From: Rhodobacteraceae bacterium WFHF2C18
GTDB lineage: Bacteria; Pseudomonadota; Alphaproteobacteria; Rhodobacterales; Rhodobacteraceae
Reading direction: 5' to 3'
Length of the DNA stretch: 64,000 nucleotides
NCBI GenBank assembly: GCA_002166865.1
Contig: NHTQ01000002.1
Coordinates: 682,001-746,000 of the forward strand
Of this stretch, positions 1-64,000 are shown piece after piece. Both the position numbers and the translations under genes were made by a program. Each line of letters starts with the position of its first letter. The stretch's first letter is position 1. The notes below the pieces were generated by a model. The model saw only the letters and a list, made by a program, of their open reading frames with translations. It had not been told where the DNA came from and made no database searches.

Positions 1-101
1 TTGTTGGGGCCTTGGCGGGGAAGGACGCCGCAGGACGCGACCAGCGACACGGCGACGGCAAGCGCGACGATCCGCGCCCGGCGGGAAGGAAGGGGTTTCA
101 C
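1..101 (-). CDS. Polysaccharide export lipoprotein, N-terminus only (cut by window edge)
   Basis: Only the first 33 codons are present. The frame starts at a GTG (99-101) preceded by a good GAGGAG ribosome binding site. It encodes a short basic stretch, a hydrophobic segment and a lipobox ending LVASC, followed by GVLPRQGPN. A Pro/Arg-rich stretch directly after the lipidated Cys is common in Wza/KpsD-type outer-membrane polysaccharide export proteins. The gene lies 95 bases downstream of kpsS on the same strand, so a capsule-export role is the natural reading. The lipoprotein call is seen in the sequence; the Wza/KpsD assignment is inferred from context and 33 residues. Confidence 0.6.
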   Translation of the reverse strand, partial: MKPLPSRRARIVALAVAVSLVASCGVLPRQGPN

Positions 102-196
102 TGCTCGGTCTCCTCGACCTGTTCTCGTTCTGCCTTGGTTTTTCCGGCAACCTACAGGAATCCGAGTAGAAAATCCAGCGTCAGGTGATTCGCCCG

Positions 197-1489
197 TCAG
201 GTCACCAGGCGCAACTGTTGCCGTGGCGCCGCGGTGCCGGCCTTGAGCGCGTCGTAGGGGTCTTCCGCGGCAAGCATCATGTCGACCACCTGCCGCAGGA
301 GCTGTCGCCGCCCGCGCGCCGAGTAGAAGCCGCCGGGCACCTGGCTGGTTTCCAGAAGGAACCGGCGGTAATCGGCATAGGCGGCGCGGTCGGGGCGTTC
401 GGCCCCGGCGAAGAAGTCCCTGACCGGCTTGGTCGAGACGAACTCGGGCTTGGCATAGACCGCGGCGCCGAAGGTCTTGAGCGGGATCCCGCGCCAGAGC
501 ACCTGCTGCGCGGCGGTGGAGTTCACGGTGACGGCGCTGCGCGCCTCGTCGAGGAGGCCGGCCAGCTTGCCGCCGCGCACGTAATGGACGCGGTCGGCCA
601 CGCCGTGGGCCCGTGAGATGCGACGCAGCACCCGTCGCACGGGGGCGCGGCCGTCTTCCAGCGGGTGATCCTTGACGACCAGGTGGTGATGCGGCGGCGC
701 GCCGTCGGCAAAGCCGCTGATCACCGTTTCCAGGAATTCCGCCGTCGTGTCGAAGGGCGAATGTGCCTGGAAGCTGGCATCGTGTTCCAGTTGCAGCAGG
801 GCCAGGTGATAGGGGAAGCCGCCGTGGCGGATGCGCAGCGTGGCCAGGCGACGCTCGATCGCGCGGACGGGCATCAGCAGCAGCCGCCGCAGGTGTAGCC
901 GGAATTCCCGTGCCACGCTGATCCGTCGGTGCGGCCGGAAATTGCGGTATCGGCGATTGGCCAGCAGGACCAGACCGTGATAGGCAGCGCCGTAGAACAC
1001 GTGCTGACGCATGTCGCCCCAACTGGCGGGGGGCAGGGCGCTGTCCAGGTCCGATCCGGCCAAGGCCTTGCGCATCTGGGCCAGGTCCATTTCCATCAGG
1101 CGGGAGTTCCCGTTGGCGCCGTCGCGCTCGTAGGTGACCCAGTAGGGCCGCAGGTAGCCCTCTTCGAAGACGTGGATGCGCAGCCCGGCGGCGCGCGCGT
1201 GCGCAACCGCCGCGGCATGGATCGGGCGGGTGTCGCCGTAGAGCACCAGGTCGGTGACCTGCTTGTCGCGGATGAGCCGCGCAAAGGTGTCCGGCCAGTC
1301 CGCCAGCGTGCCGAAGTAGGGGATGTAGCTGCCCCGGTCGGCCCAGAAGGCCGCGTCGCCGGCATTGAATCCCACGCGCCAGACCCGCGCCCCGGCCCGG
1401 CGCAGCATCCGCCCCAGGCGCCCGAAGAAGGGCCCGTGCGGCCCTTGCAGGAAAAGGAACGTCCGGCCGTGACCGGTCGGGGCGTGCAT
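197..1489 (-). CDS. kpsS: Capsular polysaccharide biosynthesis protein (KpsS/LipB family)
   Basis: 430 residues, typical for the Capsule_synth family. KpsS-type enzymes are cytoplasmic Kdo transferases that build the glycolipid anchor of group 2 capsules. The N-terminus (RTFLFLQGPHGPFFGRLGR) carries the family signature of a glycosyltransferase-B-like Rossmann half. Further family blocks are the VLYGDTRPIH and FEEGYLRPYW motifs and a C-terminal VNSTAAQQVLWRGIPLKTFG block, which resembles nucleotide-sugar binding regions. The ATG start has a GAGGAG site 6 bases upstream. The gene precedes an export lipoprotein on the same strand and is divergent from ribE. KpsC is not in this window. Confidence 0.87.
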   Translation of the reverse strand: MHAPTGHGRTFLFLQGPHGPFFGRLGRMLRRAGARVWRVGFNAGDAAFWADRGSYIPYFGTLADWPDTFARLIRDKQVTDLVLYGDTRPIHAAAVAHARAAGLRIHVFEEGYLRPYWVTYERDGANGNSRLMEMDLAQMRKALAGSDLDSALPPASWGDMRQHVFYGAAYHGLVLLANRRYRNFRPHRRISVAREFRLHLRRLLLMPVRAIERRLATLRIRHGGFPYHLALLQLEHDASFQAHSPFDTTAEFLETVISGFADGAPPHHHLVVKDHPLEDGRAPVRRVLRRISRAHGVADRVHYVRGGKLAGLLDEARSAVTVNSTAAQQVLWRGIPLKTFGAAVYAKPEFVSTKPVRDFFAGAERPDRAAYADYRRFLLETSQVPGGFYSARGRRQLLRQVVDMMLAAEDPYDALKAGTAAPRQQLRLVT

Positions 1490-1624
1490 GGCGGCTCCTC
1501 GGGTTTGCGATGATGTCAGGAATAGTCTGAAAATCTGTCAGAATTAAGGCCCGATCTTTCCGCGGCTTGCCAGCGGGGGGCGGGCCGGCTACCTCTGGCG
1601 GGCAAGGCAGGGGAGAAACGCCAG

Positions 1625-2212
1625 ATGTTCACCGGCATCATCACGGACGTGGGCCGCATCCGCGGGATCGAACGGCGCGGCGATCTGCGGGCGCGGATCG
1701 CCACCGGCTACGACACCGGGGGCATCGAGATCGGTGCCTCGATCGCCTGTGACGGGGTGTGCCTGACGGTGGTGGACCTGGGCGACGACTGGTTCGCCGT
1801 CGACGTCTCGGCCGAGACGCTGTCGAAAACCAATCTCGACGCCTGGGCCGAGGGCAGCCGGGTGAACCTGGAACGGTCGCTGAAGGTCGGCGACGAACTG
1901 GGCGGGCATATCGTGGCCGGCCATGTCGACGGCCTGGCCGAGGTCGTTGCCGTGACCGATGAGGGCGACAGCACCCGCGTGACCCTGCGCGCGCCCGAAC
2001 CGCTGGCGAAATTCATCGCGCCCAAGGGGTCGGTCGCGCTCAACGGCACGTCCCTGACGGTCAACGAGGTCGCGGGCCGCGACTTCGGGATCAACTTCAT
2101 ACCCCACACCAAGGAGGTGACGACCTGGGGCGCGGTGCGCGTGGGCGACCGGGTGAACCTGGAGATCGACACGCTGGCCCGCTACGTGGCGCGCCTGCAG
2201 GAGTGGGGCTGA
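1625..2212 (+). CDS. ribE: Riboflavin synthase, alpha subunit
   Basis: 195 residues, full length for riboflavin synthase, which dismutates two 6,7-dimethyl-8-ribityllumazine molecules to riboflavin in the cytoplasm. It begins with the invariant MFTGII and has two lumazine-binding repeats, about residues 1-97 and 98-195. The first contains the GGHIVAGHVDG signature, and the second contains LNGTSLTVNEV followed by INFIPHT. A GGGGAGA site precedes the ATG. No FMN riboswitch consensus is visible in the 135-base upstream gap, and no other rib gene is adjacent, so the gene looks monocistronic. Confidence 0.95.
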   Translation: MFTGIITDVGRIRGIERRGDLRARIATGYDTGGIEIGASIACDGVCLTVVDLGDDWFAVDVSAETLSKTNLDAWAEGSRVNLERSLKVGDELGGHIVAGHVDGLAEVVAVTDEGDSTRVTLRAPEPLAKFIAPKGSVALNGTSLTVNEVAGRDFGINFIPHTKEVTTWGAVRVGDRVNLEIDTLARYVARLQEWG

Positions 2213-2353
2213 CGCTCGGGCGGCCTTGGCGCGTTGACGGGGGGGGCGGTGATCGTTCGGCCCCGCGCCCGGCGCCGGTAACACATTCACGAAACATGTT
2301 GCGTCTATGCGGGCAGTTCTTATCCTGCGGTCAAAACCAAGGGAGGAGTAGAG

Positions 2354-3325
2354 ATGAGCCTTTTCAAGCCCAGCCGCCGTGAGCTTCTGAAACTCGCCGC
2401 CGCCGCGCCGGCCTTTGCCATGCCCGCCGCGGCGCGGGCCGAACTGGGCAAGCCGCAGGGGGCCAACCCGGCGCATTTCCGGTTCTCCGTGGGCGAGGCG
2501 CGCGTCACGGTGGTGTCGGACGGGTATTTCACCCTGCCCACGAGCGGCCTGGGCGTGAATGCCGACCGAGAGGAAGTGCAGGCCCTGCTCAAGCGGTTCT
2601 TCCTGTCGCCCGAACAGACCTATTCGCACACGAATCACCTCTACGTCGAAATCGGGGACGCGAAGGTTCTGGTGGACGTGGGCTCGGGCAACCGGTTCTT
2701 CGATACCGCGGGGCGGCTCATGGGCAACCTTGAGGCCGCGGGGATCGACCCCTACGCGATCACCCACGTCGTCATCACCCATGCCCACCCCGATCACATC
2801 TGGGGCATCCGCGACGATTTCAACGAGGCGATCCTGCCCGACGCCGAGTACCTGATCGGCGAGACCGAGTACGACTACTGGACCCAGGACGGGCTGGTGA
2901 ACGAGGTCGCGCAGGACATGCAGCAGTTCGTCGTGGGCGCGGTCAATTCGCTGAACGTGGAGGGCGCGAGCTGGACCCGCGTGCAGGACGGCCACGAGAT
3001 CGTGCCGGGGGTGACGCTGATCGACACGCCGGGCCACACGCCGGGGCACATGAGCCTGCGGGTGGACAGCGGGGATGCCTCGCTGATCGCGCTGGGCGAC
3101 GCGATGACGCATGCCTATACCAATTTCGTCCATCCCGAGTGGTACAACAACTTCGACACCGACGGCGCGCAGACGGTGGCCACGCGCAAGCGCCTGCTGG
3201 ACATGGCCGCCAGTGACCGCATCGCGGTGCTGGGTTACCACTTCCCGTTCCCCGGTGTGGGCCATGTCCAGCGCGACGGCGATGCCTACCGTTTCGTCCC
3301 CGCGCTGTGGCAGTTTAGGGGCTGA
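2354..3325 (+). CDS. Tat-exported metallo-beta-lactamase-fold hydrolase
   Basis: 323 residues. The N-terminus has a twin-arginine signal (PSRRELLKL, a hydrophobic Ala-rich stretch, then AARA), so the protein is probably exported folded to the periplasm. The MBL metal motif THAHPDH lies near residues 138-144, with later ligands in DTPGHTPGHMSL and LGDAMTH. Full-length MBL proteins of this type include lactonases and other hydrolases; the substrate cannot be read from the sequence. The start has a GGGAGGAG site 9 bases upstream. It ends 6 bases from the convergent DUF2189 gene, leaving no room for separate terminators. Confidence 0.88.
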   Translation: MSLFKPSRRELLKLAAAAPAFAMPAAARAELGKPQGANPAHFRFSVGEARVTVVSDGYFTLPTSGLGVNADREEVQALLKRFFLSPEQTYSHTNHLYVEIGDAKVLVDVGSGNRFFDTAGRLMGNLEAAGIDPYAITHVVITHAHPDHIWGIRDDFNEAILPDAEYLIGETEYDYWTQDGLVNEVAQDMQQFVVGAVNSLNVEGASWTRVQDGHEIVPGVTLIDTPGHTPGHMSLRVDSGDASLIALGDAMTHAYTNFVHPEWYNNFDTDGAQTVATRKRLLDMAASDRIAVLGYHFPFPGVGHVQRDGDAYRFVPALWQFRG

Positions 3326-3331
3326 CCCGGC

Positions 3332-4228
3332 TCATGCCCCATGGTCTTCCTGCCGGGCCCCGGCGCCTTCCTCGCGCGGCACGGCCGCGCGATAGAGGTG
3401 CCAGGTGGCGTGGCCCAGCCACGGCAGGATGATCATCAACCCGATGAAGAGCGGCGCGCTGCCGATCACCATCAATCCGGCCACCATGAAGCCCCACATC
3501 GCCACGGCCGTCGGGCTTTGCCGGGCGACCTTGAGCGATGTGGCCACCGCGACCGGCACCCCGGCGTTGCGGTCGATGAGCATGGGGAAGGAGACGAGGC
3601 TGATCACCAGCACGATCGCCGCGAAGACGGCGCCGACGCCAATGCCCAAGAGGATCATCGCCCACCCGGCCGGGGTGGCGAAGACATCGTTGAGAAAGGT
3701 GACGGCCGAGTCCGGGGCCGCCGGGCCCAGGGTCCAACTGTAGATCATGTAGGCGGCGAACATCCACAGGATGAAAATGCCCAGAAGGTAGAGGCCCAGC
3801 ACGACCACAGGACCGACGTTGCGCGCCCGCAGGCTGGACAGGGCGCTGCCCCAGCTCACATCCTCGCTGGATTCGTGCTGGCGGCTCATCTCGTACAGGC
3901 CCACGGCCGCCACCGGCCCCAGCAGGCAGAAGCCCGCGGCCAGCGGGAAGATCATGGGCACGAGCGCCTGGTCGAAGGCCATGTAGGCCAGCACGATGCC
4001 GATGACCGGATAGATGGCCACCAGGAACAGCACGTCGCTGCGGAACTTGGTGAAATCCGCGTATCCGCGTTTCAGCGCCTCGCGGACGTCGGCGCGGGTG
4101 ATGTGGCGGGTCCGGGGCGGTTCGGTGACTTCGCTGCCCAGGGACTCGGCCACGGCGCCGACACCGCGTCCGGTGCCGGCGATGGCCCCGGCGATCCAGG
4201 TGAAAGGGTTGCCGATTGTCTTGACCAT
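3332..4228 (-). CDS. DUF2189 domain integral membrane protein
   Basis: 298 residues with about six hydrophobic membrane segments. Recognisable DUF2189 features are the N-terminal ITRADVREALKRGYADF amphipathic region before the first segment and conserved GPVAAVGLYEMSR. The family has no established biochemical role. I chose the ATG at 4226-4228 because an AAGGAGAACGTC site lies directly before it; the longer reading frame upstream lacks one and is Pro/Ala-rich low complexity. Its 3' end nearly touches the convergent MBL gene. Confidence 0.82.
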   Translation of the reverse strand: MVKTIGNPFTWIAGAIAGTGRGVGAVAESLGSEVTEPPRTRHITRADVREALKRGYADFTKFRSDVLFLVAIYPVIGIVLAYMAFDQALVPMIFPLAAGFCLLGPVAAVGLYEMSRQHESSEDVSWGSALSSLRARNVGPVVVLGLYLLGIFILWMFAAYMIYSWTLGPAAPDSAVTFLNDVFATPAGWAMILLGIGVGAVFAAIVLVISLVSFPMLIDRNAGVPVAVATSLKVARQSPTAVAMWGFMVAGLMVIGSAPLFIGLMIILPWLGHATWHLYRAAVPREEGAGARQEDHGA

Positions 4229-4374
4229 GACGTTCTCCTTGGCAGGCCGTTCGGGATTTGGTGCCCCCGCCGCGGGCGTCGGGCCCCTGCCGGGCGCGTT
4301 CCATGTCGCCGCAGAGGGTAACATGGGCGGGACGGCGGGCCGCGTCACGATTTCGGGAGAAGTCGACGCGGCAA

Positions 4375-4409
4375 GCCGGTAAGCCTTTTCGGCGGAAAGG
4401 CTTACCGGC
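4375..4409 (-). terminator. Long perfect hairpin after the DegP gene
   Basis: A 14-bp perfect inverted repeat (left arm 4375-4388, right arm 4396-4409, 7-base loop) begins 10 bases after the protease stop codon on the minus strand. There is no T-tract, so it may act as a weak terminator or as a 3' stabilising hairpin. Confidence 0.55.
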
Positions 4410-4418
4410 GCCGGAGGG

Positions 4419-5903
4419 TTAGTCGCCGTTCTCTGCGAAGGTGACGGCGCGGAAGGCGTAGTTGCCATCGCGGTAGATGCGCAGGAGCACCGGCTCCCGG
4501 GCCTCGTGGGCGGCCGCGACCACCTCGATCAGGTCCTGCGGGGCGGCGACCGCGGTTCCGTTGGCCTCCACGATCACGTCGCCCCGGCGCAGGCCGGCCT
4601 GTGCCGCGGGGCTGCCGTTCTGGACGCCGGCAATGGCGACGCCCTCGATATCGGCGTCCAGCCCGAGGCTTTCGCGCACCGACGGGTCGAGCGGCGCCAG
4701 CGAGAGCCCGAGTTTCGGCGTGTCGTCCGGGGCCGGCGCCTGCTGCGCGGTCCGGGGGGCGGGCTTCTGCCCGATCTCGACGGTGAGGGTTTCCTCCGAC
4801 CCGTCGCGCATGACCGTCACCTCCGCTTCGGTGCCGGCCTCGATCTCGGCCACCGCGAAGCTGAGATCGCGGGGGTTGGTGATCTCTTCGCCGTTCAGGC
4901 CCACCACGACGTCGCCGGGCTGCATGCCGGCGGCCTCGGCGGGGCTGTCGGGCGAGACATCGGCCACCAGCGCGCCACTGTCGGTTTCCAGTTGCATCGC
5001 CTCCGCGATCTCGGGGGTGACGGGCTGGATCTGCACGCCCAGCCAGCCGCGTTCGACCCGGCCCTTCTCGCGCAGTTGTGCCACCACGTTCTTGGCCACG
5101 TTTGAGGGCACGGCGAAGCCGATGCCGACGCTGCCGCCCGAGGGCGAGAAGATCGCGGTGTTCACGCCGATCACGTTGCCGCCGGCGTCGAACAGCGGCC
5201 CGCCGGAGTTGCCGCGATTGATGGGCGCGTCGGTCTGCAGGAAGTCATCGTAGGGCCCGGCCTGGATATTGCGCGAGCGCGCCGACAGGATGCCGGCGGT
5301 CACCGTGCCGCCCAGACCGAAGGGGTTGCCGATGGCCACCAGCCATTCGCCGATCTTCACGGCGTCGGAATCGCCCCAGTCGACGGCTGGCAGTTCCTCT
5401 TCCAGGCCGTCGATCTTGAGCAGCGCGATGTCGGTGGCCGGGTCCGTGCCGACCAGCTCCGCCGTCATCTGGCGCTCGTCGTTCATGACGACGTCGATTT
5501 CCTCGGCCTCCGCGACGACGTGGTTGTTCGTCACCACGTAGCCGTCGGGCGAAATGATGAAGCCCGACCCCTGCGCCCGCATCTTGCGCGGGGCGGTGCC
5601 GTTTTCGTTCCCGGGCTGGCTGCCGCCCGGTGGCGTAGGCAGGCCGAAGAAATCCTCAAGCCCCGGAGGCAGGCGCGGGCGGTTGCGCTGCCGGGCGGGT
5701 GCTTCGGCGGTGCTGAGGATGCCCACGACCGCCGGCAGTTTCTCCTCGACCATCGCCGAGAAGTCGGCGGGCACGTCGCCCTGGGCCTGGGCGGGCGCCG
5801 TGGCGAGCGCGAGCGCGACCCCGAGCGCCACGGCCCGGCCGATCTGCCCGGTGGCCGCGGCCAGTCGGGCCGCCGGTCCGGAATGGGATGTAGCGGGGAG
5901 CAT
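4419..5903 (-). CDS. degP: Do-family periplasmic serine protease (DegP/MucD)
   Basis: 494 residues. A signal peptide ends at APAQA (residue 40). The trypsin-like domain carries the triad His128 (NNHVV), Asp158 (PATDIALL) and Ser233 (NRGNSGG). Two PDZ domains follow, at roughly 285-375 and 390-490, as in DegP/DegQ/MucD proteins that degrade or refold misfolded envelope proteins. The start is set by an AAGGAAGG site just before ATG 5901-5903; an upstream in-frame start adds 12 unsupported residues. An exact EcfG-type promoter lies on this strand at 5983-6007, about 80 bases upstream, predicting general-stress control. It is divergent from the small gene at 6103. Confidence 0.93.
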   Translation of the reverse strand: MLPATSHSGPAARLAAATGQIGRAVALGVALALATAPAQAQGDVPADFSAMVEEKLPAVVGILSTAEAPARQRNRPRLPPGLEDFFGLPTPPGGSQPGNENGTAPRKMRAQGSGFIISPDGYVVTNNHVVAEAEEIDVVMNDERQMTAELVGTDPATDIALLKIDGLEEELPAVDWGDSDAVKIGEWLVAIGNPFGLGGTVTAGILSARSRNIQAGPYDDFLQTDAPINRGNSGGPLFDAGGNVIGVNTAIFSPSGGSVGIGFAVPSNVAKNVVAQLREKGRVERGWLGVQIQPVTPEIAEAMQLETDSGALVADVSPDSPAEAAGMQPGDVVVGLNGEEITNPRDLSFAVAEIEAGTEAEVTVMRDGSEETLTVEIGQKPAPRTAQQAPAPDDTPKLGLSLAPLDPSVRESLGLDADIEGVAIAGVQNGSPAAQAGLRRGDVIVEANGTAVAAPQDLIEVVAAAHEAREPVLLRIYRDGNYAFRAVTFAENGD

Positions 5904-5982
5904 GGAACCTTCCTTTCCTTCGTGAGCCTTGCAAACCACTGGTCGCCTTCACCGGGTGGGAAGGCGTCTATGATGGGCGCGC

Positions 5983-6007
5983 AACGCGCGGCGGCGGCGG
6001 TGGTTCC
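5983..6007 (-). promoter_or_regulatory. EcfG-type promoter for degP
   Basis: On the minus strand GGAAC (6007-6003), 16 bases, CGTT (5986-5983): an exact match to the alphaproteobacterial EcfG consensus. The -10 element lies 80 bases before the degP ATG. Confidence 0.78.
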
Positions 6008-6022
6008 ACGGTTCCGGCCGCT

Positions 6023-6047
6023 GGAACGGGCGGGGCCCGTCCGCGTT
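6023..6047 (+). promoter_or_regulatory. EcfG-type promoter for the small tail-anchored protein gene
   Basis: GGAAC (6023-6027), 16 bases, CGTT (6044-6047) on the plus strand. It is back to back with the degP promoter, with 15 bases between the two -35 elements, and 55 bases before the ATG at 6103. Confidence 0.78.
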
Positions 6048-6102
6048 GGGCCGATGCGGCCGTCGCAAGGGATGGCCGCGAGGCATTGCAAGGAGGCCGG
6101 AG

Positions 6103-6444
6103 ATGACGACGGCGAAGCCGCGCCCCGAGACAGCCCGCCCGGCGGTCCGGGGCACGCCCGAGGCAGATCACGCCGAGGAGCGCGAGGCATTCAAGCGGCA
6201 ATACGAAGACCACGACGTGACAGCGCCCGGGTCCGAGGACCGATCGCAGGAAAAGCAGACAGGCGGCGCGGAGCGGCCGGGCCGCGGCGAGGTGCGCGCG
6301 GGCCCCGGAGACGCGGGCGCCAGTCACGCCCCCGTGCGCCTGCCAAGGCCCGCGCGCCGGATGCGCAAGCCGGGGCGCTTCGCCATCGCCGTGGGGCTGG
6401 CGGTGGTCGTCCTCGCCGTGCTCATCCTGCTGCTGAACCTGTAG
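6103..6444 (+). CDS. Small hypothetical protein with one C-terminal membrane helix
   Basis: 113 residues, not recognised as a named family. The first ~85 residues are charged and low in hydrophobics (rich in Glu, Arg, Pro, Gly), probably disordered. The last ~25 residues form a single hydrophobic helix (FAIAVGLAVVVLAVLILLLNL) ending at the C-terminus, a tail-anchor topology with the charged part probably cytoplasmic. An AGGAGG site 6 bases before the ATG supports the start. An exact EcfG-type promoter lies upstream, so it is probably a general-stress protein of unknown function, co-induced with the divergent degP. Confidence 0.7.
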   Translation: MTTAKPRPETARPAVRGTPEADHAEEREAFKRQYEDHDVTAPGSEDRSQEKQTGGAERPGRGEVRAGPGDAGASHAPVRLPRPARRMRKPGRFAIAVGLAVVVLAVLILLLNL

Positions 6445-6450
6445 CGGGTC

Positions 6451-6471
6451 GCCGGGGCAGGTGGCCCCGGC
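6451..6471. terminator. Hairpin between two convergent genes
   Basis: GCCGGGGC (6451-6458), 5-base loop, GCCCCGGC (6464-6471). It fills the 34-base gap between the convergent genes ending at 6444 and 6479. No T-tract follows on either strand. Confidence 0.5.
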
Positions 6472-6478
6472 CGTCGGC

Positions 6479-7288
6479 TCACTCGCGCCATTCCCCCATC
6501 GCTTCGAGGTCGGTGCGGGTCATCTTGGTCCAGACCTGCAGCCCGCCGTCGTCAGTGCGGGTGATCCAGACCTCTTCGAGCGGTAACGCGACCGGTTTCT
6601 CGCCGATCCCCAGGAAACCGCCCACGTCGATCACGACGTTACTGATGCCGCCCTCGTCGCCGGGCACGATGGCGTCGATTTCCCCGATGTGATCGTTGTT
6701 GGCATCGTAGGCCGGCACGCCGTCCAGAAGATCGGTGTCGAGCGCCGCGATTTCCTCGGCCGAGAGCATGCCGTCGGCCGGCTCGGTCGGTTCGGTGAAG
6801 TCGTAGTCGGGTTCGGTGTCGCCGGTATCCTCGGCCTGCGCCCTGTCTTGCATGCCGCCGTCCTCGCCGCTGAGATCCCAGTCCCAACTGCCTTTCTGTT
6901 CAAGCTTCGATCGCTCCCCGGTGTAGACGATGAAGACCCCGCCGGGATCGTCCCGGTCCGGTGCAAAGCGCAGGTTGTCCATTGTGACGTGCACTTCCTT
7001 CTCGCCGATGCCGAGGAAGCCGCCGGCGTCCACGATCACGCCCGTGACCTTGCCCGTGGAGGAGATGATGACATCGCTGATGTCGCCCACGTTCTCCCAG
7101 TCGTCGGGGACGTCGGTCAGGTCCATCTCGGCCATGGCATCGTCGGCCCCGGCCTCGGGGATGTAGATGTTCATCGCCATGAGGTCGGAAGCGCGCAGCT
7201 TCACGGGGCCGGCGCTGTCCCGGTCTTCGCTCAGCGCCGGCGCGGCCAGGACCGAGACCAGCGCGGTGGTGATGAGAATGCGGTTCAT
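6479..7288 (-). CDS. Exported protein with two PRC-barrel domains
   Basis: 269 residues. An N-terminal signal peptide (ending near APALS) is followed by two PRC-barrel-like repeats, about residues 60-110 and 195-250. Both repeats contain the same GGFLGIGEK block, so they come from an internal duplication. The linker is acidic (Glu/Asp/Thr-rich). PRC-barrel proteins of this exported alphaproteobacterial type are often stress-associated, but their molecular role is not established. The start ATG has an AAGGAG site. A one-mismatch EcfG-type promoter lies 34 bases upstream. Confidence 0.85.
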   Translation of the reverse strand: MNRILITTALVSVLAAPALSEDRDSAGPVKLRASDLMAMNIYIPEAGADDAMAEMDLTDVPDDWENVGDISDVIISSTGKVTGVIVDAGGFLGIGEKEVHVTMDNLRFAPDRDDPGGVFIVYTGERSKLEQKGSWDWDLSGEDGGMQDRAQAEDTGDTEPDYDFTEPTEPADGMLSAEEIAALDTDLLDGVPAYDANNDHIGEIDAIVPGDEGGISNVVIDVGGFLGIGEKPVALPLEEVWITRTDDGGLQVWTKMTRTDLEAMGEWRE

Positions 7289-7321
7289 TGAAACGTCTCC
7301 TTGCGTGGATGTCCGGGCCAT

Positions 7322-7346
7322 AACGCGCAAGGCGCGCCGGGGTTGC
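7322..7346 (-). promoter_or_regulatory. Candidate EcfG-type promoter (one mismatch) for the exported PRC-barrel gene
   Basis: On the minus strand GCAAC (7346-7342), 16 bases, CGTT (7325-7322). The -35 has one mismatch to GGAAC. The -10 is 34 bases before the ATG, a spacing like that of the exact sites in this window. Confidence 0.4.
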
Positions 7347-7380
7347 GTCGGGGGTGGAGAAATCCCGCCCTGACGCCGGG

Positions 7381-8409
7381 TCAGCCGGCGGCCTGGAGCC
7401 CGATCGCGCCGCCGTAGATCGTGAGGATCAGAAGGCTTTCCAGGCCGATGTTGGCCGGGCCCCGCCGTTCGCGCAGGATGAGGCCCAGAAGCAGCACCGC
7501 CGTCATCGCCAGGCCCACGGTGACCCAGAACAGATCCGCCCGGCCAATGGCGTGGTAGATGGAGCCGTCACGATAGCCGATGTCCGACAGTGTCAGGAAC
7601 AGAACGTCGAAGGTGTTGCCCCCGATGATCCCGCCGACGGCCAGTTGCAGCGCGCCCCGGCGAACGGCCGCCAGGGTGGTGACCAGTTCCGGCATCGAGG
7701 TGATGACGGCCGTCACCAGCGCCCCGACCAGCGACGAGGAAAGCTCCAGCCGGTCGATCAAGGCCCCCGCGCTGCGCGCGATGACCCAGCCGGCCACGCC
7801 CAGCACTACCATGAGCGTCAGGAAGCGCAGGATCAGCCAGGTGGGACTCTTGCGGGCGTCGGTTTCGTCCTCGGGCGCGTCCGTGCGGGTTTCGTAGGTG
7901 TCCACGGCGCGCCACATGGGTTCCTGCCGGACCATGGCGGTGCTGCGCACGCCCATGACGTAGATCACGAACAGCAGGACCGAGCCGGGGTGCACGGCCC
8001 AGAAAGCGGCCTCGGGCGTGACGAAGGCCACCAGCGGCACGGTGAGCATCATCATCAGAAGCCCCGCCTGGAAGATGTTGGCCAGTTCCGCCGCGGCGTG
8101 TTCGAGGTTGGCCCGGCGGTAGAGCAGATCGGCCAGCGCCAGAAAGGCGGTCTGCGCCGCGATCCCGCCCACGCCGTTGGAAAAGGCGAGCGAGGCGCGC
8201 CCGTCCAGTGCCGCGGTGAGCGAGACCACCGTACCCGAAAGCGAGGTCGCCGCGCCCAGCAGCACGCCGCCGGTCACCGCCTCGCCCAGCCCCGTGCGGT
8301 CGGCGATGCGGTCGGCCATGCCGGTCATCAGGGTGCCGAGGATCAGAACCGCCAGCGAGGCGCCGGCAAAGAGCAGCAGCAGAGAGATCAGCCCGAGATC
8401 GGAAAACAT
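7381..8409 (-). CDS. Sodium/calcium exchanger (CaCA superfamily) membrane protein
   Basis: 342 residues, about ten membrane segments in two homologous halves. The two alpha repeats that form the ion site are visible: GEAVTGGVLLGAATSLSG in the first half, and SLVGALVTAVITSMPELVTT followed by GGIIGGNTFD in the second. CaCA proteins exchange cytoplasmic Ca2+ for Na+ or H+. A central hydrophilic loop is acidic. The start at 8407-8409 fits the family N-terminus but lacks a clear Shine-Dalgarno. It follows an EF-hand gene on the same strand after 130 bases, suggesting a calcium-related context. Confidence 0.85.
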   Translation of the reverse strand: MFSDLGLISLLLLFAGASLAVLILGTLMTGMADRIADRTGLGEAVTGGVLLGAATSLSGTVVSLTAALDGRASLAFSNGVGGIAAQTAFLALADLLYRRANLEHAAAELANIFQAGLLMMMLTVPLVAFVTPEAAFWAVHPGSVLLFVIYVMGVRSTAMVRQEPMWRAVDTYETRTDAPEDETDARKSPTWLILRFLTLMVVLGVAGWVIARSAGALIDRLELSSSLVGALVTAVITSMPELVTTLAAVRRGALQLAVGGIIGGNTFDVLFLTLSDIGYRDGSIYHAIGRADLFWVTVGLAMTAVLLLGLILRERRGPANIGLESLLILTIYGGAIGLQAAG

Positions 8410-8539
8410 GGCGGTGACAATCCCATTGCCGTGACACGATTCAGTGACGATCGAGCCGTCTCGGGGCGCAAGAGGATACGCAAAAAGGCAAAGGCGCAAG
8501 GGCCTTTGCCGTCGCGGTCAATCAACCGGGGCGGGGCGG

Positions 8540-8851
8540 TCAGAAGTCCCAGGGCCCGCCTTTGCGCATGTCGTCGTCAAGGGCTTCCAGTTCGCGGTCT
8601 TCGATGCGGCCGTCCCCGTCCAGGTCGTAGCGTTCGTGCAGGCTGTCGCTGAATTCGCGCTTGGACACCAGCCCGTCGCCGTCGTCATCCCAATCCTCGA
8701 AGATGCCGGTGCGGCCGAATCCTTCGGCGAATTCCTCCTCGCCCAGGGCGCCGTCCCCGTCCGCGTCCCAGTCGGGATCGGCGGGTAGGGGACCGCCGAG
8801 CAGGGCGAGGGCGATGCAGGCGAGTGGGATGGATGCCAGAAGGCGGGTCAT
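8540..8851 (-). CDS. Exported EF-hand calcium-binding protein
   Basis: 103 residues. A signal peptide of about 24 residues is followed by three EF-hand-like loops: DADGDGALGEEEF, DDDGDGLVSKREF and DLDGDGRIEDREL. The Asp ligands at loop positions 1, 3 and 5 are present in all three, and the position-12 Glu in all three. It is therefore a small periplasmic or secreted Ca2+-binding protein. It lies between the HdeD-like gene (49 bases upstream) and the CaCA exchanger on the same strand, so the three may be co-transcribed from the EcfG-type promoter at 9530-9555. Confidence 0.85.
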   Translation of the reverse strand: MTRLLASIPLACIALALLGGPLPADPDWDADGDGALGEEEFAEGFGRTGIFEDWDDDGDGLVSKREFSDSLHERYDLDGDGRIEDRELEALDDDMRKGGPWDF

Positions 8852-8900
8852 GGGTGTCTCCTTTCAGGTGGGTGGCCCGGCGTGCGGGCCGGATGACGTC

Positions 8901-9494
8901 TCAGGTTGCGGTCCGGGCGGCCAGTCCGATCAGCAGCGCGCCCCAGACGATCAGGTCGATTCCCAGAACCACCCCCGGCAGCCAGGCCGCGCTATAGGGG
9001 AAGCCGAACCAGAGCAGCGCCGCCAGAAGCACGGAAAGGACGCCCCCGGCGATCATCCAGCCGGCGCCGGATCGGCCGCGGTTGCGCAGCCCGTGATAAA
9101 GGCGCAGGACGCCGCTGGCGGCGAGGTAGGCACCGATGAGCGTGCTCAACGCCAGGATGCCCGCGGTGGGCTGCAGCAGCATCGCGAGGCCGGCGACGAC
9201 CGCCAGCAGCGCCAGGGCCAGGGTGCCGGCCATGTCCCAGCCGCTGTTCCGGGTCGCCGCGGCGACGAGCCCGACCCCGCCGCTGGCCAGAAGGATGGCG
9301 CCGAACAGGAAGGCCGCCGTGACCGAGGCCACGAAGGGTGTCGCCAGGGCCAGGAGGCCGGCCAGCAGCACCAACGCGCCGGGGATGGTCAGAAGCCAGC
9401 GGTTGCTCCCGCCCACCTTGCCGGCGGCGTAGGCCGCCGCCTTGGTGGGGTCGGCGCCGGGATCTGCATGCGTGCCGTCCTCACGTCGTGGCAT
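8901..9494 (-). CDS. HdeD-like (DUF308) membrane protein
   Basis: 197 residues. A hydrophilic N-terminus of ~35 residues is followed by six hydrophobic segments in the DUF308/HdeD pattern of three repeated pairs. HdeD of E. coli is linked to acid resistance at high cell density; the mechanism is unknown. Start ATG 9492-9494 is fixed by a GGGAGG site 4 bases upstream. An exact EcfG-type promoter with a 17-base spacer ends 36 bases before the ATG, supporting a general-stress role here. Confidence 0.83.
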   Translation of the reverse strand: MPRREDGTHADPGADPTKAAAYAAGKVGGSNRWLLTIPGALVLLAGLLALATPFVASVTAAFLFGAILLASGGVGLVAAATRNSGWDMAGTLALALLAVVAGLAMLLQPTAGILALSTLIGAYLAASGVLRLYHGLRNRGRSGAGWMIAGGVLSVLLAALLWFGFPYSAAWLPGVVLGIDLIVWGALLIGLAARTAT

Positions 9495-9527
9495 GGGGCC
9501 TCCCATTTTTTTCTGCGTGCCGGGACC

Positions 9528-9553
9528 GGAACGATCGTGGCGGGCCCGGGGTT
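9528..9553 (+). promoter_or_regulatory. Candidate EcfG-type promoter (one mismatch) for the PRC-barrel gene at 9631
   Basis: GGAAC (9528-9532), 17 bases, GGTT (9550-9553), 77 bases before the ATG. Its -35 contains the reverse complement of the opposing promoter's -10, and its -10 overlaps the opposing -35, so one element could fire both ways. Confidence 0.38.
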
Positions 9554-9555
9554 CC
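9530..9555 (-). promoter_or_regulatory. EcfG-type promoter for the HdeD-like gene
   Basis: On the minus strand GGAAC (9555-9551), 17 bases, CGTT (9533-9530); the -10 is 36 bases before the ATG. It overlaps an opposing near-match for the gene at 9631. Confidence 0.75.
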
Positions 9556-9630
9556 CCTCGGGCCGAACTGGTCTCTTGCCGCGGGTCGGCAAGCCTGCCA
9601 AAACGGGGCGGCCGCACCAAGGAGGACACG

Positions 9631-10311
9631 ATGCTGCAATCCATGTCGGAGCTCTTGAACGCGACGGTGAAGGCCGAGGGCCGCAGTTGCGTGTTGCGCG
9701 AGGTCTTCTTCGATCTCTCCGCGCGGCGCATCCAGTACGTCGCGCTGGATATCGGCGGGTGGCTGGATATCGAGGAGGTTCTTGTCGAGGCCGACCGCCT
9801 GGCCCCGCCGACGGAAGATGACCCCCACTGGCACGTCGAGATGACGGGTGAGGAACTGGCGCAGGCGCCGCACTGGACCCTGGGGGAGACCGAACAGCAG
9901 TTCGACCTGACAGCCTGGCCGCCGATCCTGGTGGGGCCGTTCGGCGGCACCTATTCGCCCATGCTGCTTTACGAGCAGATGCGCGAGGTCTCCTCCGGCG
10001 AGGCGGCGACGGGGGCGAGTTATTCCAACGACGTGGAAAAGGAAATCGTCAAGCTCGAACGCGGATCGATCTGGATCGGCCTGCCCGCCTATGGCCGCGC
10101 CGGTGAATTGGGCACCGTCCTGGATATCCTGTTCGATCCCGAGACGCTGCGGCTGGAGACCCTGAAGGTGGGTGAAAGCGGGTTTTTCCATTCCGAGGAG
10201 CACCGCGAGCCCTTCGCGAGCGTCCGGCACCTGGCCGAGCAGGGCACCCACGTCGTGCTGGACACCAAGACCGGCCTGCCCGAGAAGGACGGGGACACCG
10301 GCGGCGCCTGA
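9631..10311 (+). CDS. PRC-barrel domain protein, cytoplasmic type
   Basis: 226 residues, no signal peptide. There are two PRC-barrel-like units, about residues 5-65 (LNATVKAEG, DIGGWLDIEEVLV) and 145-205 (GRAGELGTVLDILFDPETL). The middle region (DDPHWHVEMTGEEL) is typical of this alphaproteobacterial family, which is annotated only as PRC-barrel containing. The start is set by an AAGGAGG site 6 bases before the ATG. It is divergent from the HdeD-like gene and shares with it a near-symmetric EcfG-type promoter region. It ends 6 bases from the convergent amidotransferase gene. Confidence 0.82.
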   Translation: MLQSMSELLNATVKAEGRSCVLREVFFDLSARRIQYVALDIGGWLDIEEVLVEADRLAPPTEDDPHWHVEMTGEELAQAPHWTLGETEQQFDLTAWPPILVGPFGGTYSPMLLYEQMREVSSGEAATGASYSNDVEKEIVKLERGSIWIGLPAYGRAGELGTVLDILFDPETLRLETLKVGESGFFHSEEHREPFASVRHLAEQGTHVVLDTKTGLPEKDGDTGGA

Positions 10312-10317
10312 GCGGTG

Positions 10318-11040
10318 TCAGGGGCGCTGCGCCGCCTGTGCGTCCACGTAGGCGAGCTGCCGGCGGTGCGCCCGCGCGGCGGTGGCCGCGTCGATGAGCG
10401 CGGCGAAGATGCGGCGCTGACGCCGGGCGTAGAACAGGTGTTCGGGGTGCCACTGGACGCCCAGGGCGAAGGGGTCGTGCAGGCATTCGACCGCCTGGAT
10501 CATGCCGCCGCGGTCGCGGGCGGCGACGCGCAAATCCTTCCCGAGCGTATCCACTGCCTGCGAATGCAGGGCATTGACCACCATGTCGCTGTCACCGGCC
10601 ACGTGTGACAGGCGCGACCCGGCGGCGACCGAGACCGTCTTGCGCGGCAGCACCGTCCAGACCTGGTCGCTGGACTGGTAGACGCCGTAGGCGTCGGAAT
10701 GCAGGGTGCCGCCGAGCGCCACGTTGATCATCTGCGCGCCCCGGCAGATCCCCAGGACCGGCATCCGCCGGTCCCGCGCGGCGAGAACGAGGCCCTTTTC
10801 CAGTTCGTCGCGCGCCGGGTCGAGCCGGGCGCTGGTCACCAGGTGGCCACCGTAGAGATCGGGCGAGATGTCGTCCCCCCCGCCGATGATGAGCCCGTCC
10901 ACGTCCTCCAGATCGGCGGGGCGGCCCGCGCCCCAGCGGACGGCCCTGCCGCCGGCCAGCCAGACGTTGAGCGCCACCAGCGGGAAGACGCGCCAGCCAG
11001 ACCGGGCCGAGGTCGTGACGCCGATGCGCGGACGGCTCAT
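10318..11040 (-). CDS. Class I glutamine amidotransferase-like protein (peptidase C26, PuuD-like)
   Basis: 240 residues. The nucleophile elbow GICRGAQMINVALGG carries the catalytic Cys, and GVQWHPEH carries the His-Glu pair. This matches gamma-glutamyl-gamma-aminobutyrate hydrolase-type enzymes. Here it overlaps the upstream amidoligase gene by 4 bases (ATGA), so the two are almost certainly co-expressed. It may hydrolyse gamma-glutamyl amides, or act on the amidoligase's product. True PuuD sits with other puu genes, none of which are nearby, so a puuD name is not justified. Confidence 0.85.
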   Translation of the reverse strand: MSRPRIGVTTSARSGWRVFPLVALNVWLAGGRAVRWGAGRPADLEDVDGLIIGGGDDISPDLYGGHLVTSARLDPARDELEKGLVLAARDRRMPVLGICRGAQMINVALGGTLHSDAYGVYQSSDQVWTVLPRKTVSVAAGSRLSHVAGDSDMVVNALHSQAVDTLGKDLRVAARDRGGMIQAVECLHDPFALGVQWHPEHLFYARRQRRIFAALIDAATAARAHRRQLAYVDAQAAQRP

Positions 11041-12044
11041 GGGGTGGGGTCGCCCCGGAAGGCGTCGTCCAGAACCGCGCCGACGTGGCGCGCCCAGTCC
11101 GCGCGCGCGGTCAGGTAGCTTTCGCGATGGACCAGCCAGTCATCGGCCAGCCGTTCCAGCAGCGCGGGATCGGCGGCCACGCATTCCACCACGCGGAAGC
11201 GGTTCCACTCGTAGGCCAGGGTCCATTCCTCTTCGTCGATCCGGCAGTCGGGCAGGCGGTAATGCCAGGTGGGCCGGGCCTTGACCGCCTGTGCCCCCCG
11301 AAGGTGGTGCAGGACGCGGGCCTCGTCGATGTGGCGCAGGAGCGGCAACAGGTCCATGCCGTGATTGCGCGAGGGCGCGTTGGCCAGATAGGCCTCGATC
11401 ATCTGCGCCATCGTCCAGTCGGGCGCTTCCTCGACCAGAAGGTCGACGAAGCTGCGCGGATAGGGATCCACGAAGGGCAGCAGCCGGCGGGAGGGGTCGA
11501 TGGGATCGGCCCGGCGCAACCAGTCCTCCAGCAGGGCGAAGGCGCGCAGCACGGGGACGATGGCGCGCGTCGTGGTGTCGGGCACCTCGGTATTCAGGTG
11601 CAGGCCGAAGCCCAGCAGAACCCCGTTGCGGCTGCCGATGGCGCCGTTGCGGCGCAACGCGTCGCGCAGGTCGTCGAGCCGCGCAAGGCGTTCGAAGGTC
11701 AGCGGACCGGTGGCGATTTCCACCGGCACCACCAGCCGCGCGGCATTGAGCACGGCCGTCGCCGCCGCCGAGGGCGTGGCCGTGCGATAGGCGGTGTCCA
11801 GAACGATGCTCACCCCGCCGATATCGGTTTCCTCGACCCGGGCCTCGTGGGCGCCGACCTGTTCGATGCGGCCGCCGAAGCAGCCCTGCACCACGCCGGC
11901 GGCCTCCAGTTCGGTCAGCCCGCCGAACTCGATCTCCACGCCGGTGCGCCGCGGCGTGCCGTCCGCCTTGTCCGGCTGGGGCAGGGGAAGAAAACGCGCC
12001 GTGTCGAGCCAGCCGATCATCGCGGGCGGCCAGGTGTCAGGCAA
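11037..12044 (-). CDS. Amidoligase family protein (putative COOH-NH2 ligase)
   Basis: 335 residues from a TTG start at 12042-12044; the ATG at 12018-12020 is an equally possible start and neither has a clear ribosome site. The N-terminal RTGVEIEFGGL matches the Glu-rich metal/ATP signature of the glutamine-synthetase-like amidoligase family, and GLHLNTEV is a second conserved block. Family members are predicted to join a carboxylate to an amine using ATP, in peptide modification or small-molecule synthesis. The gene overlaps the glutamine amidotransferase by 4 bases and follows a flavodoxin-family gene, defining a compact uncharacterised pathway. Confidence 0.8.
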   Translation of the reverse strand: MPDTWPPAMIGWLDTARFLPLPQPDKADGTPRRTGVEIEFGGLTELEAAGVVQGCFGGRIEQVGAHEARVEETDIGGVSIVLDTAYRTATPSAAATAVLNAARLVVPVEIATGPLTFERLARLDDLRDALRRNGAIGSRNGVLLGFGLHLNTEVPDTTTRAIVPVLRAFALLEDWLRRADPIDPSRRLLPFVDPYPRSFVDLLVEEAPDWTMAQMIEAYLANAPSRNHGMDLLPLLRHIDEARVLHHLRGAQAVKARPTWHYRLPDCRIDEEEWTLAYEWNRFRVVECVAADPALLERLADDWLVHRESYLTARADWARHVGAVLDDAFRGDPTP

Positions 12045-12080
12045 GGCCCGGGGCGGGGCGGGGGATGTACAACACGTCGG

Positions 12081-12830
12081 TCAGGCCCTGTAATCGGGGT
12101 TTTCGTAATCGAAACGGCACCCGGCCTGCCAGGCGCGGCGATCGTTGCCTTGCGGCGGCAGCCCGCCCGCGTCGCGCAGCATCCGCGCCATGTGCATGAG
12201 GTTCCAGGTCATGATGGTGGTATTGCGCTGCGTGAAGTCGTTGTCAAACCCGGCGCGGCCCGCGCCGGTGGGATCGCCGTAGGACGGGCCCGGCCCCGCC
12301 TCGCCGATCCAGCCGCAATCGGCCTGCGGCGGAATGGTGCATCCCAGATGTTGCAGCGCGTAGAGGATGGTCATCGCGCAATGCTTGATCCCGTCCTCGT
12401 TGCCGGTGATGACCGCGCCGCCCGTCTTGCCGTAGAAGATGCTCTGCCCGCGGTCGTTGAGTTCCCCAGACATGCCGTAGAGCCGTTCGATCAGCACCCG
12501 GCAGACCGAGCTTTCCTCGCCCAGCCAGATGGGCGTGCCGACCAGCAGGATATCGGCCCGGCTGACGCGTTCCCAAAGGGCGGGCCAGCCGTCGCTGTCG
12601 CGGCCGTGGTCGCGCATGTCGGGATAGACCCCCGGCGGGATGTTCAGCGCGGCCATCTGCGCGTGATCGACCGTGACGCCGTTCTTCTCCATGATCCCGG
12701 CAGCGGCCCGCAGCAGGCTTTCGGTATGCGAGGCGCCGCGCTCCGGCTTGAGCGAGCAGTTGAAGATCATGGCCGTGAGGCCGGCGAACGCATCGCTTTC
12801 GCCCGCGGCGGGCTGAAGGTCCTGGGGCAT
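12081..12830 (-). CDS. Flavodoxin-family NAD(P)H-dependent oxidoreductase
   Basis: 249 residues. The N-terminal MIFNCSLKPERGASHTESLL is an FMN phosphate-binding loop of the NADPH-dependent FMN reductase class. The mid-protein ADILLVGTPIWLGEESSVCR and the KTGGAVITGNEDG block complete the flavodoxin-like fold. The substrate is unknown. It is the first gene of the set leading to the amidoligase and amidotransferase, with a 36-base gap to the amidoligase, so it may supply a redox step in the same pathway. The start has a GGAGC site. Confidence 0.82.
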   Translation of the reverse strand: MPQDLQPAAGESDAFAGLTAMIFNCSLKPERGASHTESLLRAAAGIMEKNGVTVDHAQMAALNIPPGVYPDMRDHGRDSDGWPALWERVSRADILLVGTPIWLGEESSVCRVLIERLYGMSGELNDRGQSIFYGKTGGAVITGNEDGIKHCAMTILYALQHLGCTIPPQADCGWIGEAGPGPSYGDPTGAGRAGFDNDFTQRNTTIMTWNLMHMARMLRDAGGLPPQGNDRRAWQAGCRFDYENPDYRA

Positions 12831-12857
12831 GGCTCCTCCGTCGGGGTCTGTCGCGCG

Positions 12858-12888
12858 CGGGGCGCCGGCGGTCCCGGCCGACGCCCCG
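12858..12888 (-). terminator. Weak hairpin after the host-attachment-family gene
   Basis: CGGGGCG (12858-12864) pairs with CGCCCCG (12882-12888) around a GC-rich, partly self-complementary interior. It lies 22 bases after the stop at 12910 and has no T-tract. Confidence 0.3.
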
Positions 12889-12909
12889 CTTTCCGGTGCC
12901 GCGATGCCG

Positions 12910-13398
12910 TCAGAGGCCGGTCTGATAGGGGGCCCGGCTCTTGCGCGGGCTGCCGAATTCCTCTTGCAGTTCCTTTTCGACTTCGTCCAGCGGCACGGTG
13001 GTCAGGGTCTTGGGAAGTTCGGCCAGGACGCGGCTTTCGACTTCCTTGTGCAGCTTGTGGCGCAACTCGCCCAGAACCTTGGGCGAGGCCACCAGGATGA
13101 TACGGTCGTACAGGCCCCGGTGGGCCCGCTGATACAGCAGGTCCGCCAGGTCGTCGGCGAAGCGGTCCTTCTCCAGCCGGTGCCAGTCCGTGTCGTCCAG
13201 CGAGGAGCGCTGCTGCACCCCGTCATCCTGGAAGCGGCCGGGTTTGTCGGTGCCCTGCTCGCGGGTGCTGGGGTTCTCCTGCTCCTTCATGCTGACCACG
13301 GTGAGGTTGAAGTCGATCTCGTCCCCGTCGTTGCGCAGAAAAAGCGCCTTCTCGCCGTCGGCGATGAGCACCCATGTACCGGTCGTCACCTTTTTCAT
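12910..13398 (-). CDS. Host attachment family protein (bacterial eRF1-like fold)
   Basis: 162 residues. The start KVTTGTWVLIADGEKALFL, the central RFADDLADLLYQRAHRGLYDRIILVASPKVLGELR and a C-terminal amphipathic helix match the family annotated as required for attachment to host cells, now grouped with bacterial archaeo-eRF1-like domains. The name comes from a plant-associated bacterium and the molecular function is not settled; a ribosome- or stress-linked role has been proposed for the fold. It overlaps the upstream small gene by 4 bases, and both may be read from the EcfG-type promoter of the PfpI gene. Confidence 0.83.
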   Translation of the reverse strand: MKKVTTGTWVLIADGEKALFLRNDGDEIDFNLTVVSMKEQENPSTREQGTDKPGRFQDDGVQQRSSLDDTDWHRLEKDRFADDLADLLYQRAHRGLYDRIILVASPKVLGELRHKLHKEVESRVLAELPKTLTTVPLDEVEKELQEEFGSPRKSRAPYQTGL

Positions 13399-13670
13399 TC
13401 CTTGTTCTCCTCGTTGCCCTCGTCGTTAGCCTCCGGTTCGGTGCCGTGGGCGCGCTTGTCGCCGCCCTGCACGCGGGTCGCGCTGCCGGGGCGATCCTGG
13501 CTGCGCTTGAGTTCATCGCGCGTGGCGACGTCCCGCGCAAGGTCGCCGCCGGCGCGGCCCTGGCCCGAAACCGCACCTTCCGGGCCCAGGTAGTCGCGCG
13601 TCTTGGCGCGTTCCTGCCGGTCGGGGGTTTCTTCCTTCGTTTCCGTGTCCTGCTTGCCGTGCTGTTTCAT
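13395..13670 (-). CDS. Small highly charged hypothetical protein
   Basis: 91 residues, almost without hydrophobic residues: Gln, Glu, Lys, Arg, Asp and Gly dominate, so it is probably intrinsically disordered. It is accepted as a gene because an AGGAGG site precedes the ATG, because it overlaps the next gene by the coupling sequence ATGA, and because it sits 30 bases after the PfpI gene in the same direction. The composition recalls small hydrophilic stress proteins, but no family motif is recognisable. Confidence 0.6.
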   Translation of the reverse strand: MKQHGKQDTETKEETPDRQERAKTRDYLGPEGAVSGQGRAGGDLARDVATRDELKRSQDRPGSATRVQGGDKRAHGTEPEANDEGNEENKE

Positions 13671-13700
13671 GTCGGCCTCCTGTTCGCGTTTTCGTGCCGC

Positions 13701-14261
13701 TCACGCAGCCTTGCGATCGTGGCGGCCGCCTTCGACGTCGCGGACGATCGCGGCGACGAAGGCGGGCAGATCGTCGGGGGAGCGGCTGGTGATGATGCCC
13801 TCGTCCTCGACCACTTCGGCGTTTTGCCAGTTGGCGCCGGCGTTCCGAACGTCCGTCACGATGGACTTGTAGGACGTCATCGCCCGGCCGTCGACGAGGC
13901 CCGCCTCGATCAGCAGCCAGGGCGCATGGCAGATCGCCGCAATGGTCTTGCCTGCGTCGTAGAAGGACCGGACCAGATCGATCGCCGTGTCGTTGACGCG
14001 CAACAGGTCGGGATTGATCTGCCCGCCCGGCAGGACGAGGGCGTCATAGTCGTCCGGCGCCACCTCCGCGAGTGCAAGATCGGCCGCGACGGGGCTGCCC
14101 CAGTCGCTGATCTTCCAGCCGGTGATGGCATCGCCGCCGGGTGTGGCGACATGGACGGTCGCCCCGTGCCCCGTCAGGTCGTCGCGCGGCACGTCCAGTT
14201 CGGATTGCTCGAAGCCGTTGGTGGCCAGGATGAGGATCTTGGAGTCGGTTATCTGGGGCAT
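13701..14261 (-). CDS. PfpI/DJ-1 family protein (type 1 glutamine amidotransferase-like)
   Basis: 186 residues, full length for the PfpI/YhbO group. The nucleophile elbow AAICHAPWLL carries Cys and His, and the Glu of the triad-like set is in NGFEQSELDVP. YhbO-like members protect cells against oxidative, thermal and carbonyl stress; protease, deglycase and chaperone activities have all been claimed for the family. AGGAG precedes the ATG. An exact EcfG-type promoter with a 17-base spacer ends 49 bases upstream, in line with a stress role. Confidence 0.9.
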   Translation of the reverse strand: MPQITDSKILILATNGFEQSELDVPRDDLTGHGATVHVATPGGDAITGWKISDWGSPVAADLALAEVAPDDYDALVLPGGQINPDLLRVNDTAIDLVRSFYDAGKTIAAICHAPWLLIEAGLVDGRAMTSYKSIVTDVRNAGANWQNAEVVEDEGIITSRSPDDLPAFVAAIVRDVEGGRHDRKAA

Positions 14262-14309
14262 TTGGTTTCTCCTGTAGTGTTACCGACCCGCGCCGGCATT
14301 CCAAGCAAA

Positions 14310-14335
14310 AACGTGCCGGGCCCGAGCGTGGTTCC
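14310..14335 (-). promoter_or_regulatory. EcfG-type promoter for the PfpI gene and probably two following genes
   Basis: On the minus strand GGAAC (14335-14331), 17 bases, CGTT (14313-14310). It is in the 104-base gap between the metallophosphoesterase and PfpI genes. Confidence 0.77.
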
Positions 14336-14365
14336 ACGATCGCCCGGTGGCAGTGTCGCAGCCGG

Positions 14366-15178
14366 TCACAGCCGCAACCAGCCCTCCGCTTGCCTGCGGA
14401 AAAGGCTACTTTCCAGCCGGGTGAAGCTGCGCTCCTCGGGGCCGGCGCCCCAGCGTTCGACGCGCAGATCGTCGCCATCGCAGGTGAGAATGGCGAAATC
14501 GTTCGGCTCGCCCCGCAGCCGGCTGGACAGGCCGGTGCCGACCTGGACCTGCAGGATGCGGGCGTTGTGCTCGCGGTGTGCATAGGGTTCGGCCCGCCAG
14601 CTGTGCAGGTGGCCCGACAGCAGAACGTGCGCCCCGCAGTCGCAGAGGCTGTCCATCGCGCTGCGGGCGTGGCGCATCAGGCGCTTGTCGGTGTGTGGCT
14701 CGTGCTCGAAGGGGTGATGCGCCACGATGACGTTCAACCGGTGGTCCGGACCCTGGGCGAAGTGGCGGCACAGCCGCCTGACCGTGCGCCTGCGGACCTT
14801 GCCACGCTGCCAGTAAAGCGGGTTGACCGTGTTGATGCCCATGATCGCCATCTGGTCGTCGGTGATATCCGGTTCCAGGTTCTCCGCGATGTGGTGGCGA
14901 TAGCGTGAATAGGGCCGCACCAGCCGCACCCAAAGGTTGTCCAGCGGCACGTCGTGATTGCCCGGCACGACCAGAACCGGCGGCCCGATCCGGTCCAAGA
15001 ATTCGCGGGCGGCCCGGTACTGGCGGTGGCGCGCGCGCTGGGTCAGATCGCCCGACACGGCGACGACATCCGCGCCGGCATTGTTGATCACGTTCAAAAG
15101 CGGCTCGGTCAGTTCTTCACGGATGCGGCCGAAGTGCAGGTCGGACAGGTGGACGATGCGTTTGCGGCGGTCCGTCAC
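14366..15178 (-). CDS. Calcineurin-like metallophosphoesterase
   Basis: 270 residues from the GTG at 15176-15178, chosen because a GGAGG site lies 4 bases before it. All five metallophosphoesterase motifs are visible: LSDLHFG, SGDLTQRA, PGNHDVPL, VAHHPF and LSGHLHSW. The organisation resembles the CpdA/class III phosphodiesterase branch, but cAMP specificity cannot be read from motifs. The gene is alone on the minus strand and divergent from the fatty-acid oxidation operon. A poor EcfG-like element (GGAAC, 17 bases, CATT at 15238-15263) lies upstream. Confidence 0.87.
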   Translation of the reverse strand: MTDRRKRIVHLSDLHFGRIREELTEPLLNVINNAGADVVAVSGDLTQRARHRQYRAAREFLDRIGPPVLVVPGNHDVPLDNLWVRLVRPYSRYRHHIAENLEPDITDDQMAIMGINTVNPLYWQRGKVRRRTVRRLCRHFAQGPDHRLNVIVAHHPFEHEPHTDKRLMRHARSAMDSLCDCGAHVLLSGHLHSWRAEPYAHREHNARILQVQVGTGLSSRLRGEPNDFAILTCDGDDLRVERWGAGPEERSFTRLESSLFRRQAEGWLRL

Positions 15179-15323
15179 GGGGCCTCCGTCGGTCGTGAGC
15201 ACGGGCCGGGGGGCGCCCGGCAGTCTGCGAGGGGGTCAATGGACGAAGCGGCGCGCAGGTTCCCGATTTCGTGATTGGAGCGGAACCGCCCGCGCGTGAG
15301 AAAGTTTGGCCCGTGGAGGTCGC

Positions 15324-17618
15324 ATGACACTACAGGAATTTCGCCGCAACTGGCTGACGAAACCGATCCACAACTGGGCACGTGGCGCGATGCCGCGCCT
15401 GTCCGAGACCGAGCGCGAGGCGCTGAACGCCGGCGAAGTCTGGTGGGAGGCCGAGCTTTTCACCGGCAACCCCGACTGGAAGACGCTGCGCGGCACCGCC
15501 GCGCCCGCCTTGACCGAAGAGGAACGCGCCTTTCTTGACGGGCCCTGCCGCGAGCTTTGCGACATGATCGGCGACTGGCAGATCAACAGGCTGACGGCCG
15601 ACCTGCCGCCCGAGGTCTGGGATTTCCTGCGCGACAACGGCTTTTTCGGGATGATCATTCCCAAAGAATACGGCGGGTTGGGTTTCTCGGCCCTGGCGCA
15701 TTCGGAAGTGGTGCGCTTCATCTCCACTCGGTCACTGGTGGCTGCCGTCACGGTCATGGTGCCCAATTCACTGGGGCCGGGGGAGTTGCTGTTGCAGTTC
15801 GGCACAGACGCGCAGAAGGATTACTGGCTGCCGCGCCTTGCCGACGGGCGCGAACTTCCGGCCTTCGGCCTGACCAGCGACGAGGCCGGATCGGACGCCG
15901 CGTCGATGGTGGATAGCGGCGTGGTCTGCAAGGGCGAATGGAACGGCGAGGAGGTGCTGGGCCTGCGGCTGAACTGGTCCAAGCGCTACATCACCCTTTC
16001 ACCCGTCTGCACGGTGCTGGGACTGGCCTTCAAGATGCGCGACCCCGACGGCCTGCTGGGCGGGGACGAGGACATCGGGATCACCTGTGCATTGGTCCCC
16101 ACCGACCTGCCCGGGGTCGAGACCGGGCGCCGCCATATCCCCGCCGGGCAGATGTTCCAGAACGGGCCGACCACCGGGGAGGATGTGTTCGTCCCCCTCG
16201 ACAACATCATCGGCGGGCCGGATTACGCCGGCAAGGGCTGGATGATGCTGATGAGCGCCCTGGCCGCGGGCCGGGGCATTTCGCTGCCCTCGCAGGGGGC
16301 GGCGGCCACGGCCATGGCGGCGCAGACCTCCGGCGCCTATGCCCGGATCCGCGAACAGTTCGGGGTCCCGGTGGCCAAGTTCGGCGGCGTGCAGGAAGGG
16401 CTGGGACAGCTGGCCGCGAATGCCTATGCGCTGGATGGGGCCCGGCGCCTGACCTGCGCGGGTCTGGACGAGGGCCGCGCGCTGGCCGTCATCTCCGGCA
16501 TCATGAAGGCCCATGCCACCTACCGAATGCGCGACGCGGTGGACTGGGCCATGGACATCCATTCGGGCAAGGCCGTGATCGACGGGCCGTCGAATTACCT
16601 CGGCCCGCTTTACAAGGCGGTGCCCATCGGCATCACCGTGGAGGGGGCCAACATCCTGACGCGCAGCCTGATCATCTTCGGCCAGGGGGCGGTGCGCGCG
16701 CATCCCCACCTGCTGGACGAGATCAGGGCGCTGGACGAAGACGACGACGCCAAATCGCTCGATGCCTTCGACCGGGCCTTCTGGGGCCACGTGGGGCACA
16801 CGACGCGGACGCTTTTCCGGGCCCTCGGCCGGGCCTGGACGGGGGGCCGTTTCGCCCCCGCGCCGGAGGCCGGCGAGGTCACCTGGATCTACCGGCGCAT
16901 GTCGCGCTGGGCCGCGGCCTTCGCGCTGACCGCCGATTTCGCCTTCCTCATCCTTGGGGGCGATCTGAAGCGGCGCGAGATGATCTCGGCCCGGCTGGGG
17001 GACGTCCTGTCTGAGCTCTACATCCTCTCGGGCACGGTCAAACGCTGGGACGACGAGGGCCGGCAGAGCGAAGACCTGCCGCTGGTGGAATTCGCGGCCC
17101 AGAGCGCCTTTGCCCGCATGGGCACGGCGCTGGACAATGTATTGGCGAATTTCCCGGCGCGGGTCGCGGCCGGGCTCCTGCGGGCGATCACGCTGCCGCG
17201 GCACGCCGCGCGGGGCCCCAGCGACAAGCTGAACGCCCGGTGCGCCGAACTGATATCGGAGGCGACGGCGACGCGGGAGCGGCTCAAGGGATTCTGCCAC
17301 GAGGGCTGCGATCGCGACGGCGTCCGCGTTCTGTTGCGGGCCTTCACCGCGGTCACGGATTGCGCGGACCTCGGCAAGCGGCTGCGCGAGGCCGAGATGA
17401 CCATCGAGGAGGCCGAGGCCGCCGGCACCCTGTCGCCCGCCGAGGCCGAAAAGCTGCGCGAGATGGAGGACCTGGTCGCCGAGGTCGTGAAGGTGGACGA
17501 GTTCGACCAGTCCGAGCTCGGCCGCTTCTTTTCCGAAATGATCCCCGTCGATCAAAGCGGCGCGATCCCGCCCGATCGGCGCGGGTCAGCCAGCGAACCA
17601 CAGGAGAGAGCCTCATGA
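15324..17618 (+). CDS. fadE: Long-chain acyl-CoA dehydrogenase, FadE type
   Basis: 764 residues, the long bacterial FadE format: an N-terminal extension, an acyl-CoA dehydrogenase core (about 100-480; FAD/substrate region FGLTSDEAGSDAAS) and a C-terminal DUF1974-like helical region. It catalyses the first oxidation of fatty acyl-CoA to trans-2-enoyl-CoA. A GGAGG site before ATG 15324 sets the start. It is the first of four genes that overlap one another by ATGA, encoding successive beta-oxidation steps. The fadE name follows domain architecture and context rather than measured chain-length specificity. Confidence 0.9.
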   Translation: MTLQEFRRNWLTKPIHNWARGAMPRLSETEREALNAGEVWWEAELFTGNPDWKTLRGTAAPALTEEERAFLDGPCRELCDMIGDWQINRLTADLPPEVWDFLRDNGFFGMIIPKEYGGLGFSALAHSEVVRFISTRSLVAAVTVMVPNSLGPGELLLQFGTDAQKDYWLPRLADGRELPAFGLTSDEAGSDAASMVDSGVVCKGEWNGEEVLGLRLNWSKRYITLSPVCTVLGLAFKMRDPDGLLGGDEDIGITCALVPTDLPGVETGRRHIPAGQMFQNGPTTGEDVFVPLDNIIGGPDYAGKGWMMLMSALAAGRGISLPSQGAAATAMAAQTSGAYARIREQFGVPVAKFGGVQEGLGQLAANAYALDGARRLTCAGLDEGRALAVISGIMKAHATYRMRDAVDWAMDIHSGKAVIDGPSNYLGPLYKAVPIGITVEGANILTRSLIIFGQGAVRAHPHLLDEIRALDEDDDAKSLDAFDRAFWGHVGHTTRTLFRALGRAWTGGRFAPAPEAGEVTWIYRRMSRWAAAFALTADFAFLILGGDLKRREMISARLGDVLSELYILSGTVKRWDDEGRQSEDLPLVEFAAQSAFARMGTALDNVLANFPARVAAGLLRAITLPRHAARGPSDKLNARCAELISEATATRERLKGFCHEGCDRDGVRVLLRAFTAVTDCADLGKRLREAEMTIEEAEAAGTLSPAEAEKLREMEDLVAEVVKVDEFDQSELGRFFSEMIPVDQSGAIPPDRRGSASEPQERAS

Positions 17619-18901
17619 GCAGACCCGTCTATCTGGTGGACGGGGCGCGCACCCCGTTCCTGAAGGCGCGGGGCAAACCGGGCCCCTTCACCCCGGTCGA
17701 TCTGGCGGTGCAGTGCGGACGGCCGCTGCTGTCGCGGCTGCCGGTGCCGCGCGATGCCTTCGACCTGGTGATCCTCGGCTGCGTCAACGTGATCGCCGAC
17801 GAGATGAACCCGGCCCGTGTCGCGGCCCTGCGGCTGGGCATGGGCGAGGCCATGGTGGCCTTCACCATGCAGATCAACTGCGGCTCGGGGATGCAGTCGA
17901 TCGACACGGCCTATCGCTACATCCGCGACGGCAGCCACGACCTGATCCTGGCTGGCGGCGCCGAGGCGCTGAGCCACACGCCGCTGGTCCTGCGTCAGGA
18001 GGCGGTGGAATGGTATGCCGAACTGGCCCAGGCCAAGACCACGATGGAGACGGCCAAGAAGATGACCGAGATCCGGCCCGATTTCTTCAAGCCGATCATC
18101 GGGCTTGAGCGCGGCCTGACTGACCCGGTCACGGACCTCAGCATGGGCCAGACCGCCGAGGTGCTGGCCCACCGGTTCGGCATCACGCGCGCGGCCGCCG
18201 ACCTTTACGCGCGCGACAGCCACCACCGGCTGGCGCGCGCGCAGCGGGACGGAAGCCTGCAGGGCGAGGTCCAGCCGGCCTTCGACCGCGCGGGCACGGT
18301 GCATCGGGCCGATGACGGCGTGCGCCCCGAGACCGACATGGACACGCTGGCCGACCTCAAGCCGGTGTTCGAGAAACCCTATGGCCAGGTGACGCCGGGC
18401 AACGCCTCGCAGGTGACGGATGGCGCCTCCTGGGTGGCACTGGCCTCGGAGGCGGCGGTCGAGGCGCACGGGCTGGAGCCGCTGGCACGGATCTTGGACA
18501 GCGAGTGGTCCGCGCTCGACCCGGCGGTGATGGGGCTTGGCCCCGTCCTGTGCGCCACGGAAATCGTCAAGCGTCAGGAACTGGGCCGCGCCGACCTGGA
18601 CCTGTGGGAAATCAACGAGGCCTTCGCGGCGCAGGTGCTGGCCTGCCTGGCGGCCTGGGAGGATCCGGATTTCTGCCGCGAGGTGCTGGCGCTTGACGGT
18701 GCCTTCGGGCGGATCGACCACGAGCGGCTGAACATCGACGGCGGCGCGATATCGCTGGGCCATCCCGTCGGCACCAGTGGAAACCGCATCGTGCTGCACC
18801 TTGCCAAGGCCATGCGCCGCAAGGGTGCCAAGCGCGGCATCGCCACCGAGTGCATCGGCGGCGGACAGGGCGGCGCCATGCTTCTGGAGGAGGTATCATG
18901 A
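17615..18901 (+). CDS. Acetyl-CoA C-acyltransferase (beta-oxidation thiolase, FadI/FadA type)
   Basis: 428 residues. Thiolase catalytic elements are present: nucleophilic Cys in INCGSGMQS, NEAFAAQ, the His in GHPVGTSGNR, and the second Cys in ATECIGGGQGGA. It cleaves 3-ketoacyl-CoA to acetyl-CoA and a shortened acyl-CoA. The length and internal insert (YAELAQAKTTMETAKKM) fit the FadI branch better than the 390-residue FadA or PhaA forms. The start overlaps the fadE stop (ATGA) and an AGGAGAG site precedes it. It forms a split multienzyme system with the next gene. Confidence 0.9.
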   Translation: MSRPVYLVDGARTPFLKARGKPGPFTPVDLAVQCGRPLLSRLPVPRDAFDLVILGCVNVIADEMNPARVAALRLGMGEAMVAFTMQINCGSGMQSIDTAYRYIRDGSHDLILAGGAEALSHTPLVLRQEAVEWYAELAQAKTTMETAKKMTEIRPDFFKPIIGLERGLTDPVTDLSMGQTAEVLAHRFGITRAAADLYARDSHHRLARAQRDGSLQGEVQPAFDRAGTVHRADDGVRPETDMDTLADLKPVFEKPYGQVTPGNASQVTDGASWVALASEAAVEAHGLEPLARILDSEWSALDPAVMGLGPVLCATEIVKRQELGRADLDLWEINEAFAAQVLACLAAWEDPDFCREVLALDGAFGRIDHERLNIDGGAISLGHPVGTSGNRIVLHLAKAMRRKGAKRGIATECIGGGQGGAMLLEEVS

Positions 18902-20997
18902 CAGGCCCCGTTCTTCGCCATCTGGGAGAGACGAAGCTTGACCTCGGTCCGGCGCGCGAGGCCCCGCGCGACAAGGGCTGGCGCGCCGGGCGCGACGATG
19001 ACGGCATTGCCTGGCTTCTTCTCGATGTCGCGGGCGACGGTCCGAACACGGTGTCCGAGGAGGTCCTCGCCGGCCTCTCGGAGCAGATCGAGCGGCTGAA
19101 GGCCGATCCGCCCGCCGCGCTGGTCCTGCGCTCGGCCAAGACCGAGGGCTTCGCCGTGGGCGCCGATATCGGCATGCTCGAGAAGATGACCGACCCGGAG
19201 ACGGCGGAACAGAAACTGCGGCAGGGCCACGAGGTGCTGGATGCGCTCGAGGCGCTGTCGTTCCCCACCATCGCGGTCAGCCACGGCCCGGCCCTGGGCG
19301 GCGGGTTCGAGATCATCCTGGCCTGCGACCGCTGTATCGCGGTTGACGGCGCCAGCTTCGGCTTTCCGGAGGTGAACCTGGGCCTGCACCCCGGCCTGGG
19401 CGGCACCTTCCGCCTGCCCGAACGGATCGACGCGACCGAGGCGATGACCCTGATGCTGACCGGCAAGACGGCGCATACCAAGAAGGCCCGGAAGCTCGGC
19501 ATCGCCGATGTGGTGACGCAGGAGCGCCATGTGGGCGCCGCGGTGCGCGATCTGGCCCACAAGGGGGATACCGAGCGTGACCGCAGCCTGACGGACCGGG
19601 CCATGGCGCTGGCCCCCGCCCGGGCCTATGCCGCGCGGCAGATGCGCTCCAGGACGGCCCAGAAGGCATCAAAGGAGCATTATCCCGCGCCCTACGCGTT
19701 GATCGACCTCTGGGAAGAGCATCACGACGACCGCACGGCGATGCAGCAGGGGGAGATCCGCTCGTTCGCGCGGCTTCTGGCCACCGATACGGCGCAGGAA
19801 CTGATCCGGGTGTTCCATCTGCGCGGCAAGCTCAAGGATCAGGGCGACGGCGAGGATGGTGTGGCTCATGTCCATGTCGCCGGTGCCGGGGCCATGGGCG
19901 CCGAGATCGCGGCCTGGGCGGCGCTGAAGGGCAAGCGCGTCAGCCTGTTCGATCCCGACATCGAGGCCCTGGGCCAGGCCGTGCGCCAGGCGCAGGAGAT
20001 CTGTGACGACGCTCATTGCTCTGCGCTGGAGACACGCGACACCCTGGACCGGATGATGCCCGATCCGGACAACACCGGGGCCGCGGAAGCGGACCTGGTG
20101 ATCGAGGCGGGCCCCGAGGCCCCCGAGATCAAGGGCAAGATCTATGCCGATCTGGAGCCGCGGATGAAGAGCACCGCGACCCTGGCCACCAATACCTCCA
20201 GCCTGTCGCTGGACAAGCTGGCCGAGGGTCTGCGCCGGCCCAAACGGTTTGCGGGGCTGCATTTCTTCAACCCCGTCCCGAAGATGCCGCTGGTGGAGGT
20301 CGTGCGTCACGCGGAGACCTACGGCACCGTCAGCGATCAGCTGGCGCGGTTCTGCGGGGCCATCGGCAAGTTGCCCGCGCGCGTCGCCAACTACCCGGGG
20401 TTCCTGGTGAATCGCGCGCTCACCCCCTACCTGCTTGAGGCGCTGGTGCTGGTGGACGAGGGGGTGCCCAAGGAAACCATCGACCGCGCGGCCGAGGATT
20501 TCGGGATGCCCACGGGCCCGGTGGAGCTGGCCGATTACGTGGGCCTGGACATCTGCCTGCATGTGGCCGACAGCCTGAAGGCGGACCTGGACAGGGCGCT
20601 GGCGGATGTGCCCGGCTGGTTCCGCGAGAAGGTGGAGGACGAAGGCGAGGTGGGCAAGAAGTCCGGCAAGGGCCTTTACATCTGGGAAGACGGCGAGGCG
20701 CAAAAGAACGGCGAGGCTGCCGAGCCGGAGGCCGAGTTGACCGACCGGCTGATCCTGCCGATGCTCGACGCCTGCGTCGAATGCCTGCGCCGCGAGGTGG
20801 TCCAGGATGCCGATCACGCGGATGCGGCGATGATCTTCGGGGCCGGGTTCGCCCCCTTCCGCGGCGGGCCGATGCGCCATGCCCGCGCCCGGGGCATCGA
20901 GACGGTGACAAAGCGGCTGTCCGAACTTGAAGACAAGCACGGCGCGCGTTTCGCGCCCGATGTAGGCTGGACCGATCTCGGCCCGCACGCGGAATGA
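18898..20997 (+). CDS. fadJ: Bifunctional enoyl-CoA hydratase / 3-hydroxyacyl-CoA dehydrogenase (FadJ/FadB type)
   Basis: 699 residues. The N-terminal crotonase domain (about 15-250) includes oxyanion-hole segments KTEGFAVGADIGML and HGPALGGGFEI. The NAD-binding domain (about 325-505; VAGAGAMGAEIA, then LHFFNPVPKMPLVEV) and C-terminal 3-hydroxyacyl-CoA dehydrogenase domains follow. It hydrates enoyl-CoA and oxidises 3-hydroxyacyl-CoA. Pairing with a FadI-type thiolase favours the fadJ name over fadB, but the two cannot be fully separated by sight. It is coupled by ATGA at both ends. Confidence 0.88.
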   Translation: MTGPVLRHLGETKLDLGPAREAPRDKGWRAGRDDDGIAWLLLDVAGDGPNTVSEEVLAGLSEQIERLKADPPAALVLRSAKTEGFAVGADIGMLEKMTDPETAEQKLRQGHEVLDALEALSFPTIAVSHGPALGGGFEIILACDRCIAVDGASFGFPEVNLGLHPGLGGTFRLPERIDATEAMTLMLTGKTAHTKKARKLGIADVVTQERHVGAAVRDLAHKGDTERDRSLTDRAMALAPARAYAARQMRSRTAQKASKEHYPAPYALIDLWEEHHDDRTAMQQGEIRSFARLLATDTAQELIRVFHLRGKLKDQGDGEDGVAHVHVAGAGAMGAEIAAWAALKGKRVSLFDPDIEALGQAVRQAQEICDDAHCSALETRDTLDRMMPDPDNTGAAEADLVIEAGPEAPEIKGKIYADLEPRMKSTATLATNTSSLSLDKLAEGLRRPKRFAGLHFFNPVPKMPLVEVVRHAETYGTVSDQLARFCGAIGKLPARVANYPGFLVNRALTPYLLEALVLVDEGVPKETIDRAAEDFGMPTGPVELADYVGLDICLHVADSLKADLDRALADVPGWFREKVEDEGEVGKKSGKGLYIWEDGEAQKNGEAAEPEAELTDRLILPMLDACVECLRREVVQDADHADAAMIFGAGFAPFRGGPMRHARARGIETVTKRLSELEDKHGARFAPDVGWTDLGPHAE

Positions 20998-22886
20998 ACC
21001 CGCCCCCCGAGATCCACGATGATGCCGATGCGCTTGCCAAAGAGATCGTGGCCCGCGTCGGCCCCGACATCCGGCTGGCGCTGCCGCTGGGGCTGGGCAA
21101 GGCCAACACGGTGGCCAACGCCCTGACCCGGCTGGCCGAGCGCGACGGCGCGATCCGGCTGGAGATCTTCACCGCGCTGACGCTGGAGCGGCCCGACCCG
21201 GGCAGCGAGCTTGGCCGGCGGTTCATCGGGCCCGCGCGGGACCGTCTGTTCGGGGCCTATCCCGGCCTGCGTTATACCGAGCTTCTGCGTGCCGGGGCAG
21301 TGCCCGACAACATCACCGTGCACGAGTTCTTCTTTCTGGCGGGCAACTGGATCGGCAGCGAGACGCAGCAGCGCAATTACATCACCGCGAATTATACCCA
21401 TGCGCTGCCCTACCTGGCAGAGCGGCGGCCCAACGTGATCGCCCAGCTTCTGGCCCACGAGGGCGGCGCGCGTTACAGCCTGTCGTGCAATACCGACATC
21501 TCGGCGGATCTGATCGCCATGCGGGCCCGGGGCGCGATCGATTTCCTGATGGTGGGTGAACTCAACGACGAGTTGCCTTTCATGCCCGGCCCCGCGGCCG
21601 AGATCGACCGCGGCGAGGTGGACCTGCTGCTGGATGATCCCGCAACGCGCTTCGAGCTTTTCTCGGCGCTCAAGCAGCCGGTTTCGCTGGCCGATCATGC
21701 CATCGGCCTGCACGTGGCGCGGCTGATCCCGGACGGCGGCACCCTGCAGATCGGGATCGGCGCCATCGGCGACGCGGTGGCCGCCGCGCTTGGCGAGCGG
21801 CACCGGGACCCGGGGAGGTTCCGCCAGATCCTGCGCGCGTCGCCCTTTGCCGCCAAGAGCCCGATGGACGAGACCGCGGCCTTCGAAACGGGTCTTTACG
21901 CGGTGACCGAGATGCTGGTCGAGGGCCTTCTGGAACTGTTCGAGGCCGGGATCATCCGGCGCGAGGCGCAGGGGGCGAAGATGCACGCGGCGTTTTTCGT
22001 GGATTGCCGGAATTTTTACAGGCGCCTGCGCGAGATGCCGCGTGACCGGCGCGCCGAGATCGCGATGACGCCCGTCTCCTTCACCAACGAGCTTTACGGC
22101 GACGAAGCCGGCAAGCGGGCGGCCCGGCGCGACGCCCGGTTCGTCAACGCCGCGATGAAGGCCACGGCGCTTGGCGGCGTCGTCTCGGATGTCACCCGAA
22201 ATGGGCGGATCGTCAGTGGCGTGGGCGGGCAGTACAATTTCGTGGCCCAGGCGCATGCGCTGGAAAGCGGGCGCTCGATCATCACGCTGCCGTCGACGCG
22301 GCGCAGTGGCGGCAAGCTGGAGTCCAACATCGTTTGGGACCATCCGCACGAAACGGTGCCGCGGCACCTGCGCGATATCGTGGTGACAGAGTACGGCGTG
22401 GCCGACCTGCGCGGCAAACCCGACGCGGAGGCGGTGACGGCCATGATCGCCATCGCCGACAGCCGGTTCCAGGACGGGATTCTGAGGCGCGCCAAGGTGG
22501 CCGGCAAGGTGCCGGCGGACTGGCAGATCCCGCCGGGCTTCCGCGTGAACACGCCAAGGACCCTGGAAAACTGGCTGCAGCCCTGGCGGGACGAGGGGCT
22601 GCTGCCGCGGTTTCCGCTGGGAACCGACATGACAGAGGTGGAGCAAGATCTGGCCGTCGCCCTGGACCGTGTGAAGATGGCCGGGGGGGCCTGGCGGGAG
22701 CTGGCCGGGCTTGCCCTGCGCGGAGCGCGGCCCGGGCATGATCCGCAAGAGGCCGCCTGCCTGTCGCGCATGGGGCTTGCCGGGTCCGCGGGGATGAAGG
22801 AGCGGCTGATGGCCTGGATCGTGCGCGGCGCGCTGCGCAGGGCCGGCGGCCCTCACGCCTCCGCGTCGTCCTCGGATGGATCCTGA
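20994..22886 (+). CDS. Acetyl-CoA hydrolase/CoA-transferase family protein
   Basis: 630 residues, longer than the ~430-residue 4-hydroxybutyrate CoA-transferases, with a C-terminal extension of about 130 residues. Family marks are GGTLQIGIGAIGDAVA, the glycine-rich SGVGGQYNF and VVTEYGVADLRGK near the C-terminal domain. Such enzymes move CoA between acyl groups or hydrolyse acyl-CoA. As the fourth ATGA-coupled gene it may handle the acetyl-CoA or short acyl-CoA made by the operon. Its last 34 bases overlap, tail to tail, the 3' end of the histidine kinase gene on the other strand. Confidence 0.85.
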   Translation: MNPPPEIHDDADALAKEIVARVGPDIRLALPLGLGKANTVANALTRLAERDGAIRLEIFTALTLERPDPGSELGRRFIGPARDRLFGAYPGLRYTELLRAGAVPDNITVHEFFFLAGNWIGSETQQRNYITANYTHALPYLAERRPNVIAQLLAHEGGARYSLSCNTDISADLIAMRARGAIDFLMVGELNDELPFMPGPAAEIDRGEVDLLLDDPATRFELFSALKQPVSLADHAIGLHVARLIPDGGTLQIGIGAIGDAVAAALGERHRDPGRFRQILRASPFAAKSPMDETAAFETGLYAVTEMLVEGLLELFEAGIIRREAQGAKMHAAFFVDCRNFYRRLREMPRDRRAEIAMTPVSFTNELYGDEAGKRAARRDARFVNAAMKATALGGVVSDVTRNGRIVSGVGGQYNFVAQAHALESGRSIITLPSTRRSGGKLESNIVWDHPHETVPRHLRDIVVTEYGVADLRGKPDAEAVTAMIAIADSRFQDGILRRAKVAGKVPADWQIPPGFRVNTPRTLENWLQPWRDEGLLPRFPLGTDMTEVEQDLAVALDRVKMAGGAWRELAGLALRGARPGHDPQEAACLSRMGLAGSAGMKERLMAWIVRGALRRAGGPHASASSSDGS

Positions 22887-24592
22887 AGCTCGAAGGTGAC
22901 GTGCAGCCCGAAGCGGTCGGGCCGGTCCTCCACCTCGCTGGTGCCGCCCAATTGCGCGACGAAGGATTCGATCAGCCGCGTCCCGAGCCCGACACGCTCG
23001 TGTTCCTCCGCGTCGGCGTCGGTCGGCCGCCGCGAGTTCACGACACTGAAGTGGATCGTGCCGTCTTCGCGCGCTGTCAGCGCCACCGTCAGCCAGGGGG
23101 GGGCGTCCGGCGGGGCGGCGCAGTACTTGGCGGCGTTGGTCAGCGCCTCGGTCGCCAGCAGGGCCAGCGGGACGGATTGGTCCGGGGCGATCTCCACCAC
23201 ATCGAAATTGGTGGAGGCGTTGATCGCGTTGCCCTCCGCGTCGTGTTCGCGGATCAGCATCAACTGCTCGATGATCTTCCTGAGCAGGAGGTCGGCGCGC
23301 ACCTTGCCGACATTGCGCGCCATATAGAGTTGGCGGTGGATCGCCGCCAGGGCCAGCACGCGTTCCTGGACCCGCCCGAGGACGAGGCGCACGTCCTCGC
23401 TCTTGGCGTTGCGGATCTGCATGTTCATCAGGCTCGAGATGAGCTGGAGGTTGTTCTTGACCCGGTGGTGGACCTCGCGCAGAAGCGTGGCCTTCTCCTG
23501 CAGGTCTTCCTCGCGGTGGCGCTCGTGCTCGGACAGGCGCCGTGTCATGTTGCGGAAGGCTTCGGCGACCACCTCGATCTCCTCGGGGGCGTTGTGCAAC
23601 TGCGCGTCCGACAGGTCATGCTCGCCCGTGGCATAGAGCCGCATCCAGTGGCGCAGGCGCCGGATGTGCCGGATGACCAGGCGGTTGAGGCCGAAATAGG
23701 CCACGATCATCCCGGTCACCCACATCAGCAGCGGGAAGTAGAGCGCCATCGCCTCGCCCATGCCCAGCCAGGCCTGCCGGTTGTCGGGTGTCCAGCTGCC
23801 AAGCAGGAAGACCTCGTCGCCGACGATGGGCACCACGGCGAAATCCCGCAGCCCGCCCCGGCGGTTCGTGCTGCGGAAGGCCTGACGCCCCTCCCGGGCC
23901 AGGCTGGCCAGTTCGCGGTTCCTGGGCAGCACGTCCTGGCGCGCCGCCCCATCCCCGTTCATGCTGAGAACCTCGCCGTTGCGATCGAAGACGACCAGGT
24001 CGACCGGTTCCCCGTGATCTTCCAGGAGCGCTTGGGAAATGTCCTGGGGAATGGCCACCGTGACGAACCCCACGGGCGTCCCGCTCACGATCACCGGCAC
24101 GGTGACCCCCATGGCGGATTTCATCGGCAGCGCCTCGTCCGGGCGCGCATTGAAACGGCGGACGGGATCGGACATGAGATCGCGGAAGACCTGCGTGCCG
24201 CTGACATCCAGGCGTATGCCGGTGGAGGAGCAGGTGATCTGGCCCTCGGCATTGATGAACCCGGCGAAGGAAAAGTTGTCGTCGGCGGCGACGAGCCGCG
24301 CCATGACGCTATCGCAGGTGGCCTGGTCATCACGGAAAACGGGGATCGCGGCGGCGACGGCATCCGCGGCCCCGAAGGCCGACTGCACCAGTTGCTGTTC
24401 GCGCCCGGCGGCCTTTTGGGTCCGGTCCAGCAGCGCGGCCTCGGACAGTTCGCGCGACTCCTCGATCACCTGGGCCGTCTGGTAGACCGAGATCAGGCCC
24501 AGCGGCAGGATTGCGATGGTCAGGATGAACAGAAGCCGCAGCGCCAGACCGGACTTCGAAGGCGCTCGGCCTTGCCAAGTCTGGCGCGTCAT
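22853..24592 (-). CDS. Membrane sensor histidine kinase, HisKA_2 type, of the general stress cassette
   Basis: 579 residues. A first membrane helix near residues 15-40, a periplasmic dCache-like sensor, a second helix near 280-300 and a HAMP-like linker lead to the dimerisation box EVHHRVKNNLQLISSLMN with the phospho-His. A HATPase region (LLATEALTNAAKY) ends the protein. HisKA_2/HWE kinases encoded next to ecfG are the usual PhyR kinases of alphaproteobacteria, so PhyR is the likely partner. It overlaps ecfG by ATGA and is therefore translated with it. The signal sensed cannot be predicted. Confidence 0.88.
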   Translation of the reverse strand: MTRQTWQGRAPSKSGLALRLLFILTIAILPLGLISVYQTAQVIEESRELSEAALLDRTQKAAGREQQLVQSAFGAADAVAAAIPVFRDDQATCDSVMARLVAADDNFSFAGFINAEGQITCSSTGIRLDVSGTQVFRDLMSDPVRRFNARPDEALPMKSAMGVTVPVIVSGTPVGFVTVAIPQDISQALLEDHGEPVDLVVFDRNGEVLSMNGDGAARQDVLPRNRELASLAREGRQAFRSTNRRGGLRDFAVVPIVGDEVFLLGSWTPDNRQAWLGMGEAMALYFPLLMWVTGMIVAYFGLNRLVIRHIRRLRHWMRLYATGEHDLSDAQLHNAPEEIEVVAEAFRNMTRRLSEHERHREEDLQEKATLLREVHHRVKNNLQLISSLMNMQIRNAKSEDVRLVLGRVQERVLALAAIHRQLYMARNVGKVRADLLLRKIIEQLMLIREHDAEGNAINASTNFDVVEIAPDQSVPLALLATEALTNAAKYCAAPPDAPPWLTVALTAREDGTIHFSVVNSRRPTDADAEEHERVGLGTRLIESFVAQLGGTSEVEDRPDRFGLHVTFELQDPSEDDAEA

Positions 24593-25143
24593 GCAGCCGG
24601 TTTGCCGGAAATTACCGCGGCGGTAGCGTTGTCGGTCATCTCGAACTCCTCGGATTCGTCGAGAGCCATCAATTCGGCCAGCCGTTTGCGAGCCCGGTTG
24701 GTGCGGCTCTTGATCGTCCCCACGGCGCAGCCGCACATCTCGGCCGCATCCTCGTAGGAAAAGCCCTCGGCGCCCACGAGAACCAGGGCTTCGCGCTGCT
24801 GGTCGGTCAACTGCGCGAAGGCCCGGCGGAAATCCTCCATCGCAAGCCGCCCGTCGTGGTGGGGTTTTTCCGACAGCGTGTCAACCAGGGCGCCTTCGGG
24901 GTCTTCCACTTCGCGGCGGCGCTTGCGGTGCAGGGAATAGTAGGTGTTGCGCAGGATCGTGAACAACCACGCTCGCAGGTTCGTGCCCGGTTCGAACTTG
25001 TCGAAGTTGCTCCACGCCTTGACGATGGCCTCCTGAACCAGGTCGTCGGCGGTGGAGGGATTGCGCGTCAAGCTGATGGCGAAGGCGCGCATCGCCGGCA
25101 GGTGTTCCACCAATTCGTCGCGGGGATCGGAAATGTCAGTCAC
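24589..25143 (-). CDS. ecfG: EcfG-type (ECF15) general stress sigma factor
   Basis: 184 residues with sigma region 2 (about 15-85; DDLVQEAIVKAW and NLRAWLFTILRN) and region 4 (about 110-165; FSYEDAAEMCGCAVGTIKSRTNRAR). It directs RNA polymerase to GGAAC-N16/17-CGTT promoters. It is second in a nepR-ecfG-kinase operon with 4-base overlaps at both junctions and is divergent from phyR. This partner-switch arrangement is the alphaproteobacterial general stress response: phosphorylated PhyR binds NepR and frees EcfG. At least nine exact target promoters lie in this window. Confidence 0.95.
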   Translation of the reverse strand: MTDISDPRDELVEHLPAMRAFAISLTRNPSTADDLVQEAIVKAWSNFDKFEPGTNLRAWLFTILRNTYYSLHRKRRREVEDPEGALVDTLSEKPHHDGRLAMEDFRRAFAQLTDQQREALVLVGAEGFSYEDAAEMCGCAVGTIKSRTNRARKRLAELMALDESEEFEMTDNATAAVISGKPAA

Positions 25144-25334
25144 TTGTCCTCACCATTTCCGCCATTTTCGGGCGATTTGTTCTCTTGCTCCTGCTCGTGC
25201 TCCTGCTTGCGCAACTTCTGGAGCAGTTCGGTGAACCGTTCCGGAACCGGCTCTTCTGCTGCCTGCGAGTACACACGCCGCAGGTTGTCGTCGATTTGCT
25301 GGTTCAACTTCGATGTCCTGGTCTTCCTGGTCAT
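25140..25334 (-). CDS. nepR: NepR-type anti-sigma factor
   Basis: 64 residues. The conserved core LNQQIDDNLRRVYSQ and PVPERFTELLQKLR gives the two helices by which NepR binds EcfG or phosphorylated PhyR. The tail is rich in Glu, Gln, Asn and Gly, as is common. It overlaps ecfG by 4 bases (ATGA). Only a weak GAAGG-like ribosome site precedes the ATG. A near-match EcfG promoter with TGTT as -10 lies 63 bases upstream, which would give autoregulation. Confidence 0.93.
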   Translation of the reverse strand: MTRKTRTSKLNQQIDDNLRRVYSQAAEEPVPERFTELLQKLRKQEHEQEQENKSPENGGNGEDK

Positions 25335-25389
25335 TACGGCCCGTGCTTTGCCTTCTTGGTGCGGAATCCTTATAGTCTTTCGATGGCCG

Positions 25390-25414
25390 GGAACCTAACA
25401 CGGACGTCGGCGTT
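25390..25414 (+). promoter_or_regulatory. EcfG-type promoter for phyR
   Basis: GGAAC (25390-25394), 16 bases, CGTT (25411-25414), 37 bases before the phyR ATG. It is an exact consensus match at the expected autoregulated gene. Confidence 0.85.
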
Positions 25415-25421
25415 CGGTTCC
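25397..25421 (-). promoter_or_regulatory. Candidate EcfG-type promoter (one mismatch) for nepR-ecfG-kinase
   Basis: On the minus strand GGAAC (25421-25417), 16 bases, TGTT (25400-25397). It interleaves with the exact phyR promoter on the other strand, so both operons could respond to EcfG. Confidence 0.5.
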
Positions 25422-25450
25422 TCGGGACACGAAAAAAATCGAGGACAGAC

Positions 25451-26269
25451 ATGACCGACACACAAGGCCTGGGTGACCTTTCTGCCAAGATCGCCAAGGA
25501 GCTTCCTTTCCTCAGGCGCTACGCGCGCGCCCTTACGGGCAGCCAGACCACGGGCGACAATTACGCGGCGGCCGCGCTTGAGACGATCCTTGAGGATAAC
25601 AGCGTTTTCGACCCAGGGCTGTCGCCGCGGGTGGCATTGTTCAAGGTTTTCAACGATATCTGGTCCTCGTCCGGGGCGCCGGTGGAAAAGCCCGAAGAGG
25701 GCGGACTGGCCGAGGAGCGGGCCCAGTCCCGGCTGGCATCGCTCACGCCCAACACGCGCGAGGCGCTGCTGCTGCACGTGATCGAGGGGTTCGAGGTCGG
25801 CAGCGTAGCGACCATCATGGGTATCTCGGCGGCGGAGGCGCAGGAACTGGTCGATATCGCCCGTGCCGAGATGCGCGATTCCATCCAGGGGAGCGTGATG
25901 GTGATCGAGGACGAGGCCATCATCGCCATGGACATCACCTCGATCGTCGAGCAGGCCGGGCACGAGGTCACGGGCGTCGCCCGCACCCGCGACGAGGCCG
26001 TGCGCCTGGCCGATGCCACGCTGCCGGACCTGGTGTTGGCCGACATCCAGCTGGCCGACAAATCCTCGGGTATCGACGCCGCGAACCAGATCATCGAGAA
26101 CCTCGGTGAGGTTCCGATCATCTTCATCACTGCTTTTCCGGAGCGATTGCTGACCGGCGAACGCCCCGAGCCGGCCTTCCTGATCACCAAGCCCTTCACC
26201 GTGGAACAGGTGCATTCGGCGATCAGCCAGGCCATGTTCTTTTCCAGCACGGAAACGTTGCAGGCGTGA
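25451..26269 (+). CDS. phyR: PhyR-type response regulator (anti-anti-sigma factor)
   Basis: 272 residues: an N-terminal sigma-factor-like domain (about 1-135, mimicking EcfG regions 2 and 4) joined to a receiver domain (about 147-268). The receiver has acidic pocket residues in VIEDE and phospho-acceptor Asp198 in LVLADIQ; the conserved Lys is in LITKPF. On phosphorylation it sequesters NepR. A GAGG site precedes the ATG and an exact EcfG promoter drives it. It is divergent from nepR-ecfG, and its kinase is probably the HisKA_2 protein of that operon. Confidence 0.96.
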   Translation: MTDTQGLGDLSAKIAKELPFLRRYARALTGSQTTGDNYAAAALETILEDNSVFDPGLSPRVALFKVFNDIWSSSGAPVEKPEEGGLAEERAQSRLASLTPNTREALLLHVIEGFEVGSVATIMGISAAEAQELVDIARAEMRDSIQGSVMVIEDEAIIAMDITSIVEQAGHEVTGVARTRDEAVRLADATLPDLVLADIQLADKSSGIDAANQIIENLGEVPIIFITAFPERLLTGERPEPAFLITKPFTVEQVHSAISQAMFFSSTETLQA

Positions 26270-26276
26270 GGGGATC

Positions 26277-26303
26277 GGCGCGGCGGAGCGTCTCCGCCGC
26301 GCC
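26277..26303. terminator. Strong bidirectional hairpin between phyR and the DUF1328 gene
   Basis: A 12-bp perfect stem (GGCGCGGCGGAG at 26277-26288 with CTCCGCCGCGCC at 26292-26303) and a 3-base loop lie between the convergent stops at 26269 and 26312. No T-tract follows. Confidence 0.6.
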
Positions 26304-26311
26304 GTGTGCCG

Positions 26312-26482
26312 TCATGGGCCGCGCCCGCGCACGACGCGGGCGACCAGTGCCACGACGAAGAGCAGCAGGAAGATGAAGAACAGGATCTGCGCGATCCCGG
26401 CGGATGCCGACGCGATTCCGCCGAAGCCGAAAACCCCGGCGATGATCGCGACGATAAGAAAGATGAGTGCCCAGTAGAGCAT
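26312..26482 (-). CDS. DUF1328 small membrane protein (YtjA family)
   Basis: 56 residues. It starts [22 protein letters not shown], the DUF1328 hallmark, and has a second hydrophobic helix ([19 protein letters not shown]), giving a two-helix inner-membrane peptide. The function is unknown; members are often stress-induced. AAGGAGG precedes the ATG by 6 bases. An exact EcfG-type promoter (17-base spacer) ends 37 bases upstream. It is divergent from the DUF883 gene, which has its own EcfG promoter, and convergent with phyR. Confidence 0.9.
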
Positions 26483-26518
26483 TGAAGCCTCCTTGCCATA
26501 TCCTTGGATCTGGAGAAT

Positions 26519-26544
26519 AACGCTGTGGGATGGTCAGGCGTTCC
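26519..26544 (-). promoter_or_regulatory. EcfG-type promoter for the DUF1328 gene
   Basis: On the minus strand GGAAC (26544-26540), 17 bases, CGTT (26522-26519), 37 bases before the ATG. Confidence 0.8.
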
Positions 26545-26566
26545 CCAGGGCTGGCCGAACCGGTAT

Positions 26567-26591
26567 GGAACTTCGCGACGGGGGCGGCGTT
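26567..26591 (+). promoter_or_regulatory. EcfG-type promoter for the DUF883/holin-like operon
   Basis: GGAAC (26567-26571), 16 bases, CGTT (26588-26591), 45 bases before the ATG at 26636. It is back to back with the DUF1328 promoter. Confidence 0.8.
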
Positions 26592-26635
26592 GGCGCGGCG
26601 GAGTAAAGAGCATTCCAGACGAAAGGGAGTTGGAG

Positions 26636-26956
26636 ATGGCAGAGAGCAAAGGCGACGCAGGATCCGAGACGCAGCAACTTTCGGAACAGATTGCCGCGCT
26701 GAAAGAGGATGTCGCGGCGCTGTCGCAGACGCTGTCCGACATGGGCGCGGCGCGCCGGGACGCGGCGATCGAGGGCGCGCGCGAACGGGCACATGACCTG
26801 CGCCAGCGCGGCGAGCAGCAGTTGCAGGGCGCGCAACGCCAAGCCGAGGAAATGGGGCATACCGCGGCCGAGACGATCCGGCAGCAACCTGCGACCGCCA
26901 TTGGCCTTGCCGTTGGTCTTGGGTTTCTGGTGGGCTTTCTCAGCGCCCGGAAATAA
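26636..26956 (+). CDS. DUF883 (YqjD/ElaB-like) membrane-anchored helical protein
   Basis: 106 residues. A long amphipathic, probably coiled-coil region (about 10-80, rich in Ala, Glu, Arg, Gln) ends in a C-terminal helix PATAIGLAVGLGFLVGFLSARK, the DUF883 signature. In E. coli the paralogues YqjD and ElaB are stationary-phase inner-membrane proteins reported to bind ribosomes. A GGGAGTTGGAG region precedes the ATG. The gene begins a two-gene operon with the holin-like gene 3 bases later, behind an exact EcfG promoter. Confidence 0.87.
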   Translation: MAESKGDAGSETQQLSEQIAALKEDVAALSQTLSDMGAARRDAAIEGARERAHDLRQRGEQQLQGAQRQAEEMGHTAAETIRQQPATAIGLAVGLGFLVGFLSARK

Positions 26957-26959
26957 CCC

Positions 26960-27322
26960 ATGATCAAGTTGTTCGAAGGGATAGGACAGGAAGCGCGGGC
27001 AACCGCCCGCGCGGCCGCCGTGTCCTTCGCCGCAATGGTGCTGATCCTGATCGGGGTGGGGTTTCTGACGGTGGCCCTGTGGATGTTCATCACGATCCAC
27101 GAAAGTGCCCTTTTCGCCGCGACGGCGATCGGCGCGCTTTATTGCGCCGTGGGGTTCATTGTGCTGGCCATCAATCTTTCGGGGCGCAAGACGATCCGCG
27201 ACACGGGCACCCCGCGCGAGGCGCCCCAAGCCCCGCCGGAGCCGCGCGACCCCATCGCGCAGGTCGTCGAGGGGTTCATGATCGGGCTGCAGGCGGGCCG
27301 CTCCAGCGCCCGCCGCGACTGA
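26960..27322 (+). CDS. Holin-like YqjE-type membrane protein
   Basis: 120 residues. Two membrane helices (about 22-46 and 52-74) follow a short N-terminal amphipathic segment; the C-terminal ~45 residues are hydrophilic and Pro/Arg-rich. This is the family annotated as phage holin 3_6 / YqjE, usually encoded after a DUF883 gene, as in the E. coli yqjD-yqjE pair. Despite the name there is no phage context here. A stress-envelope role with its operon partner is the more likely reading. Confidence 0.8.
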   Translation: MIKLFEGIGQEARATARAAAVSFAAMVLILIGVGFLTVALWMFITIHESALFAATAIGALYCAVGFIVLAINLSGRKTIRDTGTPREAPQAPPEPRDPIAQVVEGFMIGLQAGRSSARRD

Positions 27323-27329
27323 CGGCGGC

Positions 27330-27713
27330 TCAGTCTCGCAGTGCCGCGAGCAGCGTTGCCTCGGAAAAGGGCCGATGCAAAAGGCGCCATCGCGCGTTGT
27401 GCGGCGGTGCCAAAGCCTCGCCACGCGTCAGGACGACCAGCGCGCCGCTCTGGTCCAGCAACGCGCCGGCGCTGCTTGCCATCACCGTATCCTGATCCAG
27501 ACCGATGATCGCCACCGCGAGGCTTGGCATTGCCGCGACCGCCTTCGCCAGGGCCGCGGCATCGTGGACCTGCCGGACATCGGCCGTTCCCAAGCCCTGC
27601 AATGCCGCCACGAGGTCATCCGCGACAAGCGGATCGGGCTCGAAGACCAGGTAGACAGGATGTTGGTTATCACGGCTTTCCTTCGCATGCGGTTTTTCCA
27701 AAAGGGTTTCCAT
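27330..27713 (-). CDS. Stand-alone receiver-like domain protein
   Basis: 127 residues. After ~18 hydrophilic residues the chain follows a CheY-like pattern: PVYLVFEPDPLVADDLVAAL (acidic pocket altered to EPD), then LAVAIIGLDQDTV at the place of the phospho-acceptor strand, and ALVVLTRGEAL. The conserved Lys near the end is not evident (LLHRPFSEATLL has Arg instead), so classical phosphotransfer is doubtful. The start ATG 27711-27713 has GGAG 8 bases upstream. It is divergent from the Crp/Fnr gene. Confidence 0.6.
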   Translation of the reverse strand: METLLEKPHAKESRDNQHPVYLVFEPDPLVADDLVAALQGLGTADVRQVHDAAALAKAVAAMPSLAVAIIGLDQDTVMASSAGALLDQSGALVVLTRGEALAPPHNARWRLLHRPFSEATLLAALRD

Positions 27714-27782
27714 CCTTGCAACTCCGTGTATGGTCGCAGCATGGCGTATAGCCGCGAAGGCAGCATTCAACTGTGACATAGC

Positions 27783-28523
27783 ATGAAGAAAATGCGCATT
27801 CCCTGCCGCCGGTGTCCGCTGCGCAGCAAGCCCGCCTTTTCGGAGATGACGGACCACGAAGTCGATTTCATGGAGCGCTTCAAGGTCGGCGAACTGCGGG
27901 TGGAGGCGGGCACGACCCTGATGATCGAGGGCGCGAGCAGCCCGCAGCTCTATACGGCGCTGGAGGGGATGGCGCTGCGCTACAAGACGCTGGCAAAGGG
28001 GCGGCGTCAGGTCATCAACTTCGTCCTGCCGGGCGATTTCATCGGGTTGCAGGCCGGCGTGATGCAGGAAATGCAGCATTCCGTGGTGGCGGCGACGGAC
28101 ATGATGCTGTGCGTTTTCAATCGTCGCGATCTGTGGCGGCTGTTTCGCGAAACGCCCGAGCGGGCCTTTGATATCACCTGGCTGTCCGCGGTGGAGGAGC
28201 AGTTCCTGGGCGACAACCTTGCCGCGATCGGGCAGATGAGCGCGCTGGAGCGGGTGGCCTATGCCCTTGTCACGTTGTATCAGCGGGGTGAGGCGCTGGA
28301 TCTTGTCGAAAAGAACAGGATGCACCTGCCGGTGCGCCAGCAGGACTTGGCCGATGCCATCGGTCTTTCGCTGGTGCATACCAACAAGACGCTCAAGACC
28401 CTGCGCAACCGGCAACTGGCCTACTGGACCGACGGCATGCTGAAGATCGGCGATTTCGCGGGGCTGTGCGAGATCGCGCAGATCGATCCGGATGCGCCCG
28501 TGGAGAAACGGCCGCTCATCTGA
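27783..28523 (+). CDS. Crp/Fnr family transcriptional regulator
   Basis: 246 residues. The N-terminal CRRCPLRSKPAF is followed by a cyclic-nucleotide-binding-like beta barrel (about 35-125; LPGDFIGLQAG) and a winged helix (about 165-225; VRQQDLADAIGLSLVHTNKTLKTLR). Only two N-terminal Cys are present (positions 8 and 11), too few for a classical FNR 4Fe-4S cluster, so the effector is unknown. No Shine-Dalgarno is visible before either ATG 27783 or ATG 27792, leaving the exact start uncertain by three residues. Confidence 0.88.
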   Translation: MKKMRIPCRRCPLRSKPAFSEMTDHEVDFMERFKVGELRVEAGTTLMIEGASSPQLYTALEGMALRYKTLAKGRRQVINFVLPGDFIGLQAGVMQEMQHSVVAATDMMLCVFNRRDLWRLFRETPERAFDITWLSAVEEQFLGDNLAAIGQMSALERVAYALVTLYQRGEALDLVEKNRMHLPVRQQDLADAIGLSLVHTNKTLKTLRNRQLAYWTDGMLKIGDFAGLCEIAQIDPDAPVEKRPLI

Positions 28524-28539
28524 ATGCCCGCGCGCGGAG

Positions 28540-30198
28540 CTACTCCTGGGTTGCGGCCGCGGCCGCCTCGTTTCGGGGCGTGTCGACACGTTCGCGCGGC
28601 CACCAGTCGGGATGCGTCTGGCGCACGTGGTCCAGAAGGTGTTCGCGCAGGCGCATCGCGGCGAACCACCCCGTCGAGGGGTCGGGGGTCATCACGTAGA
28701 ACGTCATTTCCTGGCCCGTTTCGGAATGGTCCGTCACGTGGGCGAAGGCCCGGTCGGGCTGGATCACACCCTTGTCCGCGCGCACCGCCTTCTCGAAGAC
28801 CTCTTGCAGTTCACGGATGTCGGCGCTGTGGTCCAGGGTCAGGCGGATCGTCTTCATCAGATGCGCGTTCTGGACAGACCAGTTCTCGAAGGGCTGCGAG
28901 ACGAAGTACTTGACCGGCACCACGATGCGCCGCTCGTCCCAGGTGCGCAGGCGCAGGAAGGTGTAGAAGATGCTTTCGATATAGGCCCAGTTGCCCTCGA
29001 AATAGACGCTGTCGCCGATCCGCACGGGCTTGGCCAGGGCGATCTGGAGCGACGCCATGATGTTGCCCAGCACGGCCTGGCCGGCGATGCCCACCAGCAC
29101 GGTCAGGACACCGGCCGATGCCAAAAGGGTCATGCCGACCGACTGGAACAGATCGAGCCGGATGAGCACGAGGAAGACCGCGAACCCGACCATCAGCAGA
29201 ACGATCACCCGCCGCAGCGCGTAGATCGAGGTATAGAGTTCGCGGTCGTCCACGCTGCGGGTGTCGTCGATCTCGCCCACGTAGCGGACGGTGACATGAT
29301 CGAGGATCGCGTCGAGGATGCGCAGCGCGGCGATTCCAACACCGGCGACCATGACGATGGTCAGCGCCGGTCGCAGCACGTTGGTGATCGCGCCGGAGAA
29401 GGAAACGCCCAGTTCCAGAAGGACATGGGCGGCGAAAGCGGTGGTCACCAGCGCCAGCGGCACGCCGGCGCGGGCAAACGCCTTTTGCAGGAAAAGCCGT
29501 CTGGCCCGCCGGGCCAACAGGCTCACGACCTTGTTCGTCAGCCAGCCCAGGCCGAAAAGAAAGGCCAACAAGACCGGCAGCGCCACCCATTCCCAGATGC
29601 GCAGGTTGCCGACGCGCGCTTTCATGTCGGGCGGGATATAGGTTTCGAAGGCGCGCGGGCCGAAGGCATCGTAGAGCACGTCGATGTTGCGCACCGTCTG
29701 GGGCGTGAACAGCCAGACCGCCGTGTCCAGCCCCGGCGCCTTGTAGCGCGAGATGCGGATGCCGTAGGCGCGCCCCTCGACCTCCAGAAGCTTGATTTGC
29801 AGATTGCGCCGGGCCGTTCCCGCGCGGGGGGTCTTGCCCGAGGGATCCTCGATCATGGCATCGGGGCGCCCCGGCAGGTTCAGCCAATCCACCCAGACAC
29901 GCCTGTCGATGACCACGGACAGCTTTCGCGCTAGGTTGGGCCCGCGGCCGGCCTGTTCGTCCCGCGGCAGGTGGGTGAGGTTGAGCAGATGCGCCGCCGT
30001 TTCGTAGTCGCCGGTTTGCGCGGCTTCCAGGAAGTGGCGCAGCGCGGTGCGCGGTGTCGAGCGGTCCAGCGCCTCCGGCGGCGGCCCGAGGCCGGGGTTC
30101 AAATCCTCGACGTTGTACCAAGCCTCCGGCTGGGTCTGGGCGAGCGTCGCCCAGACCAAAAGTGCAACAGTGCAGAGCCCTCGCGCAGCCAAGTGCAT
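28540..30198 (-). CDS. Mechanosensitive channel (MscS superfamily) with periplasmic N-domain
   Basis: 552 residues. A signal peptide (to about residue 22) and a ~175-residue periplasmic region precede four or five membrane helices (about 200-375) and the MscS beta domain (VGIAGQAVLGNIMASLQIALAKPVRIGD region, then RTWDERRIVVPVKYF). MscS-type channels release solutes on hypo-osmotic shock. I place the start at ATG 30196-30198 because the signal peptide begins there. No Shine-Dalgarno exists; instead an exact EcfG promoter ends 7 bases before it, predicting a leaderless mRNA. Confidence 0.88.
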   Translation of the reverse strand: MHLAARGLCTVALLVWATLAQTQPEAWYNVEDLNPGLGPPPEALDRSTPRTALRHFLEAAQTGDYETAAHLLNLTHLPRDEQAGRGPNLARKLSVVIDRRVWVDWLNLPGRPDAMIEDPSGKTPRAGTARRNLQIKLLEVEGRAYGIRISRYKAPGLDTAVWLFTPQTVRNIDVLYDAFGPRAFETYIPPDMKARVGNLRIWEWVALPVLLAFLFGLGWLTNKVVSLLARRARRLFLQKAFARAGVPLALVTTAFAAHVLLELGVSFSGAITNVLRPALTIVMVAGVGIAALRILDAILDHVTVRYVGEIDDTRSVDDRELYTSIYALRRVIVLLMVGFAVFLVLIRLDLFQSVGMTLLASAGVLTVLVGIAGQAVLGNIMASLQIALAKPVRIGDSVYFEGNWAYIESIFYTFLRLRTWDERRIVVPVKYFVSQPFENWSVQNAHLMKTIRLTLDHSADIRELQEVFEKAVRADKGVIQPDRAFAHVTDHSETGQEMTFYVMTPDPSTGWFAAMRLREHLLDHVRQTHPDWWPRERVDTPRNEAAAAATQE

Positions 30199-30205
30199 GA
30201 CGATC

Positions 30206-30230
30206 AACGCATGTCCATGCGCCGGGTTCC
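30206..30230 (-). promoter_or_regulatory. EcfG-type promoter abutting the MscS-type gene
   Basis: On the minus strand GGAAC (30230-30226), 16 bases, CGTT (30209-30206). Only 7 bases separate the -10 from the ATG, so transcription should begin at or next to the start codon. Confidence 0.72.
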
Positions 30231-30257
30231 CGGCTTGCGAGAGATTGTGCAAGCCGC

Positions 30258-30749
30258 TTACGCCAGTTCGAGGACTTCGTGGCGGCCCAGGTCGGGCTCG
30301 TCCTTTTCGCCGGCCGCGGCGCGGGCGATCTCGACACCGAACTGGAAGCTGTCGGCGTCTGTCGTCCAGACGGCCGCGTTTTCGGGAACCATTTCCAGAA
30401 GGGTCACCTTGGGGTCGTCGCGGCCTTCCTCGAAGAAGGCGGCGGCGACGATCGACCAGAGTTCGTCCAGCTTTTCACCATCCTCGCTGATCGAGATGGG
30501 CCCCGTGATGCAGGCGTAGAAGCTTTCGTCCGGCGTCTGGAACGTGAAACAGGCGCGATCAGCCTTGGGCAGGGCGCCGACCAGTTCGGTATCCGACGAG
30601 ACGATGAAATAAATCCTGTTCGCTGCCTGGTCTGGGTAAGGGGTCATCGGCTGCATGTGCAGGCGATTGTTTTCCAGCCCCAGCATCCCGGCGCGCTGGT
30701 TCTTGAGCCGTTTCCACAAGCGGGTTTTCAGGTCGGTTGTTTCGGTCAT
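30258..30749 (-). CDS. General stress protein with pyridoxamine 5'-phosphate oxidase-like FMN-binding split barrel
   Basis: 163 residues. The split-barrel pattern is clear: LWKRLKNQRAGMLGL, RIYFIVSSDTELVGAL, RACFTFQTPDESFYACITGPISI and VTLLEMVPENAAVW. This is the GSP26/YzzA-like group of FMN- or F420-binding general stress proteins, distinct from true PdxH. ATG 30747-30749 is chosen over an upstream TTG. It lies 10 bases after csbD in the same direction and is probably co-transcribed with it. Confidence 0.85.
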   Translation of the reverse strand: MTETTDLKTRLWKRLKNQRAGMLGLENNRLHMQPMTPYPDQAANRIYFIVSSDTELVGALPKADRACFTFQTPDESFYACITGPISISEDGEKLDELWSIVAAAFFEEGRDDPKVTLLEMVPENAAVWTTDADSFQFGVEIARAAAGEKDEPDLGRHEVLELA

Positions 30750-30759
30750 CAATGCTGCC

Positions 30760-30957
30760 TCACACGCCTCGAGCCCAGGTATCGACTTCTTTCTCGGCCT
30801 GTTCCTTGGTCTTGCCGTAGCGTTCCTGAACGAGGCCGACCAGCTTTTCGCGGTCGCCCTCGATCTTTTCGAGTTCGTCGTCGGTCAGTTCGGCCCAAGA
30901 TACCCGGGCGCTGCCCTTCAACTGGTTCCATTGGCCCTTGATCTGTTCCCAGTTCAT
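30760..30957 (-). CDS. CsbD family stress protein
   Basis: 65 residues. MNWEQIKGQWNQLKGSAR opens the CsbD domain, and KLVGLVQERYGKTKEQAEKEVDTW closes it. CsbD-like proteins are small hydrophilic general stress proteins of unknown mechanism (sigma-B dependent in Bacillus). AAAGGA precedes the ATG. A near-match EcfG promoter (GGAAC, 16 bases, CATT) ends 38 bases upstream. The following gene, 10 bases on, encodes the FMN-binding stress protein. Confidence 0.9.
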   Translation of the reverse strand: MNWEQIKGQWNQLKGSARVSWAELTDDELEKIEGDREKLVGLVQERYGKTKEQAEKEVDTWARGV

Positions 30958-30994
30958 TGCGTTTCCTTTCCATTTATTCGGTGGTCGCCACCTC

Positions 30995-31019
30995 AATGCG
31001 CGGTGCCCCGATGGGTTCC
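30995..31019 (-). promoter_or_regulatory. Candidate EcfG-type promoter (one mismatch) for csbD
   Basis: On the minus strand GGAAC (31019-31015), 16 bases, CATT (30998-30995). It is the only such element in the gap before the CsbD gene. Confidence 0.42.
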
Positions 31020-31082
31020 ATACCGTGGGCGGCCAAGCGCCCCCCTGCGGGGCCAAGATCGGGCGTGTTCGCGGCGCGGGAA

Positions 31083-31111
31083 AAGGATGCCCCCGCCTTG
31101 CGGCGGGGGCA
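31083..31111 (-). terminator. Rho-independent terminator after the YihY gene
   Basis: A 10-bp stem (TGCCCCCGCC at 31088-31097, GGCGGGGGCA at 31102-31111) with a 4-base loop. On the minus strand it is followed by TCCTTTTCCC. It lies about 107 bases after the YihY stop and upstream of csbD. Confidence 0.6.
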
Positions 31112-31217
31112 CGGCACCCCGGGACAGGGGAGGGTGCCTTGCTCAGAGCCGGGGCCGGGGAACTGTGCGGCCGGGTCTGAGGACGATGCCGGCGTCGTCG
31201 CGCCGGGCGTCGCGTCC

Positions 31218-32267
31218 TCAACGATCCGACGGCGGATTGGTTCCTTCCGTCGTGTCATCGTTTTCCGCCGCGCGGCCGGACGCCGCGACCGGTTCATCGG
31301 CCCGGTGAACCTCCCCTTCCGTCCCGACGATGTTGTCGGCGACATAGGCCCGGCGGTGGCCCGGTGGCCGCTCTTGCCCGATCGTGGTGTCATGGCCCGT
31401 AACGAGTTCCAGCTCGGCGTTCAGCTGGGCGCCCATCAAGACCACGTAGGCGCTGATGTAAAACCACAGGAGCAGGATGATGACCGCCCCCAGCGAGCCG
31501 TAGATCTCGTTGTAGTTGCCGAAATTGCGCAGATAGACCGAGAACGCCAGCGATCCGAGCGCCCAGAACAGCAGGGCCAGCACCGCGCCCGGCGTGATCC
31601 AGGGCAGGCGCGGCCCGCGGCGATTGGGGCCATAGCGGTAGACCACCCCGATCCCGAAAAGCACGATGACCAGCAGCACCAGCCATTTGACCGCGGCAAT
31701 CGCGGCTTCCATCGCGAAGGGGAAATTCAGGTGGCCGAAGATCGCCGGCAGGATCACCACCGCCGCGAAGGCAAGGATCGCTACCACGATCAGCACCACG
31801 GTCAGCAGGATGGCCATGCCATAGCGGTGAAGGGTGCTCTGCCGGTGTTCCTCGCGATAGATCGAGTTCAGGCCGCGCATCATCGCGGCCACCGCGTTTC
31901 GCGCGGTCCAGACGGCCACCAGGATCGACAGCAGGCTTGTCAGTTGCAGGGTCGAGGAATTGGTCGAGATCAGGTCGGCCACCTGTTCCTCAAGGATTCC
32001 GTAGGCCTGCTCGGGCAACAGACGCTGCGCCATGTTCAGCTGTTCCTGGATGATGCCGGGGTCGGCGAAAAACCCCCAGAAGGCGATCAGCGCCGCCAGC
32101 GCGGGAAAGATGGAAACCAGCGCATAGAAGGCGATCCCGGCCGCGACGAGGCCGAGATTGCGGCGGTCGGATTCGTAGACCACCCGCATCAGCACCCGCC
32201 ACCAATCCCGCAGGCGGATGTGCCAGGGTCGCTTGGCCGCCGCCGAGGACGAGAACTTCACGCTCAT
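31218..32267 (-). CDS. YihY/BrkB family inner membrane protein
   Basis: 349 residues with about six membrane helices. Family marks are LVAAGIAFYALVSIFPALAAL after the cytoplasmic N-terminus, RNAVAAMMRGLNSIYREEHR in the middle, and GSLGAVIILLLWFYISAYVVLMGAQLNAE near the end. The family was once annotated as RNase BN, which is wrong; its true role is unknown. The C-terminal ~55 residues are hydrophilic. The start overlaps the PLDc_N gene stop by one base (TGATG), so the pair is co-translated. Confidence 0.9.
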   Translation of the reverse strand: MSVKFSSSAAAKRPWHIRLRDWWRVLMRVVYESDRRNLGLVAAGIAFYALVSIFPALAALIAFWGFFADPGIIQEQLNMAQRLLPEQAYGILEEQVADLISTNSSTLQLTSLLSILVAVWTARNAVAAMMRGLNSIYREEHRQSTLHRYGMAILLTVVLIVVAILAFAAVVILPAIFGHLNFPFAMEAAIAAVKWLVLLVIVLFGIGVVYRYGPNRRGPRLPWITPGAVLALLFWALGSLAFSVYLRNFGNYNEIYGSLGAVIILLLWFYISAYVVLMGAQLNAELELVTGHDTTIGQERPPGHRRAYVADNIVGTEGEVHRADEPVAASGRAAENDDTTEGTNPPSDR

Positions 32268-32455
32268 CAGTCCAGCCGGGCCGATCGCGGGCCGGCGACC
32301 AGCCAGATGATAAAGCCGATGATGGGCAAGAGCAGCACAAGCAGGACCCAGAGCACCTTGGCCCCCGTTCCCGCGGTCGATCCCAGGATGGACACGATCG
32401 CCCAGACGTCCAGGGCCAATACGATCAGTCCCACCAATCCGCCGATTTCAGACAT
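32267..32455 (-). CDS. PLDc_N domain small membrane protein
   Basis: 62 residues with two membrane helices (about 5-24 and 34-55); the second, VLWVLLVLLLPIIGFIIWLVAGPRS, is the signature of the PLDc_N domain found at the N-terminus of cardiolipin synthases. Here it stands alone without a phospholipase catalytic domain, as is common for small stress-linked membrane proteins. It is the first gene of a pair with YihY. A GGAAC element at 32517-32521 has only a poor -10 (GATT) and is not counted as a promoter. Confidence 0.82.
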   Translation of the reverse strand: MSEIGGLVGLIVLALDVWAIVSILGSTAGTGAKVLWVLLVLLLPIIGFIIWLVAGPRSARLD

Positions 32456-32614
32456 GATGCGCCTCCGTTGCCTGCGCCGACTTCATCCAAGGGATAAATC
32501 GTCTCGCAGTCCAGAGGTTCCTTTCCCGGGCCCGCTGCGGCACTCCATCCGGGGCGCTTGACGCCTCTGGGGGGCGAGGCGTTACGCTGCGACGACAGCA
32601 TGGGAGGATCGGAC

Positions 32615-33205
32615 ATGACGGGCAAGGCAAGGGGCGTGATCGCGGCGATCCTGATGCTGCAGGCAGGGCCCGCCGTGGCGGGCGAAATCGACAGCGTCTA
32701 TACCCGCTATGACTGGCAAGCCGACTGCGAGGTCGTGCGCGCCGATCCGCAGCGCGCTTCGGCCAGCCTTGTCTGCCCCGGGCCGGAGGGGCTCAACCTG
32801 CTCCTGGCCGATGACGACGCGCGCATGTCGCTGGATTACCGCAGCGACCGGAGCTTCGGGCCGTGGGAGAGTTTCGCGACCTTCAACAGCGTCCATGACG
32901 TGGTCGAATGGCGCCGGCACAGGCTGAACGGGGCCCTGCAGCCGATCGCGACGATCCATCGCTGGTTCCTGCAGGGACAGGGCGAGGAACGGCAGCTTCT
33001 GGTGGTCAGCACCGTGGCCCGGGCCCCGGATGCCGAAAGCTGCATGGTGGGCTGGATCGATGCCACGGCCACGCCCGGGGCGAACCGCCTTGCCCGCGAA
33101 GTGGCCGACTCGCAAGCCGCCGGATTCGCCTGCGGCACCGACAGTCCGCAGCAATACGGGAAGACGGGGCCGCGGCGCCCACGACACGTGCGCGCGTCGC
33201 GCTGA
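32615..33205 (+). CDS. Exported hypothetical protein
   Basis: 196 residues. A signal peptide (MTGKARGVIAAILMLQAG, cleavage near AVAG) is followed by a soluble domain with four Cys (DCEVV, LVCPG, SCMVG, FACGT), enough for two periplasmic disulfides. I do not recognise a named family. A GGGAGG site 8 bases before ATG 32615 supports the start. It is alone on the plus strand, ending 11 bases from the convergent amidohydrolase gene. Confidence 0.72.
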   Translation: MTGKARGVIAAILMLQAGPAVAGEIDSVYTRYDWQADCEVVRADPQRASASLVCPGPEGLNLLLADDDARMSLDYRSDRSFGPWESFATFNSVHDVVEWRRHRLNGALQPIATIHRWFLQGQGEERQLLVVSTVARAPDAESCMVGWIDATATPGANRLAREVADSQAAGFACGTDSPQQYGKTGPRRPRHVRASR

Positions 33206-33216
33206 GGGCTCGTGCC

Positions 33217-34884
33217 TCAGGCTTCACAGGTGACGCGCCCCCCGCACAGGGTGAGCGCCGCGCGCGCCGTGTCCAGCGTATCGGGGTCCATTGCCTCGAG
33301 GTCGTGGGACATCATCACGACATCGGCCATCATGCCCGGCGCCAGCCGGCCCTTGCGGTCCTCGCTGAATTCCAGCCAGGCGTTGTCGGCGGTGTAGCTT
33401 TCCAGCGTGTCCAGAAGGCTCTGGCGCTGCACGTGCCAGGGGCTGGCCATGTGCATCGGCGCGACCGCCGCCTTGATGTTGGGCATCACGTCCACCGGGA
33501 TCACCGGCCAGTCGGTGGAGAAGGCCAGCCGCGGGGCGCTTGCGCGGATATCGGACCAGGCGAAGGTCAGCGGGATCTGCGCGGGGTGGAGCACTTCCTC
33601 CAGCCCCGCGGGCGGAAAGATGCCGCCGAAGGGCGCGTGGCCCGGCTGCATCGAGGCGACAACGTCCAGGTCGCGGAACCGCGGCAGGTCGTCGGGGTGC
33701 AGCACCTCGATATGCTCGATCCGGTGGCGGGCATCGCGCGCCCCGTTGGCGGCGCGGGCGGCCGCGAAGCCGTCGAGCGTGCGGCGGATCGCCAGATCCC
33801 CGATCGCGTGGACGGCGATCTGCAGGCCCATGGCGTCGGCCCGCATGCAGGCCGCGTTGAAGTGATCGGGATCGAAGACCGCGTCGCCGATGTGATCGGT
33901 GCCGGGATAGGGCTGGAGCATCAGCGCGGTGCGGCTTTCGGTGACGCCGTCCATGAACATCTTCACGCGGTTGCACCAGACCATCTCGCCGGCGTATCGC
34001 CGGCGCATCTCCTCGGCTTCCTCGAAGCGGTCAAGGGAATCGAAGCTCTTGTAATGGAAGGGCACCTCGGTACGGCAGAGCAGATCGCCCGCCTCTTCCA
34101 ACTCGCTGAGAAGCTCAAGCTGGTAGAAGTTGCCGTCCATGTTGTGCAACCCGGTGATCCCGTGGCTGGCGCAATGCTTGAGCCCGCGGGCGATGGCCGC
34201 GCGGTCCAGCGCCCGGTCCTCGGCCGTGGGGGCCGGGTCGGGGTTGGCGCCGGTTATCAGGCCCATCATGTCCCGTCCGCCGTGCCGCGTCAGGCGCAGC
34301 ACCGGTGCGTAGGCCGAGGGTTCCTGCAATTCGCCGGTTGCCTTGCCGTCGTCGCCCATGACGATCTGCGCGCCGGCGTCCACCTTGCCGCCGTGAAGGA
34401 TGCCCGCGGCCTCCAGTGCGGCGGTATTGGCCCAGATGGTGTGATGGTCGGGTGCGAACATGGCAAAGGGCCGGTCGGGCAGCACCCGGTCCAGATCGTG
34501 ACGCGTGGTATGCCGCCCGGGCCCCATGATGGCATAGTCGGCCTGCACGGCGAAAACGACGCGATCCTCGGGGCACTTGCCGGCCCAGTCGCGGACCGCG
34601 GCGGTCAGTTGCTCCTCGCCCTGGATACCGTAGAGATCCAGGTAGCCCAGTTCGACCGAGCCGCCGAACAGGTGCACATGGCTGTCGATGAAGCCGGGCA
34701 GCACCGTCGCACCGCCGGCGTCGACGACCCGTGTTCCGGGCCCGGCAAGTTCGCGAATCTCGGCCGTGCTGCCCACGGCGGCGATGGTGCCGCCGCTGAT
34801 CGCCAGCGCCTGCGCACGGGGGCGGGCCGGGTCGAAGGTGATGAGACTGCCATTGAGAATGACGGTATCGGGCGCCTGCGCCAT
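33217..34884 (-). CDS. Amidohydrolase 3 (YtcJ-like) family protein
   Basis: 555 residues. The metal-site HxH is in LPGFIDSHVHLFGG near residue 65. AIGDLAIRRTLDGF follows in the YtcJ pattern, and the C-terminal GRLAPGMMADVVMMS is typical of amidohydrolases. YtcJ-like enzymes hydrolyse amides or N-acyl compounds; the substrate is unknown. Start ATG 34882-34884 has GGAG 6 bases upstream. It is the last gene of the polyamine-type transporter operon, so it may process the imported compound. A strong hairpin lies between it and the binding-protein gene. Confidence 0.87.
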   Translation of the reverse strand: MAQAPDTVILNGSLITFDPARPRAQALAISGGTIAAVGSTAEIRELAGPGTRVVDAGGATVLPGFIDSHVHLFGGSVELGYLDLYGIQGEEQLTAAVRDWAGKCPEDRVVFAVQADYAIMGPGRHTTRHDLDRVLPDRPFAMFAPDHHTIWANTAALEAAGILHGGKVDAGAQIVMGDDGKATGELQEPSAYAPVLRLTRHGGRDMMGLITGANPDPAPTAEDRALDRAAIARGLKHCASHGITGLHNMDGNFYQLELLSELEEAGDLLCRTEVPFHYKSFDSLDRFEEAEEMRRRYAGEMVWCNRVKMFMDGVTESRTALMLQPYPGTDHIGDAVFDPDHFNAACMRADAMGLQIAVHAIGDLAIRRTLDGFAAARAANGARDARHRIEHIEVLHPDDLPRFRDLDVVASMQPGHAPFGGIFPPAGLEEVLHPAQIPLTFAWSDIRASAPRLAFSTDWPVIPVDVMPNIKAAVAPMHMASPWHVQRQSLLDTLESYTADNAWLEFSEDRKGRLAPGMMADVVMMSHDLEAMDPDTLDTARAALTLCGGRVTCEA

Positions 34885-34913
34885 GGGGGGCTCCATCAAT
34901 GTCGGGGGATAGG

Positions 34914-34940
34914 GGCGCGGCCCTGCCGCGGGGCCGCGCC
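34914..34940 (-). terminator. Hairpin between solute-binding-protein and amidohydrolase genes
   Basis: A 10-bp perfect stem (GGCGCGGCCC at 34914-34923 with GGGCCGCGCC at 34931-34940), 7-base loop, starts 11 bases after the binding-protein stop. No T-tract: probably a stabiliser or attenuator within the operon. Confidence 0.5.
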
Positions 34941-34951
34941 GGTGGAGGCGG

Positions 34952-35977
34952 TTACTTCTTCACCTCGGTCCAGATCGCGCTGTAGATCTTCTGCACGTCG
35001 GGTGGGCAGGTCTTGGCGATATAGCCCGCATCCGCCAGCTCGTCGGGGATGTTGACCTCGGGGGCGTTGGCCATGACCTCGTCCATGTACTTCTCCGACC
35101 CCTCGATGCCGTTGGCGTAGCGCGCGAAGTTGGACAGCATCGCAGCCTTCTCGGGGTCCATGATGAAGTTGAGGAACTTCTTGGCGTTCTCGACATTCTC
35201 GGCGTCGGCCAGGATGGCGGCGTTGTCCATCCAGATCGGGAACCCGGTCTGCGGGTAGCCGAAGGCGATGTCCTCGTTCTGCAGCCGCGCGCGCAGGCTG
35301 GCGCCGTTCCAGTTGATGCCGGCGGCAAGGTCGCCCTTGGCGTATTTCTCGATGTTGCCATAGGCCATCGAGATCCAGTGCTCCTTGGCCTCGACCAGCT
35401 TGTCGCGGACCTTCCTGAGCACCTCCTTGTCGTCGGTGCACTGCTCGCCGCCCAGGTAGTGGATCGCCTGGCCCATCACGTCCTGCATTTCCGGCACCAC
35501 GTTGATCTTGCCTTTCAGTTCCTCGGGCGGATCGAAGATAAGGGCGGCGTCGTGGATGTTGCCGCCATAGATCGACGTGTTGACCGTGATGCCCACGGTG
35601 CCCCACTGCCAAGGCACGGTGTACTGGCGGCCGGGGTCGAACTCCACGTCAACCCAGCGGGGATCCATGTGCTCGAAATTCTCCATCTCGTTGGGATTCG
35701 ACTTCATCAGAAGCCCTTCCTCGATGAAGATCGGAACATAGGTGCCGGAGGGCACGACGATGTCAAAGCCGTGACCGCCCGCCTTGACCTTGGCCAGCGC
35801 GGTGTCGTTGCTGTCGTAGTCGGTCAGGGTGACGTCCACATCGTATTCCTGCTCGAACAGTTCGATCAGCTCCGGACTTGTGTAATTGCCCCAGTTGTAG
35901 ATGTTGAGCTCGCCCTCGGCCCAGGCGCCGCCCGCGGCCAGTGCCAGCGCGGCGGATGTTGCCAATGCGTGTTTCAT
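34952..35977 (-). CDS. Polyamine-type ABC transporter periplasmic binding protein (PotD/PotF family)
   Basis: 341 residues. A signal peptide ends near GGAWA. The mature start [20 protein letters not shown] is the hallmark of PotD/PotF proteins, and [16 protein letters not shown] and [16 protein letters not shown] are conserved polyamine-pocket regions. It captures spermidine, putrescine or a related amine in the periplasm. Transcription order is ATPase, two permeases, this gene, then an amidohydrolase. The linked amidohydrolase hints at an acylated or amide-containing amine as ligand, which is inference. Confidence 0.88.
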
Positions 35978-36020
35978 GAGTGGTCCTCCTGTTGGGTTGG
36001 GATGGTTTTTGCGTGCCGGA

Positions 36021-36824
36021 TCATTCGCGCGTCCGGCTGAGAAAGAAGAAGGCGGTGACCAGTATAACAGAGATTGCCAGCAGGGCCGTGGAAATCGCGT
36101 TGATCTCCGGGGTGATGACGCGGCGCAACTGTCCCAGCATGTAGGTGGGCAGCGTGTCCTGCCCGGCGGACTTCACGAACTCGGTGATGACCACATCGTC
36201 CAGCGAGATCACGAAGGCCAGCATCGCCCCCGCCAGGATTCCCGGCCAGAGCTGCGGCAACGTGATGTGCCGGAACACCTGGAGCGGCGTGGCATAGAGA
36301 TCGGCGCCGGCCTGTTCGAGGCTGAGGTCCATGCCCTGCAGGCGCGCACGCACCGGCATGTAGGCGAAGGGAATGCAAAAGGCCGAGTGCGCGATGATGA
36401 GATAGCCAAGGCCGGTGTAGCCCGTCTGCACCTTGATGATGGCGAAAAAGATCAGCAGCGAGACGGCGGTCACGATCTCGGGCACCATGAGGGGCTGGTT
36501 GATGAGCGCGAAGGCCGCCGTCTGGCCGCGCCAGGGCTTGGTCCGCGTCGTGGCGAGCGCCGCAAGCACGGCGGCGAAGGTCGAGATGAGCGAGGCGGCC
36601 GTGGCGATCACAACCGAGCGCACGGTCGCCGCCTGCACGCGCTCGTTCTCCCAGGCAGAGACGTACCACCGCCAGGAGAAGCCTTCCCAGATGGCGATCG
36701 AGGAGCCGGCGTTGAAGGAATAGACCACCAGAAGGATGATCGGCAGATACAGCACCACGAAGCACAACAGCGCCAAGGTGGTGAAGCCGGTCTGCCGGCG
36801 GACGTCGAAACCGCGGCTAGACAT
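36021..36824 (-). CDS. ABC transporter permease, PotC/PotI type
   Basis: 267 residues, six membrane helices. The N-terminal [23 protein letters not shown] and the EAA loop [20 protein letters not shown] are typical of the second polyamine permease. It forms the channel with the upstream permease gene, whose stop it overlaps by 8 bases. The EAA loop docks on the ATPase. Confidence 0.9.
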
Positions 36825-37728
36825 TGCTCTCTCCTTCCCGGCTGACGGCGCGCACGTAGAACAGCAGCGCGACCATGACGATCGCCAGAAGCGATAGCGA
36901 CAGCGCGGCCCCCAAGGGCCAGTTGCGCAGCTGGCCGAACTGCAACTCGATGAGGTTGCCCAGCATCAGCTGCTTGCCGCCGCCCAGCACCCGCGGCGTG
37001 ACGTAGGCGCCCAGGCAGGGCACGAAGACCAGGATCGAGCCGGCCACGACGCCGGGTTTGACCAATGGGAAGATGATCTTGGTCAGGACCTTCAGGCGGC
37101 TGGCATACAGGTCGTAGCCCGCCTCGACCAGGGAGAAGTCCAGCCGTTCCATCGAGGCGTAGATGGGCAGGATCATCAGCGGCAGATAGACGTAGGTCAT
37201 GCCCAGAAGCAGCGAGAACTCGGTGAACAGCATCTGGATCGGTTCGTCGATGAGGCCCATGCCGATCAGCGCGGTGTTGACCGTACCCTGATTGCGGATC
37301 AGTTCCATGATCGCGAAGGTGCGGATCAGCAGATTGGTCCAGAAGGGGATCATGATGAGCAGCATCCAGATGTCACGCTGCTTCTTCGGCCGGGTGGCGA
37401 TGAAATAGGCCGTCGGAAAGCCGAAGATGAATGCCAGGATCGCCGTCAGGATCGACAGTTTGATCGAGCGCCAGAAAACGCTGAGATGCGCGTCGGCAAA
37501 GCGCAACTCGTCGGTGAAGAAGTCGCGCTCGGCCACCACGTTGAACCAGGCCTTGAGCGAGAATTCCCATTCCACGCCGCCGTAATCGCCCGGCGTGAGG
37601 AAGGAATAGATCACCACGATGATGAGCGGCCCGCTGGCGGCGAAAACGAGAATCGCCATCGCCGGGGCGAGCAGGAGCGCACGGGCCTTGCGGGTGGCGC
37701 GGGCGCGGGTTTCGGCCAGGGTGGTCAT
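36817..37728 (-). CDS. ABC transporter permease, PotB/PotH type
   Basis: 303 residues, six membrane helices, with a longer first periplasmic loop (DYGGVEWEFSLKAWFNVV) as in PotB/PotH. The EAA loop EAGYDLYASRLKVLTKIIFP is followed by LVKPGVVAGSILVFVPCLGAYVTPRVLGG, a strongly conserved PotB segment. It starts 4 bases after the ATPase stop and overlaps the next permease by 8 bases. Confidence 0.9.
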   Translation of the reverse strand: MTTLAETRARATRKARALLLAPAMAILVFAASGPLIIVVIYSFLTPGDYGGVEWEFSLKAWFNVVAERDFFTDELRFADAHLSVFWRSIKLSILTAILAFIFGFPTAYFIATRPKKQRDIWMLLIMIPFWTNLLIRTFAIMELIRNQGTVNTALIGMGLIDEPIQMLFTEFSLLLGMTYVYLPLMILPIYASMERLDFSLVEAGYDLYASRLKVLTKIIFPLVKPGVVAGSILVFVPCLGAYVTPRVLGGGKQLMLGNLIELQFGQLRNWPLGAALSLSLLAIVMVALLFYVRAVSREGESNV

Positions 37729-37732
37729 CGGA

Positions 37733-38809
37733 TCAATCCTTCAGAACCTGGCCGATACCGGGGGCGAAGCTCACGCCCACGCGCTCGCCCGTCTGGCGGT
37801 GGTGCTGCTGGTCGGGTTGATTCTGCTGGCGCACCACGAAGCTGCCGCCGCTGTCCAGATCCACGTGGTAATGGGTGTCCGTGCCGAAATAGACAACGTT
37901 GCCGAGCGTGCCGGGCAGCAAAGCGCCCTCGGTTCCGTTCAGCCGGGCGTGTTCGGGGCGCACCGCGATCGTGACGTCGCCGCCGGCCTTCTGCCCGCCC
38001 GTGGCCGCGCGCGCCTGCGTCTCGACGCCGGAGGGCAGGCGGATCCGCGCGCTTTCGCCCTCGGTGGACAGAAGCTCCGCCGGCAAGAGGTTGGTGTCGC
38101 CGATGAAATCCGCCACGAAGCGTTCGGCGGGGTGGTCGTAGATGTCGCGCGGCCCGCCGATCTGGCGGATCTCTCCGTGGTTCATCACGGCAATCCTGTC
38201 GGACATGGTCAGCGCCTCGTCCTGGTCGTGGGTGACGAAAACGAAGGTGATCCCCGTCTCCGCCTGCAGCCGCTTGAGCTCCAGCCGCATGTCCTTGCGC
38301 AGCTTGAAGTCCAGGGCCGACAGCGGTTCGTCCAGCAACAGGACCTTGGGCCGCGGCGCCAGCGCCCGGGCCAGCGCCACCCTTTGCTGCTGCCCGCCCG
38401 ATATCTGGCTGGTCTTGCGGTCGGCCATTTCGGTCATGCGCACCAGTTCCAGCATTTCCTCGACGGTTGTCGTGATCTCGCGCCGGGGCTTGCCCAGCAT
38501 CTTTAGGCCGAAACCGATGTTCTCGGCCACGGTCATGTGCGGGAACAAGGCATAGGATTGGAAAACGGTGTTCACCGGGCGCGTGTAGGGTGGCAGCGTG
38601 AGAAGGTCCCGGCCCTCCAGTGTCACCCGGCCCTCGGTGGGGTCGGTGAAGCCGGCAATGACCCGCAAAAGGGTGGTCTTGCCACAGCCCGAAGGCCCCA
38701 GAAGGGTGAAGAACTCGTTGGAATCGATGGTGATCGAGACATCACCCAGCGCCGTGAAGGAGTCGCGTCCTTCGCCGAAGACCTTTCTGACGCCCTCGAT
38801 CTCGATCAT
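37733..38809 (-). CDS. potA: Polyamine-type ABC transporter ATP-binding protein
   Basis: 358 residues. Walker [12 protein letters not shown]-loop [10 protein letters not shown], signature [14 protein letters not shown], Walker [12 protein letters not shown] and switch His in VFVTHDQ are intact. [13 protein letters not shown] marks the junction to a C-terminal OB-like (TOBE) regulatory domain, as in PotA. It powers import by the two downstream permeases. Start ATG 38807-38809 is set by a GGAGGGAC site. A perfect 10-base palindrome lies 20 bases upstream of the start. Confidence 0.9.
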
Positions 38810-38829
38810 GTCCGTCCCTCCACGAGTCT

Positions 38830-38839
38830 TTTGATCAAA
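38830..38839. promoter_or_regulatory. Candidate operator palindrome upstream of potA
   Basis: TTTGATCAAA, a perfect 10-base palindrome in an AT-rich patch, lies 20 bases before the potA start. Its position suits a repressor site at the promoter; the cognate regulator is not identifiable. Confidence 0.35.
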
Positions 38840-38964
38840 TTGGCGGGAGGATCTCGGTACTGTCAAGCCACTTGGCGGCCCGCACGCTCACAGCGCTAGG
38901 CTGGCGGCGCTTGGGGGTCAAGCACGAAGCAGCCCGCACATGTCGAAAACGGCGCTGCCCCGGG

Positions 38965-40083
38965 TCACAGGGTGCTGGCCTGGTATTGCGACCGCGCCAG
39001 CCATTCGGGCGAGACCTCCACGCCCCATCCCGGGGCCTCGGTGACCTCCACATGCCCGTCTTGCACACGGTAGGGGGACTCGACGAAGAGGTGCTCTTGC
39101 CAAGGGTAGTACTCGGGACCTTCGATCGAGAATTCCAGGTATTTCCCGGCATTCGGGATCGCGCGGAGCAGGTGCATCGTGAAAAGCGTGACCATCGACA
39201 GGTTCGCGCAGTGCGGCGTGCAGGGCAGGCCGGCCTCCGCGCCCATCCGGGCCACTTCGAGGCTGCGCAGCATGCCGCCCAGGTACAGGACGTCGGGCTG
39301 GATCACGTCCACCGCCCGCATGGCGATCATGTGCCGCCAGACCTCAAGGTCGCAGTCCTGCTCGCCGCCCGTGACGTCTAGGTCAAGGGCCCGCGTGACC
39401 TGTGCGGTTTCTTCGAGGCGCCAGTAAGGGCAGGGTTCCTCGAAGTGTTCGACGCCGTGATCCTGCAAGAGCCGGCCCACCTCGATCGCGCGGGCGGCTG
39501 AGAATCCCGAATTGGCATCGACCAGCAGCGCGGCCTCCGCACCCAGGGCGCGGCGCATGGCCGGCACGATCGCCTCGGTCCGGCCGGGCCATTCGTCCCG
39601 GTCCTGGCCGCATTCCGCGCCCACGCGGAATTTGAAGGCGTCGAAACCCGCCGTGTCCCGCAGCCGGGCCAGGCGCGTGGCCTCTTCCTCGGGGGTGATG
39701 TCGCGCCGCATCGAGGAGGCATAGGCCCGCAGCGGGCCGGGCGTGCCGCCCAGCAGGGCGACGACGGGTTGTCCCGCGGTCTTGCCCCGCCAATCCCAGG
39801 CCGCGGTATCCAGCCCCGACAAGGCGCGCCGCAGATAAGAGCCGGGGAACTTGTGTTCGCGCAGCGGGATCTCGGCCACGAGCGCTTCCAGATCGTCCAC
39901 GTCGCGGCCCAGGGCCCACGGGGCGATCTGTCGGTGAAAGACCTGTGCGCTGATGTCGGCATTGTAGGTGGACAGTTGACCCCACCCTTGCCGCCCGCAC
40001 GCGGTGGTCAGGCGCACGAAGCCCACCAATTCGTTGCAGAAGGTCTCAAGCCGCGTGATTCGGCCGCCGGTCTCCGTTCTCAT
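38965..40083 (-). CDS. Enolase superfamily enzyme (mandelate racemase/muconate lactonizing type)
   Basis: 372 residues. The capping domain covers about 1-125. In the barrel, FDAFKFRVG (Lys-x-Arg), LLVDANSGF (metal Asp), FEEPCP (metal Glu), TGGEQDC (metal Glu) and TPHCANLS (catalytic His position) are in order. This pattern fits sugar-acid dehydratases or racemases of the superfamily, but specificity is not readable. It overlaps the GMC oxidoreductase by 4 bases (ATGA), and the two probably act in one catabolic route controlled by the LysR protein. Confidence 0.86.
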
Positions 40084-41687
40084 GTCTCCTCCAGGATAAA
40101 GCCGGCGGCCCGCCAGGCCACCATCATGGTGGGGGCGTTGGTGTTTCCCGAGGTGATAGCCGGAAATACCGAGGCGTCGATCACCCGCAGTCCCTCCGCC
40201 CCGTGCAGGCGCAACCGCGAATCCACGACACACGTTTCGGCATCGCGACCCATACGGCAGGTGCCAACGGGGTGGAAGACCGTGCCGCAGCGCGCCCGGA
40301 AATCCTCCAGCAGGGCCGCATCGTCCATGTCGCGCGGATCGCTGTCCTTCGGGCCGGCGACCAATCGGTCGAGCGGCGCTGTCGCGAGCAACTGCTGACA
40401 CAGGCGCGCCCCGGCGATCACGCCGGCGCGGTCGGCCGCGCTGGCCAGTGAGTTGGGGGTGATCCGTGGCGGGCTGGCCGGGTCGGCATCCGTCACCGCG
40501 ATGGTGCCGCGGCTGGTCGGGCGGGTCGGCTGGAAGCCCAGGATGAAACCGGGAAACGGGTCGGGATTGACGACGCTCCGCCGGCCCTTGGGCGTCGTGG
40601 TGTAGCTCACGGGGTTGAAGTAGATCTGCTGGTCGGCGCGTGTCGCCCCGGGGGCGGAGCGGAAGAACCCCCCGCATTGGTTGACGCTGAGCGCAAGCGG
40701 CCCTCGTCGGGTGAGCGCGTAGCGCAGCGCCGCGCGCAGCTTGCCGCCGAGCGGCGCCAGATCGCCGTTCAACGTGGGTTCGCAGGCGCGGAACGTGTAG
40801 TTGATGCCCAGATGGTCCTGAAGCTCCGCGCCCACCTTGGGCTGGTCCAGGTGCACCGTGATACCGGCGGCCTCCAGCGTGTCCGGCGCGCCGACCCCGG
40901 AACGCTGCAGGATCGCGGGCGAGCCGATGGCGCCGGCCGCAAGGATGATCTCGCGACGTGCCCGGGCGATGCGCGGTTGGCCGCGCGTGCGGTAGTGCAC
41001 GGCCACGGCACGGGCGCCGTCGAAGGCGACCCTGTCGACCAGGGCCCCGCTGTGCAGCGTGAGATTTCCCCGCGCGAGCGCCGGCTTGAGGCACATCTCG
41101 GCCGAGGAGGCGCGCAACCCCGCCCGCGTGGTCACGCGGTAGGTGGTCGCCCCCTCGGGGTCCGTGCCGTTGCAGTCGTGGGTCACCGGGTGGCCCAGGT
41201 CCCGCGCCGCGGCGAAGAAATGGCGGCTGAGCGGGTGAACCTGGTCCGAGACATCCTGAACGGTGATGGGCCCTGTGCCGGTGCGGTGGCCGTCCGCCCG
41301 CACGCGGGTCTCGATCTCGGAAAAGGCGGGGGCCACGTCCCGCCAGGCCCAGCCGGTGGCCCCCGATGCGGCCCAGTCATCGTAATCACCGGGCAGGCCG
41401 CGCGCGTAGACCAGCGCGTTGATCGCGCCCGATCCGCCCACCACCTTGCCGCGCGGCCAATACCCGCGCCGGCCGTTCAGCGCGGGCTCGGGCTCGGTCT
41501 GGTATTTCCAGTTCACCTTGGGATCGAAGAAGGTCTTGCCATAGCCGAGCGGCAACTTCAGCCAGGGTGAGCGCCCGCGGCCGCCGGCCTCGATCACGAG
41601 GACGGAGTGCCGGCCCGACGCGCTGAGCCGGTCGGCGAGGATGCAGCCGGCCGAGCCCGCGCCGACGATGACGAAATCATAGTGCAC
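40080..41687 (-). CDS. GMC family FAD-dependent oxidoreductase (choline-dehydrogenase-like)
   Basis: 535 residues from GTG 41685-41687, selected because GGAGG lies 9 bases upstream; the open frame continues further but without a site. FAD-binding [17 protein letters not shown] is at the N-terminus, [14 protein letters not shown] is the GMC signature near residue 85, and the C-terminal catalytic His lies in HPVGTCRMG. It oxidises an alcohol, sugar or related substrate. No bet genes are nearby, so choline is not implied. It is first in an operon with the enolase-superfamily gene and divergent from a LysR regulator. Confidence 0.88.
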
Positions 41688-41796
41688 TGCCGCGCGCCTC
41701 CTTCCAGTGCGCGGCAACCTGTCAGAAATGCCCGCTTGACCCGTAACGAATAATTTTTTGCTGTAACCATAAAAATTTTCGCGACATAAACGAAGA
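41688..41796. promoter_or_regulatory. Divergent GMC/LysR control region
   Basis: This 109-base gap contains an AT-rich island (about 41750-41775), unusual in this GC-rich window. Oppositely oriented genes start on both sides, the usual place for LysR binding and two promoters. No single T-N11-A site stands out by eye. Confidence 0.45.
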
Positions 41797-42672
41797 ATGT
41801 TCAATAACCTTCCGCCCCTGGCATGGTTGCGGGCCTTCGAGGCGACGGCGCGTCTGGGCAATTTCACCCGCGCGGCCGAGGAACTGGGGCTCACGCCCTC
41901 GGCCGTCAGCTACCAGGTCCGCGCGCTCGAGGCCGACCTTGGCCAGCCGCTGTTCCGGCGGCACCGGCGGATGCTGTCGCTCACCCCGGCGGGTCAGGCC
42001 TATCGGCCCGTGGTCAGCCGAGCCTTTGCGGATATCGACGCCGGAACCGGCGGGATCTTCGGGCAGGGCCGGGGGCAGCCGGTGACTATCAGGTGCGTGA
42101 GTTCGCTGAACATTCTGTGGCTGGTGCCGCGCCTGTCGGACTTCCGCCGCGCGCACCCCGGGATCACGCTCCGGGTCCTGTCCGCGTCCTGGACCGAGGG
42201 GACGACCGGGGACGCAATCGACGTGGACATAAGGTTCGGCGACGGCTCGTGGAGCGATGCCGAGGTGCGGCCCCTCATGCAGCATGCCATCGTGCCGGTG
42301 GTCCGCGCCGACATGGCCACGCACGGGGCGGCCGACCTTCCGTCAAGCCCCTTGATCGAGGTGGCGGGCGTCAGTGACACGTGGCGCCACTTCTTCGCCC
42401 GGATCGGCCAGGAGGATGTCGAGGTGCGCCCGGCTATCACCGTCGACCAGTCCCTCGTCGCGCTGGAACTGGCCCGCCAGGGGCTGGGGATGGCGCTTGT
42501 GGCGGAGGTCTTTGCCCGCCCCTACCTGGCGGATGGGCGGCTGGTGCGGGCACATGACGCGTGCCTACCGGCCACCGGGGCGCACTACCTGGCGTTTCCC
42601 CACGGCGGCCAGGCGTATCGGCGCGAGGTGACCACCCTGGTGGACTGGCTGCAGGACGCCGCGGCCCGATAG
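41797..42672 (+). CDS. LysR family transcriptional regulator (GcvA-like)
   Basis: 291 residues. The winged helix is at about 5-65 (LAWLRAFEATARLGNFTRAA, then LTPSAVSYQVRALE), followed by the effector-binding domain. The opening MFNNLPPLAWLRAFEA is typical of the GcvA-like branch. It is divergent from the GMC oxidoreductase and enolase-superfamily genes, which it probably regulates. No Shine-Dalgarno is evident before the ATG. Confidence 0.9.
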   Translation: MFNNLPPLAWLRAFEATARLGNFTRAAEELGLTPSAVSYQVRALEADLGQPLFRRHRRMLSLTPAGQAYRPVVSRAFADIDAGTGGIFGQGRGQPVTIRCVSSLNILWLVPRLSDFRRAHPGITLRVLSASWTEGTTGDAIDVDIRFGDGSWSDAEVRPLMQHAIVPVVRADMATHGAADLPSSPLIEVAGVSDTWRHFFARIGQEDVEVRPAITVDQSLVALELARQGLGMALVAEVFARPYLADGRLVRAHDACLPATGAHYLAFPHGGQAYRREVTTLVDWLQDAAAR

Positions 42673-42681
42673 GGGGGATTG

Positions 42682-43086
42682 TCAGGTTCCCGTTTGGCGG
42701 TTCGCCTGCTCCAGAGACGCCCAGATCCCGCGGATCTCGTCGGCAAGCGTCATCGGATCGAAGGGTTTGGTGATGACCGACAGCGCGCCCTCGTCGCGCA
42801 GCTGCTTGGTGAAATCATCCTCGGCCTTGGCGGTGACGAAAATGGTGTGCACGTCGCGCAGCCCCTCCAGCTTGCCGATCTCGGCACGGACGTCCTGCCC
42901 GCTCATGTTGGGCATCATCACGTCCAGGAGCAGAAGATCGGGTTGGAACTCCCGCGCGGCCTCGATGGCGCTCGGGCCGTCGGCGCATTGCTTCAGCTCG
43001 AAGCCGCCAACGACCTCGAGCGCGACCTGGACGATCGTGCGGATGTCTTCGTCGTCATCGACGTGGAGGATTCGGTTAAGTTCCAT
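42682..43086 (-). CDS. Single-domain response regulator
   Basis: 134 residues, a receiver domain alone. HVDDDED gives the acidic pocket, LLLLDVMMPNMSG the phospho-acceptor Asp (about residue 56), FVTAKAE the Thr switch and ITKPFDP the Lys. With no output domain it acts by protein contact or as a phosphate shuttle, for example to the Hpt protein at 47184. It overlaps the 3' end of the PAS kinase gene by 11 bases, so that kinase is the obvious partner. Confidence 0.92.
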   Translation of the reverse strand: MELNRILHVDDDEDIRTIVQVALEVVGGFELKQCADGPSAIEAAREFQPDLLLLDVMMPNMSGQDVRAEIGKLEGLRDVHTIFVTAKAEDDFTKQLRDEGALSVITKPFDPMTLADEIRGIWASLEQANRQTGT

Positions 43087-44851
43087 GGGCTTTCCTCGAG
43101 GCTAGCGATGCGATGTCCGTGATCTCGGCAGAGGGCTGAGAGCTCGGCGCATCGGCGATGTTGTCGACCTTCGGTGGCTCCTTGGGCCTGGCGTCTTCGG
43201 CCGGCAGGTCGAAATAGAACTCGGTTCCGACGCCCACTTCGCTGGTGAAGCGCAGGCGTGACTGATGATGTACCAGGATCTTCTTGACGATCACCAGGCC
43301 CAGCCCGGTGCCCTCGCGTTTCTTGCCGTCGGCCGAACTGTGCTGCGAAAAGGGCTGCCCGATCAGCGAGCGCACCTTCTCGGGAATGCCGGCACCGCGG
43401 TCCGTCACGCGCACGCGCCAGGTTTCGGTGCGCCGTTCCAGCGTGATATCGACTGCCTCGTTTTGGGGCGAGAACTTGATGGCGTTGGACATCAGGTTGG
43501 TCATCACCTGGATCAGCCGGTCGTAGTCGCCGGTGATCGTCGCCGATTCCTCGGGCATGTGGCGCGACAACTTCACCTTGTACTTGTCCGCGTAGGCCAG
43601 GTTCATCCCGATCGCGTCGTCGATCAGCGCGATGAGGTCCACCTTGTCCCGGGCGAATTCCATCTGTCCCGAGCCGATCTTTTCCAGATCCAGGATGTCG
43701 TTGACCAGCAGCAGGAGCTGGTCGCTGTTGCGCGCGGCGATGTCCACGATCGGCGCGGCCTTCTCCGGCAGGTCGCCCACGGCGCCGGATTGCAGCAGGC
43801 GCAGCGATCCCTTGATCGATGTCAGCGGCGAGCGCAACTCGTGGCTGACCGTGGCGATGGACTCCATTTTCGCGCTTTCGATGACCTTCCTGTGGGAGAG
43901 ATCGCGCAGCACCGACAGGAAGTGGCGTTTGCCGTCCATGCCCGTGATCACGCGGGTGGTGATCTCGACCGGGCCCTTGGGGTGCATCGCCTCGATCGTC
44001 ACAAGCTTCTTGCTGCCGTCGAAGAGCGGTTGGGTATGCTTGCGGAACAGGCCCGTGTCGAAATTCGGGGCCGTGTCCGAGATACGCTTGCAGCGGGCTT
44101 CCTCGATCGACCATTCGCAGCGCCGGCGTGCCGACCGATTGAGGTACCGGATGGCCAGGGTGTCGACATCGAACACATAGATCTCGTCCTGGAGCTCTTC
44201 GAGCATGGTCGACAGGAAGCGTTCGGTGTCGGCCGTCCGGCGGACGGTCACGTCCGTCAGCATGAAGACGGTGCGCGTGTGGCGGCCCTTGGTGTTGAAC
44301 TGCGGGATCACCGTCGCGTTGACGAAGATCGGCTCGCCGGATTTCGAGACCATCTTCTGCTCGCCCGTCCAGACGCGATCTTCTTCGAGGGCGGCCTCTA
44401 TGTCGCGGTGCTGGGGGTCCTGCTTGCCCTCGCCGAACAGGACGGAGTGATGTTCGCCTATGATCTCGTCCTGGGAATAACCGAAAGTGGCCTCGAAGTT
44501 CTCGTTGGCCTCGATGATGACCCCGCCGCTGTCGGAAACGCAGAGCACGGTGTGCAGGTTGATTGCCGTCTGGTGAAAGTCGATCTCGCGCGTGTACCGG
44601 TCGTTCAGCGCCGATTTCTGGGCCTGCAGGCGTTTGATCGCCAGCGAAAACACAGCATAGAGCGTGCTGGCCAGGCACAGGGAAACCGCCAGGCTGATCA
44701 GGAGCTGTGTCCAGAGGAATTGCTGGGCCTGGTTGGAGTCCACGATCATTGCCGTGTAGAAATACATGCGCGTTCCGAAAACCAGGAACACTATGCTTAG
44801 GAAGGCGCTGATGACTGCAAAGACCCGTACGAAATCCCTGTTGAAATTCAT
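43076..44851 (-). CDS. Membrane sensor histidine kinase with PAS domains
   Basis: 591 residues. Two N-terminal membrane helices (about 10-30 and 45-68), two PAS-type regions (about 95-215, and a more diverged one 215-335), then DHp box IATVSHELRSPLTSIKGSLR and ATPase boxes MTNLMSNAIKF, DRGAGIPEK and GTGLGLVIVKKI. The C-terminal ~45 residues are a Pro/Ser tail. The ATG is fixed by GGAG 6 bases upstream. It is coupled to the response regulator that follows and lies in a five-gene signalling cluster. Confidence 0.9.
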   Translation of the reverse strand: MNFNRDFVRVFAVISAFLSIVFLVFGTRMYFYTAMIVDSNQAQQFLWTQLLISLAVSLCLASTLYAVFSLAIKRLQAQKSALNDRYTREIDFHQTAINLHTVLCVSDSGGVIIEANENFEATFGYSQDEIIGEHHSVLFGEGKQDPQHRDIEAALEEDRVWTGEQKMVSKSGEPIFVNATVIPQFNTKGRHTRTVFMLTDVTVRRTADTERFLSTMLEELQDEIYVFDVDTLAIRYLNRSARRRCEWSIEEARCKRISDTAPNFDTGLFRKHTQPLFDGSKKLVTIEAMHPKGPVEITTRVITGMDGKRHFLSVLRDLSHRKVIESAKMESIATVSHELRSPLTSIKGSLRLLQSGAVGDLPEKAAPIVDIAARNSDQLLLLVNDILDLEKIGSGQMEFARDKVDLIALIDDAIGMNLAYADKYKVKLSRHMPEESATITGDYDRLIQVMTNLMSNAIKFSPQNEAVDITLERRTETWRVRVTDRGAGIPEKVRSLIGQPFSQHSSADGKKREGTGLGLVIVKKILVHHQSRLRFTSEVGVGTEFYFDLPAEDARPKEPPKVDNIADAPSSQPSAEITDIASLASRKAHGT

Positions 44852-45011
44852 ATGAAACTCCAAGACGTTATACGCCCTTCTGCTCGGCCGTGGTTCGACT
44901 GATACCCTTGGACTTATACAGGATTAGCCGCAGACTGTGAGGGGGGAAGGGCACGAAGTGGTCTAAAATGTGATCTTTTGATTGCCCCGGGAATTCCCGG
45001 CGGCGCGTGCC

Positions 45012-47051
45012 TCACGCAACCAGGGTCATCTCGTCGGCCGCCGGCAGTATGATGACGAACCGGCTTCCAAGCCCCAGCATGCTTTCGACTTCGATTCGTC
45101 CACCGTGATTGTGGATGATGTCACGCGAGATCGGCAGCCCGAGGCCCGAGCCCCCGTGTTCGCGCGTGATGGTGGTGTCGGCCTGTTTGAACGGTTCGAA
45201 GATCTCTTCGAGCTCGTGCTCGGCAATGCCGGTTCCGGTGTCTTCGACGATGATCCGCAACTCGCCGTCAGCGAGTTCGGAATAGACCTTGACCGTCCCG
45301 TCCGAGGTGAATTTCAGGGCATTTCCCACAATGTTCAGCAGAACCTGGCGCAGGCGCACCTCGTCTCCCCAGACGTGGCCGCCAGCGGGTGCGGATTGCA
45401 ATTCGATGCCCTTTTCGTCCGCTATGACGGAGAGTTGCTCGACAACCGAATTCAACAGCTTGTCCAGCGCGACCCGTTCGTTGGCAGGGGCGCGATTGTC
45501 GCTGCGGGTGCTGGTCCAGTAAAGGATGTCATTGATTATGTTCAGCAGGTGCTGGCCGTTCCTGTCGATGCGCGCGGCCGCGCTCTTGACCGAGGTCACC
45601 AGCCCGTCGAAGGCCTTGCGCCCGCCCTCGGGCGCGTTCTGTGCGGTCACCGCCGTGGACAGGTCGCGATAGGCGGGCAGAGCTTCCAGCTTGGACAGGA
45701 TCGAGGCATAGCCCAGCACGGCCGACAGGGGGGTGCGCAACTCGTGGCTGACGGTGTTGAGGAAATCGGTTTTTGCCAGATTGGCCTTCTCGGCTGCCTG
45801 TTGGGCCCGTTTCAGCTCGGTCACGTCCACGCGGAAACCGGCGGTGCTGCCATCCGGCAGCTTCTTTTCCGAGACCTTCAGCCAACGGCCATCACAGAGC
45901 TGCTGTTCCACGGGCCTTTCGGGGTTAGCGTGCGCGGCCAGGCGTTCCTGTATCCATTCCTCTTCACGGCCGATGGCATCCCTGTACTGGCCGTTGGCCA
46001 CCCCGCCGCGGATGATGGACTCGAAGGTCGCGCCTTCCTGCATCAGGTGTGCGGAGGCATTGTAGAAGGACTTGTACTTCTGGTTGGCCAGTATCAGCCG
46101 GTCTTCGGCATCGTAGAGCGCGAAACCGTCGTCCAATGCCTCGATCGCCTCGCCGAGTTGGCGCCAGGTTCGCTGTTTTTCCTGAATGATCCGGCGGAAC
46201 AGGAAGATCACGATCAGGAGCAGGCAGCCCAGAGCGGCGGCCGCCGCCCATATGTCCTGCCGCCAGGCCGAGGCCGTCGGCCATCCGCCCGCGGGCAGGA
46301 CGCCGATTTCCCAGGCACCCTGGCGAAAGGTGGCCCGTTGCAGAACCGGGTCCTCGTCGAAGACGGCCGGGTCGCCCCAGAAGACCTGGTGCCGCGCGCC
46401 ATGAAGATCGACGTTGCGCACCGCCACGCGCAGATCGTCCTGCTGCGAGAAGCGAGCGGATCGCATCATTTCCGGCAGGCCGCTGACCAGCGACACCACC
46501 CCCCATAAGCGATCATGCCCGTCGTCGCGGTCGGCCACGAAGACGGGCGCCCGCGTGATAAGGCCCTGCCCGCCCTGAACCAGGTCGACGGGGCCCGTGA
46601 AGACCAGCCGCCTGCTTTCGATCGCGGCTTCAACGGCCGGCCACTGGTCTGGTACTTTCCGGTAGTCCAATCCGATGACCGTGCTGTTGGGGGCGGGTGG
46701 GTAGACATAGCTCACCACCAGGTCCGGGGCGGCCGCCACGTTGATCAGTGACGGCGAATTCTGCATGAACCGCCGCACCATGTCGGTGAAATCGAGCTGC
46801 GTCAGATTCGGCATGGCCGCCACCGCGTTGGCGACCGCGTTGGCGCTGAACTGGTGGTGGGAGACCTCCCGCTGAAGGGCCGAGGCCAGTTCGAAGGCTT
46901 CCTGCCGGACATGTTCGCGCGTGTTTTCGCGTTCCGCTTGCAGGAACCGGCGCTCGATGAGATGTCCGCCAAGCACCGCGCCCAGAGCCGTCACAATGAC
47001 CAGTGCAGCGCTTACGAAGGAATTGAGAAGCAGCGCGTCTCTCTTTGCCAC
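45012..47051 (-). CDS. CHASE-domain sensor histidine kinase with PAS
   Basis: 679 residues. Helix at about 10-30, periplasmic CHASE domain (about 75-235; LVVSYVYPPAPNSTVIGLDYR, then FTGPVDLVQGG), second helix at about 265-287, PAS (about 300-410), DHp box LNTVSHELRTPLSAVLGYAS, and ATPase boxes LLNIVGNALKF, DTGTGIAEHE and GSGLGLPISRDI. CHASE domains sense small extracellular ligands. There is no receiver domain of its own, so it needs one of the neighbouring regulators. It is 132 bases downstream of the Hpt gene. Confidence 0.92.
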   Translation of the reverse strand: MAKRDALLLNSFVSAALVIVTALGAVLGGHLIERRFLQAERENTREHVRQEAFELASALQREVSHHQFSANAVANAVAAMPNLTQLDFTDMVRRFMQNSPSLINVAAAPDLVVSYVYPPAPNSTVIGLDYRKVPDQWPAVEAAIESRRLVFTGPVDLVQGGQGLITRAPVFVADRDDGHDRLWGVVSLVSGLPEMMRSARFSQQDDLRVAVRNVDLHGARHQVFWGDPAVFDEDPVLQRATFRQGAWEIGVLPAGGWPTASAWRQDIWAAAAALGCLLLIVIFLFRRIIQEKQRTWRQLGEAIEALDDGFALYDAEDRLILANQKYKSFYNASAHLMQEGATFESIIRGGVANGQYRDAIGREEEWIQERLAAHANPERPVEQQLCDGRWLKVSEKKLPDGSTAGFRVDVTELKRAQQAAEKANLAKTDFLNTVSHELRTPLSAVLGYASILSKLEALPAYRDLSTAVTAQNAPEGGRKAFDGLVTSVKSAAARIDRNGQHLLNIINDILYWTSTRSDNRAPANERVALDKLLNSVVEQLSVIADEKGIELQSAPAGGHVWGDEVRLRQVLLNIVGNALKFTSDGTVKVYSELADGELRIIVEDTGTGIAEHELEEIFEPFKQADTTITREHGGSGLGLPISRDIIHNHGGRIEVESMLGLGSRFVIILPAADEMTLVA

Positions 47052-47163
47052 AATGCCGTCTCGCAGTTCAGATCCCGCCCCAGGTGACCACGAACCTTCT
47101 TAAAGCTCCGTTGAATGATTCTACTCAACTCAACGGCGAAATGGCAAAAGAAAACGTCAGCAA

Positions 47164-47182
47164 GGCCCAAGATTTTGCGGGC
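47164..47182 (-). terminator. Possible weak terminator after the Hpt gene
   Basis: AGGCCC and GGGCCT arms with a 10-base loop directly follow the Hpt stop on the minus strand. A T-rich run (GTTTTCTTTT) comes about 8 bases after the stem, so termination would be inefficient. Confidence 0.3.
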
Positions 47183-47183
47183 C

Positions 47184-47537
47184 TCAGTCGAGAAGCTGCT
47201 CCATCTCGTCGAGCAGGGTGTCGACTTCGTTGAGCAAGGGGGCCACGTCATCGGCGGTTTCGGACTTGCGGTAGGACTCCGCCGCCAGTTCGATCCGGTT
47301 CGCGCGCTGGCCGAGGCTTTGAAACCCCAAGGAGGGGGCGAGCCCCGCGATCTTGTGCGCGCCGAAAGAGATGCGGGCCATCAACTCGTCCCGGTTTCCG
47401 GTGCTGCGGTAATCCTGCAACGCCGCTTCGAAGAACAGGATGCGATCTTCCATCTGGGTCAGGAACTTGCGGCGGATCGTCTCGACCGTGCGGTCGATGC
47501 TGCCATCCTGTCTGGTACCATGACCGTCGGCTAGCAT
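47184..47537 (-). CDS. Hpt domain phosphotransfer protein
   Basis: 117 residues, all-helical. The phospho-acceptor His is in ISFGAHKIAGLAPSLGF, the standard Hpt site. The C-terminal helices are acidic. Such proteins relay phosphate between receivers. Its start overlaps the stop of the receiver-GGDEF-like gene by one base (TGATG), so the two are made together and probably interact. Confidence 0.9.
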   Translation of the reverse strand: MLADGHGTRQDGSIDRTVETIRRKFLTQMEDRILFFEAALQDYRSTGNRDELMARISFGAHKIAGLAPSLGFQSLGQRANRIELAAESYRKSETADDVAPLLNEVDTLLDEMEQLLD

Positions 47538-48499
47538 CAGGCGGCTCCCGTGGCTTCTTGCGGTTGGGCGGCGGCGGTGTCAGCCGCCTTGCGGGCTGCA
47601 CCGATCGCCTTGTAGAGCAGGTGGGTCGGGTCGTTGAACGACAGGAGGCCCGAGGTCGCGGGCGCGCCGATGCGGACGCGCGGCGAGACGCAGTCGGGGA
47701 AGGCCTGGCTTTCCATGATGCGCGCGAGGCGGTCGTTGAGCAGAACCTCGGCCTCGCCGCGGTCGAAGGAGCTCAGCCGCGGCATCACGCAGCAAAAGTC
47801 ACCCGACCCGGCGTAGGCCAGGAAGTAGTCGTTTCCGCGCAGCGCCTCCCCGATCGCCGCCGCCACGTTGGCCAGGATGTCGACAAAATCCAGGCGACCC
47901 GTCCGGGCATAGATGTCGGCGGCGTTGGTCACGTGAAAACCCACGGCCATGCTGGAGAAAAGCCGCAGGTTGCCAAGCCGCAGAACGTAGTTCTCGAGCG
48001 TGCCGAGGGGCACCACCTCGGGTGTGTCGGGCAGCGCGACCGGGTCCTCGAACCGCACCTTGGCCCCGAACGAGTGTTCGGAATCGCTGAGTTGCTCGAC
48101 GAGCAGCCCGGAATGCTGGCGCTCGGACAGCAGCGCCTCGACCATGCCCATCCGGGCCGTGATCTCGATCTTGTCGATTGGCTTGGTCAGGTAATCGTTC
48201 GCGCCGGCATGAAAGGCGCTGTCGACATAGGATTTCTCGGTCATGGTCGTGACCATGACGATCGGCGTCTGGTGGTGCTGCGGCAGCGCGCGGATGCGCT
48301 TGCACAATTCGATGCCATCCATGCCGTCCATGCGGATATCCAGCAGGAAGCAATCGAAGGGCGTGGACTGCGCCTCGATCCGTGCCAGGGCTTCTTCGCC
48401 CGAGTTCGCGCTTTCGATGTCTTCATAGCCGATGGACGCGAGCGTGCGAGCGAACAGCTCGACGAACATCTGCTCATCATCGACAATAAGGATTCTCAT
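47537..48499 (-). CDS. Response regulator with degenerate GGDEF-like output domain
   Basis: 320 residues from ATG 48497-48499 (GAGG 7 bases upstream). The receiver covers about 1-125, with IVDDEQ, LLDIRMDGMDG (acceptor Asp near 53), VTTMTEK and LTKPIDK. The C-terminal half (about 170-300) follows a diguanylate-cyclase fold, but the catalytic GGDEF is replaced by AGSGDF and no RxxD inhibitory site is clear. It is probably catalytically dead and may bind nucleotide or a protein. It is first in the cluster and coupled to the Hpt gene. Confidence 0.82.
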   Translation of the reverse strand: MRILIVDDEQMFVELFARTLASIGYEDIESANSGEEALARIEAQSTPFDCFLLDIRMDGMDGIELCKRIRALPQHHQTPIVMVTTMTEKSYVDSAFHAGANDYLTKPIDKIEITARMGMVEALLSERQHSGLLVEQLSDSEHSFGAKVRFEDPVALPDTPEVVPLGTLENYVLRLGNLRLFSSMAVGFHVTNAADIYARTGRLDFVDILANVAAAIGEALRGNDYFLAYAGSGDFCCVMPRLSSFDRGEAEVLLNDRLARIMESQAFPDCVSPRVRIGAPATSGLLSFNDPTHLLYKAIGAARKAADTAAAQPQEATGAA

Positions 48500-48804
48500 C
48501 GTCACCCCTCAGGAATGGTCGGCCCGGGCGGGGCCGCGCACTTTCTCGATCTTGCTCAACCTTAATTCCAAATGTGGCCAATTGAGGGCGCTGCGCCCAA
48601 TTTCTCGAAAAGGAAGGGAAAAATTTTCCGAACGCTCCCGCGCAGCGTGCTTTGCCGTGGCGGCGAGGCGGCGGCCCTTCGGCGAAAGCGACGGTCAGGA
48701 ATGGCGCAGGTCGGCCGGCATGGAACCCCTGCCGCCTGCCGGGACTTGTTCCGCGTACAGGGTGTGAAAGGGACTCGCCGGGATATCCGGGGCCGAGGTG
48801 TGAT
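48500..48804. other. 305-base intergenic region with no supported gene
   Basis: Lies between the divergent response regulator (start 48499) and MBL gene (start 48805) and must hold both promoters. A near-palindrome around 48579-48603 (AATTG and CAATT arms enclosing GGGCG/CGCCC) is the only notable structure. Short open frames here lack ribosome sites and protein-like composition. No EcfG-type promoter was found. Confidence 0.5.
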
Positions 48805-49527
48805 GTGAAACTGACATTCCTGGGCACGCGGGGAGAGATCGAGGCGCGCAGCGCCCTGCACCAGCGTCATTCGTCACTGCTGGTCGAATACCACGGCCGC
48901 CGCGTGATGATAGATTGCGGCGCGGACTGGCGGGGGCTGCTTGCCAATGTCGCCCCCGAGGCCATCGTTCTGACCCATGCGCATCCCGATCACGCCTGGG
49001 GGTTGAAGGGCGGGGCGCCATGCCCCGTTTACGCCACACCGGCAACATGGGAGGACATCGCGGCCTATCCCCTGGACGACCGGGAGGAAATCCACGACCG
49101 CAGGCCCCGCGAGATCGCCGGCATCGGCTTCGAGGCCTTCGCCGTGGAGCATTCGACCCGCTGCCCGGCCGTGGGTTATCGGCTGACGGCGGGGCGGGTG
49201 GTCGTCTTCTATGGCCCCGACCTTGTCTATATCCACGATCGCGAGGACGCGTTGCGCGGGTGCCGGTTGTACATCGGCGATGGCGCCACGCTCGACCGCT
49301 CCTTCGTGCGCCGCAAGGGCGCGCATCTGATCGGGCACACGCCGGTCCGCACCCAGTTGACATGGTGCCGGAAACTGGGCGTGCCCGAAGCCATCGTCAC
49401 CCATTGCGGCACCCAGATCGTCGAAGCGGCGGAGAGCGAAATCCAGTCGAAACTGGCCGAATGGGGCCGCGAACGGGGGGTGGGTGTCACCGTGGCCCAC
49501 GACGGCTTGACCCGTGTCCTGCGCTGA
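48805..49527 (+). CDS. MBL-fold metallohydrolase
   Basis: 240 residues from a GTG at 48805 preceded by GAGGTG. It opens MKLTFLGTRGEIEARSALH, and the metal motif LTHAHPDHAWG lies near residues 56-62. Later ligand candidates are VEHSTRC and LIGHTPV. It resembles the RNase Z/phosphodiesterase side of the MBL superfamily but lacks enough length for RNase Z. Its last 14 bases overlap the uracil-DNA glycosylase gene, which suggests a nucleic-acid substrate and a joint role; this is inference. Confidence 0.83.
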   Translation: MKLTFLGTRGEIEARSALHQRHSSLLVEYHGRRVMIDCGADWRGLLANVAPEAIVLTHAHPDHAWGLKGGAPCPVYATPATWEDIAAYPLDDREEIHDRRPREIAGIGFEAFAVEHSTRCPAVGYRLTAGRVVVFYGPDLVYIHDREDALRGCRLYIGDGATLDRSFVRRKGAHLIGHTPVRTQLTWCRKLGVPEAIVTHCGTQIVEAAESEIQSKLAEWGRERGVGVTVAHDGLTRVLR

Positions 49528-50083
49528 ACGGCAGTTGAGTTCTCTGCATCGCGGTATCCGGCGCTGCCGCAAGTGTCGGCTGAGCGACCACCGAGAACAC
49601 GCGGTGCCCGGCGAGGGGCCGGCGATCGCGCCTTTCATGTTCGTGGGCGAGGCGCCCGGCGCGCAGGAGGACGCCACCGGGCGGCCCTTCTGCGGACGTT
49701 CGGGACGGTTCTTCGACGACCTTCTGGATCACGCGGGCCTCGACCGCGGGGCGGTTTTCGTGACCAGCAGCGTCAAGTGCCGGCCACCCGGCAACCGTGA
49801 CCCGCGCGTGGACGAGTTGCGCCTGTGCCGGGAGGCCTGGCTGGAGCGGCAGGTCGCTTGTGTGGGGCCGCGCCTGATCGTTCTGATGGGAACGGTACCG
49901 GTCCGGCAGATGCTGGGGCGGACGACCCCGTTGAAATCCCTGCGCGGTACCCCGGTGCGCCGCGCCGGCCGGATGTTCCTGCCGACCTATCACCCCGCTG
50001 CCGGCATGCGGTTCCCCGCCATCGCGGCGGCGCTTCGCGAGGATTTCTGCCGGTTGAGAATCCACGCCGAGACGGGGCGCTGA
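49514..50083 (+). CDS. Uracil-DNA glycosylase, family 4-like, with Fe-S cluster
   Basis: 189 residues. Motif GEAPGAQEDATGRPFCGRSG forms the uracil pocket and YHPAA is the C-terminal motif. The four cluster Cys are in place: CRKC at the N-terminus, then Cys in VKCRPPG and Cys in RLCREAW, 16 residues apart as in family 4 enzymes. It removes uracil from DNA. The start is a GTG inside the MBL gene, a 14-base overlap with no separate promoter. Confidence 0.88.
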   Translation: MSCAERQLSSLHRGIRRCRKCRLSDHREHAVPGEGPAIAPFMFVGEAPGAQEDATGRPFCGRSGRFFDDLLDHAGLDRGAVFVTSSVKCRPPGNRDPRVDELRLCREAWLERQVACVGPRLIVLMGTVPVRQMLGRTTPLKSLRGTPVRRAGRMFLPTYHPAAGMRFPAIAAALREDFCRLRIHAETGR

Positions 50084-50090
50084 GCCGGGA

Positions 50091-52556
50091 TCACCGGATC
50101 AGGCGATCCCAATCCCCGTAGCTCTCGTGAACCGGGCCGCGCGGAATGCTGAGCGCGATGAGGACGATGCCGCCCAGGATCGCGGCGATGAAGGCCAGCC
50201 AGCCGCCCCCCGCGATGAAGGGGGCAAAGACCAAGGCGACCCCGATCACCATGTTGAGCACGCGGGCCAGGCGGGCGACGGGCGCGAAGGCGATGACCGC
50301 CACGGTAATCGCCAGCGCGCCGCTGATGTGGAACACCGGCGACATCGGGTTGTCCCAGGTGATGAGCGCCGGCACCAGCATGAGCACAAGGCCCAGCATG
50401 GCGCTGCCCGCCAGCGTCCAGTTCGGCGCCATGCCGCCGGAAATCATGTCGTGAATGGTGGTCTGCGGCTTGCGCTCGAAGCTTACCGTCTGTTTTTCGG
50501 TGGGTCCTTCGTCGGTGTCGCCGGTGAAAAAGACCTTCAGCCAGGGCTGTCCGGCGCGGTGTCGGCGGCGCAGGAACTGGTAGGTGGCGACCAGTTCGTC
50601 GATCGAGAAGGGGATCTGGAACAGCATCGCCAGGGCGGCAACCAGGCAGAGCGTGCAGTAGGTGCCGATGACGATGGGCTGGATCACGATGAAGAAGATC
50701 GATACCGACCCGAGCGGCACGATCATGATCCCGAAAAGGGTGGTCAGCCAGGGCATGGTGCGCCACCGGCGCGCCGACCCGATGGCGCCGACCACGATCT
50801 CAAGCGCATAGGTGACAGCGCCCAGGCCGGCATCCGGCACCGGCCAGGATTCGGAGACCTGGGAGGTGATGATGGTTTCCGTCCCGTTCATGGCGGGGTC
50901 CGGCCCGGCGAAGAAGGGCTCCCAGACACCCCCGATGCTGCCCAGTTGATAGGCCGTGAGGTAGCGCGAGATCAGCAGGCCCACGACGGCAAGGATGATG
51001 ACCGGCAGTCGTTGGAACCAGTCCGAGGGCGAATAGCTCCATCCCTTCGGGACGGATGGTCCCGTCTCCGCGGCGGCTGCGGAAACCCCGGGCGGCGGGC
51101 GGACCGCCACGGCAAAACTCATGACAAGCAGCCCCACCAGTGTCCCGTTCAGGTAGGCCCCGGTCGTCGGCGCCCACAACACGAGCGGCGCGAACATCAC
51201 CCAAAGACCAAGGGCCGCGGTGATCCAACGGGCCTGCCACAACCGCCACGACATCGACAGGAGGGCGAAGACCAGGATCAATGCCCCGGCGATCACGTCG
51301 CTCAGGACCATCCAGGAATCGACATAGCCCAGAAGCGGCGGCGAGGTCATGAGCCACACGCCCAACCCCGCGTTGGCCCAGTGGGCCCAGAGGCTTCGGG
51401 CATGGGCGGCGCGATAGTTCCGCTCGTGCCGGGCGCGCACGGTTTCGGGGTTGGCGACCTTTTCATCGGCGGCGCGCAACCAGGGGGGCGGGGTGATCCC
51501 GTTGTTTTCGTACCAGCCGACGGGGTCGCCCTTGAGCGACTCGATCAGCGCCTCGATATCGGTCTCGATGCTGTGCTCGGGCTCCCAGTCCAGGTGTGTG
51601 CGCGCGCGGCTGATATCCAGTGCGTAGTGATCCGAAGCCATGTCGATCATGAACGGCCGCACGAAGGGAGGCTCGCCTTCGTCCAGCGCATCGGGCACGG
51701 CGGGTTCGGCTTCCACCTGGGCGCGCGCGCCGGCCTTGGCCAGGGTGGGGGGCAGGGCGATCGTTTCCCAGTCGGGCTCGCCGTGAACGAGGTCCGCGAT
51801 GCGGCGCTGAAGATCGTCATAGCTCATGGCCTCGGGCTCGCCGGCCAGGATGACGAGATCCGGATCCAGCGTGTCCCGCCGGTCCACCGCCCGAACGAAA
51901 AGCTCGACCATGTCCTCCTGATGCAGAAGCGCCTGCCCGGCCTGCGGGTCCCCGGCGAACAGATGCGACTCCAGCGTGCGTTCGTAGATCCGCGCAATCT
52001 GGTGAGACAGGGTGGGCACGGCCGTCTGCGCGTCGTAGACGCCCGCGAGGCGCAGATAGAGGACCGGAATCTCCCCGGCCTCTTCCGCGATCACCTGTTC
52101 GGTCTTCAGTTTCGATTCCGGGTAGGCCCATTGCGGGTCGAGCGGCGAGTCCTCGTCGATGCGCTCGCCCGGGACACCGGGTTGGTGGACCAGCATGGTC
52201 CCCGAATAGATGAACTGGCCGACCTCGAAGTCCTGCAGCCCGCGCAGAAGTCCGCGCGTTCCTTCGACGTTGACCGCGTCGTAGAGCGGGCTTTCCTTGC
52301 CGCTGAAATCGAAATAGGCGGCCAGATGGATGACCGAGGCGATGCGCTCCCCGTATTTCTGCCGAAGATCGCGAAAGGCCAGTTCGCGCGAGGCCGGGTT
52401 GGTGATGTCGCAGGCCAGGACCCGCTCGCCATCCGCCTGGCTGGGCAGGTCGAATCCCACGACCGTGTAGCGATCGGACAAGCGCTTTGTCAGCTCTTGG
52501 CCGATCTGGCCCATTGCGCCGGTTATCAGCACGACATCACTGTCGGTCTGCTGCAT
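50091..52556 (-). CDS. Multidomain protein: NAD-dependent epimerase, SPW repeats and VKOR-like domain
   Basis: 821 residues. N-terminal extended SDR domain (about 1-345): VLITGAMGQIGQEL for NAD, YPESK for the catalytic Tyr/Lys. A first SPW-type membrane unit lies at about 385-475 (ANAGLGVWLMTSPPLLG). A VKOR-like membrane domain at about 510-640 has the redox pair in GTYCTLC. A second SPW-like unit ends the chain. A soluble sugar-nucleotide-type enzyme fused to a disulfide-forming membrane domain is unusual. GGGAG precedes ATG 52554-52556. No EcfG promoter is present in its 120-base upstream gap. Confidence 0.82.
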   Translation of the reverse strand: MQQTDSDVVLITGAMGQIGQELTKRLSDRYTVVGFDLPSQADGERVLACDITNPASRELAFRDLRQKYGERIASVIHLAAYFDFSGKESPLYDAVNVEGTRGLLRGLQDFEVGQFIYSGTMLVHQPGVPGERIDEDSPLDPQWAYPESKLKTEQVIAEEAGEIPVLYLRLAGVYDAQTAVPTLSHQIARIYERTLESHLFAGDPQAGQALLHQEDMVELFVRAVDRRDTLDPDLVILAGEPEAMSYDDLQRRIADLVHGEPDWETIALPPTLAKAGARAQVEAEPAVPDALDEGEPPFVRPFMIDMASDHYALDISRARTHLDWEPEHSIETDIEALIESLKGDPVGWYENNGITPPPWLRAADEKVANPETVRARHERNYRAAHARSLWAHWANAGLGVWLMTSPPLLGYVDSWMVLSDVIAGALILVFALLSMSWRLWQARWITAALGLWVMFAPLVLWAPTTGAYLNGTLVGLLVMSFAVAVRPPPGVSAAAAETGPSVPKGWSYSPSDWFQRLPVIILAVVGLLISRYLTAYQLGSIGGVWEPFFAGPDPAMNGTETIITSQVSESWPVPDAGLGAVTYALEIVVGAIGSARRWRTMPWLTTLFGIMIVPLGSVSIFFIVIQPIVIGTYCTLCLVAALAMLFQIPFSIDELVATYQFLRRRHRAGQPWLKVFFTGDTDEGPTEKQTVSFERKPQTTIHDMISGGMAPNWTLAGSAMLGLVLMLVPALITWDNPMSPVFHISGALAITVAVIAFAPVARLARVLNMVIGVALVFAPFIAGGGWLAFIAAILGGIVLIALSIPRGPVHESYGDWDRLIR

Positions 52557-52676
52557 GAACAAGCTCCCTCGATCGATATCTGGCAGGGTGCGGGCCGGCG
52601 GGCACGCGGGCGCAAGCGTGAACCGCCCGCCGCCGCGCCCCGGCAGGTGGCGTCATCGCCCGCGGACAGCGGCCGT

Positions 52677-53168
52677 TCAGGCGAATGCGACGGGATTGAT
52701 CGTGTCGCGTGCCAGCCGCGTCAGGGTGGCGTCGGCCTGTTTCTCGCTTTCAAGGATGCCTTCCAATGCCTTGCCATCCTTCTGGAACCCGGCCTTTTCG
52801 GCCCAGTTGGCCAGCGATCCCGAGACCGCCATTTCGTAGTGCTCCATCCGTTGCAGCGACGCGATGATCCCGGCGTCGCGCAGGGCCGGGTCCTCGACAG
52901 CGTCCGCCCAATCGCTGGCCTCCTGCAGCAGGGTGGTCATGGAGCTGTCCTTGTGCGCGTCTTCCCGGGCATCATGCTCGGAAATCATCGAATCGAGGTC
53001 GCGCCGGTGCGCTTCGGTCTCGGCGCGATGCTCGAGGATGGCGTCGCGCAGGGCAGGGTTGTTTGCCCTCTGTGCGAAATCGGTCAGGTTCTCGGACAGT
53101 TGTGCCTTGGTGGAGCGGAGTTCCTGCAACTCGCTCAAGTACAGCTTGTTGAAATCATCGACTTTCAT
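52677..53168 (-). CDS. DUF892 family protein (YciE-like, ferritin-like fold)
   Basis: 163 residues, a four-helix bundle pattern. It starts KVDDFNKLYLSELQELRSTKAQL, and Glu/His pairs (EHRAETEAHRRDL, RMEHYEMAV) lie where ferritin-like diiron ligands occur. YciE-type proteins are general stress proteins; iron binding is likely but unproven here. Start ATG 53166-53168 has GGAG upstream; an earlier in-frame start adds 13 unsupported residues. An exact EcfG promoter with a 17-base spacer ends 38 bases before the ATG. Confidence 0.9.
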   Translation of the reverse strand: MKVDDFNKLYLSELQELRSTKAQLSENLTDFAQRANNPALRDAILEHRAETEAHRRDLDSMISEHDAREDAHKDSSMTTLLQEASDWADAVEDPALRDAGIIASLQRMEHYEMAVSGSLANWAEKAGFQKDGKALEGILESEKQADATLTRLARDTINPVAFA

Positions 53169-53205
53169 GGAACGGTCTCCGTCATCATGGTGGATCTGCC
53201 GGGGC

Positions 53206-53231
53206 AACGACGCCGGGGCGGGGGTTGTTCC
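53206..53231 (-). promoter_or_regulatory. EcfG-type promoter for the DUF892 gene
   Basis: On the minus strand GGAAC (53231-53227), 17 bases, CGTT (53209-53206), 38 bases before the ATG. Confidence 0.8.
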
Positions 53232-53338
53232 CGCCGCCGTGCCGGCAGCACGGGAAGCATTCGCGCGGTGCCCAATGCCCGGGCGCTCTGCCCGGCTCTT
53301 GTGCGGCGACCTCGGCGGGATTAGTCAGGCGGCGGGAA

Positions 53339-53367
53339 GGTCAATAAAAATTTGACCAAACGTTAAA
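53339..53367 (+). promoter_or_regulatory. RutR-like half-operator and inverted repeat before the BMP importer operon
   Basis: TTGACCA at 53352-53358 followed by a weaker right arm to 53367 gives 11 of 14 defined positions of the E. coli RutR site TTGACCA-N2-TGGTCAA. The same TTGACC also pairs with GGTCAA at 53339-53344. The patch is AT-rich. It lies about 80 bases before the binding-protein gene. Confidence 0.4.
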
Positions 53368-53443
53368 ATAAACTCAAGGTACCGGTGCAAGCATCGCCAA
53401 GTATGCGCGGGGACCCACCCGCCCGAACCAACAGGAGAGAAGA

Positions 53444-54439
53444 ATGACACGCATCTCGAAGCCCCTGGGCCGCCGCATGTTCATGGCCGTCGCCGCGGCG
53501 ACCGCGGCCCTGTTCACGCTGCCTGCCGCCGCCGAGGAAAAGGCCGACGTCGCCGCGATCTACACCGTGCCGGTGGAACAGCAGTGGGTCAGCCGCATCC
53601 ACAAGGCGCTGAAAGCGGCCGAGGCGGAGGGCCGCATCACGTATGAATTTTCCGAAAACGTGGCCAATACCGATTACGAGCGCGTGATGCGCGAATACGC
53701 CGAGGCCGACAAGGACCTGGTTGTCGGCGAGGCCTTCGCGGTCGAGCGCGCCGCGCGCAACGTCGCGGCGGATTACCCCGAGGTGGCGTTTCTGATGGGA
53801 TCCTCCTTCGGTCCCGCCAAGCCCAACTTCGCGGTCTTCGACAACTGGATCCACGAACCCTCCTACCTGACGGGAATGATCGCGGGGGAGATGACGGAAT
53901 CGGACAAGATCGGCATGGTCGGCGGCTTCGCGATCCCCGAGGTCAACCGCCTGATGCATGCCTTCATGGCCGGGGCGCGCGAGGTGAACCCGGAGGTCTG
54001 CTTCATGGTGAGCTTCATCAACTCCTGGTACGACCCGCCCAAGGCAAAGGAGGCGGCATTTGCCCAGATGGATGCCGGCGCCGACATCATGTATGCCGAA
54101 CGCTTCGGGGTTTCCGACGCGGCCGTCGAGCGGGACGTGAAGGCGATCGGCAACGTGATCGACACCGCCGGGGACTATCCCGACACGATCCTGGCCTCTG
54201 CCATCTGGCACATGGAACCCACCATCGACCAGGCGATCGAGGATGTGGCCAGCGGCGATTTCGAGGCCGCCGATTATGGGCAGTACAGCTTCATGGCGCA
54301 TGGCGGCGGCTCGATCGTCATCGATGAATCGCTCGTGCCCGAGAAGGTCGTCGAGGAGGTGGAGGCGACCAAGCAGGAAATCCTCAACGGCATGTTCCGC
54401 GTCAATGTGAACGACGAGGAACCCTCCTCGGACTGCTGA
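53444..54439 (+). CDS. BMP-family ABC transporter binding protein (nucleoside/nucleobase type)
   Basis: 331 residues. A signal peptide ends near LPAAAEE. The mature start ADVAAIYTVPVEQQWVSRIHKAL, the middle HEPSYLTGMIAGEMTESDKIGMVGG and FINSWYDPPKAKEAA are typical of the Bmp/Med family, which includes nucleoside and purine binders. It delivers its ligand to the following ATPase and permeases. AGGAGAG precedes the ATG. The cytosine-deaminase-like gene that ends the operon suggests a pyrimidine base or close analogue as ligand. Confidence 0.9.
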   Translation: MTRISKPLGRRMFMAVAAATAALFTLPAAAEEKADVAAIYTVPVEQQWVSRIHKALKAAEAEGRITYEFSENVANTDYERVMREYAEADKDLVVGEAFAVERAARNVAADYPEVAFLMGSSFGPAKPNFAVFDNWIHEPSYLTGMIAGEMTESDKIGMVGGFAIPEVNRLMHAFMAGAREVNPEVCFMVSFINSWYDPPKAKEAAFAQMDAGADIMYAERFGVSDAAVERDVKAIGNVIDTAGDYPDTILASAIWHMEPTIDQAIEDVASGDFEAADYGQYSFMAHGGGSIVIDESLVPEKVVEEVEATKQEILNGMFRVNVNDEEPSSDC

Positions 54440-54450
54440 GACGGCGACCC

Positions 54451-54471
54451 GGGGCGCCGGCGCGGCGCCCC
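54451..54471 (+). terminator. Hairpin between binding-protein and ATPase genes
   Basis: An 8-bp perfect stem (GGGGCGCC at 54451-54458 with GGCGCCCC at 54464-54471) and 5-base loop, 11 bases after the binding-protein stop. No T-tract: probably sets higher expression of the binding protein than of the membrane components. Confidence 0.5.
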
Positions 54472-54497
54472 GCTCCCGACAAAGACGGTGATAGGCG

Positions 54498-56030
54498 ATG
54501 AGCACGGAGCCCTCGGCCCCGGTCGTGCTGCGCATGACGGGCCTGACGAAGCGGTTCGGCACGGTCCTGGCCAATGACGGGGTCGATCTCGATCTCAGGC
54601 GGGGCGAGGTTCTTGCCCTTCTTGGCGAGAACGGGGCCGGCAAGACGACGCTGATGAACATGCTGTTCGGTCACTATCTGCCCGACGCCGGCGAGGTGGC
54701 GGTGGCGGATCAGGCCGGGCGTCTGATCCCGCTCGCGCCGGGGGACCCCGAGGCCGCCCTGGAGGCCGGCGTGGGCATGGTGCATCAGCATTTCACGCTG
54801 GCGCTGAACCTGACCGCGCTGGACAACATCGTGCTGGGCGCCGAACCGCTTTGGCGCTTGCGCCGCGACAAGGTGCGGCTGCGCCGGCGAGTCGACCAGA
54901 TCATGGAGGACAGCGGCCTGCGGGTGCCGCTGGGGACGCTGGTCAGCGACCTGTCGGTCGGCGAACGCCAGCGGGTGGAGATCCTCAAGGCCCTGTACCG
55001 CGACGTGCGGGTCCTCGTGCTGGACGAGCCGACCGCCGTCCTGACCCCGCAGGAGGCCGAGGGCCTGTTCGCGACGGTCCGCCAGATGGCCGAGCGCGGG
55101 CTGGCAGTCATCTTCATTTCCCACAAGCTGCCCGAGGTCCTGGCCTTCTCCGACCGGATCGCGGTCCTGCGGCATGGCCGGAAAATGGGCGAGATGCCCA
55201 CGGCCGAGGCCGACCAGGCGGCGATCGCGCGGCTGATGATGGGCGCGGAGTCCGAGACCGAGGAGCGCGCGCCGATCGCCCCCGGCGCGCCGGTGCTGGA
55301 CCTGGTGAACGTGGATCTGCAGGGGCCGGACGCCCGGCGCAGCCTGCACCGGATCTCGGTGACCGTGCACCGCAACGAGATCGTCGGCGTCGCCGGCGTC
55401 TCGGGCAATGGCCAGGCGGCGCTGGCCGCGCTGCTGTCGGGGCTGGCCGCCCCCGACCGCGGCGAGGTGTGGGTGGACGGAACCCGCGTGGCCCGTTTCG
55501 ATCCCGCGTCGTTCATCGCGCGTGGTGTGGGCCGGATTCCGGAGGACCGCCACCACGAAGGGGTCGTCGGCACGATGAGCGTGGCAGAGAACCTGGTGCT
55601 TGAGGACCTGGGAAGTCCCGAGGTGGCCCGCTGGGGTATCCTGCGCGGTGCTGCGATCCGGCAGCGGGCCGATGCGGCCATCGCGGATTACGACGTGCGC
55701 GGCCCCGGCCCGGAGGCCCCCGCTCGGCTGCTGTCGGGGGGCAACCTTCAGAAACTGATCCTGGCGCGGGTCTTCGGTCATGCGCCGCGTCTTATCCTGG
55801 CCAATCAGCCAACCCGCGGCCTGGACATAGGGGCGGCGCACGCGGTGGCCCGGCGGCTTCTGGAGGCGCGCGGCCGGGGGGCGGGCGTGGTGCTGATCTC
55901 GGAAGACCTTGACGAGATCCTCACCTTGTCGGACCGCATCCTGGTGATCCACGATGGCCGGATCGTCGAGGCGCCCAGCCGGAACCGCGCGCGCATCGGG
56001 CTGATGATGGCCGGGGAGGCGGCGGCATGA
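54498..56030 (+). CDS. Nucleoside-type ABC transporter ATP-binding protein with two nucleotide-binding domains
   Basis: 510 residues with tandem ATPase domains. First: Walker A GENGAGKTTL, signature LSVGERQRVEILKAL, Walker B VLVLDEPTAVL. Second: degenerate Walker A GVSGNGQAALAAL and signature LSGGNLQKLILARV. This layout is shared by sugar (RbsA) and BMP-linked nucleoside (YufO-like) systems; the second-site degeneration is normal. It overlaps the first permease by 4 bases. Confidence 0.92.
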   Translation: MSTEPSAPVVLRMTGLTKRFGTVLANDGVDLDLRRGEVLALLGENGAGKTTLMNMLFGHYLPDAGEVAVADQAGRLIPLAPGDPEAALEAGVGMVHQHFTLALNLTALDNIVLGAEPLWRLRRDKVRLRRRVDQIMEDSGLRVPLGTLVSDLSVGERQRVEILKALYRDVRVLVLDEPTAVLTPQEAEGLFATVRQMAERGLAVIFISHKLPEVLAFSDRIAVLRHGRKMGEMPTAEADQAAIARLMMGAESETEERAPIAPGAPVLDLVNVDLQGPDARRSLHRISVTVHRNEIVGVAGVSGNGQAALAALLSGLAAPDRGEVWVDGTRVARFDPASFIARGVGRIPEDRHHEGVVGTMSVAENLVLEDLGSPEVARWGILRGAAIRQRADAAIADYDVRGPGPEAPARLLSGGNLQKLILARVFGHAPRLILANQPTRGLDIGAAHAVARRLLEARGRGAGVVLISEDLDEILTLSDRILVIHDGRIVEAPSRNRARIGLMMAGEAAA

Positions 56031-57097
56031 TCCGGATCGAACCGCGTGAACCCTCGGCGCTGACGAACGTGGCGGTCCCGGTGGGGGCGGCCGTCATCTC
56101 GCTTGGCCTTGCGGCGGTGCCGCTGGCGCTGGCCGGGGCGGACATCCTGGCGGCCTTCGCGCTGATGTGGGGGGGCGTCTTCGGCTCGCTCTTCGCCTTC
56201 ACCGAGACGCTGACCCGGGCCACGCCGCTGATCCTCACCGGCCTGGCCGCGGCCGTGGCCTTCCGCGCGCGGCTGTGGAACATCGGCGGGGAGGGGCAGC
56301 TCTACCTAGGCGCGCTGGCGGCGGTCGCCATCGGCTCGGGCGCGGTGGCGGGGCCGGCCTGGGTTCTGCTGCCGCTGGTGATGGTGGCCGGCGCACTGGC
56401 CGGCGCGGCGGCGCTGGTCCTGCCCGCCTGGCTCAAGACGCGCTTCGGCGCGGACGAGGTGGTCACGACCCTGCTCTTGAATTTCGTGATCCTTCTTTTC
56501 GTCCAGATGATGCTGGAAGGTCCCCTGCAGGATCCGATGGGCATGGGCTGGCCCCAATCGGCCCCCGTGGTTGAGGAGGCGACCCTGCCGCAACTCCTGG
56601 ACCGGATGCGCCTGCACGCGGGCCTCTTGGTGGGGCTGGCCGCCGCGGTGATCCTGCACGGCGTGATGACCCGCACCACCTGGGGGCTGCGCATGCGCGC
56701 CGTGGGCGAGAATGCCCCGGCGGCGCGCCACGCCGGGATCCCGGTGACGCGCACGCTGCTCTGGGTGGCGGTGCTGTCGGGCGCGCTGGCCGGCCTTGCC
56801 GGGGTCGGCGAGGTGGCCGGGCTCAAGGGGTATCTTACTGCCGATCTCTCACCCGGCTATGGCTACGCGGGGATCGTGGTGGCCATGCTCGCCCGGCTTT
56901 CGCCCCTCGGGGTGGTGCTTGCGGCGCTTTTCGTCGCGGCGGTCTTCGTGGGGGCGGATACCATGAGCCGGGCGATCGGGGTTTCCAGCTACCTGGCCGA
57001 CCTTGTGGTCGCAACCTCGCTGCTGACCGTTCTGGTCGGGGGGTTCGTGGCCCGCTACCGCGTCGTGCGCGTGCGGACCGGGGAGGCCCGTCAATGA
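56027..57097 (+). CDS. Nucleoside-type ABC transporter permease 1 (YufP-like)
   Basis: 356 residues, about nine or ten membrane helices. RLWNIGGEGQLYLGALAAV and GENAPAARHAGIPV are conserved in BPD_transp_2 permeases of BMP systems. With the next gene it forms a heterodimeric channel. It is coupled by ATGA on both sides. Confidence 0.9.
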   Translation: MIRIEPREPSALTNVAVPVGAAVISLGLAAVPLALAGADILAAFALMWGGVFGSLFAFTETLTRATPLILTGLAAAVAFRARLWNIGGEGQLYLGALAAVAIGSGAVAGPAWVLLPLVMVAGALAGAAALVLPAWLKTRFGADEVVTTLLLNFVILLFVQMMLEGPLQDPMGMGWPQSAPVVEEATLPQLLDRMRLHAGLLVGLAAAVILHGVMTRTTWGLRMRAVGENAPAARHAGIPVTRTLLWVAVLSGALAGLAGVGEVAGLKGYLTADLSPGYGYAGIVVAMLARLSPLGVVLAALFVAAVFVGADTMSRAIGVSSYLADLVVATSLLTVLVGGFVARYRVVRVRTGEARQ

Positions 57098-58038
57098 TCG
57101 AGATCCTTGAAATCCTGGCCAACCCCAACTTCTGGGCCGCGACCATCCGCATCGCGACGCCGCTCGTCTTCGGGGTGCTGGGCGCGCTCTTGTGCGAGCG
57201 GGCGGGCGTGCTCAACCTCGGGATCGAGGGCATCTTCACCGCCGGCGCGATGGCCGGCTGGATGGCGGCCTGGCTGGGCGCGGGGCTCTGGGGGGGCGTC
57301 CTGGTCGCCGCCGTCGCGGGGGGGCTGTTCGGCCTACTGCATGCCGTCCTGACCGTTCCCCTGGGGCTGTCGCAGCATGTCTCGGGCCTGGGGGTGACGC
57401 TGCTGGCCACCTCGGTGGCCTATTTCGGGTATCGCACGGCGCTGCCCGATGTCTCCTCGCCGCCGCGGATCGAGCCCTTTCCGCCGCTCGATGTGCCCCT
57501 GCTGTCGGAGTTGCCGTTTTTCGGCCCCGCGCTGTTCCAGCACACGGCGCTCACCTGGCTGGCCCTGGGGATGGTGGTGGTCGTCTGGTGGGTGATGACC
57601 CGCACGCCGCTGGGGCTGGCGATCCGGGCGGTGGGGGACAATCCCGACGCCGTGGATGCGCAAGGGCTGTCGGTCTACGGGCTGCGCATCGGGGCAGTTA
57701 TGGCCGGTTCCGCGTTGATGGCCGTTGGCGGCGCCTTCCTCACCATGGCGGCCTTCGACGCCTTCTTCTTCGGGATGGTGAACGGGCGGGGATGGATCTG
57801 CATCGCGCTGGTGATCTTCGCCTCCTGGCGGCCCTGGAAGGCGCTGTTCGGGGCGCTGCTCTTCGGGGCGTTCGATGCCTTCCAGGTGCGGCTGCAGACG
57901 GCCTTCGGCGAGGAGGTGCCGGGCCAGTTGTTCCTGATGACGCCCTACATCCTGTCGATCATCGCGCTCGTGGTGGCGGCCCGGCGGGCCGATTACCCGC
58001 GCGCATTGCTGGCGCCCTGGTTCAAGGGACAACGTTAA
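57094..58038 (+). CDS. Nucleoside-type ABC transporter permease 2 (YufQ-like)
   Basis: 314 residues, about nine membrane helices. LLCERAGVLNLGIEGIFTAGA is the hallmark of the second BPD_transp_2 permease, and AVGDNPDAVDAQGLSVYGLR is the cytoplasmic docking loop. The start overlaps permease 1 by 4 bases. The cytosine-deaminase-like gene begins 10 bases after its stop. Confidence 0.9.
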   Translation: MIEILEILANPNFWAATIRIATPLVFGVLGALLCERAGVLNLGIEGIFTAGAMAGWMAAWLGAGLWGGVLVAAVAGGLFGLLHAVLTVPLGLSQHVSGLGVTLLATSVAYFGYRTALPDVSSPPRIEPFPPLDVPLLSELPFFGPALFQHTALTWLALGMVVVVWWVMTRTPLGLAIRAVGDNPDAVDAQGLSVYGLRIGAVMAGSALMAVGGAFLTMAAFDAFFFGMVNGRGWICIALVIFASWRPWKALFGALLFGAFDAFQVRLQTAFGEEVPGQLFLMTPYILSIIALVVAARRADYPRALLAPWFKGQR

Positions 58039-58047
58039 GGAGGGTCC

Positions 58048-59361
58048 ATGGCTTTCGACCTGATCGTGACGAACGCCACGCTGCCCGACGGGCGCGCGGG
58101 GCTGGATATCGGCTGCCGCGACGGGCGGATCGTCGCCATCGAGCGCGGCCTGGCCGCCGAGGCCGCGGAAACGGTCGAGGCCGGCGGGCAGCTTGTCGCG
58201 CCGCCCTTCGTCGATCCGCATTTCCACATGGATGCGACCCTGTCGCTGGGCCGGCCGCGCATGAACGTCTCGGGCACCCTGCTGGAAGGGATCGGACTCT
58301 GGGGCGAACTCAAGCCGTTGCAAACGCGCGAGGAGATCGTCGAACGCGCACTGCGCTACTGCGACCTGGCCGTCAGCCAGGGGATATTGGCGATCCGCAG
58401 CCACGTGGACGTCTGCGATGACAGCTTGAAGGGCGTCGAGGCCTTGCTTGAGGTCCGCCGCAAGGTCGCGCCCTACCTGGACCTGCAACTGGTCGCCTTT
58501 CCTCAGGACGGGCTCTACCGCGATCCCACGGCCGAGGCGAACCTGCTGCGGGCGCTCGACATGGGCGTGGACGTGGTGGGCGGGATCCCGCATTTCGAAC
58601 GCACGATGGAGGCCGGCGCCGCCTCGGTCGAACGCCTGTGCGAGATCGCCGCCGAACGCGGCCTGCGGGTGGACATGCACTGTGACGAGACCGACGATCC
58701 CCTGTCGCGGCACGTGGAAAGCCTTGCCTACCACGCGCAGCGTCTGGGCCTGCGGGACAGGGTGGCCGGGTCGCACCTGACCTCGATGCACTCGATGGAC
58801 AATTACTATGTCTCCAAGCTGGTGCCGCTCATGGCCGAGGCCGGGCTGGCCGCGATTCCCAATCCGCTCATCAACATCATGATCCAGGGCCGGCACGACA
58901 GCTATCCCAAGCGGCGCGGGCAGACCCGCGTGCCCGAACTGCGCGACGCGGGCCTCGCGGTGGCCTTCGGGTCCGATTGCGTGATGGACCCGTGGTATTC
59001 GCTGGGCAACGCCGACATGCTGGAGGTGGCGGCGATGGGGCTTCACGTGGGCCAGCTTTCCGCGCGGGCGGACATGGCGTGGTGCTTCGAGGCAGTGACC
59101 AGCCAGCCCGCCGGCATTCTGGGGCTGGACGGCTATGGGCTGGCCCCCGGCAAGAACGCCGACATGGTCCTGCTGCAGGCCCGCGACCCGGTGGAGGCGA
59201 TCCGGCTCAAGGCCACGCGCCTGGCGGTCATCCGCCGCGGCCGGGTCATCGCGCGGACGCCGGCGCGGCGCACCGCCCTGGATCTTCCCGGCCGGCCGGG
59301 GGTGGTCGATCCGGCGGACTACGCCCCCTCGGAACAGGCCGATGGCATCGCGGGGTCGTGA
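58048..59361 (+). CDS. Cytosine deaminase-like amidohydrolase (CodA type)
   Basis: 437 residues. Metal ligands are in PPFVDPHFHMDA (HxH near residue 58), MHCDETDDPLSRH and SHLTSMHSM, with the catalytic Asp in FGSDCVMDPW. The HCDE-x-DD-x3-SRH and SDxVMDPW-type blocks match CodA closely, which deaminates cytosine to uracil and also acts on isocytosine or creatinine in relatives. Placement at the end of a BMP importer operon fits base salvage. The exact substrate is not certain. Confidence 0.85.
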   Translation: MAFDLIVTNATLPDGRAGLDIGCRDGRIVAIERGLAAEAAETVEAGGQLVAPPFVDPHFHMDATLSLGRPRMNVSGTLLEGIGLWGELKPLQTREEIVERALRYCDLAVSQGILAIRSHVDVCDDSLKGVEALLEVRRKVAPYLDLQLVAFPQDGLYRDPTAEANLLRALDMGVDVVGGIPHFERTMEAGAASVERLCEIAAERGLRVDMHCDETDDPLSRHVESLAYHAQRLGLRDRVAGSHLTSMHSMDNYYVSKLVPLMAEAGLAAIPNPLINIMIQGRHDSYPKRRGQTRVPELRDAGLAVAFGSDCVMDPWYSLGNADMLEVAAMGLHVGQLSARADMAWCFEAVTSQPAGILGLDGYGLAPGKNADMVLLQARDPVEAIRLKATRLAVIRRGRVIARTPARRTALDLPGRPGVVDPADYAPSEQADGIAGS

Positions 59362-59523
59362 TCGCGCGTGATTGCGCGGAACGCCCCTGATCCCGCATCC
59401 TGACGGACCAGTCGGGCCGCGCATTCGCGTTGCCGACGCTTTGTCCCGCCGGACGGGCGAACCCGCGCGGGGGGCTGCGAGTTGAGGCGTATCATGCAAC
59501 GCCAGTCCAGGAGCCGTGCCGAG

Positions 59524-61449
59524 ATGCCCAATGTCACGCAGAAACTCATCGAAAGCCACCTTGTCTCCGGGGAGATGACGCCGGGGGAGCCGATCGAACT
59601 GCATATCGCGCAGACACTGACCCAGGATGCCACCGGAACCCTGGTCATGCTTGCCTTGGAGCAGCTGGATCCCGACCAAGTCAGCACCGATCTGTCGGTG
59701 CAATACGTGGACCACAACCTACTGCAGACCGACAACAAGAACGCCGATGACCACGCCTTCCTGGAATCGGCTTGCCGCCGCTATGGACTTTGGTTCAGCC
59801 GCGCCGGCAACGGGGTCAGCCATCCGCTGCACATGGACTATTTCGGACGGCCCGGCGCCTCCCTTCTGGGGTCGGACAGCCACACGCCGGCCTCCGGCGC
59901 CATCGGCATGCTGGCCATCGGCGCCGGCGGGCTGGACGTGGCCATGGCGATGGTGGGCAAACCGTTCCGGCTGAAGATGCCCGAGGTCTGGGGCGTGCGG
60001 CTGACAGGGGACTTGCCGGCGTGGGTCAGCGCCAAGGATGTCGTGCTTGAGATGCTGCGCCGCCACGGGGTCTCGGGCGGCCGCGGCCGGGCAATCGAAT
60101 ACTATGGCCCCGGGCTGGAGCGCCTCAGCGCGATGGACCGGCACGTGATCGCCAACATGGGCACCGAACTGGGTGCCACGACGACCGTCTTTCCATCCGA
60201 TGAAACGGTGCGCGCCTACCTTGAGCGCAACGGCCGCGGCGATGCCTGGCAGGAGCTGACGGCCGATGACGGCGCGAGCTACGACCACCACGACGAGATC
60301 GACCTTTCCACGCTCGAACCGCTGATCGCCAAGCCCTCCAGCCCGGGCAACGTGGTCCCCGTGCGCGAGGTCGCCGGCGAGGAAATCGCGCAGTCCTACA
60401 TCGGATCCTCGGCCAATCCGGGGTTTCGGGACATCGCCGTGGTGGCCGAAATGGTGCGCGACAGGCACATCGCCGACGGCGTGTCGCTGGACATCAACCC
60501 GGCCTCGCGCGACAGCCTCAGGCAATTGACGAAAAGCAGCCACCTCGCCGCGCTTCTGTCGGCGGGGGCGCGTCTGCATCAGGCGGGGTGCAACGGCTGC
60601 ATCGGCATGGGGCAGGCCCCCGCCATCGGCCGCAACAGCCTGCGCACAGTGCCGCGCAATTTCCCCGACCGGTCCGGCACGCCGGAGGACAGCGTGTTCC
60701 TGTGCAGCCCCGAAACGGCCGCTGCATCGGCCCTGACCGGCAAGATCACCGACCCGCGCGACACCCAAGGCTCCGCGCCCGAGATTCCGCAGCCCGAGCC
60801 GGTGACCGACATCGACCAGTTCGTCGCACCCCTGCCGTTGGAGGAAGCCAGGCAGGCCGAGATCGTGAAGGGGCCGCATATCGACGAGATGCCGGTCTTC
60901 GACCCGCTGCCCGACCGGCTGGAACTGCCCGTGCTGCTCACGCTGGGCGACGACATCTCGACCGACGAGATCATGCCGGCGGGCGCCGATGTGCTGCCCT
61001 TCCGCAGCAGCGTTCCCAAGATCTCGGAGTTCGCGTTCACCGTGGTGGACAAGACCTATCCCGAACGGGCCATCGAGGCCGGCGAACCGGGGCATGCCGT
61101 CGTCGCCGGCGAGAACTACGGCCAGGGATCCAGCCGCGAACACGCGGCGGTGGCGCCGCGCTATCTGGGATTGCGGGTCGTGCTGGCGCGCTCTTTCGCG
61201 CGCATCCACCTGGCCAACCTCGCCAACTACGGTGTGATCCCGCTTCGCCTGACCGAGGATTGCCCGGCGCCGGAGGCCGGGGATGTGATCGTTCTGGACG
61301 GACTGCGCGATGCCCTGACGTCCGGTAGCGCCCCCGAGGGCCGGATCAAGGGCGGCGGGGATCTGTGCGTTGAAAACATCGTCTCCCCGCGCGAGGCCGA
61401 GGAAATTCTCGCCGGCGGCCTCATCAACTGGTGGCGGGGCGATGGCTGA
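59524..61449 (+). CDS. Aconitate hydratase (short bacterial form)
   Basis: 641 residues from ATG 59524 (CAGGAG 10 bases upstream; ATG 59494 with GAGG is an alternative). Aconitase/IPM dehydratase large-domain marks are LLGSDSHTPASGAIGMLAIGAG and AGCNGCIGMGQAP; the C-terminal swivel domain holds ILPFRS-like and GENYGQGSSREHAA. It interconverts citrate and isocitrate. The usual cluster segment IGSCTNS reads YIGSSANPG, so one canonical Cys is Ser. The format resembles the Aquifex-type aconitase group. The patatin-like gene overlaps its end by 8 bases. Confidence 0.87.
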   Translation: MPNVTQKLIESHLVSGEMTPGEPIELHIAQTLTQDATGTLVMLALEQLDPDQVSTDLSVQYVDHNLLQTDNKNADDHAFLESACRRYGLWFSRAGNGVSHPLHMDYFGRPGASLLGSDSHTPASGAIGMLAIGAGGLDVAMAMVGKPFRLKMPEVWGVRLTGDLPAWVSAKDVVLEMLRRHGVSGGRGRAIEYYGPGLERLSAMDRHVIANMGTELGATTTVFPSDETVRAYLERNGRGDAWQELTADDGASYDHHDEIDLSTLEPLIAKPSSPGNVVPVREVAGEEIAQSYIGSSANPGFRDIAVVAEMVRDRHIADGVSLDINPASRDSLRQLTKSSHLAALLSAGARLHQAGCNGCIGMGQAPAIGRNSLRTVPRNFPDRSGTPEDSVFLCSPETAAASALTGKITDPRDTQGSAPEIPQPEPVTDIDQFVAPLPLEEARQAEIVKGPHIDEMPVFDPLPDRLELPVLLTLGDDISTDEIMPAGADVLPFRSSVPKISEFAFTVVDKTYPERAIEAGEPGHAVVAGENYGQGSSREHAAVAPRYLGLRVVLARSFARIHLANLANYGVIPLRLTEDCPAPEAGDVIVLDGLRDALTSGSAPEGRIKGGGDLCVENIVSPREAEEILAGGLINWWRGDG

Positions 61450-62614
61450 CGGGTCGGCACGGGCAGAGGGGCCTACCGGCCTTGTCCTGCAGGGCGGCGG
61501 CGCGCGCGGTGCCTATCAGATCGGCGTTCTCAAGGCGATTGCCGAGATCACCGGCGCGCGCCATTCGCCCTTTCCCATCATCTCGGGGACCTCGGTCGGC
61601 GCGATCAATGCCGCGCCCCTTGCCGTGTGGTCCCCGAGTTTCCAGCGCGGTGTCCGGCACCTTGAACGGCTGTGGCGCGGGTTGCATTGTTCCTCCGTCT
61701 TCCGGACGGACCCCTGGGCGGTGATGTCCAGCGGGGCGCGCTGGCTGATCACGCTGACATTGGGTGGCCTCGGCGTGCGCAACCCCTGTTCGCTTCTGGA
61801 CAACAGCCCGTTGGAGCGCTTGCTCAGGACCGAGTACAAGCCCGACGGTGTGCGCGCCGCGGTGCGCGCCGGCGCCCTGCGTGCCTTGTGCATCACGGCC
61901 TCAAGCTACAGCAGCGGGCAGTCGATCACGTTCTACCAGGGGGCCGATGACATCCTGGAGTGGGACCGCGCCCGCCGCCACGGCCGCCGCGCCCGGATCG
62001 AAGTGGATCACCTGATGGCGTCGTCTGCCCTGCCGTTCATGTTTCCGGCCGTGCCGCTGGAAGACGGCTATTTCGGTGATGGCGCGCTGCGCCTGACCGC
62101 CCCGCTCTCGCCCGCGATTCGTATGGGCGCGCGCCGGCTGTTGGTCATCGGCGGCCGGGACGATCAGAACGACGCGGGCCCCACCGAGCCCAGCTATCCC
62201 ACCATCGGTGAAATGGCCGGTCATGCGTTGGATATTCTGTTCAACGACAATCTCGATGCCTACCACGAACGCCTGAGCCGGATCAACAAGACAGTGCGCC
62301 TTCTGCCGCAGGAGGCCCTGGATCAGACTGACCTGCGCGTCATCGAGACGCTGATGCTTGAGCCGTCGCGCGACCTGAGGGAAATCGCGGTGCAATATGC
62401 GGACGAAGTTCCCGGCACCATCAAGCTTTTGATGCGCAGTATCGGCAGCTGGGGCCAGGAGGGGCGCCTTTCCAGCTATCTGCTGTTCGAGCCGGGTTAC
62501 GTCGGCGCGTTGGTCGATCTGGGGTACTCGGATACCCTTGATCGGGCGGAGGAGGTACGCGAGTTCCTGGCGCCATCCCACGATCCCGCGGACCAGGCGC
62601 CCAAGGCGGGGTGA
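61442..62614 (+). CDS. Patatin-like phospholipase family protein
   Basis: 390 residues. Oxyanion-hole motif LQGGGARGAYQIG, nucleophile Ser in GTSVGAIN (about residue 56) and catalytic Asp in FGDGALR give the patatin Ser-Asp dyad. The C-terminal region (about 260-380) fits the DUF3734-type extension of bacterial patatins. It hydrolyses acyl esters; the target lipid is unknown. The start overlaps the aconitase gene by 8 bases, so it is translationally linked to a metabolically unrelated enzyme. Confidence 0.88.
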   Translation: MADGSARAEGPTGLVLQGGGARGAYQIGVLKAIAEITGARHSPFPIISGTSVGAINAAPLAVWSPSFQRGVRHLERLWRGLHCSSVFRTDPWAVMSSGARWLITLTLGGLGVRNPCSLLDNSPLERLLRTEYKPDGVRAAVRAGALRALCITASSYSSGQSITFYQGADDILEWDRARRHGRRARIEVDHLMASSALPFMFPAVPLEDGYFGDGALRLTAPLSPAIRMGARRLLVIGGRDDQNDAGPTEPSYPTIGEMAGHALDILFNDNLDAYHERLSRINKTVRLLPQEALDQTDLRVIETLMLEPSRDLREIAVQYADEVPGTIKLLMRSIGSWGQEGRLSSYLLFEPGYVGALVDLGYSDTLDRAEEVREFLAPSHDPADQAPKAG

Positions 62615-62651
62615 CGGACTCCATTGTGCCTGTCGCTATTGTTACGGAAAA

Positions 62652-62682
62652 ACAGATTTCAAAGAAATCTGTAACGTTTTTT
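62652..62682 (+). terminator. Terminator after the patatin gene
   Basis: A 9-bp perfect stem (ACAGATTTC at 62652-62660 with GAAATCTGT at 62664-62672), 3-base loop, followed 4 bases later by six T (62677-62682). It lies 37 bases after the patatin stop. Confidence 0.65.
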
Positions 62683-62718
62683 CTTGCGCCGAATCGCTTG
62701 ATCGAATACCTCGACCAA

Positions 62719-62736
62719 ACGGTCGGCCAATTCTTG
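62719..62736. promoter_or_regulatory. Candidate TetR-type operator before the thiolase gene
   Basis: CGACC and GGTCG arms around AAAC form a short perfect inverted repeat inside TCGACCAAACGGTCGG, about 45 bases before the thiolase start. It resembles the GACCAAACG core at 53354-53362. Confidence 0.3.
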
Positions 62737-62777
62737 CAGCGATCGGGCGCGGCCGAGACAAGGCGGGAGACGAATTG

Positions 62778-63980
62778 ATGGATGCATTCATCTGCGACGC
62801 GATACGCACGCCGATAGGCCGGTATGCCGGGGCGCTGTCCTCGATCCGCACCGATGATCTTGCGGCGTTGCCCATCGAGGCGCTCATGGACCGAAACCCG
62901 CAGGTTGATTGGGCCAGCGTCGACGACGTCATCATGGGCGATGCGAACCAGGCCGGCGAGAGCAACCGCAACGTCGCGCGCATGGCCGCGCTGCTGGCCG
63001 GGCTGCCCATCGACGTGCCGGGAACGACGATAAATCGGCTCTGCGCCAGCGGGATGGATGCCGTCGGCATGGCGGCGCGCGGGATCAAGGCCGGCGATTA
63101 CGACATGACCATCGCCGGCGGCGTCGAGAGCATGAGCCGCGCGCCCTTCGTGATGCCGAAGGCGACCAGCGCCTTCAGCCGGGCCAACGCCGTTTACGAC
63201 ACCACCATCGGCTGGCGTTTCGTCAATCCGAAGATGCAGGAGCAGTACGGCACCCACTCGATGCCCGAGACTGGTGACAACGTTGCCGAGGACTACAACG
63301 TGAGCCGCGAGGATCAGGATGCCTTCGCTGCGCGGTCCCAGGCCCGTTGGGCGGCCGCGCACGAGGCCGGCATCTTCGGCGACGAGATCATCCCTGTCAC
63401 CGTCCCGCAGCGCAAGGGGGATCCCTTGATCGTCGACACCGACGAACACCCGCGCCCCGGCACGACGGCCGAGAAGCTGGCCGGGCTGAAGGGCGTCAAC
63501 GCTCCCGATCTCAGTGTCACCGCCGGCAATGCTTCGGGCGTGAACGACGGCGCCGCCGCGCTGCTGCTGGCGGGGGCCGAGGCCGCCCGGAACAACGGGC
63601 TGGAGCCGATGGCGCGGGTCGTCGGCATGGCCACGGCGGGCGTGGCACCGCGTATCATGGGCGTGGGGCCGATCCCGGCCACGCGCAAGGTTCTGGCGCG
63701 CACGGGGCTGAGCATCGACCAGATGGATGTCATCGAACTGAACGAGGCTTTTGCCAGCCAGGCCCTTGCGACGCTGCGGGAGCTTGGCGTGGCCGATGAT
63801 GCGCCCCATGTTAATGCCAATGGTGGCGCCATCGCCATGGGCCATCCCCTGGGCATGTCGGGGGCGCGGCTGGTCTTGACGGCGGCCTATCAGTTGAAAC
63901 GCACAGGCGGGCGCTACGCCCTTTGCACCATGTGCGTTGGAGTTGGTCAGGGGGCCGCCCTGATATTGGAACGCGTGTAG
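62778..63980 (+). CDS. pcaF: 3-oxoadipyl-CoA (beta-ketoadipyl-CoA) thiolase
   Basis: 400 residues. It begins DAFICDAIRTPIGRYAGAL, the signature opening of PcaF/PaaJ thiolases. Nucleophile Cys is in NRLCASGMDA (about residue 90), His in GHPLGMSGAR and the second Cys in LCTMCVGVGQG. It cleaves 3-oxoadipyl-CoA to succinyl-CoA and acetyl-CoA, the last step of protocatechuate or phenylacetate breakdown. A GGGAG site lies 8 bases before the ATG. A strong GGGAGGAG site at the window end (about 63984-63992) announces a following gene, probably of the same pathway. Confidence 0.87.
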   Translation: MDAFICDAIRTPIGRYAGALSSIRTDDLAALPIEALMDRNPQVDWASVDDVIMGDANQAGESNRNVARMAALLAGLPIDVPGTTINRLCASGMDAVGMAARGIKAGDYDMTIAGGVESMSRAPFVMPKATSAFSRANAVYDTTIGWRFVNPKMQEQYGTHSMPETGDNVAEDYNVSREDQDAFAARSQARWAAAHEAGIFGDEIIPVTVPQRKGDPLIVDTDEHPRPGTTAEKLAGLKGVNAPDLSVTAGNASGVNDGAAALLLAGAEAARNNGLEPMARVVGMATAGVAPRIMGVGPIPATRKVLARTGLSIDQMDVIELNEAFASQALATLRELGVADDAPHVNANGGAIAMGHPLGMSGARLVLTAAYQLKRTGGRYALCTMCVGVGQGAALILERV

Positions 63981-64000
63981 GAAGGGAGGAGACCCCAAAT

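Follow-up and report, generated by a model that had tools for sequence, protein, structure and literature searches.

An amidoligase gene and the class I glutamine-amidotransferase-like (GAT) gene that follows it form a real two-gene unit, which in the bacterial family of its host is linked to genes of the general stress response (GSR); the FMN-reductase gene in front of them does not join the two in one pathway. Our preferred reading, to which we assign a probability of roughly 0.45, is that the two proteins are a ligase and an amidotransferase controlled by the sigma factor EcfG, coupled to each other in a single amide-forming activity that would serve as a GSR output in this family.

The amidoligase–GAT pair

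In the window, i.e. the whole stretch of 64,000 nucleotides that was analysed, the pair is the end of a minus-strand run in the order PfpI, a 91-aa frame, baeRF, FMN-reductase, amidoligase and GAT, with successive gaps of 30, −4, 79, 36 and −4 bases, and this run may well be a single transcript (table 1). Pfam matches place the last three genes where a preliminary description, made by a model from the letters alone, had put them, and the features it had read there, i.e. the 36-base gap before the amidoligase gene, the 4-base ATGA overlap behind it and the RTGVEIEF signature in its product, are all present. The amidoligase reading frame starts with a TTG at 12044, with an alternative in-frame ATG at 12020. 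As for the baeRF gene, a 'Protein required for attachment to host cells' appears among the EcfG-dependent genes of Sphingomonas melonis Fr1 in the consulted part of PMC6599016.

Table 1. Genes of the run and of the stress locus in the window, with promoter boxes.
Feature	Position	Strand	Basis
GAT, class I glutamine-amidotransferase-like gene (Peptidase_C26, PuuD/SpuA-like), 240 aa	10318..11040	−	Pfam Peptidase_C26 E 3.4e-46, GATase E 7.8e-15
Amidoligase gene, 335 aa	11037..12044	−	Pfam Amidoligase_2 E 7.4e-49
FMN_red (flavodoxin-fold) gene	12081..12830	−	Pfam FMN_red E 4.5e-13
baeRF / host-attachment family gene	12910..13398	−	Pfam baeRF_family12 E 4.1e-47, Host_attach E 4.7e-40
DJ-1/PfpI-family gene, first of run	13701..14261	−	Pfam E 1.7e-47
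EcfG-type promoter box GGAAC-N17-CGTT	14310..14335	−	Pattern search; 48 nt before pfpI-like gene
HWE/HisKA_2 histidine kinase of stress locus	22853..24736	−	Pfam HisKA_2 E 9.2e-22, HWE_HK E 7.9e-08
EcfG-type sigma factor	24589..25143	−	Pfam Sigma70_r2 E 6e-18, Sigma70_r4_2 E 5e-16
64-aa ORF overlapping sigma factor gene	25140..25334	−	Translation read by eye
Strict EcfG box upstream of PhyR gene	25390..25414	+	Pattern search
PhyR, stress response regulator	25451..26269	+	Pfam PhyR_sigma2 E 3.2e-25, Response_reg, PhyR_sigma-like

Across 295 genomes of the family, the amidoligase was found in 49 and the GAT (E ≤ 1e-30) in 46, all of which are among these 49 (Fisher p 1e-50, for genomes that are not independent); one of the 46 (G083) carries the two genes on different contigs. 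The GAT gene lies directly downstream of the amidoligase gene in 44 of 47 family loci, 21 of 24 loci of the class outside the family, 73 of 80 named loci and 20 of 22 loci of a phylum sample, these sets overlapping with each other. An adjacent GAT gene is missing in 3/47 family, 3/24 class and 7/80 named loci, where the misses include a class locus with no match to the window amidoligase (L130) and a named locus that stops at a contig end (L149). Exactly 4 bases are shared by the two frames in 44 of 63 pairs and any number of bases in 59 of 63, as measured with start codons chosen by script and skipping the amidoligases of L039, L063 and L076 and the GAT of L113, for which no start codon was found. 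A search for amidoligase–GAT fusions in the family covered five loci whose open frames or gene calls were long, and it revealed separate frames only.

Linkage to the general stress response and EcfG-type promoter boxes

In this family the pair is linked to GSR genes. The window has its own GSR locus 11–13 kb from the pair, comprising PhyR, a histidine kinase, an EcfG-type sigma factor (with 71% identity, over the matched part, to its EcfG-type counterpart in locus L041) and a small frame that we take to be NepR-like. As counted from the fetched loci, an EcfG-type gene is found within the flanks of the amidoligase in 20 of 47 family loci, and PhyR, EcfG and an HWE kinase occur near the pair, in various gene orders, in 31 of 80 named loci. 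A match to PhyR_sigma2, a Pfam model that fits PhyR and EcfG alike and was scored per genome by eye, is present in 43 of 49 amidoligase genomes versus 149 of 246 other family genomes. What is shared with the known PhyR–NepR–EcfG response is the promoter box as well as similar neighbouring stress genes. This setting had escaped the preliminary description, to which regulation by the GSR, as far as it can be deduced from promoter boxes and gene neighbourhood, would be a new element.

Boxes were sought in a strict form, GGAAC-N16/17-CGTT, and in a relaxed form in which the first −10 base is free; the strict form agrees with the EcfG consensus given in the consulted parts of PMC7083833 and PMC6599016. 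After removal of near-identical loci 139 were left, 116 of them from the family, and expected counts were taken from the rate of boxes across the same loci. A strict box just upstream of the amidoligase is present in 30 of the 116 family loci (about 1.3 expected) and absent from 86; it was found both in GSR-adjacent loci (19/48, 1.1 expected) and in the other family loci (11/68, 0.23 expected), and the reversed pattern occurred in none of these 48 and 68 loci. Among 47 family loci, 20 of 41 whose genome has a PhyR_sigma2 match carry a strict box before the amidoligase, as against 0 of 6 without such a match, two of these six genomes being less than 90% complete. EcfG thus probably controls the amidoligase–GAT pair. 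Since GSR loci are rich in boxes and the loci are related to each other, p-values overstate the independence of such counts.

The position of the box is also suggestive. An in-frame ATG follows exactly 8 nt past it in 17 of the 30 loci with the strict form and in 23 of the 41 with the relaxed form; under the rule used for the control these counts become 15/30 and 21/41, compared with 2/174 for the other strict boxes of these loci. In Dinoroseobacter shibae DFL 12 (genes DSHI_RS19780/19775), for example, the annotated start lies 8 nt past the end of the box. The 23 spacers with this arrangement have a mean identity of 30%, and the spacing is present in 19 of 73 clusters formed at 65% protein identity. 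Such an exact distance, kept in many genera with differing spacers, suggests a leaderless, stress-specific mRNA. For other EcfG-dependent genes, box-to-start distances of 8, 8, 2 and 2 are given in the consulted part of PMC6599016, so that the 8-nt spacing is not unique to the amidoligase.

Directly before the window's own amidoligase there is no box, and within the run a strict box precedes the head only. Of the 82 strict boxes in this genome, 11 fall within the 64-kb window (p 5e-7), where not all of the stress genes have one in front: the boxes of the PRC-barrel and nepR genes are relaxed forms. Outside the family, GSR genes near the pair were seen in 0 of 24 class loci and a strict box in 0 of 23, with relaxed boxes in 2/23 (0.08 expected) at other positions; GSR control therefore looks like a lineage-specific adoption rather than the core function of the pair. 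The literature searched contained neither EcfG control of Amidoligase_2 nor the pair as a GSR member or neighbour.

Candidate activities of the two enzymes

With 167.3 bits against Amidoligase_2 (PF12224; gathering cut-off 22), the amidoligase is a member of a family whose proteins were reportedly predicted by Iyer et al. in 2009 to make unknown amides, and the amidoligase–GAT pair may already be described there; our literature search on Amidoligase_2 returned no biochemically characterised member among the matches listed. An alignment of 46 amidoligases has 18 invariant columns, including E37, E39, D83, E109, N151, R186, R226, R257, H261, R263 and E287, and ExE is kept throughout. The conserved residues are thus intact by a check set beforehand, and from the fold we infer that they bind ATP or metal. 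The AlphaFold model (pLDDT 91.5) aligns in VIA-align with glutamine synthetase 5dm3 (Z 13.0, rmsd 3.9, 222 residues aligned). Because Foldseek alone gave weak matches (best E 0.013, a plant glutamate cysteine ligase), it is this VIA-align match from which we assign the glutamine-synthetase fold and predict a ligase that would form amides with ATP. In the partner, the Cys-His-Glu triad named in the preliminary description corresponds to C99-H198-E200 and is invariant in 46 of 46 aligned GATs. This part of its interpretation is upheld: the two genes overlap, are conserved as a pair and have their invariant residues intact, and their product has no name to be read.

In the ligase–amidotransferase reading, stress would let PhyR free EcfG, which would then transcribe the pair. 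In many genera the promoter would stand directly before the amidoligase and yield a probably leaderless mRNA, and in the genome of the window the box at 14310–14335 would probably drive the pair as the end of the longer run. At the expense of ATP, the ligase would activate a carboxylate for linkage to an amine or to ammonia, and the group activated is most likely the gamma-carboxylate of glutamate or of some compound that contains glutamate. The GAT, translationally coupled to the ligase and perhaps in complex with it, would most likely be a glutaminase that supplies the ammonia. A small, neutral amide would result and aid the stressed cell. It is probably an amide of glutamate, with a gamma-glutamyl-type amide being the natural guess from both families. 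Since the pair often lies beside a stress switch and is probably switched on by it, this product may be a stress-protecting compound. A model for such a division of labour is MurT/GatD, although MurT is of the Mur-ligase type rather than the glutamine-synthetase fold and GatD belongs to another GATase group. In this peptidoglycan-amidating system a ligase works with a separate GAT subunit, according to the consulted parts of PMC5871853 and PMC3267633.

Nearly as likely, if still tentative, is a cycle of a ligase and an opposing hydrolase, in which the amidoligase would link glutamate with a polyamine, ethanolamine, an aromatic or some other amine and the GAT would cleave the gamma-glutamyl amide, so that under the same EcfG control an amine would be stored, detoxified or buffered under stress. 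Characterised ligases of the glutamine-synthetase fold mostly activate the gamma-carboxylate of glutamate, and the GAT scores far higher against Peptidase_C26 (158.2 bits, cut-off 20.5) than against GATase (55 bits). Its predicted structure (pLDDT 93.3) finds Lin1909 (3fij), SpuA (7d53/7d50) and PuuD (6vtv) as top Foldseek matches, SpuA and PuuD being its nearest named solved relatives, and in sequence and fold it is closer to these two hydrolases than to glutaminase subunits; however, it remains well below the PuuD equivalog (NF008471; 97.6 bits, cut-off 266). The gamma-glutamyl-amine systems PuuA/PuuD and SpuI/SpuA resemble the pair in combining a glutamine-synthetase-fold ligase with a Peptidase_C26 GAT-like protein, but their ligases are of another Pfam family and no third conserved gene was seen here. 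The oxidase, dehydrogenase and aminotransferase families of Puu and Spu are not among the recurring neighbours, and beyond the stress-locus genes no neighbour family occurs in more than a few loci, as judged from the loci only and with most single neighbours unannotated. Expression of both activities from one coupled mRNA would, moreover, mean futile ATP cycling unless they are separately controlled. Two-gene sets of a ligase and a GAT-like protein are likewise described for aniline (AtdA1/AtdA2) and 1-naphthylamine (NpaA1/NpaA2) in the consulted part of PMC11335346, where the GAT-like enzyme of the aniline system hydrolyses the product of its gamma-glutamylanilide synthase; these systems include a Rieske-type dioxygenase, whereas no third gene was seen conserved with the window pair.

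Quite improbable is a PafA-like modification, in which the amidoligase would, under stress, attach amino acids or peptides to the side chains of proteins and the GAT would take them off again. The broad fold is the same, and Foldseek has Dop and PafA among its weak matches (E 0.04 and 0.06), but the best 50 VIA-align rows contain glutamine synthetases and GS-type enzymes only, with neither PafA nor Dop, which by itself excludes nothing. Moreover, a search of PDB chains with the amidoligase profile gave no convincing match (two, at E 0.35 and 0.46), and no Pup-like or proteasome gene was identified among the recurring neighbours.

If the ligase–amidotransferase reading is carried further, the pair would be a dedicated metabolic effector of the GSR that converts glutamate, which accumulates with potassium under osmotic stress, or a glutamate peptide into a neutral amide solute. 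With an EcfG promoter that starts the mRNA at the amidoligase start codon, the enzyme would still be made when normal translation initiation fails. Taken as a whole this extension is rather unlikely; if true, it would mean a new stress metabolite as well as a stress-proof route of translation. To our knowledge, little is known about the metabolites made by the alphaproteobacterial GSR, and the tie between Amidoligase_2 and the GSR makes both this question and that of the identity of the amide directly testable.

The FMN-reductase gene and other surroundings of the pair

The preliminary description had combined all three genes in a conjugation cycle with a redox step, and while the conserved amidoligase–GAT pair in this interpretation stands, the role given to the flavodoxin-family gene is not borne out. 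Not one of the 47 family, 24 class or 80 named loci has this gene next to the pair; within the phylum sample, the window's own genome is the sole case. Co-occurrence, the check put forward for the three families, is thus near-perfect for amidoligase and GAT; for the FMN-reductase it amounts to a weak phyletic association, with relatives (E ≤ 1e-30) in 26 of 295 family genomes and the amidoligase in 10 of these 26, own genome included, versus 39 of 269 others (Fisher p 0.004), which counts against a chance neighbourhood. In 13 of 16 loci, an acyl-CoA-dehydrogenase-like gene of the same strand precedes such a relative by 1–3 kb; one further locus has such a gene 6 kb off on the opposite strand, and in two none was seen. 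A strict EcfG box was found in 0 of the 16. The FMN-reductase gene, adjacent to the pair in no relative examined and therefore rejected as a pathway member, looks like a chance neighbour, and a three-gene pathway in which it acts on the same metabolite is, in spite of the common strand, the 36-base gap and the phyletic association, largely refuted.

The same ligase family, Amidoligase_2, also occurs near a glutamine amidotransferase in a LUZ24-type phage cassette, where, according to the consulted part of PMC3890496, the amidotransferase is of class II (GATase_6) and accompanied by an ATP-grasp enzyme, whereas the partner in the window is of class I. A phage origin of the pair is unsupported: the GAT matches phrog_7218, a glutamine amidotransferase (E 1.2e-21), but the amidoligase has no match in PHROG or, by tblastn at E 0.01, in 50,697 phage records. 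A defence system was likewise rejected: none of the three proteins matched a PADLOC family at E 0.01.

Outside the family, the search for a conserved third gene beside the pair revealed no cluster that recurred beyond a few loci. Ten neighbours annotated there include a CitMHS transporter, a mechanosensitive channel, TauE, VTT, a peroxidase, LexA and LrgB; as a list without a control set, these annotations are suggestive of osmotic or membrane stress.

The amidoligase and its amidotransferase-like partner

All three minus-strand genes that a preliminary description had joined into one pathway are present, with the 36-base gap and ATGA overlap noted there: a clear Amidoligase_2 protein by Pfam profile, a clear Peptidase_C26, class I amidotransferase-like protein (GAT) with a Cys-His-Glu triad, and an FMN_red protein (FMN-reductase) with a flavodoxin fold. 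The pathway itself, however, held only in part. The amidoligase–GAT unit is kept across relatives, whereas the FMN-reductase gene adjoins this pair in none of the relatives examined (family, i.e. Rhodobacteraceae, class, i.e. Alphaproteobacteria, and a set of 80 named loci), which makes it a very unlikely pathway member. Co-occurrence was counted in a sample of 295 family genomes, with GAT and FMN-reductase relatives taken at E<=1e-30: the amidoligase occurs in 49 genomes and GAT in 46, all within these 49. An FMN-reductase relative occurs in 26, 10 of them with amidoligase, own genome counted, a weak association (Fisher p 0.004) that runs counter to leaving this gene out.

GAT directly follows the amidoligase in 44/47 fetched family loci, 21/24 loci of the class outside the family, 73/80 named loci and 20/22 loci of a phylum sample, including 13/13 genomes outside the class, these locus sets being overlapping ones. 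The two genes overlap by exactly 4 bases in 44 of 63 pairs and to any extent in 59. The pair is almost certainly a real unit. The pairing as such may already have been described by Iyer et al. in 2009. Amidoligases lacking an adjacent GAT occur at several loci, L060, L188, L190, L195 and L208 among them; Roseinatronobacter, Roseibaca and Natronohydrobacter are represented. Relatives of the FMN-reductase gene possibly form a separate conserved pair with an acyl-CoA-dehydrogenase-like gene, found 1-3 kb ahead of them in 13 of 16 fetched loci (L254-L269).

Association with the general stress response

Features of the window
Feature	Position	Strand	Remark
GAT gene	10318-11040	-	Peptidase_C26
Amidoligase gene	11037-12044	-	Amidoligase_2
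FMN-reductase gene	12081-12830	-	FMN_red
Strict box	14310-14335	-	head of run ending in amidoligase–GAT
Kinase gene	22853-24736		window's own GSR locus
EcfG gene	24589-25143		window's own GSR locus
NepR-like ORF			window's own GSR locus
PhyR gene	25451-26269		window's own GSR locus
Stress-type gene island	4419-32267		around phyR-nepR-ecfG-kinase
Beta-oxidation type gene run	15306-22886	+	inside the island

In many relatives the pair comes directly after two genes, one for a sigma factor of EcfG type and one for an HWE kinase, with PhyR divergent. An EcfG-type gene lies within the fetched flanks of 20/47 family loci, and PhyR, EcfG and kinase occur together at 31/80 named loci; gene order at loci linked to the general stress response (GSR) is not constant, with upstream/same-direction, downstream/opposite-direction and upstream/opposite-direction arrangements. 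At loci of the class beyond the family, 0/24 had GSR genes close to the pair. The PhyR_sigma2 domain, which matches PhyR or EcfG, is detected in 43/49 amidoligase genomes versus 149/246 others. In the window, 11-13 kb separate the GSR locus from the pair.

The EcfG box is given as GGAAC-N16-CGTT, and for another species as GGAAC-N17-20-GTT, in PMC7083833 and PMC6599016. Strict boxes (GGAAC-N16/17-CGTT) number 82 in the window's own genome (40 forward, 42 reverse); the reversed control pattern gives 17 and 31, respectively. Eleven of the 82 fall inside the 64-kb window, four of them preceding the starts of DegP-like, HdeD-like, PfpI and phyR genes; relaxed forms belong to two PRC-barrel genes and nepR. 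The run from the box at its head through amidoligase–GAT is probably one transcript. A strict box immediately precedes the amidoligase at 19/48 GSR-adjacent family loci (~1.1 expected) and 11/68 other family loci (~0.23 expected), and the reversed pattern at none in either group. Outside the family, strict boxes occupy this position at 0/23 loci and relaxed ones at two (expected 0.08). Within a 47-locus family set, the box is present at 20/41 loci from PhyR_sigma2-positive genomes and at 0/6 from negative ones (Fisher p 0.03). Overall, our data indicate, with a probability of roughly 0.85, that EcfG controls the pair in a good part of the family. A full-text search of a limited literature collection yielded no paper that treats an amidoligase together with either EcfG or the GSR.

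A start codon close to the promoter

An in-frame ATG lies exactly 8 nt past the box at 17/30 strict loci and at 23/41 with the first -10 base free (15/30 and 21/41 under the counting rule of the control), and this spacing occurs in 2/174 other strict boxes of family loci, 45 of which show 27-36 nt. The 16-base spacers of the 23 loci share a mean identity of 30%, so the spacing does not reflect recent copying; it is present in 19/73 clusters at 65% protein identity. Given the usual spacing of such promoters, transcripts would start at or next to this ATG, and the amidoligase mRNA from the 8-nt promoter is thus predicted from sequence to be leaderless. PMC6599016 gives similarly short box-to-start distances for four further EcfG-dependent genes.

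On the Dinoroseobacter shibae plasmid pDSHI02, the annotated amidoligase start is the ATG 8 nt past the box, and the pair's neighbours are PRC-barrel, host-attachment family, Pmp3-type, Trk, Dps and Do-type protease genes. This 153-kb plasmid carries a stress-gene island similar to that of the window, including the pair; across 15.6 kb, its plus strand has five strict EcfG boxes.

Possible chemistry of the pair and its surroundings

Intact amidoligase residues, a point raised by the preliminary description, were found on alignment: 18 columns do not vary across 46 sequences, E37, E39, D83, E109, N151, several arginines, H261 and E287 among them. L060, one of the loci without adjacent GAT, is within this alignment, whose invariant columns include catalytic-type residues. 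The amidoligase model (pLDDT 91.5) matches the glutamine-synthetase fold (Z 13.0, rmsd 3.9, 222 aligned); Foldseek gave weak matches only, and PDB chains no convincing sequence match. The GAT triad is invariant across 46 sequences, and the GAT model (pLDDT 93.3) matches Lin1909, SpuA and PuuD. Mean column identity is 51% for GAT versus 31% for the amidoligase, in two alignments whose loci are not identical.

We tentatively favour a ligase with its own glutaminase, which would make a small amide under stress; this reading accords with the translational coupling of the two genes, with their strict pairing and with the finding that no third gene recurs beside them. That GAT is instead a hydrolase opposing the amidoligase, in a ligase–hydrolase pair, is an alternative nearly as likely, to which the closeness of GAT to hydrolases lends weight.

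The window's island also contains genes for a DegP-like protease, two PRC-barrel proteins, DUF308/HdeD-like, PfpI, baeRF, a metallophosphoesterase, an MS channel, a pyridoxamine-oxidase-like protein and BrkB. Several of the island's genes have an EcfG box, in strict or relaxed form. The island's fatty-acid beta-oxidation type run comprises 3HCDH/ECH and acetyl-CoA hydrolase/transferase by Pfam, together with genes labelled acyl-CoA dehydrogenase and thiolase from a reading of the sequence.
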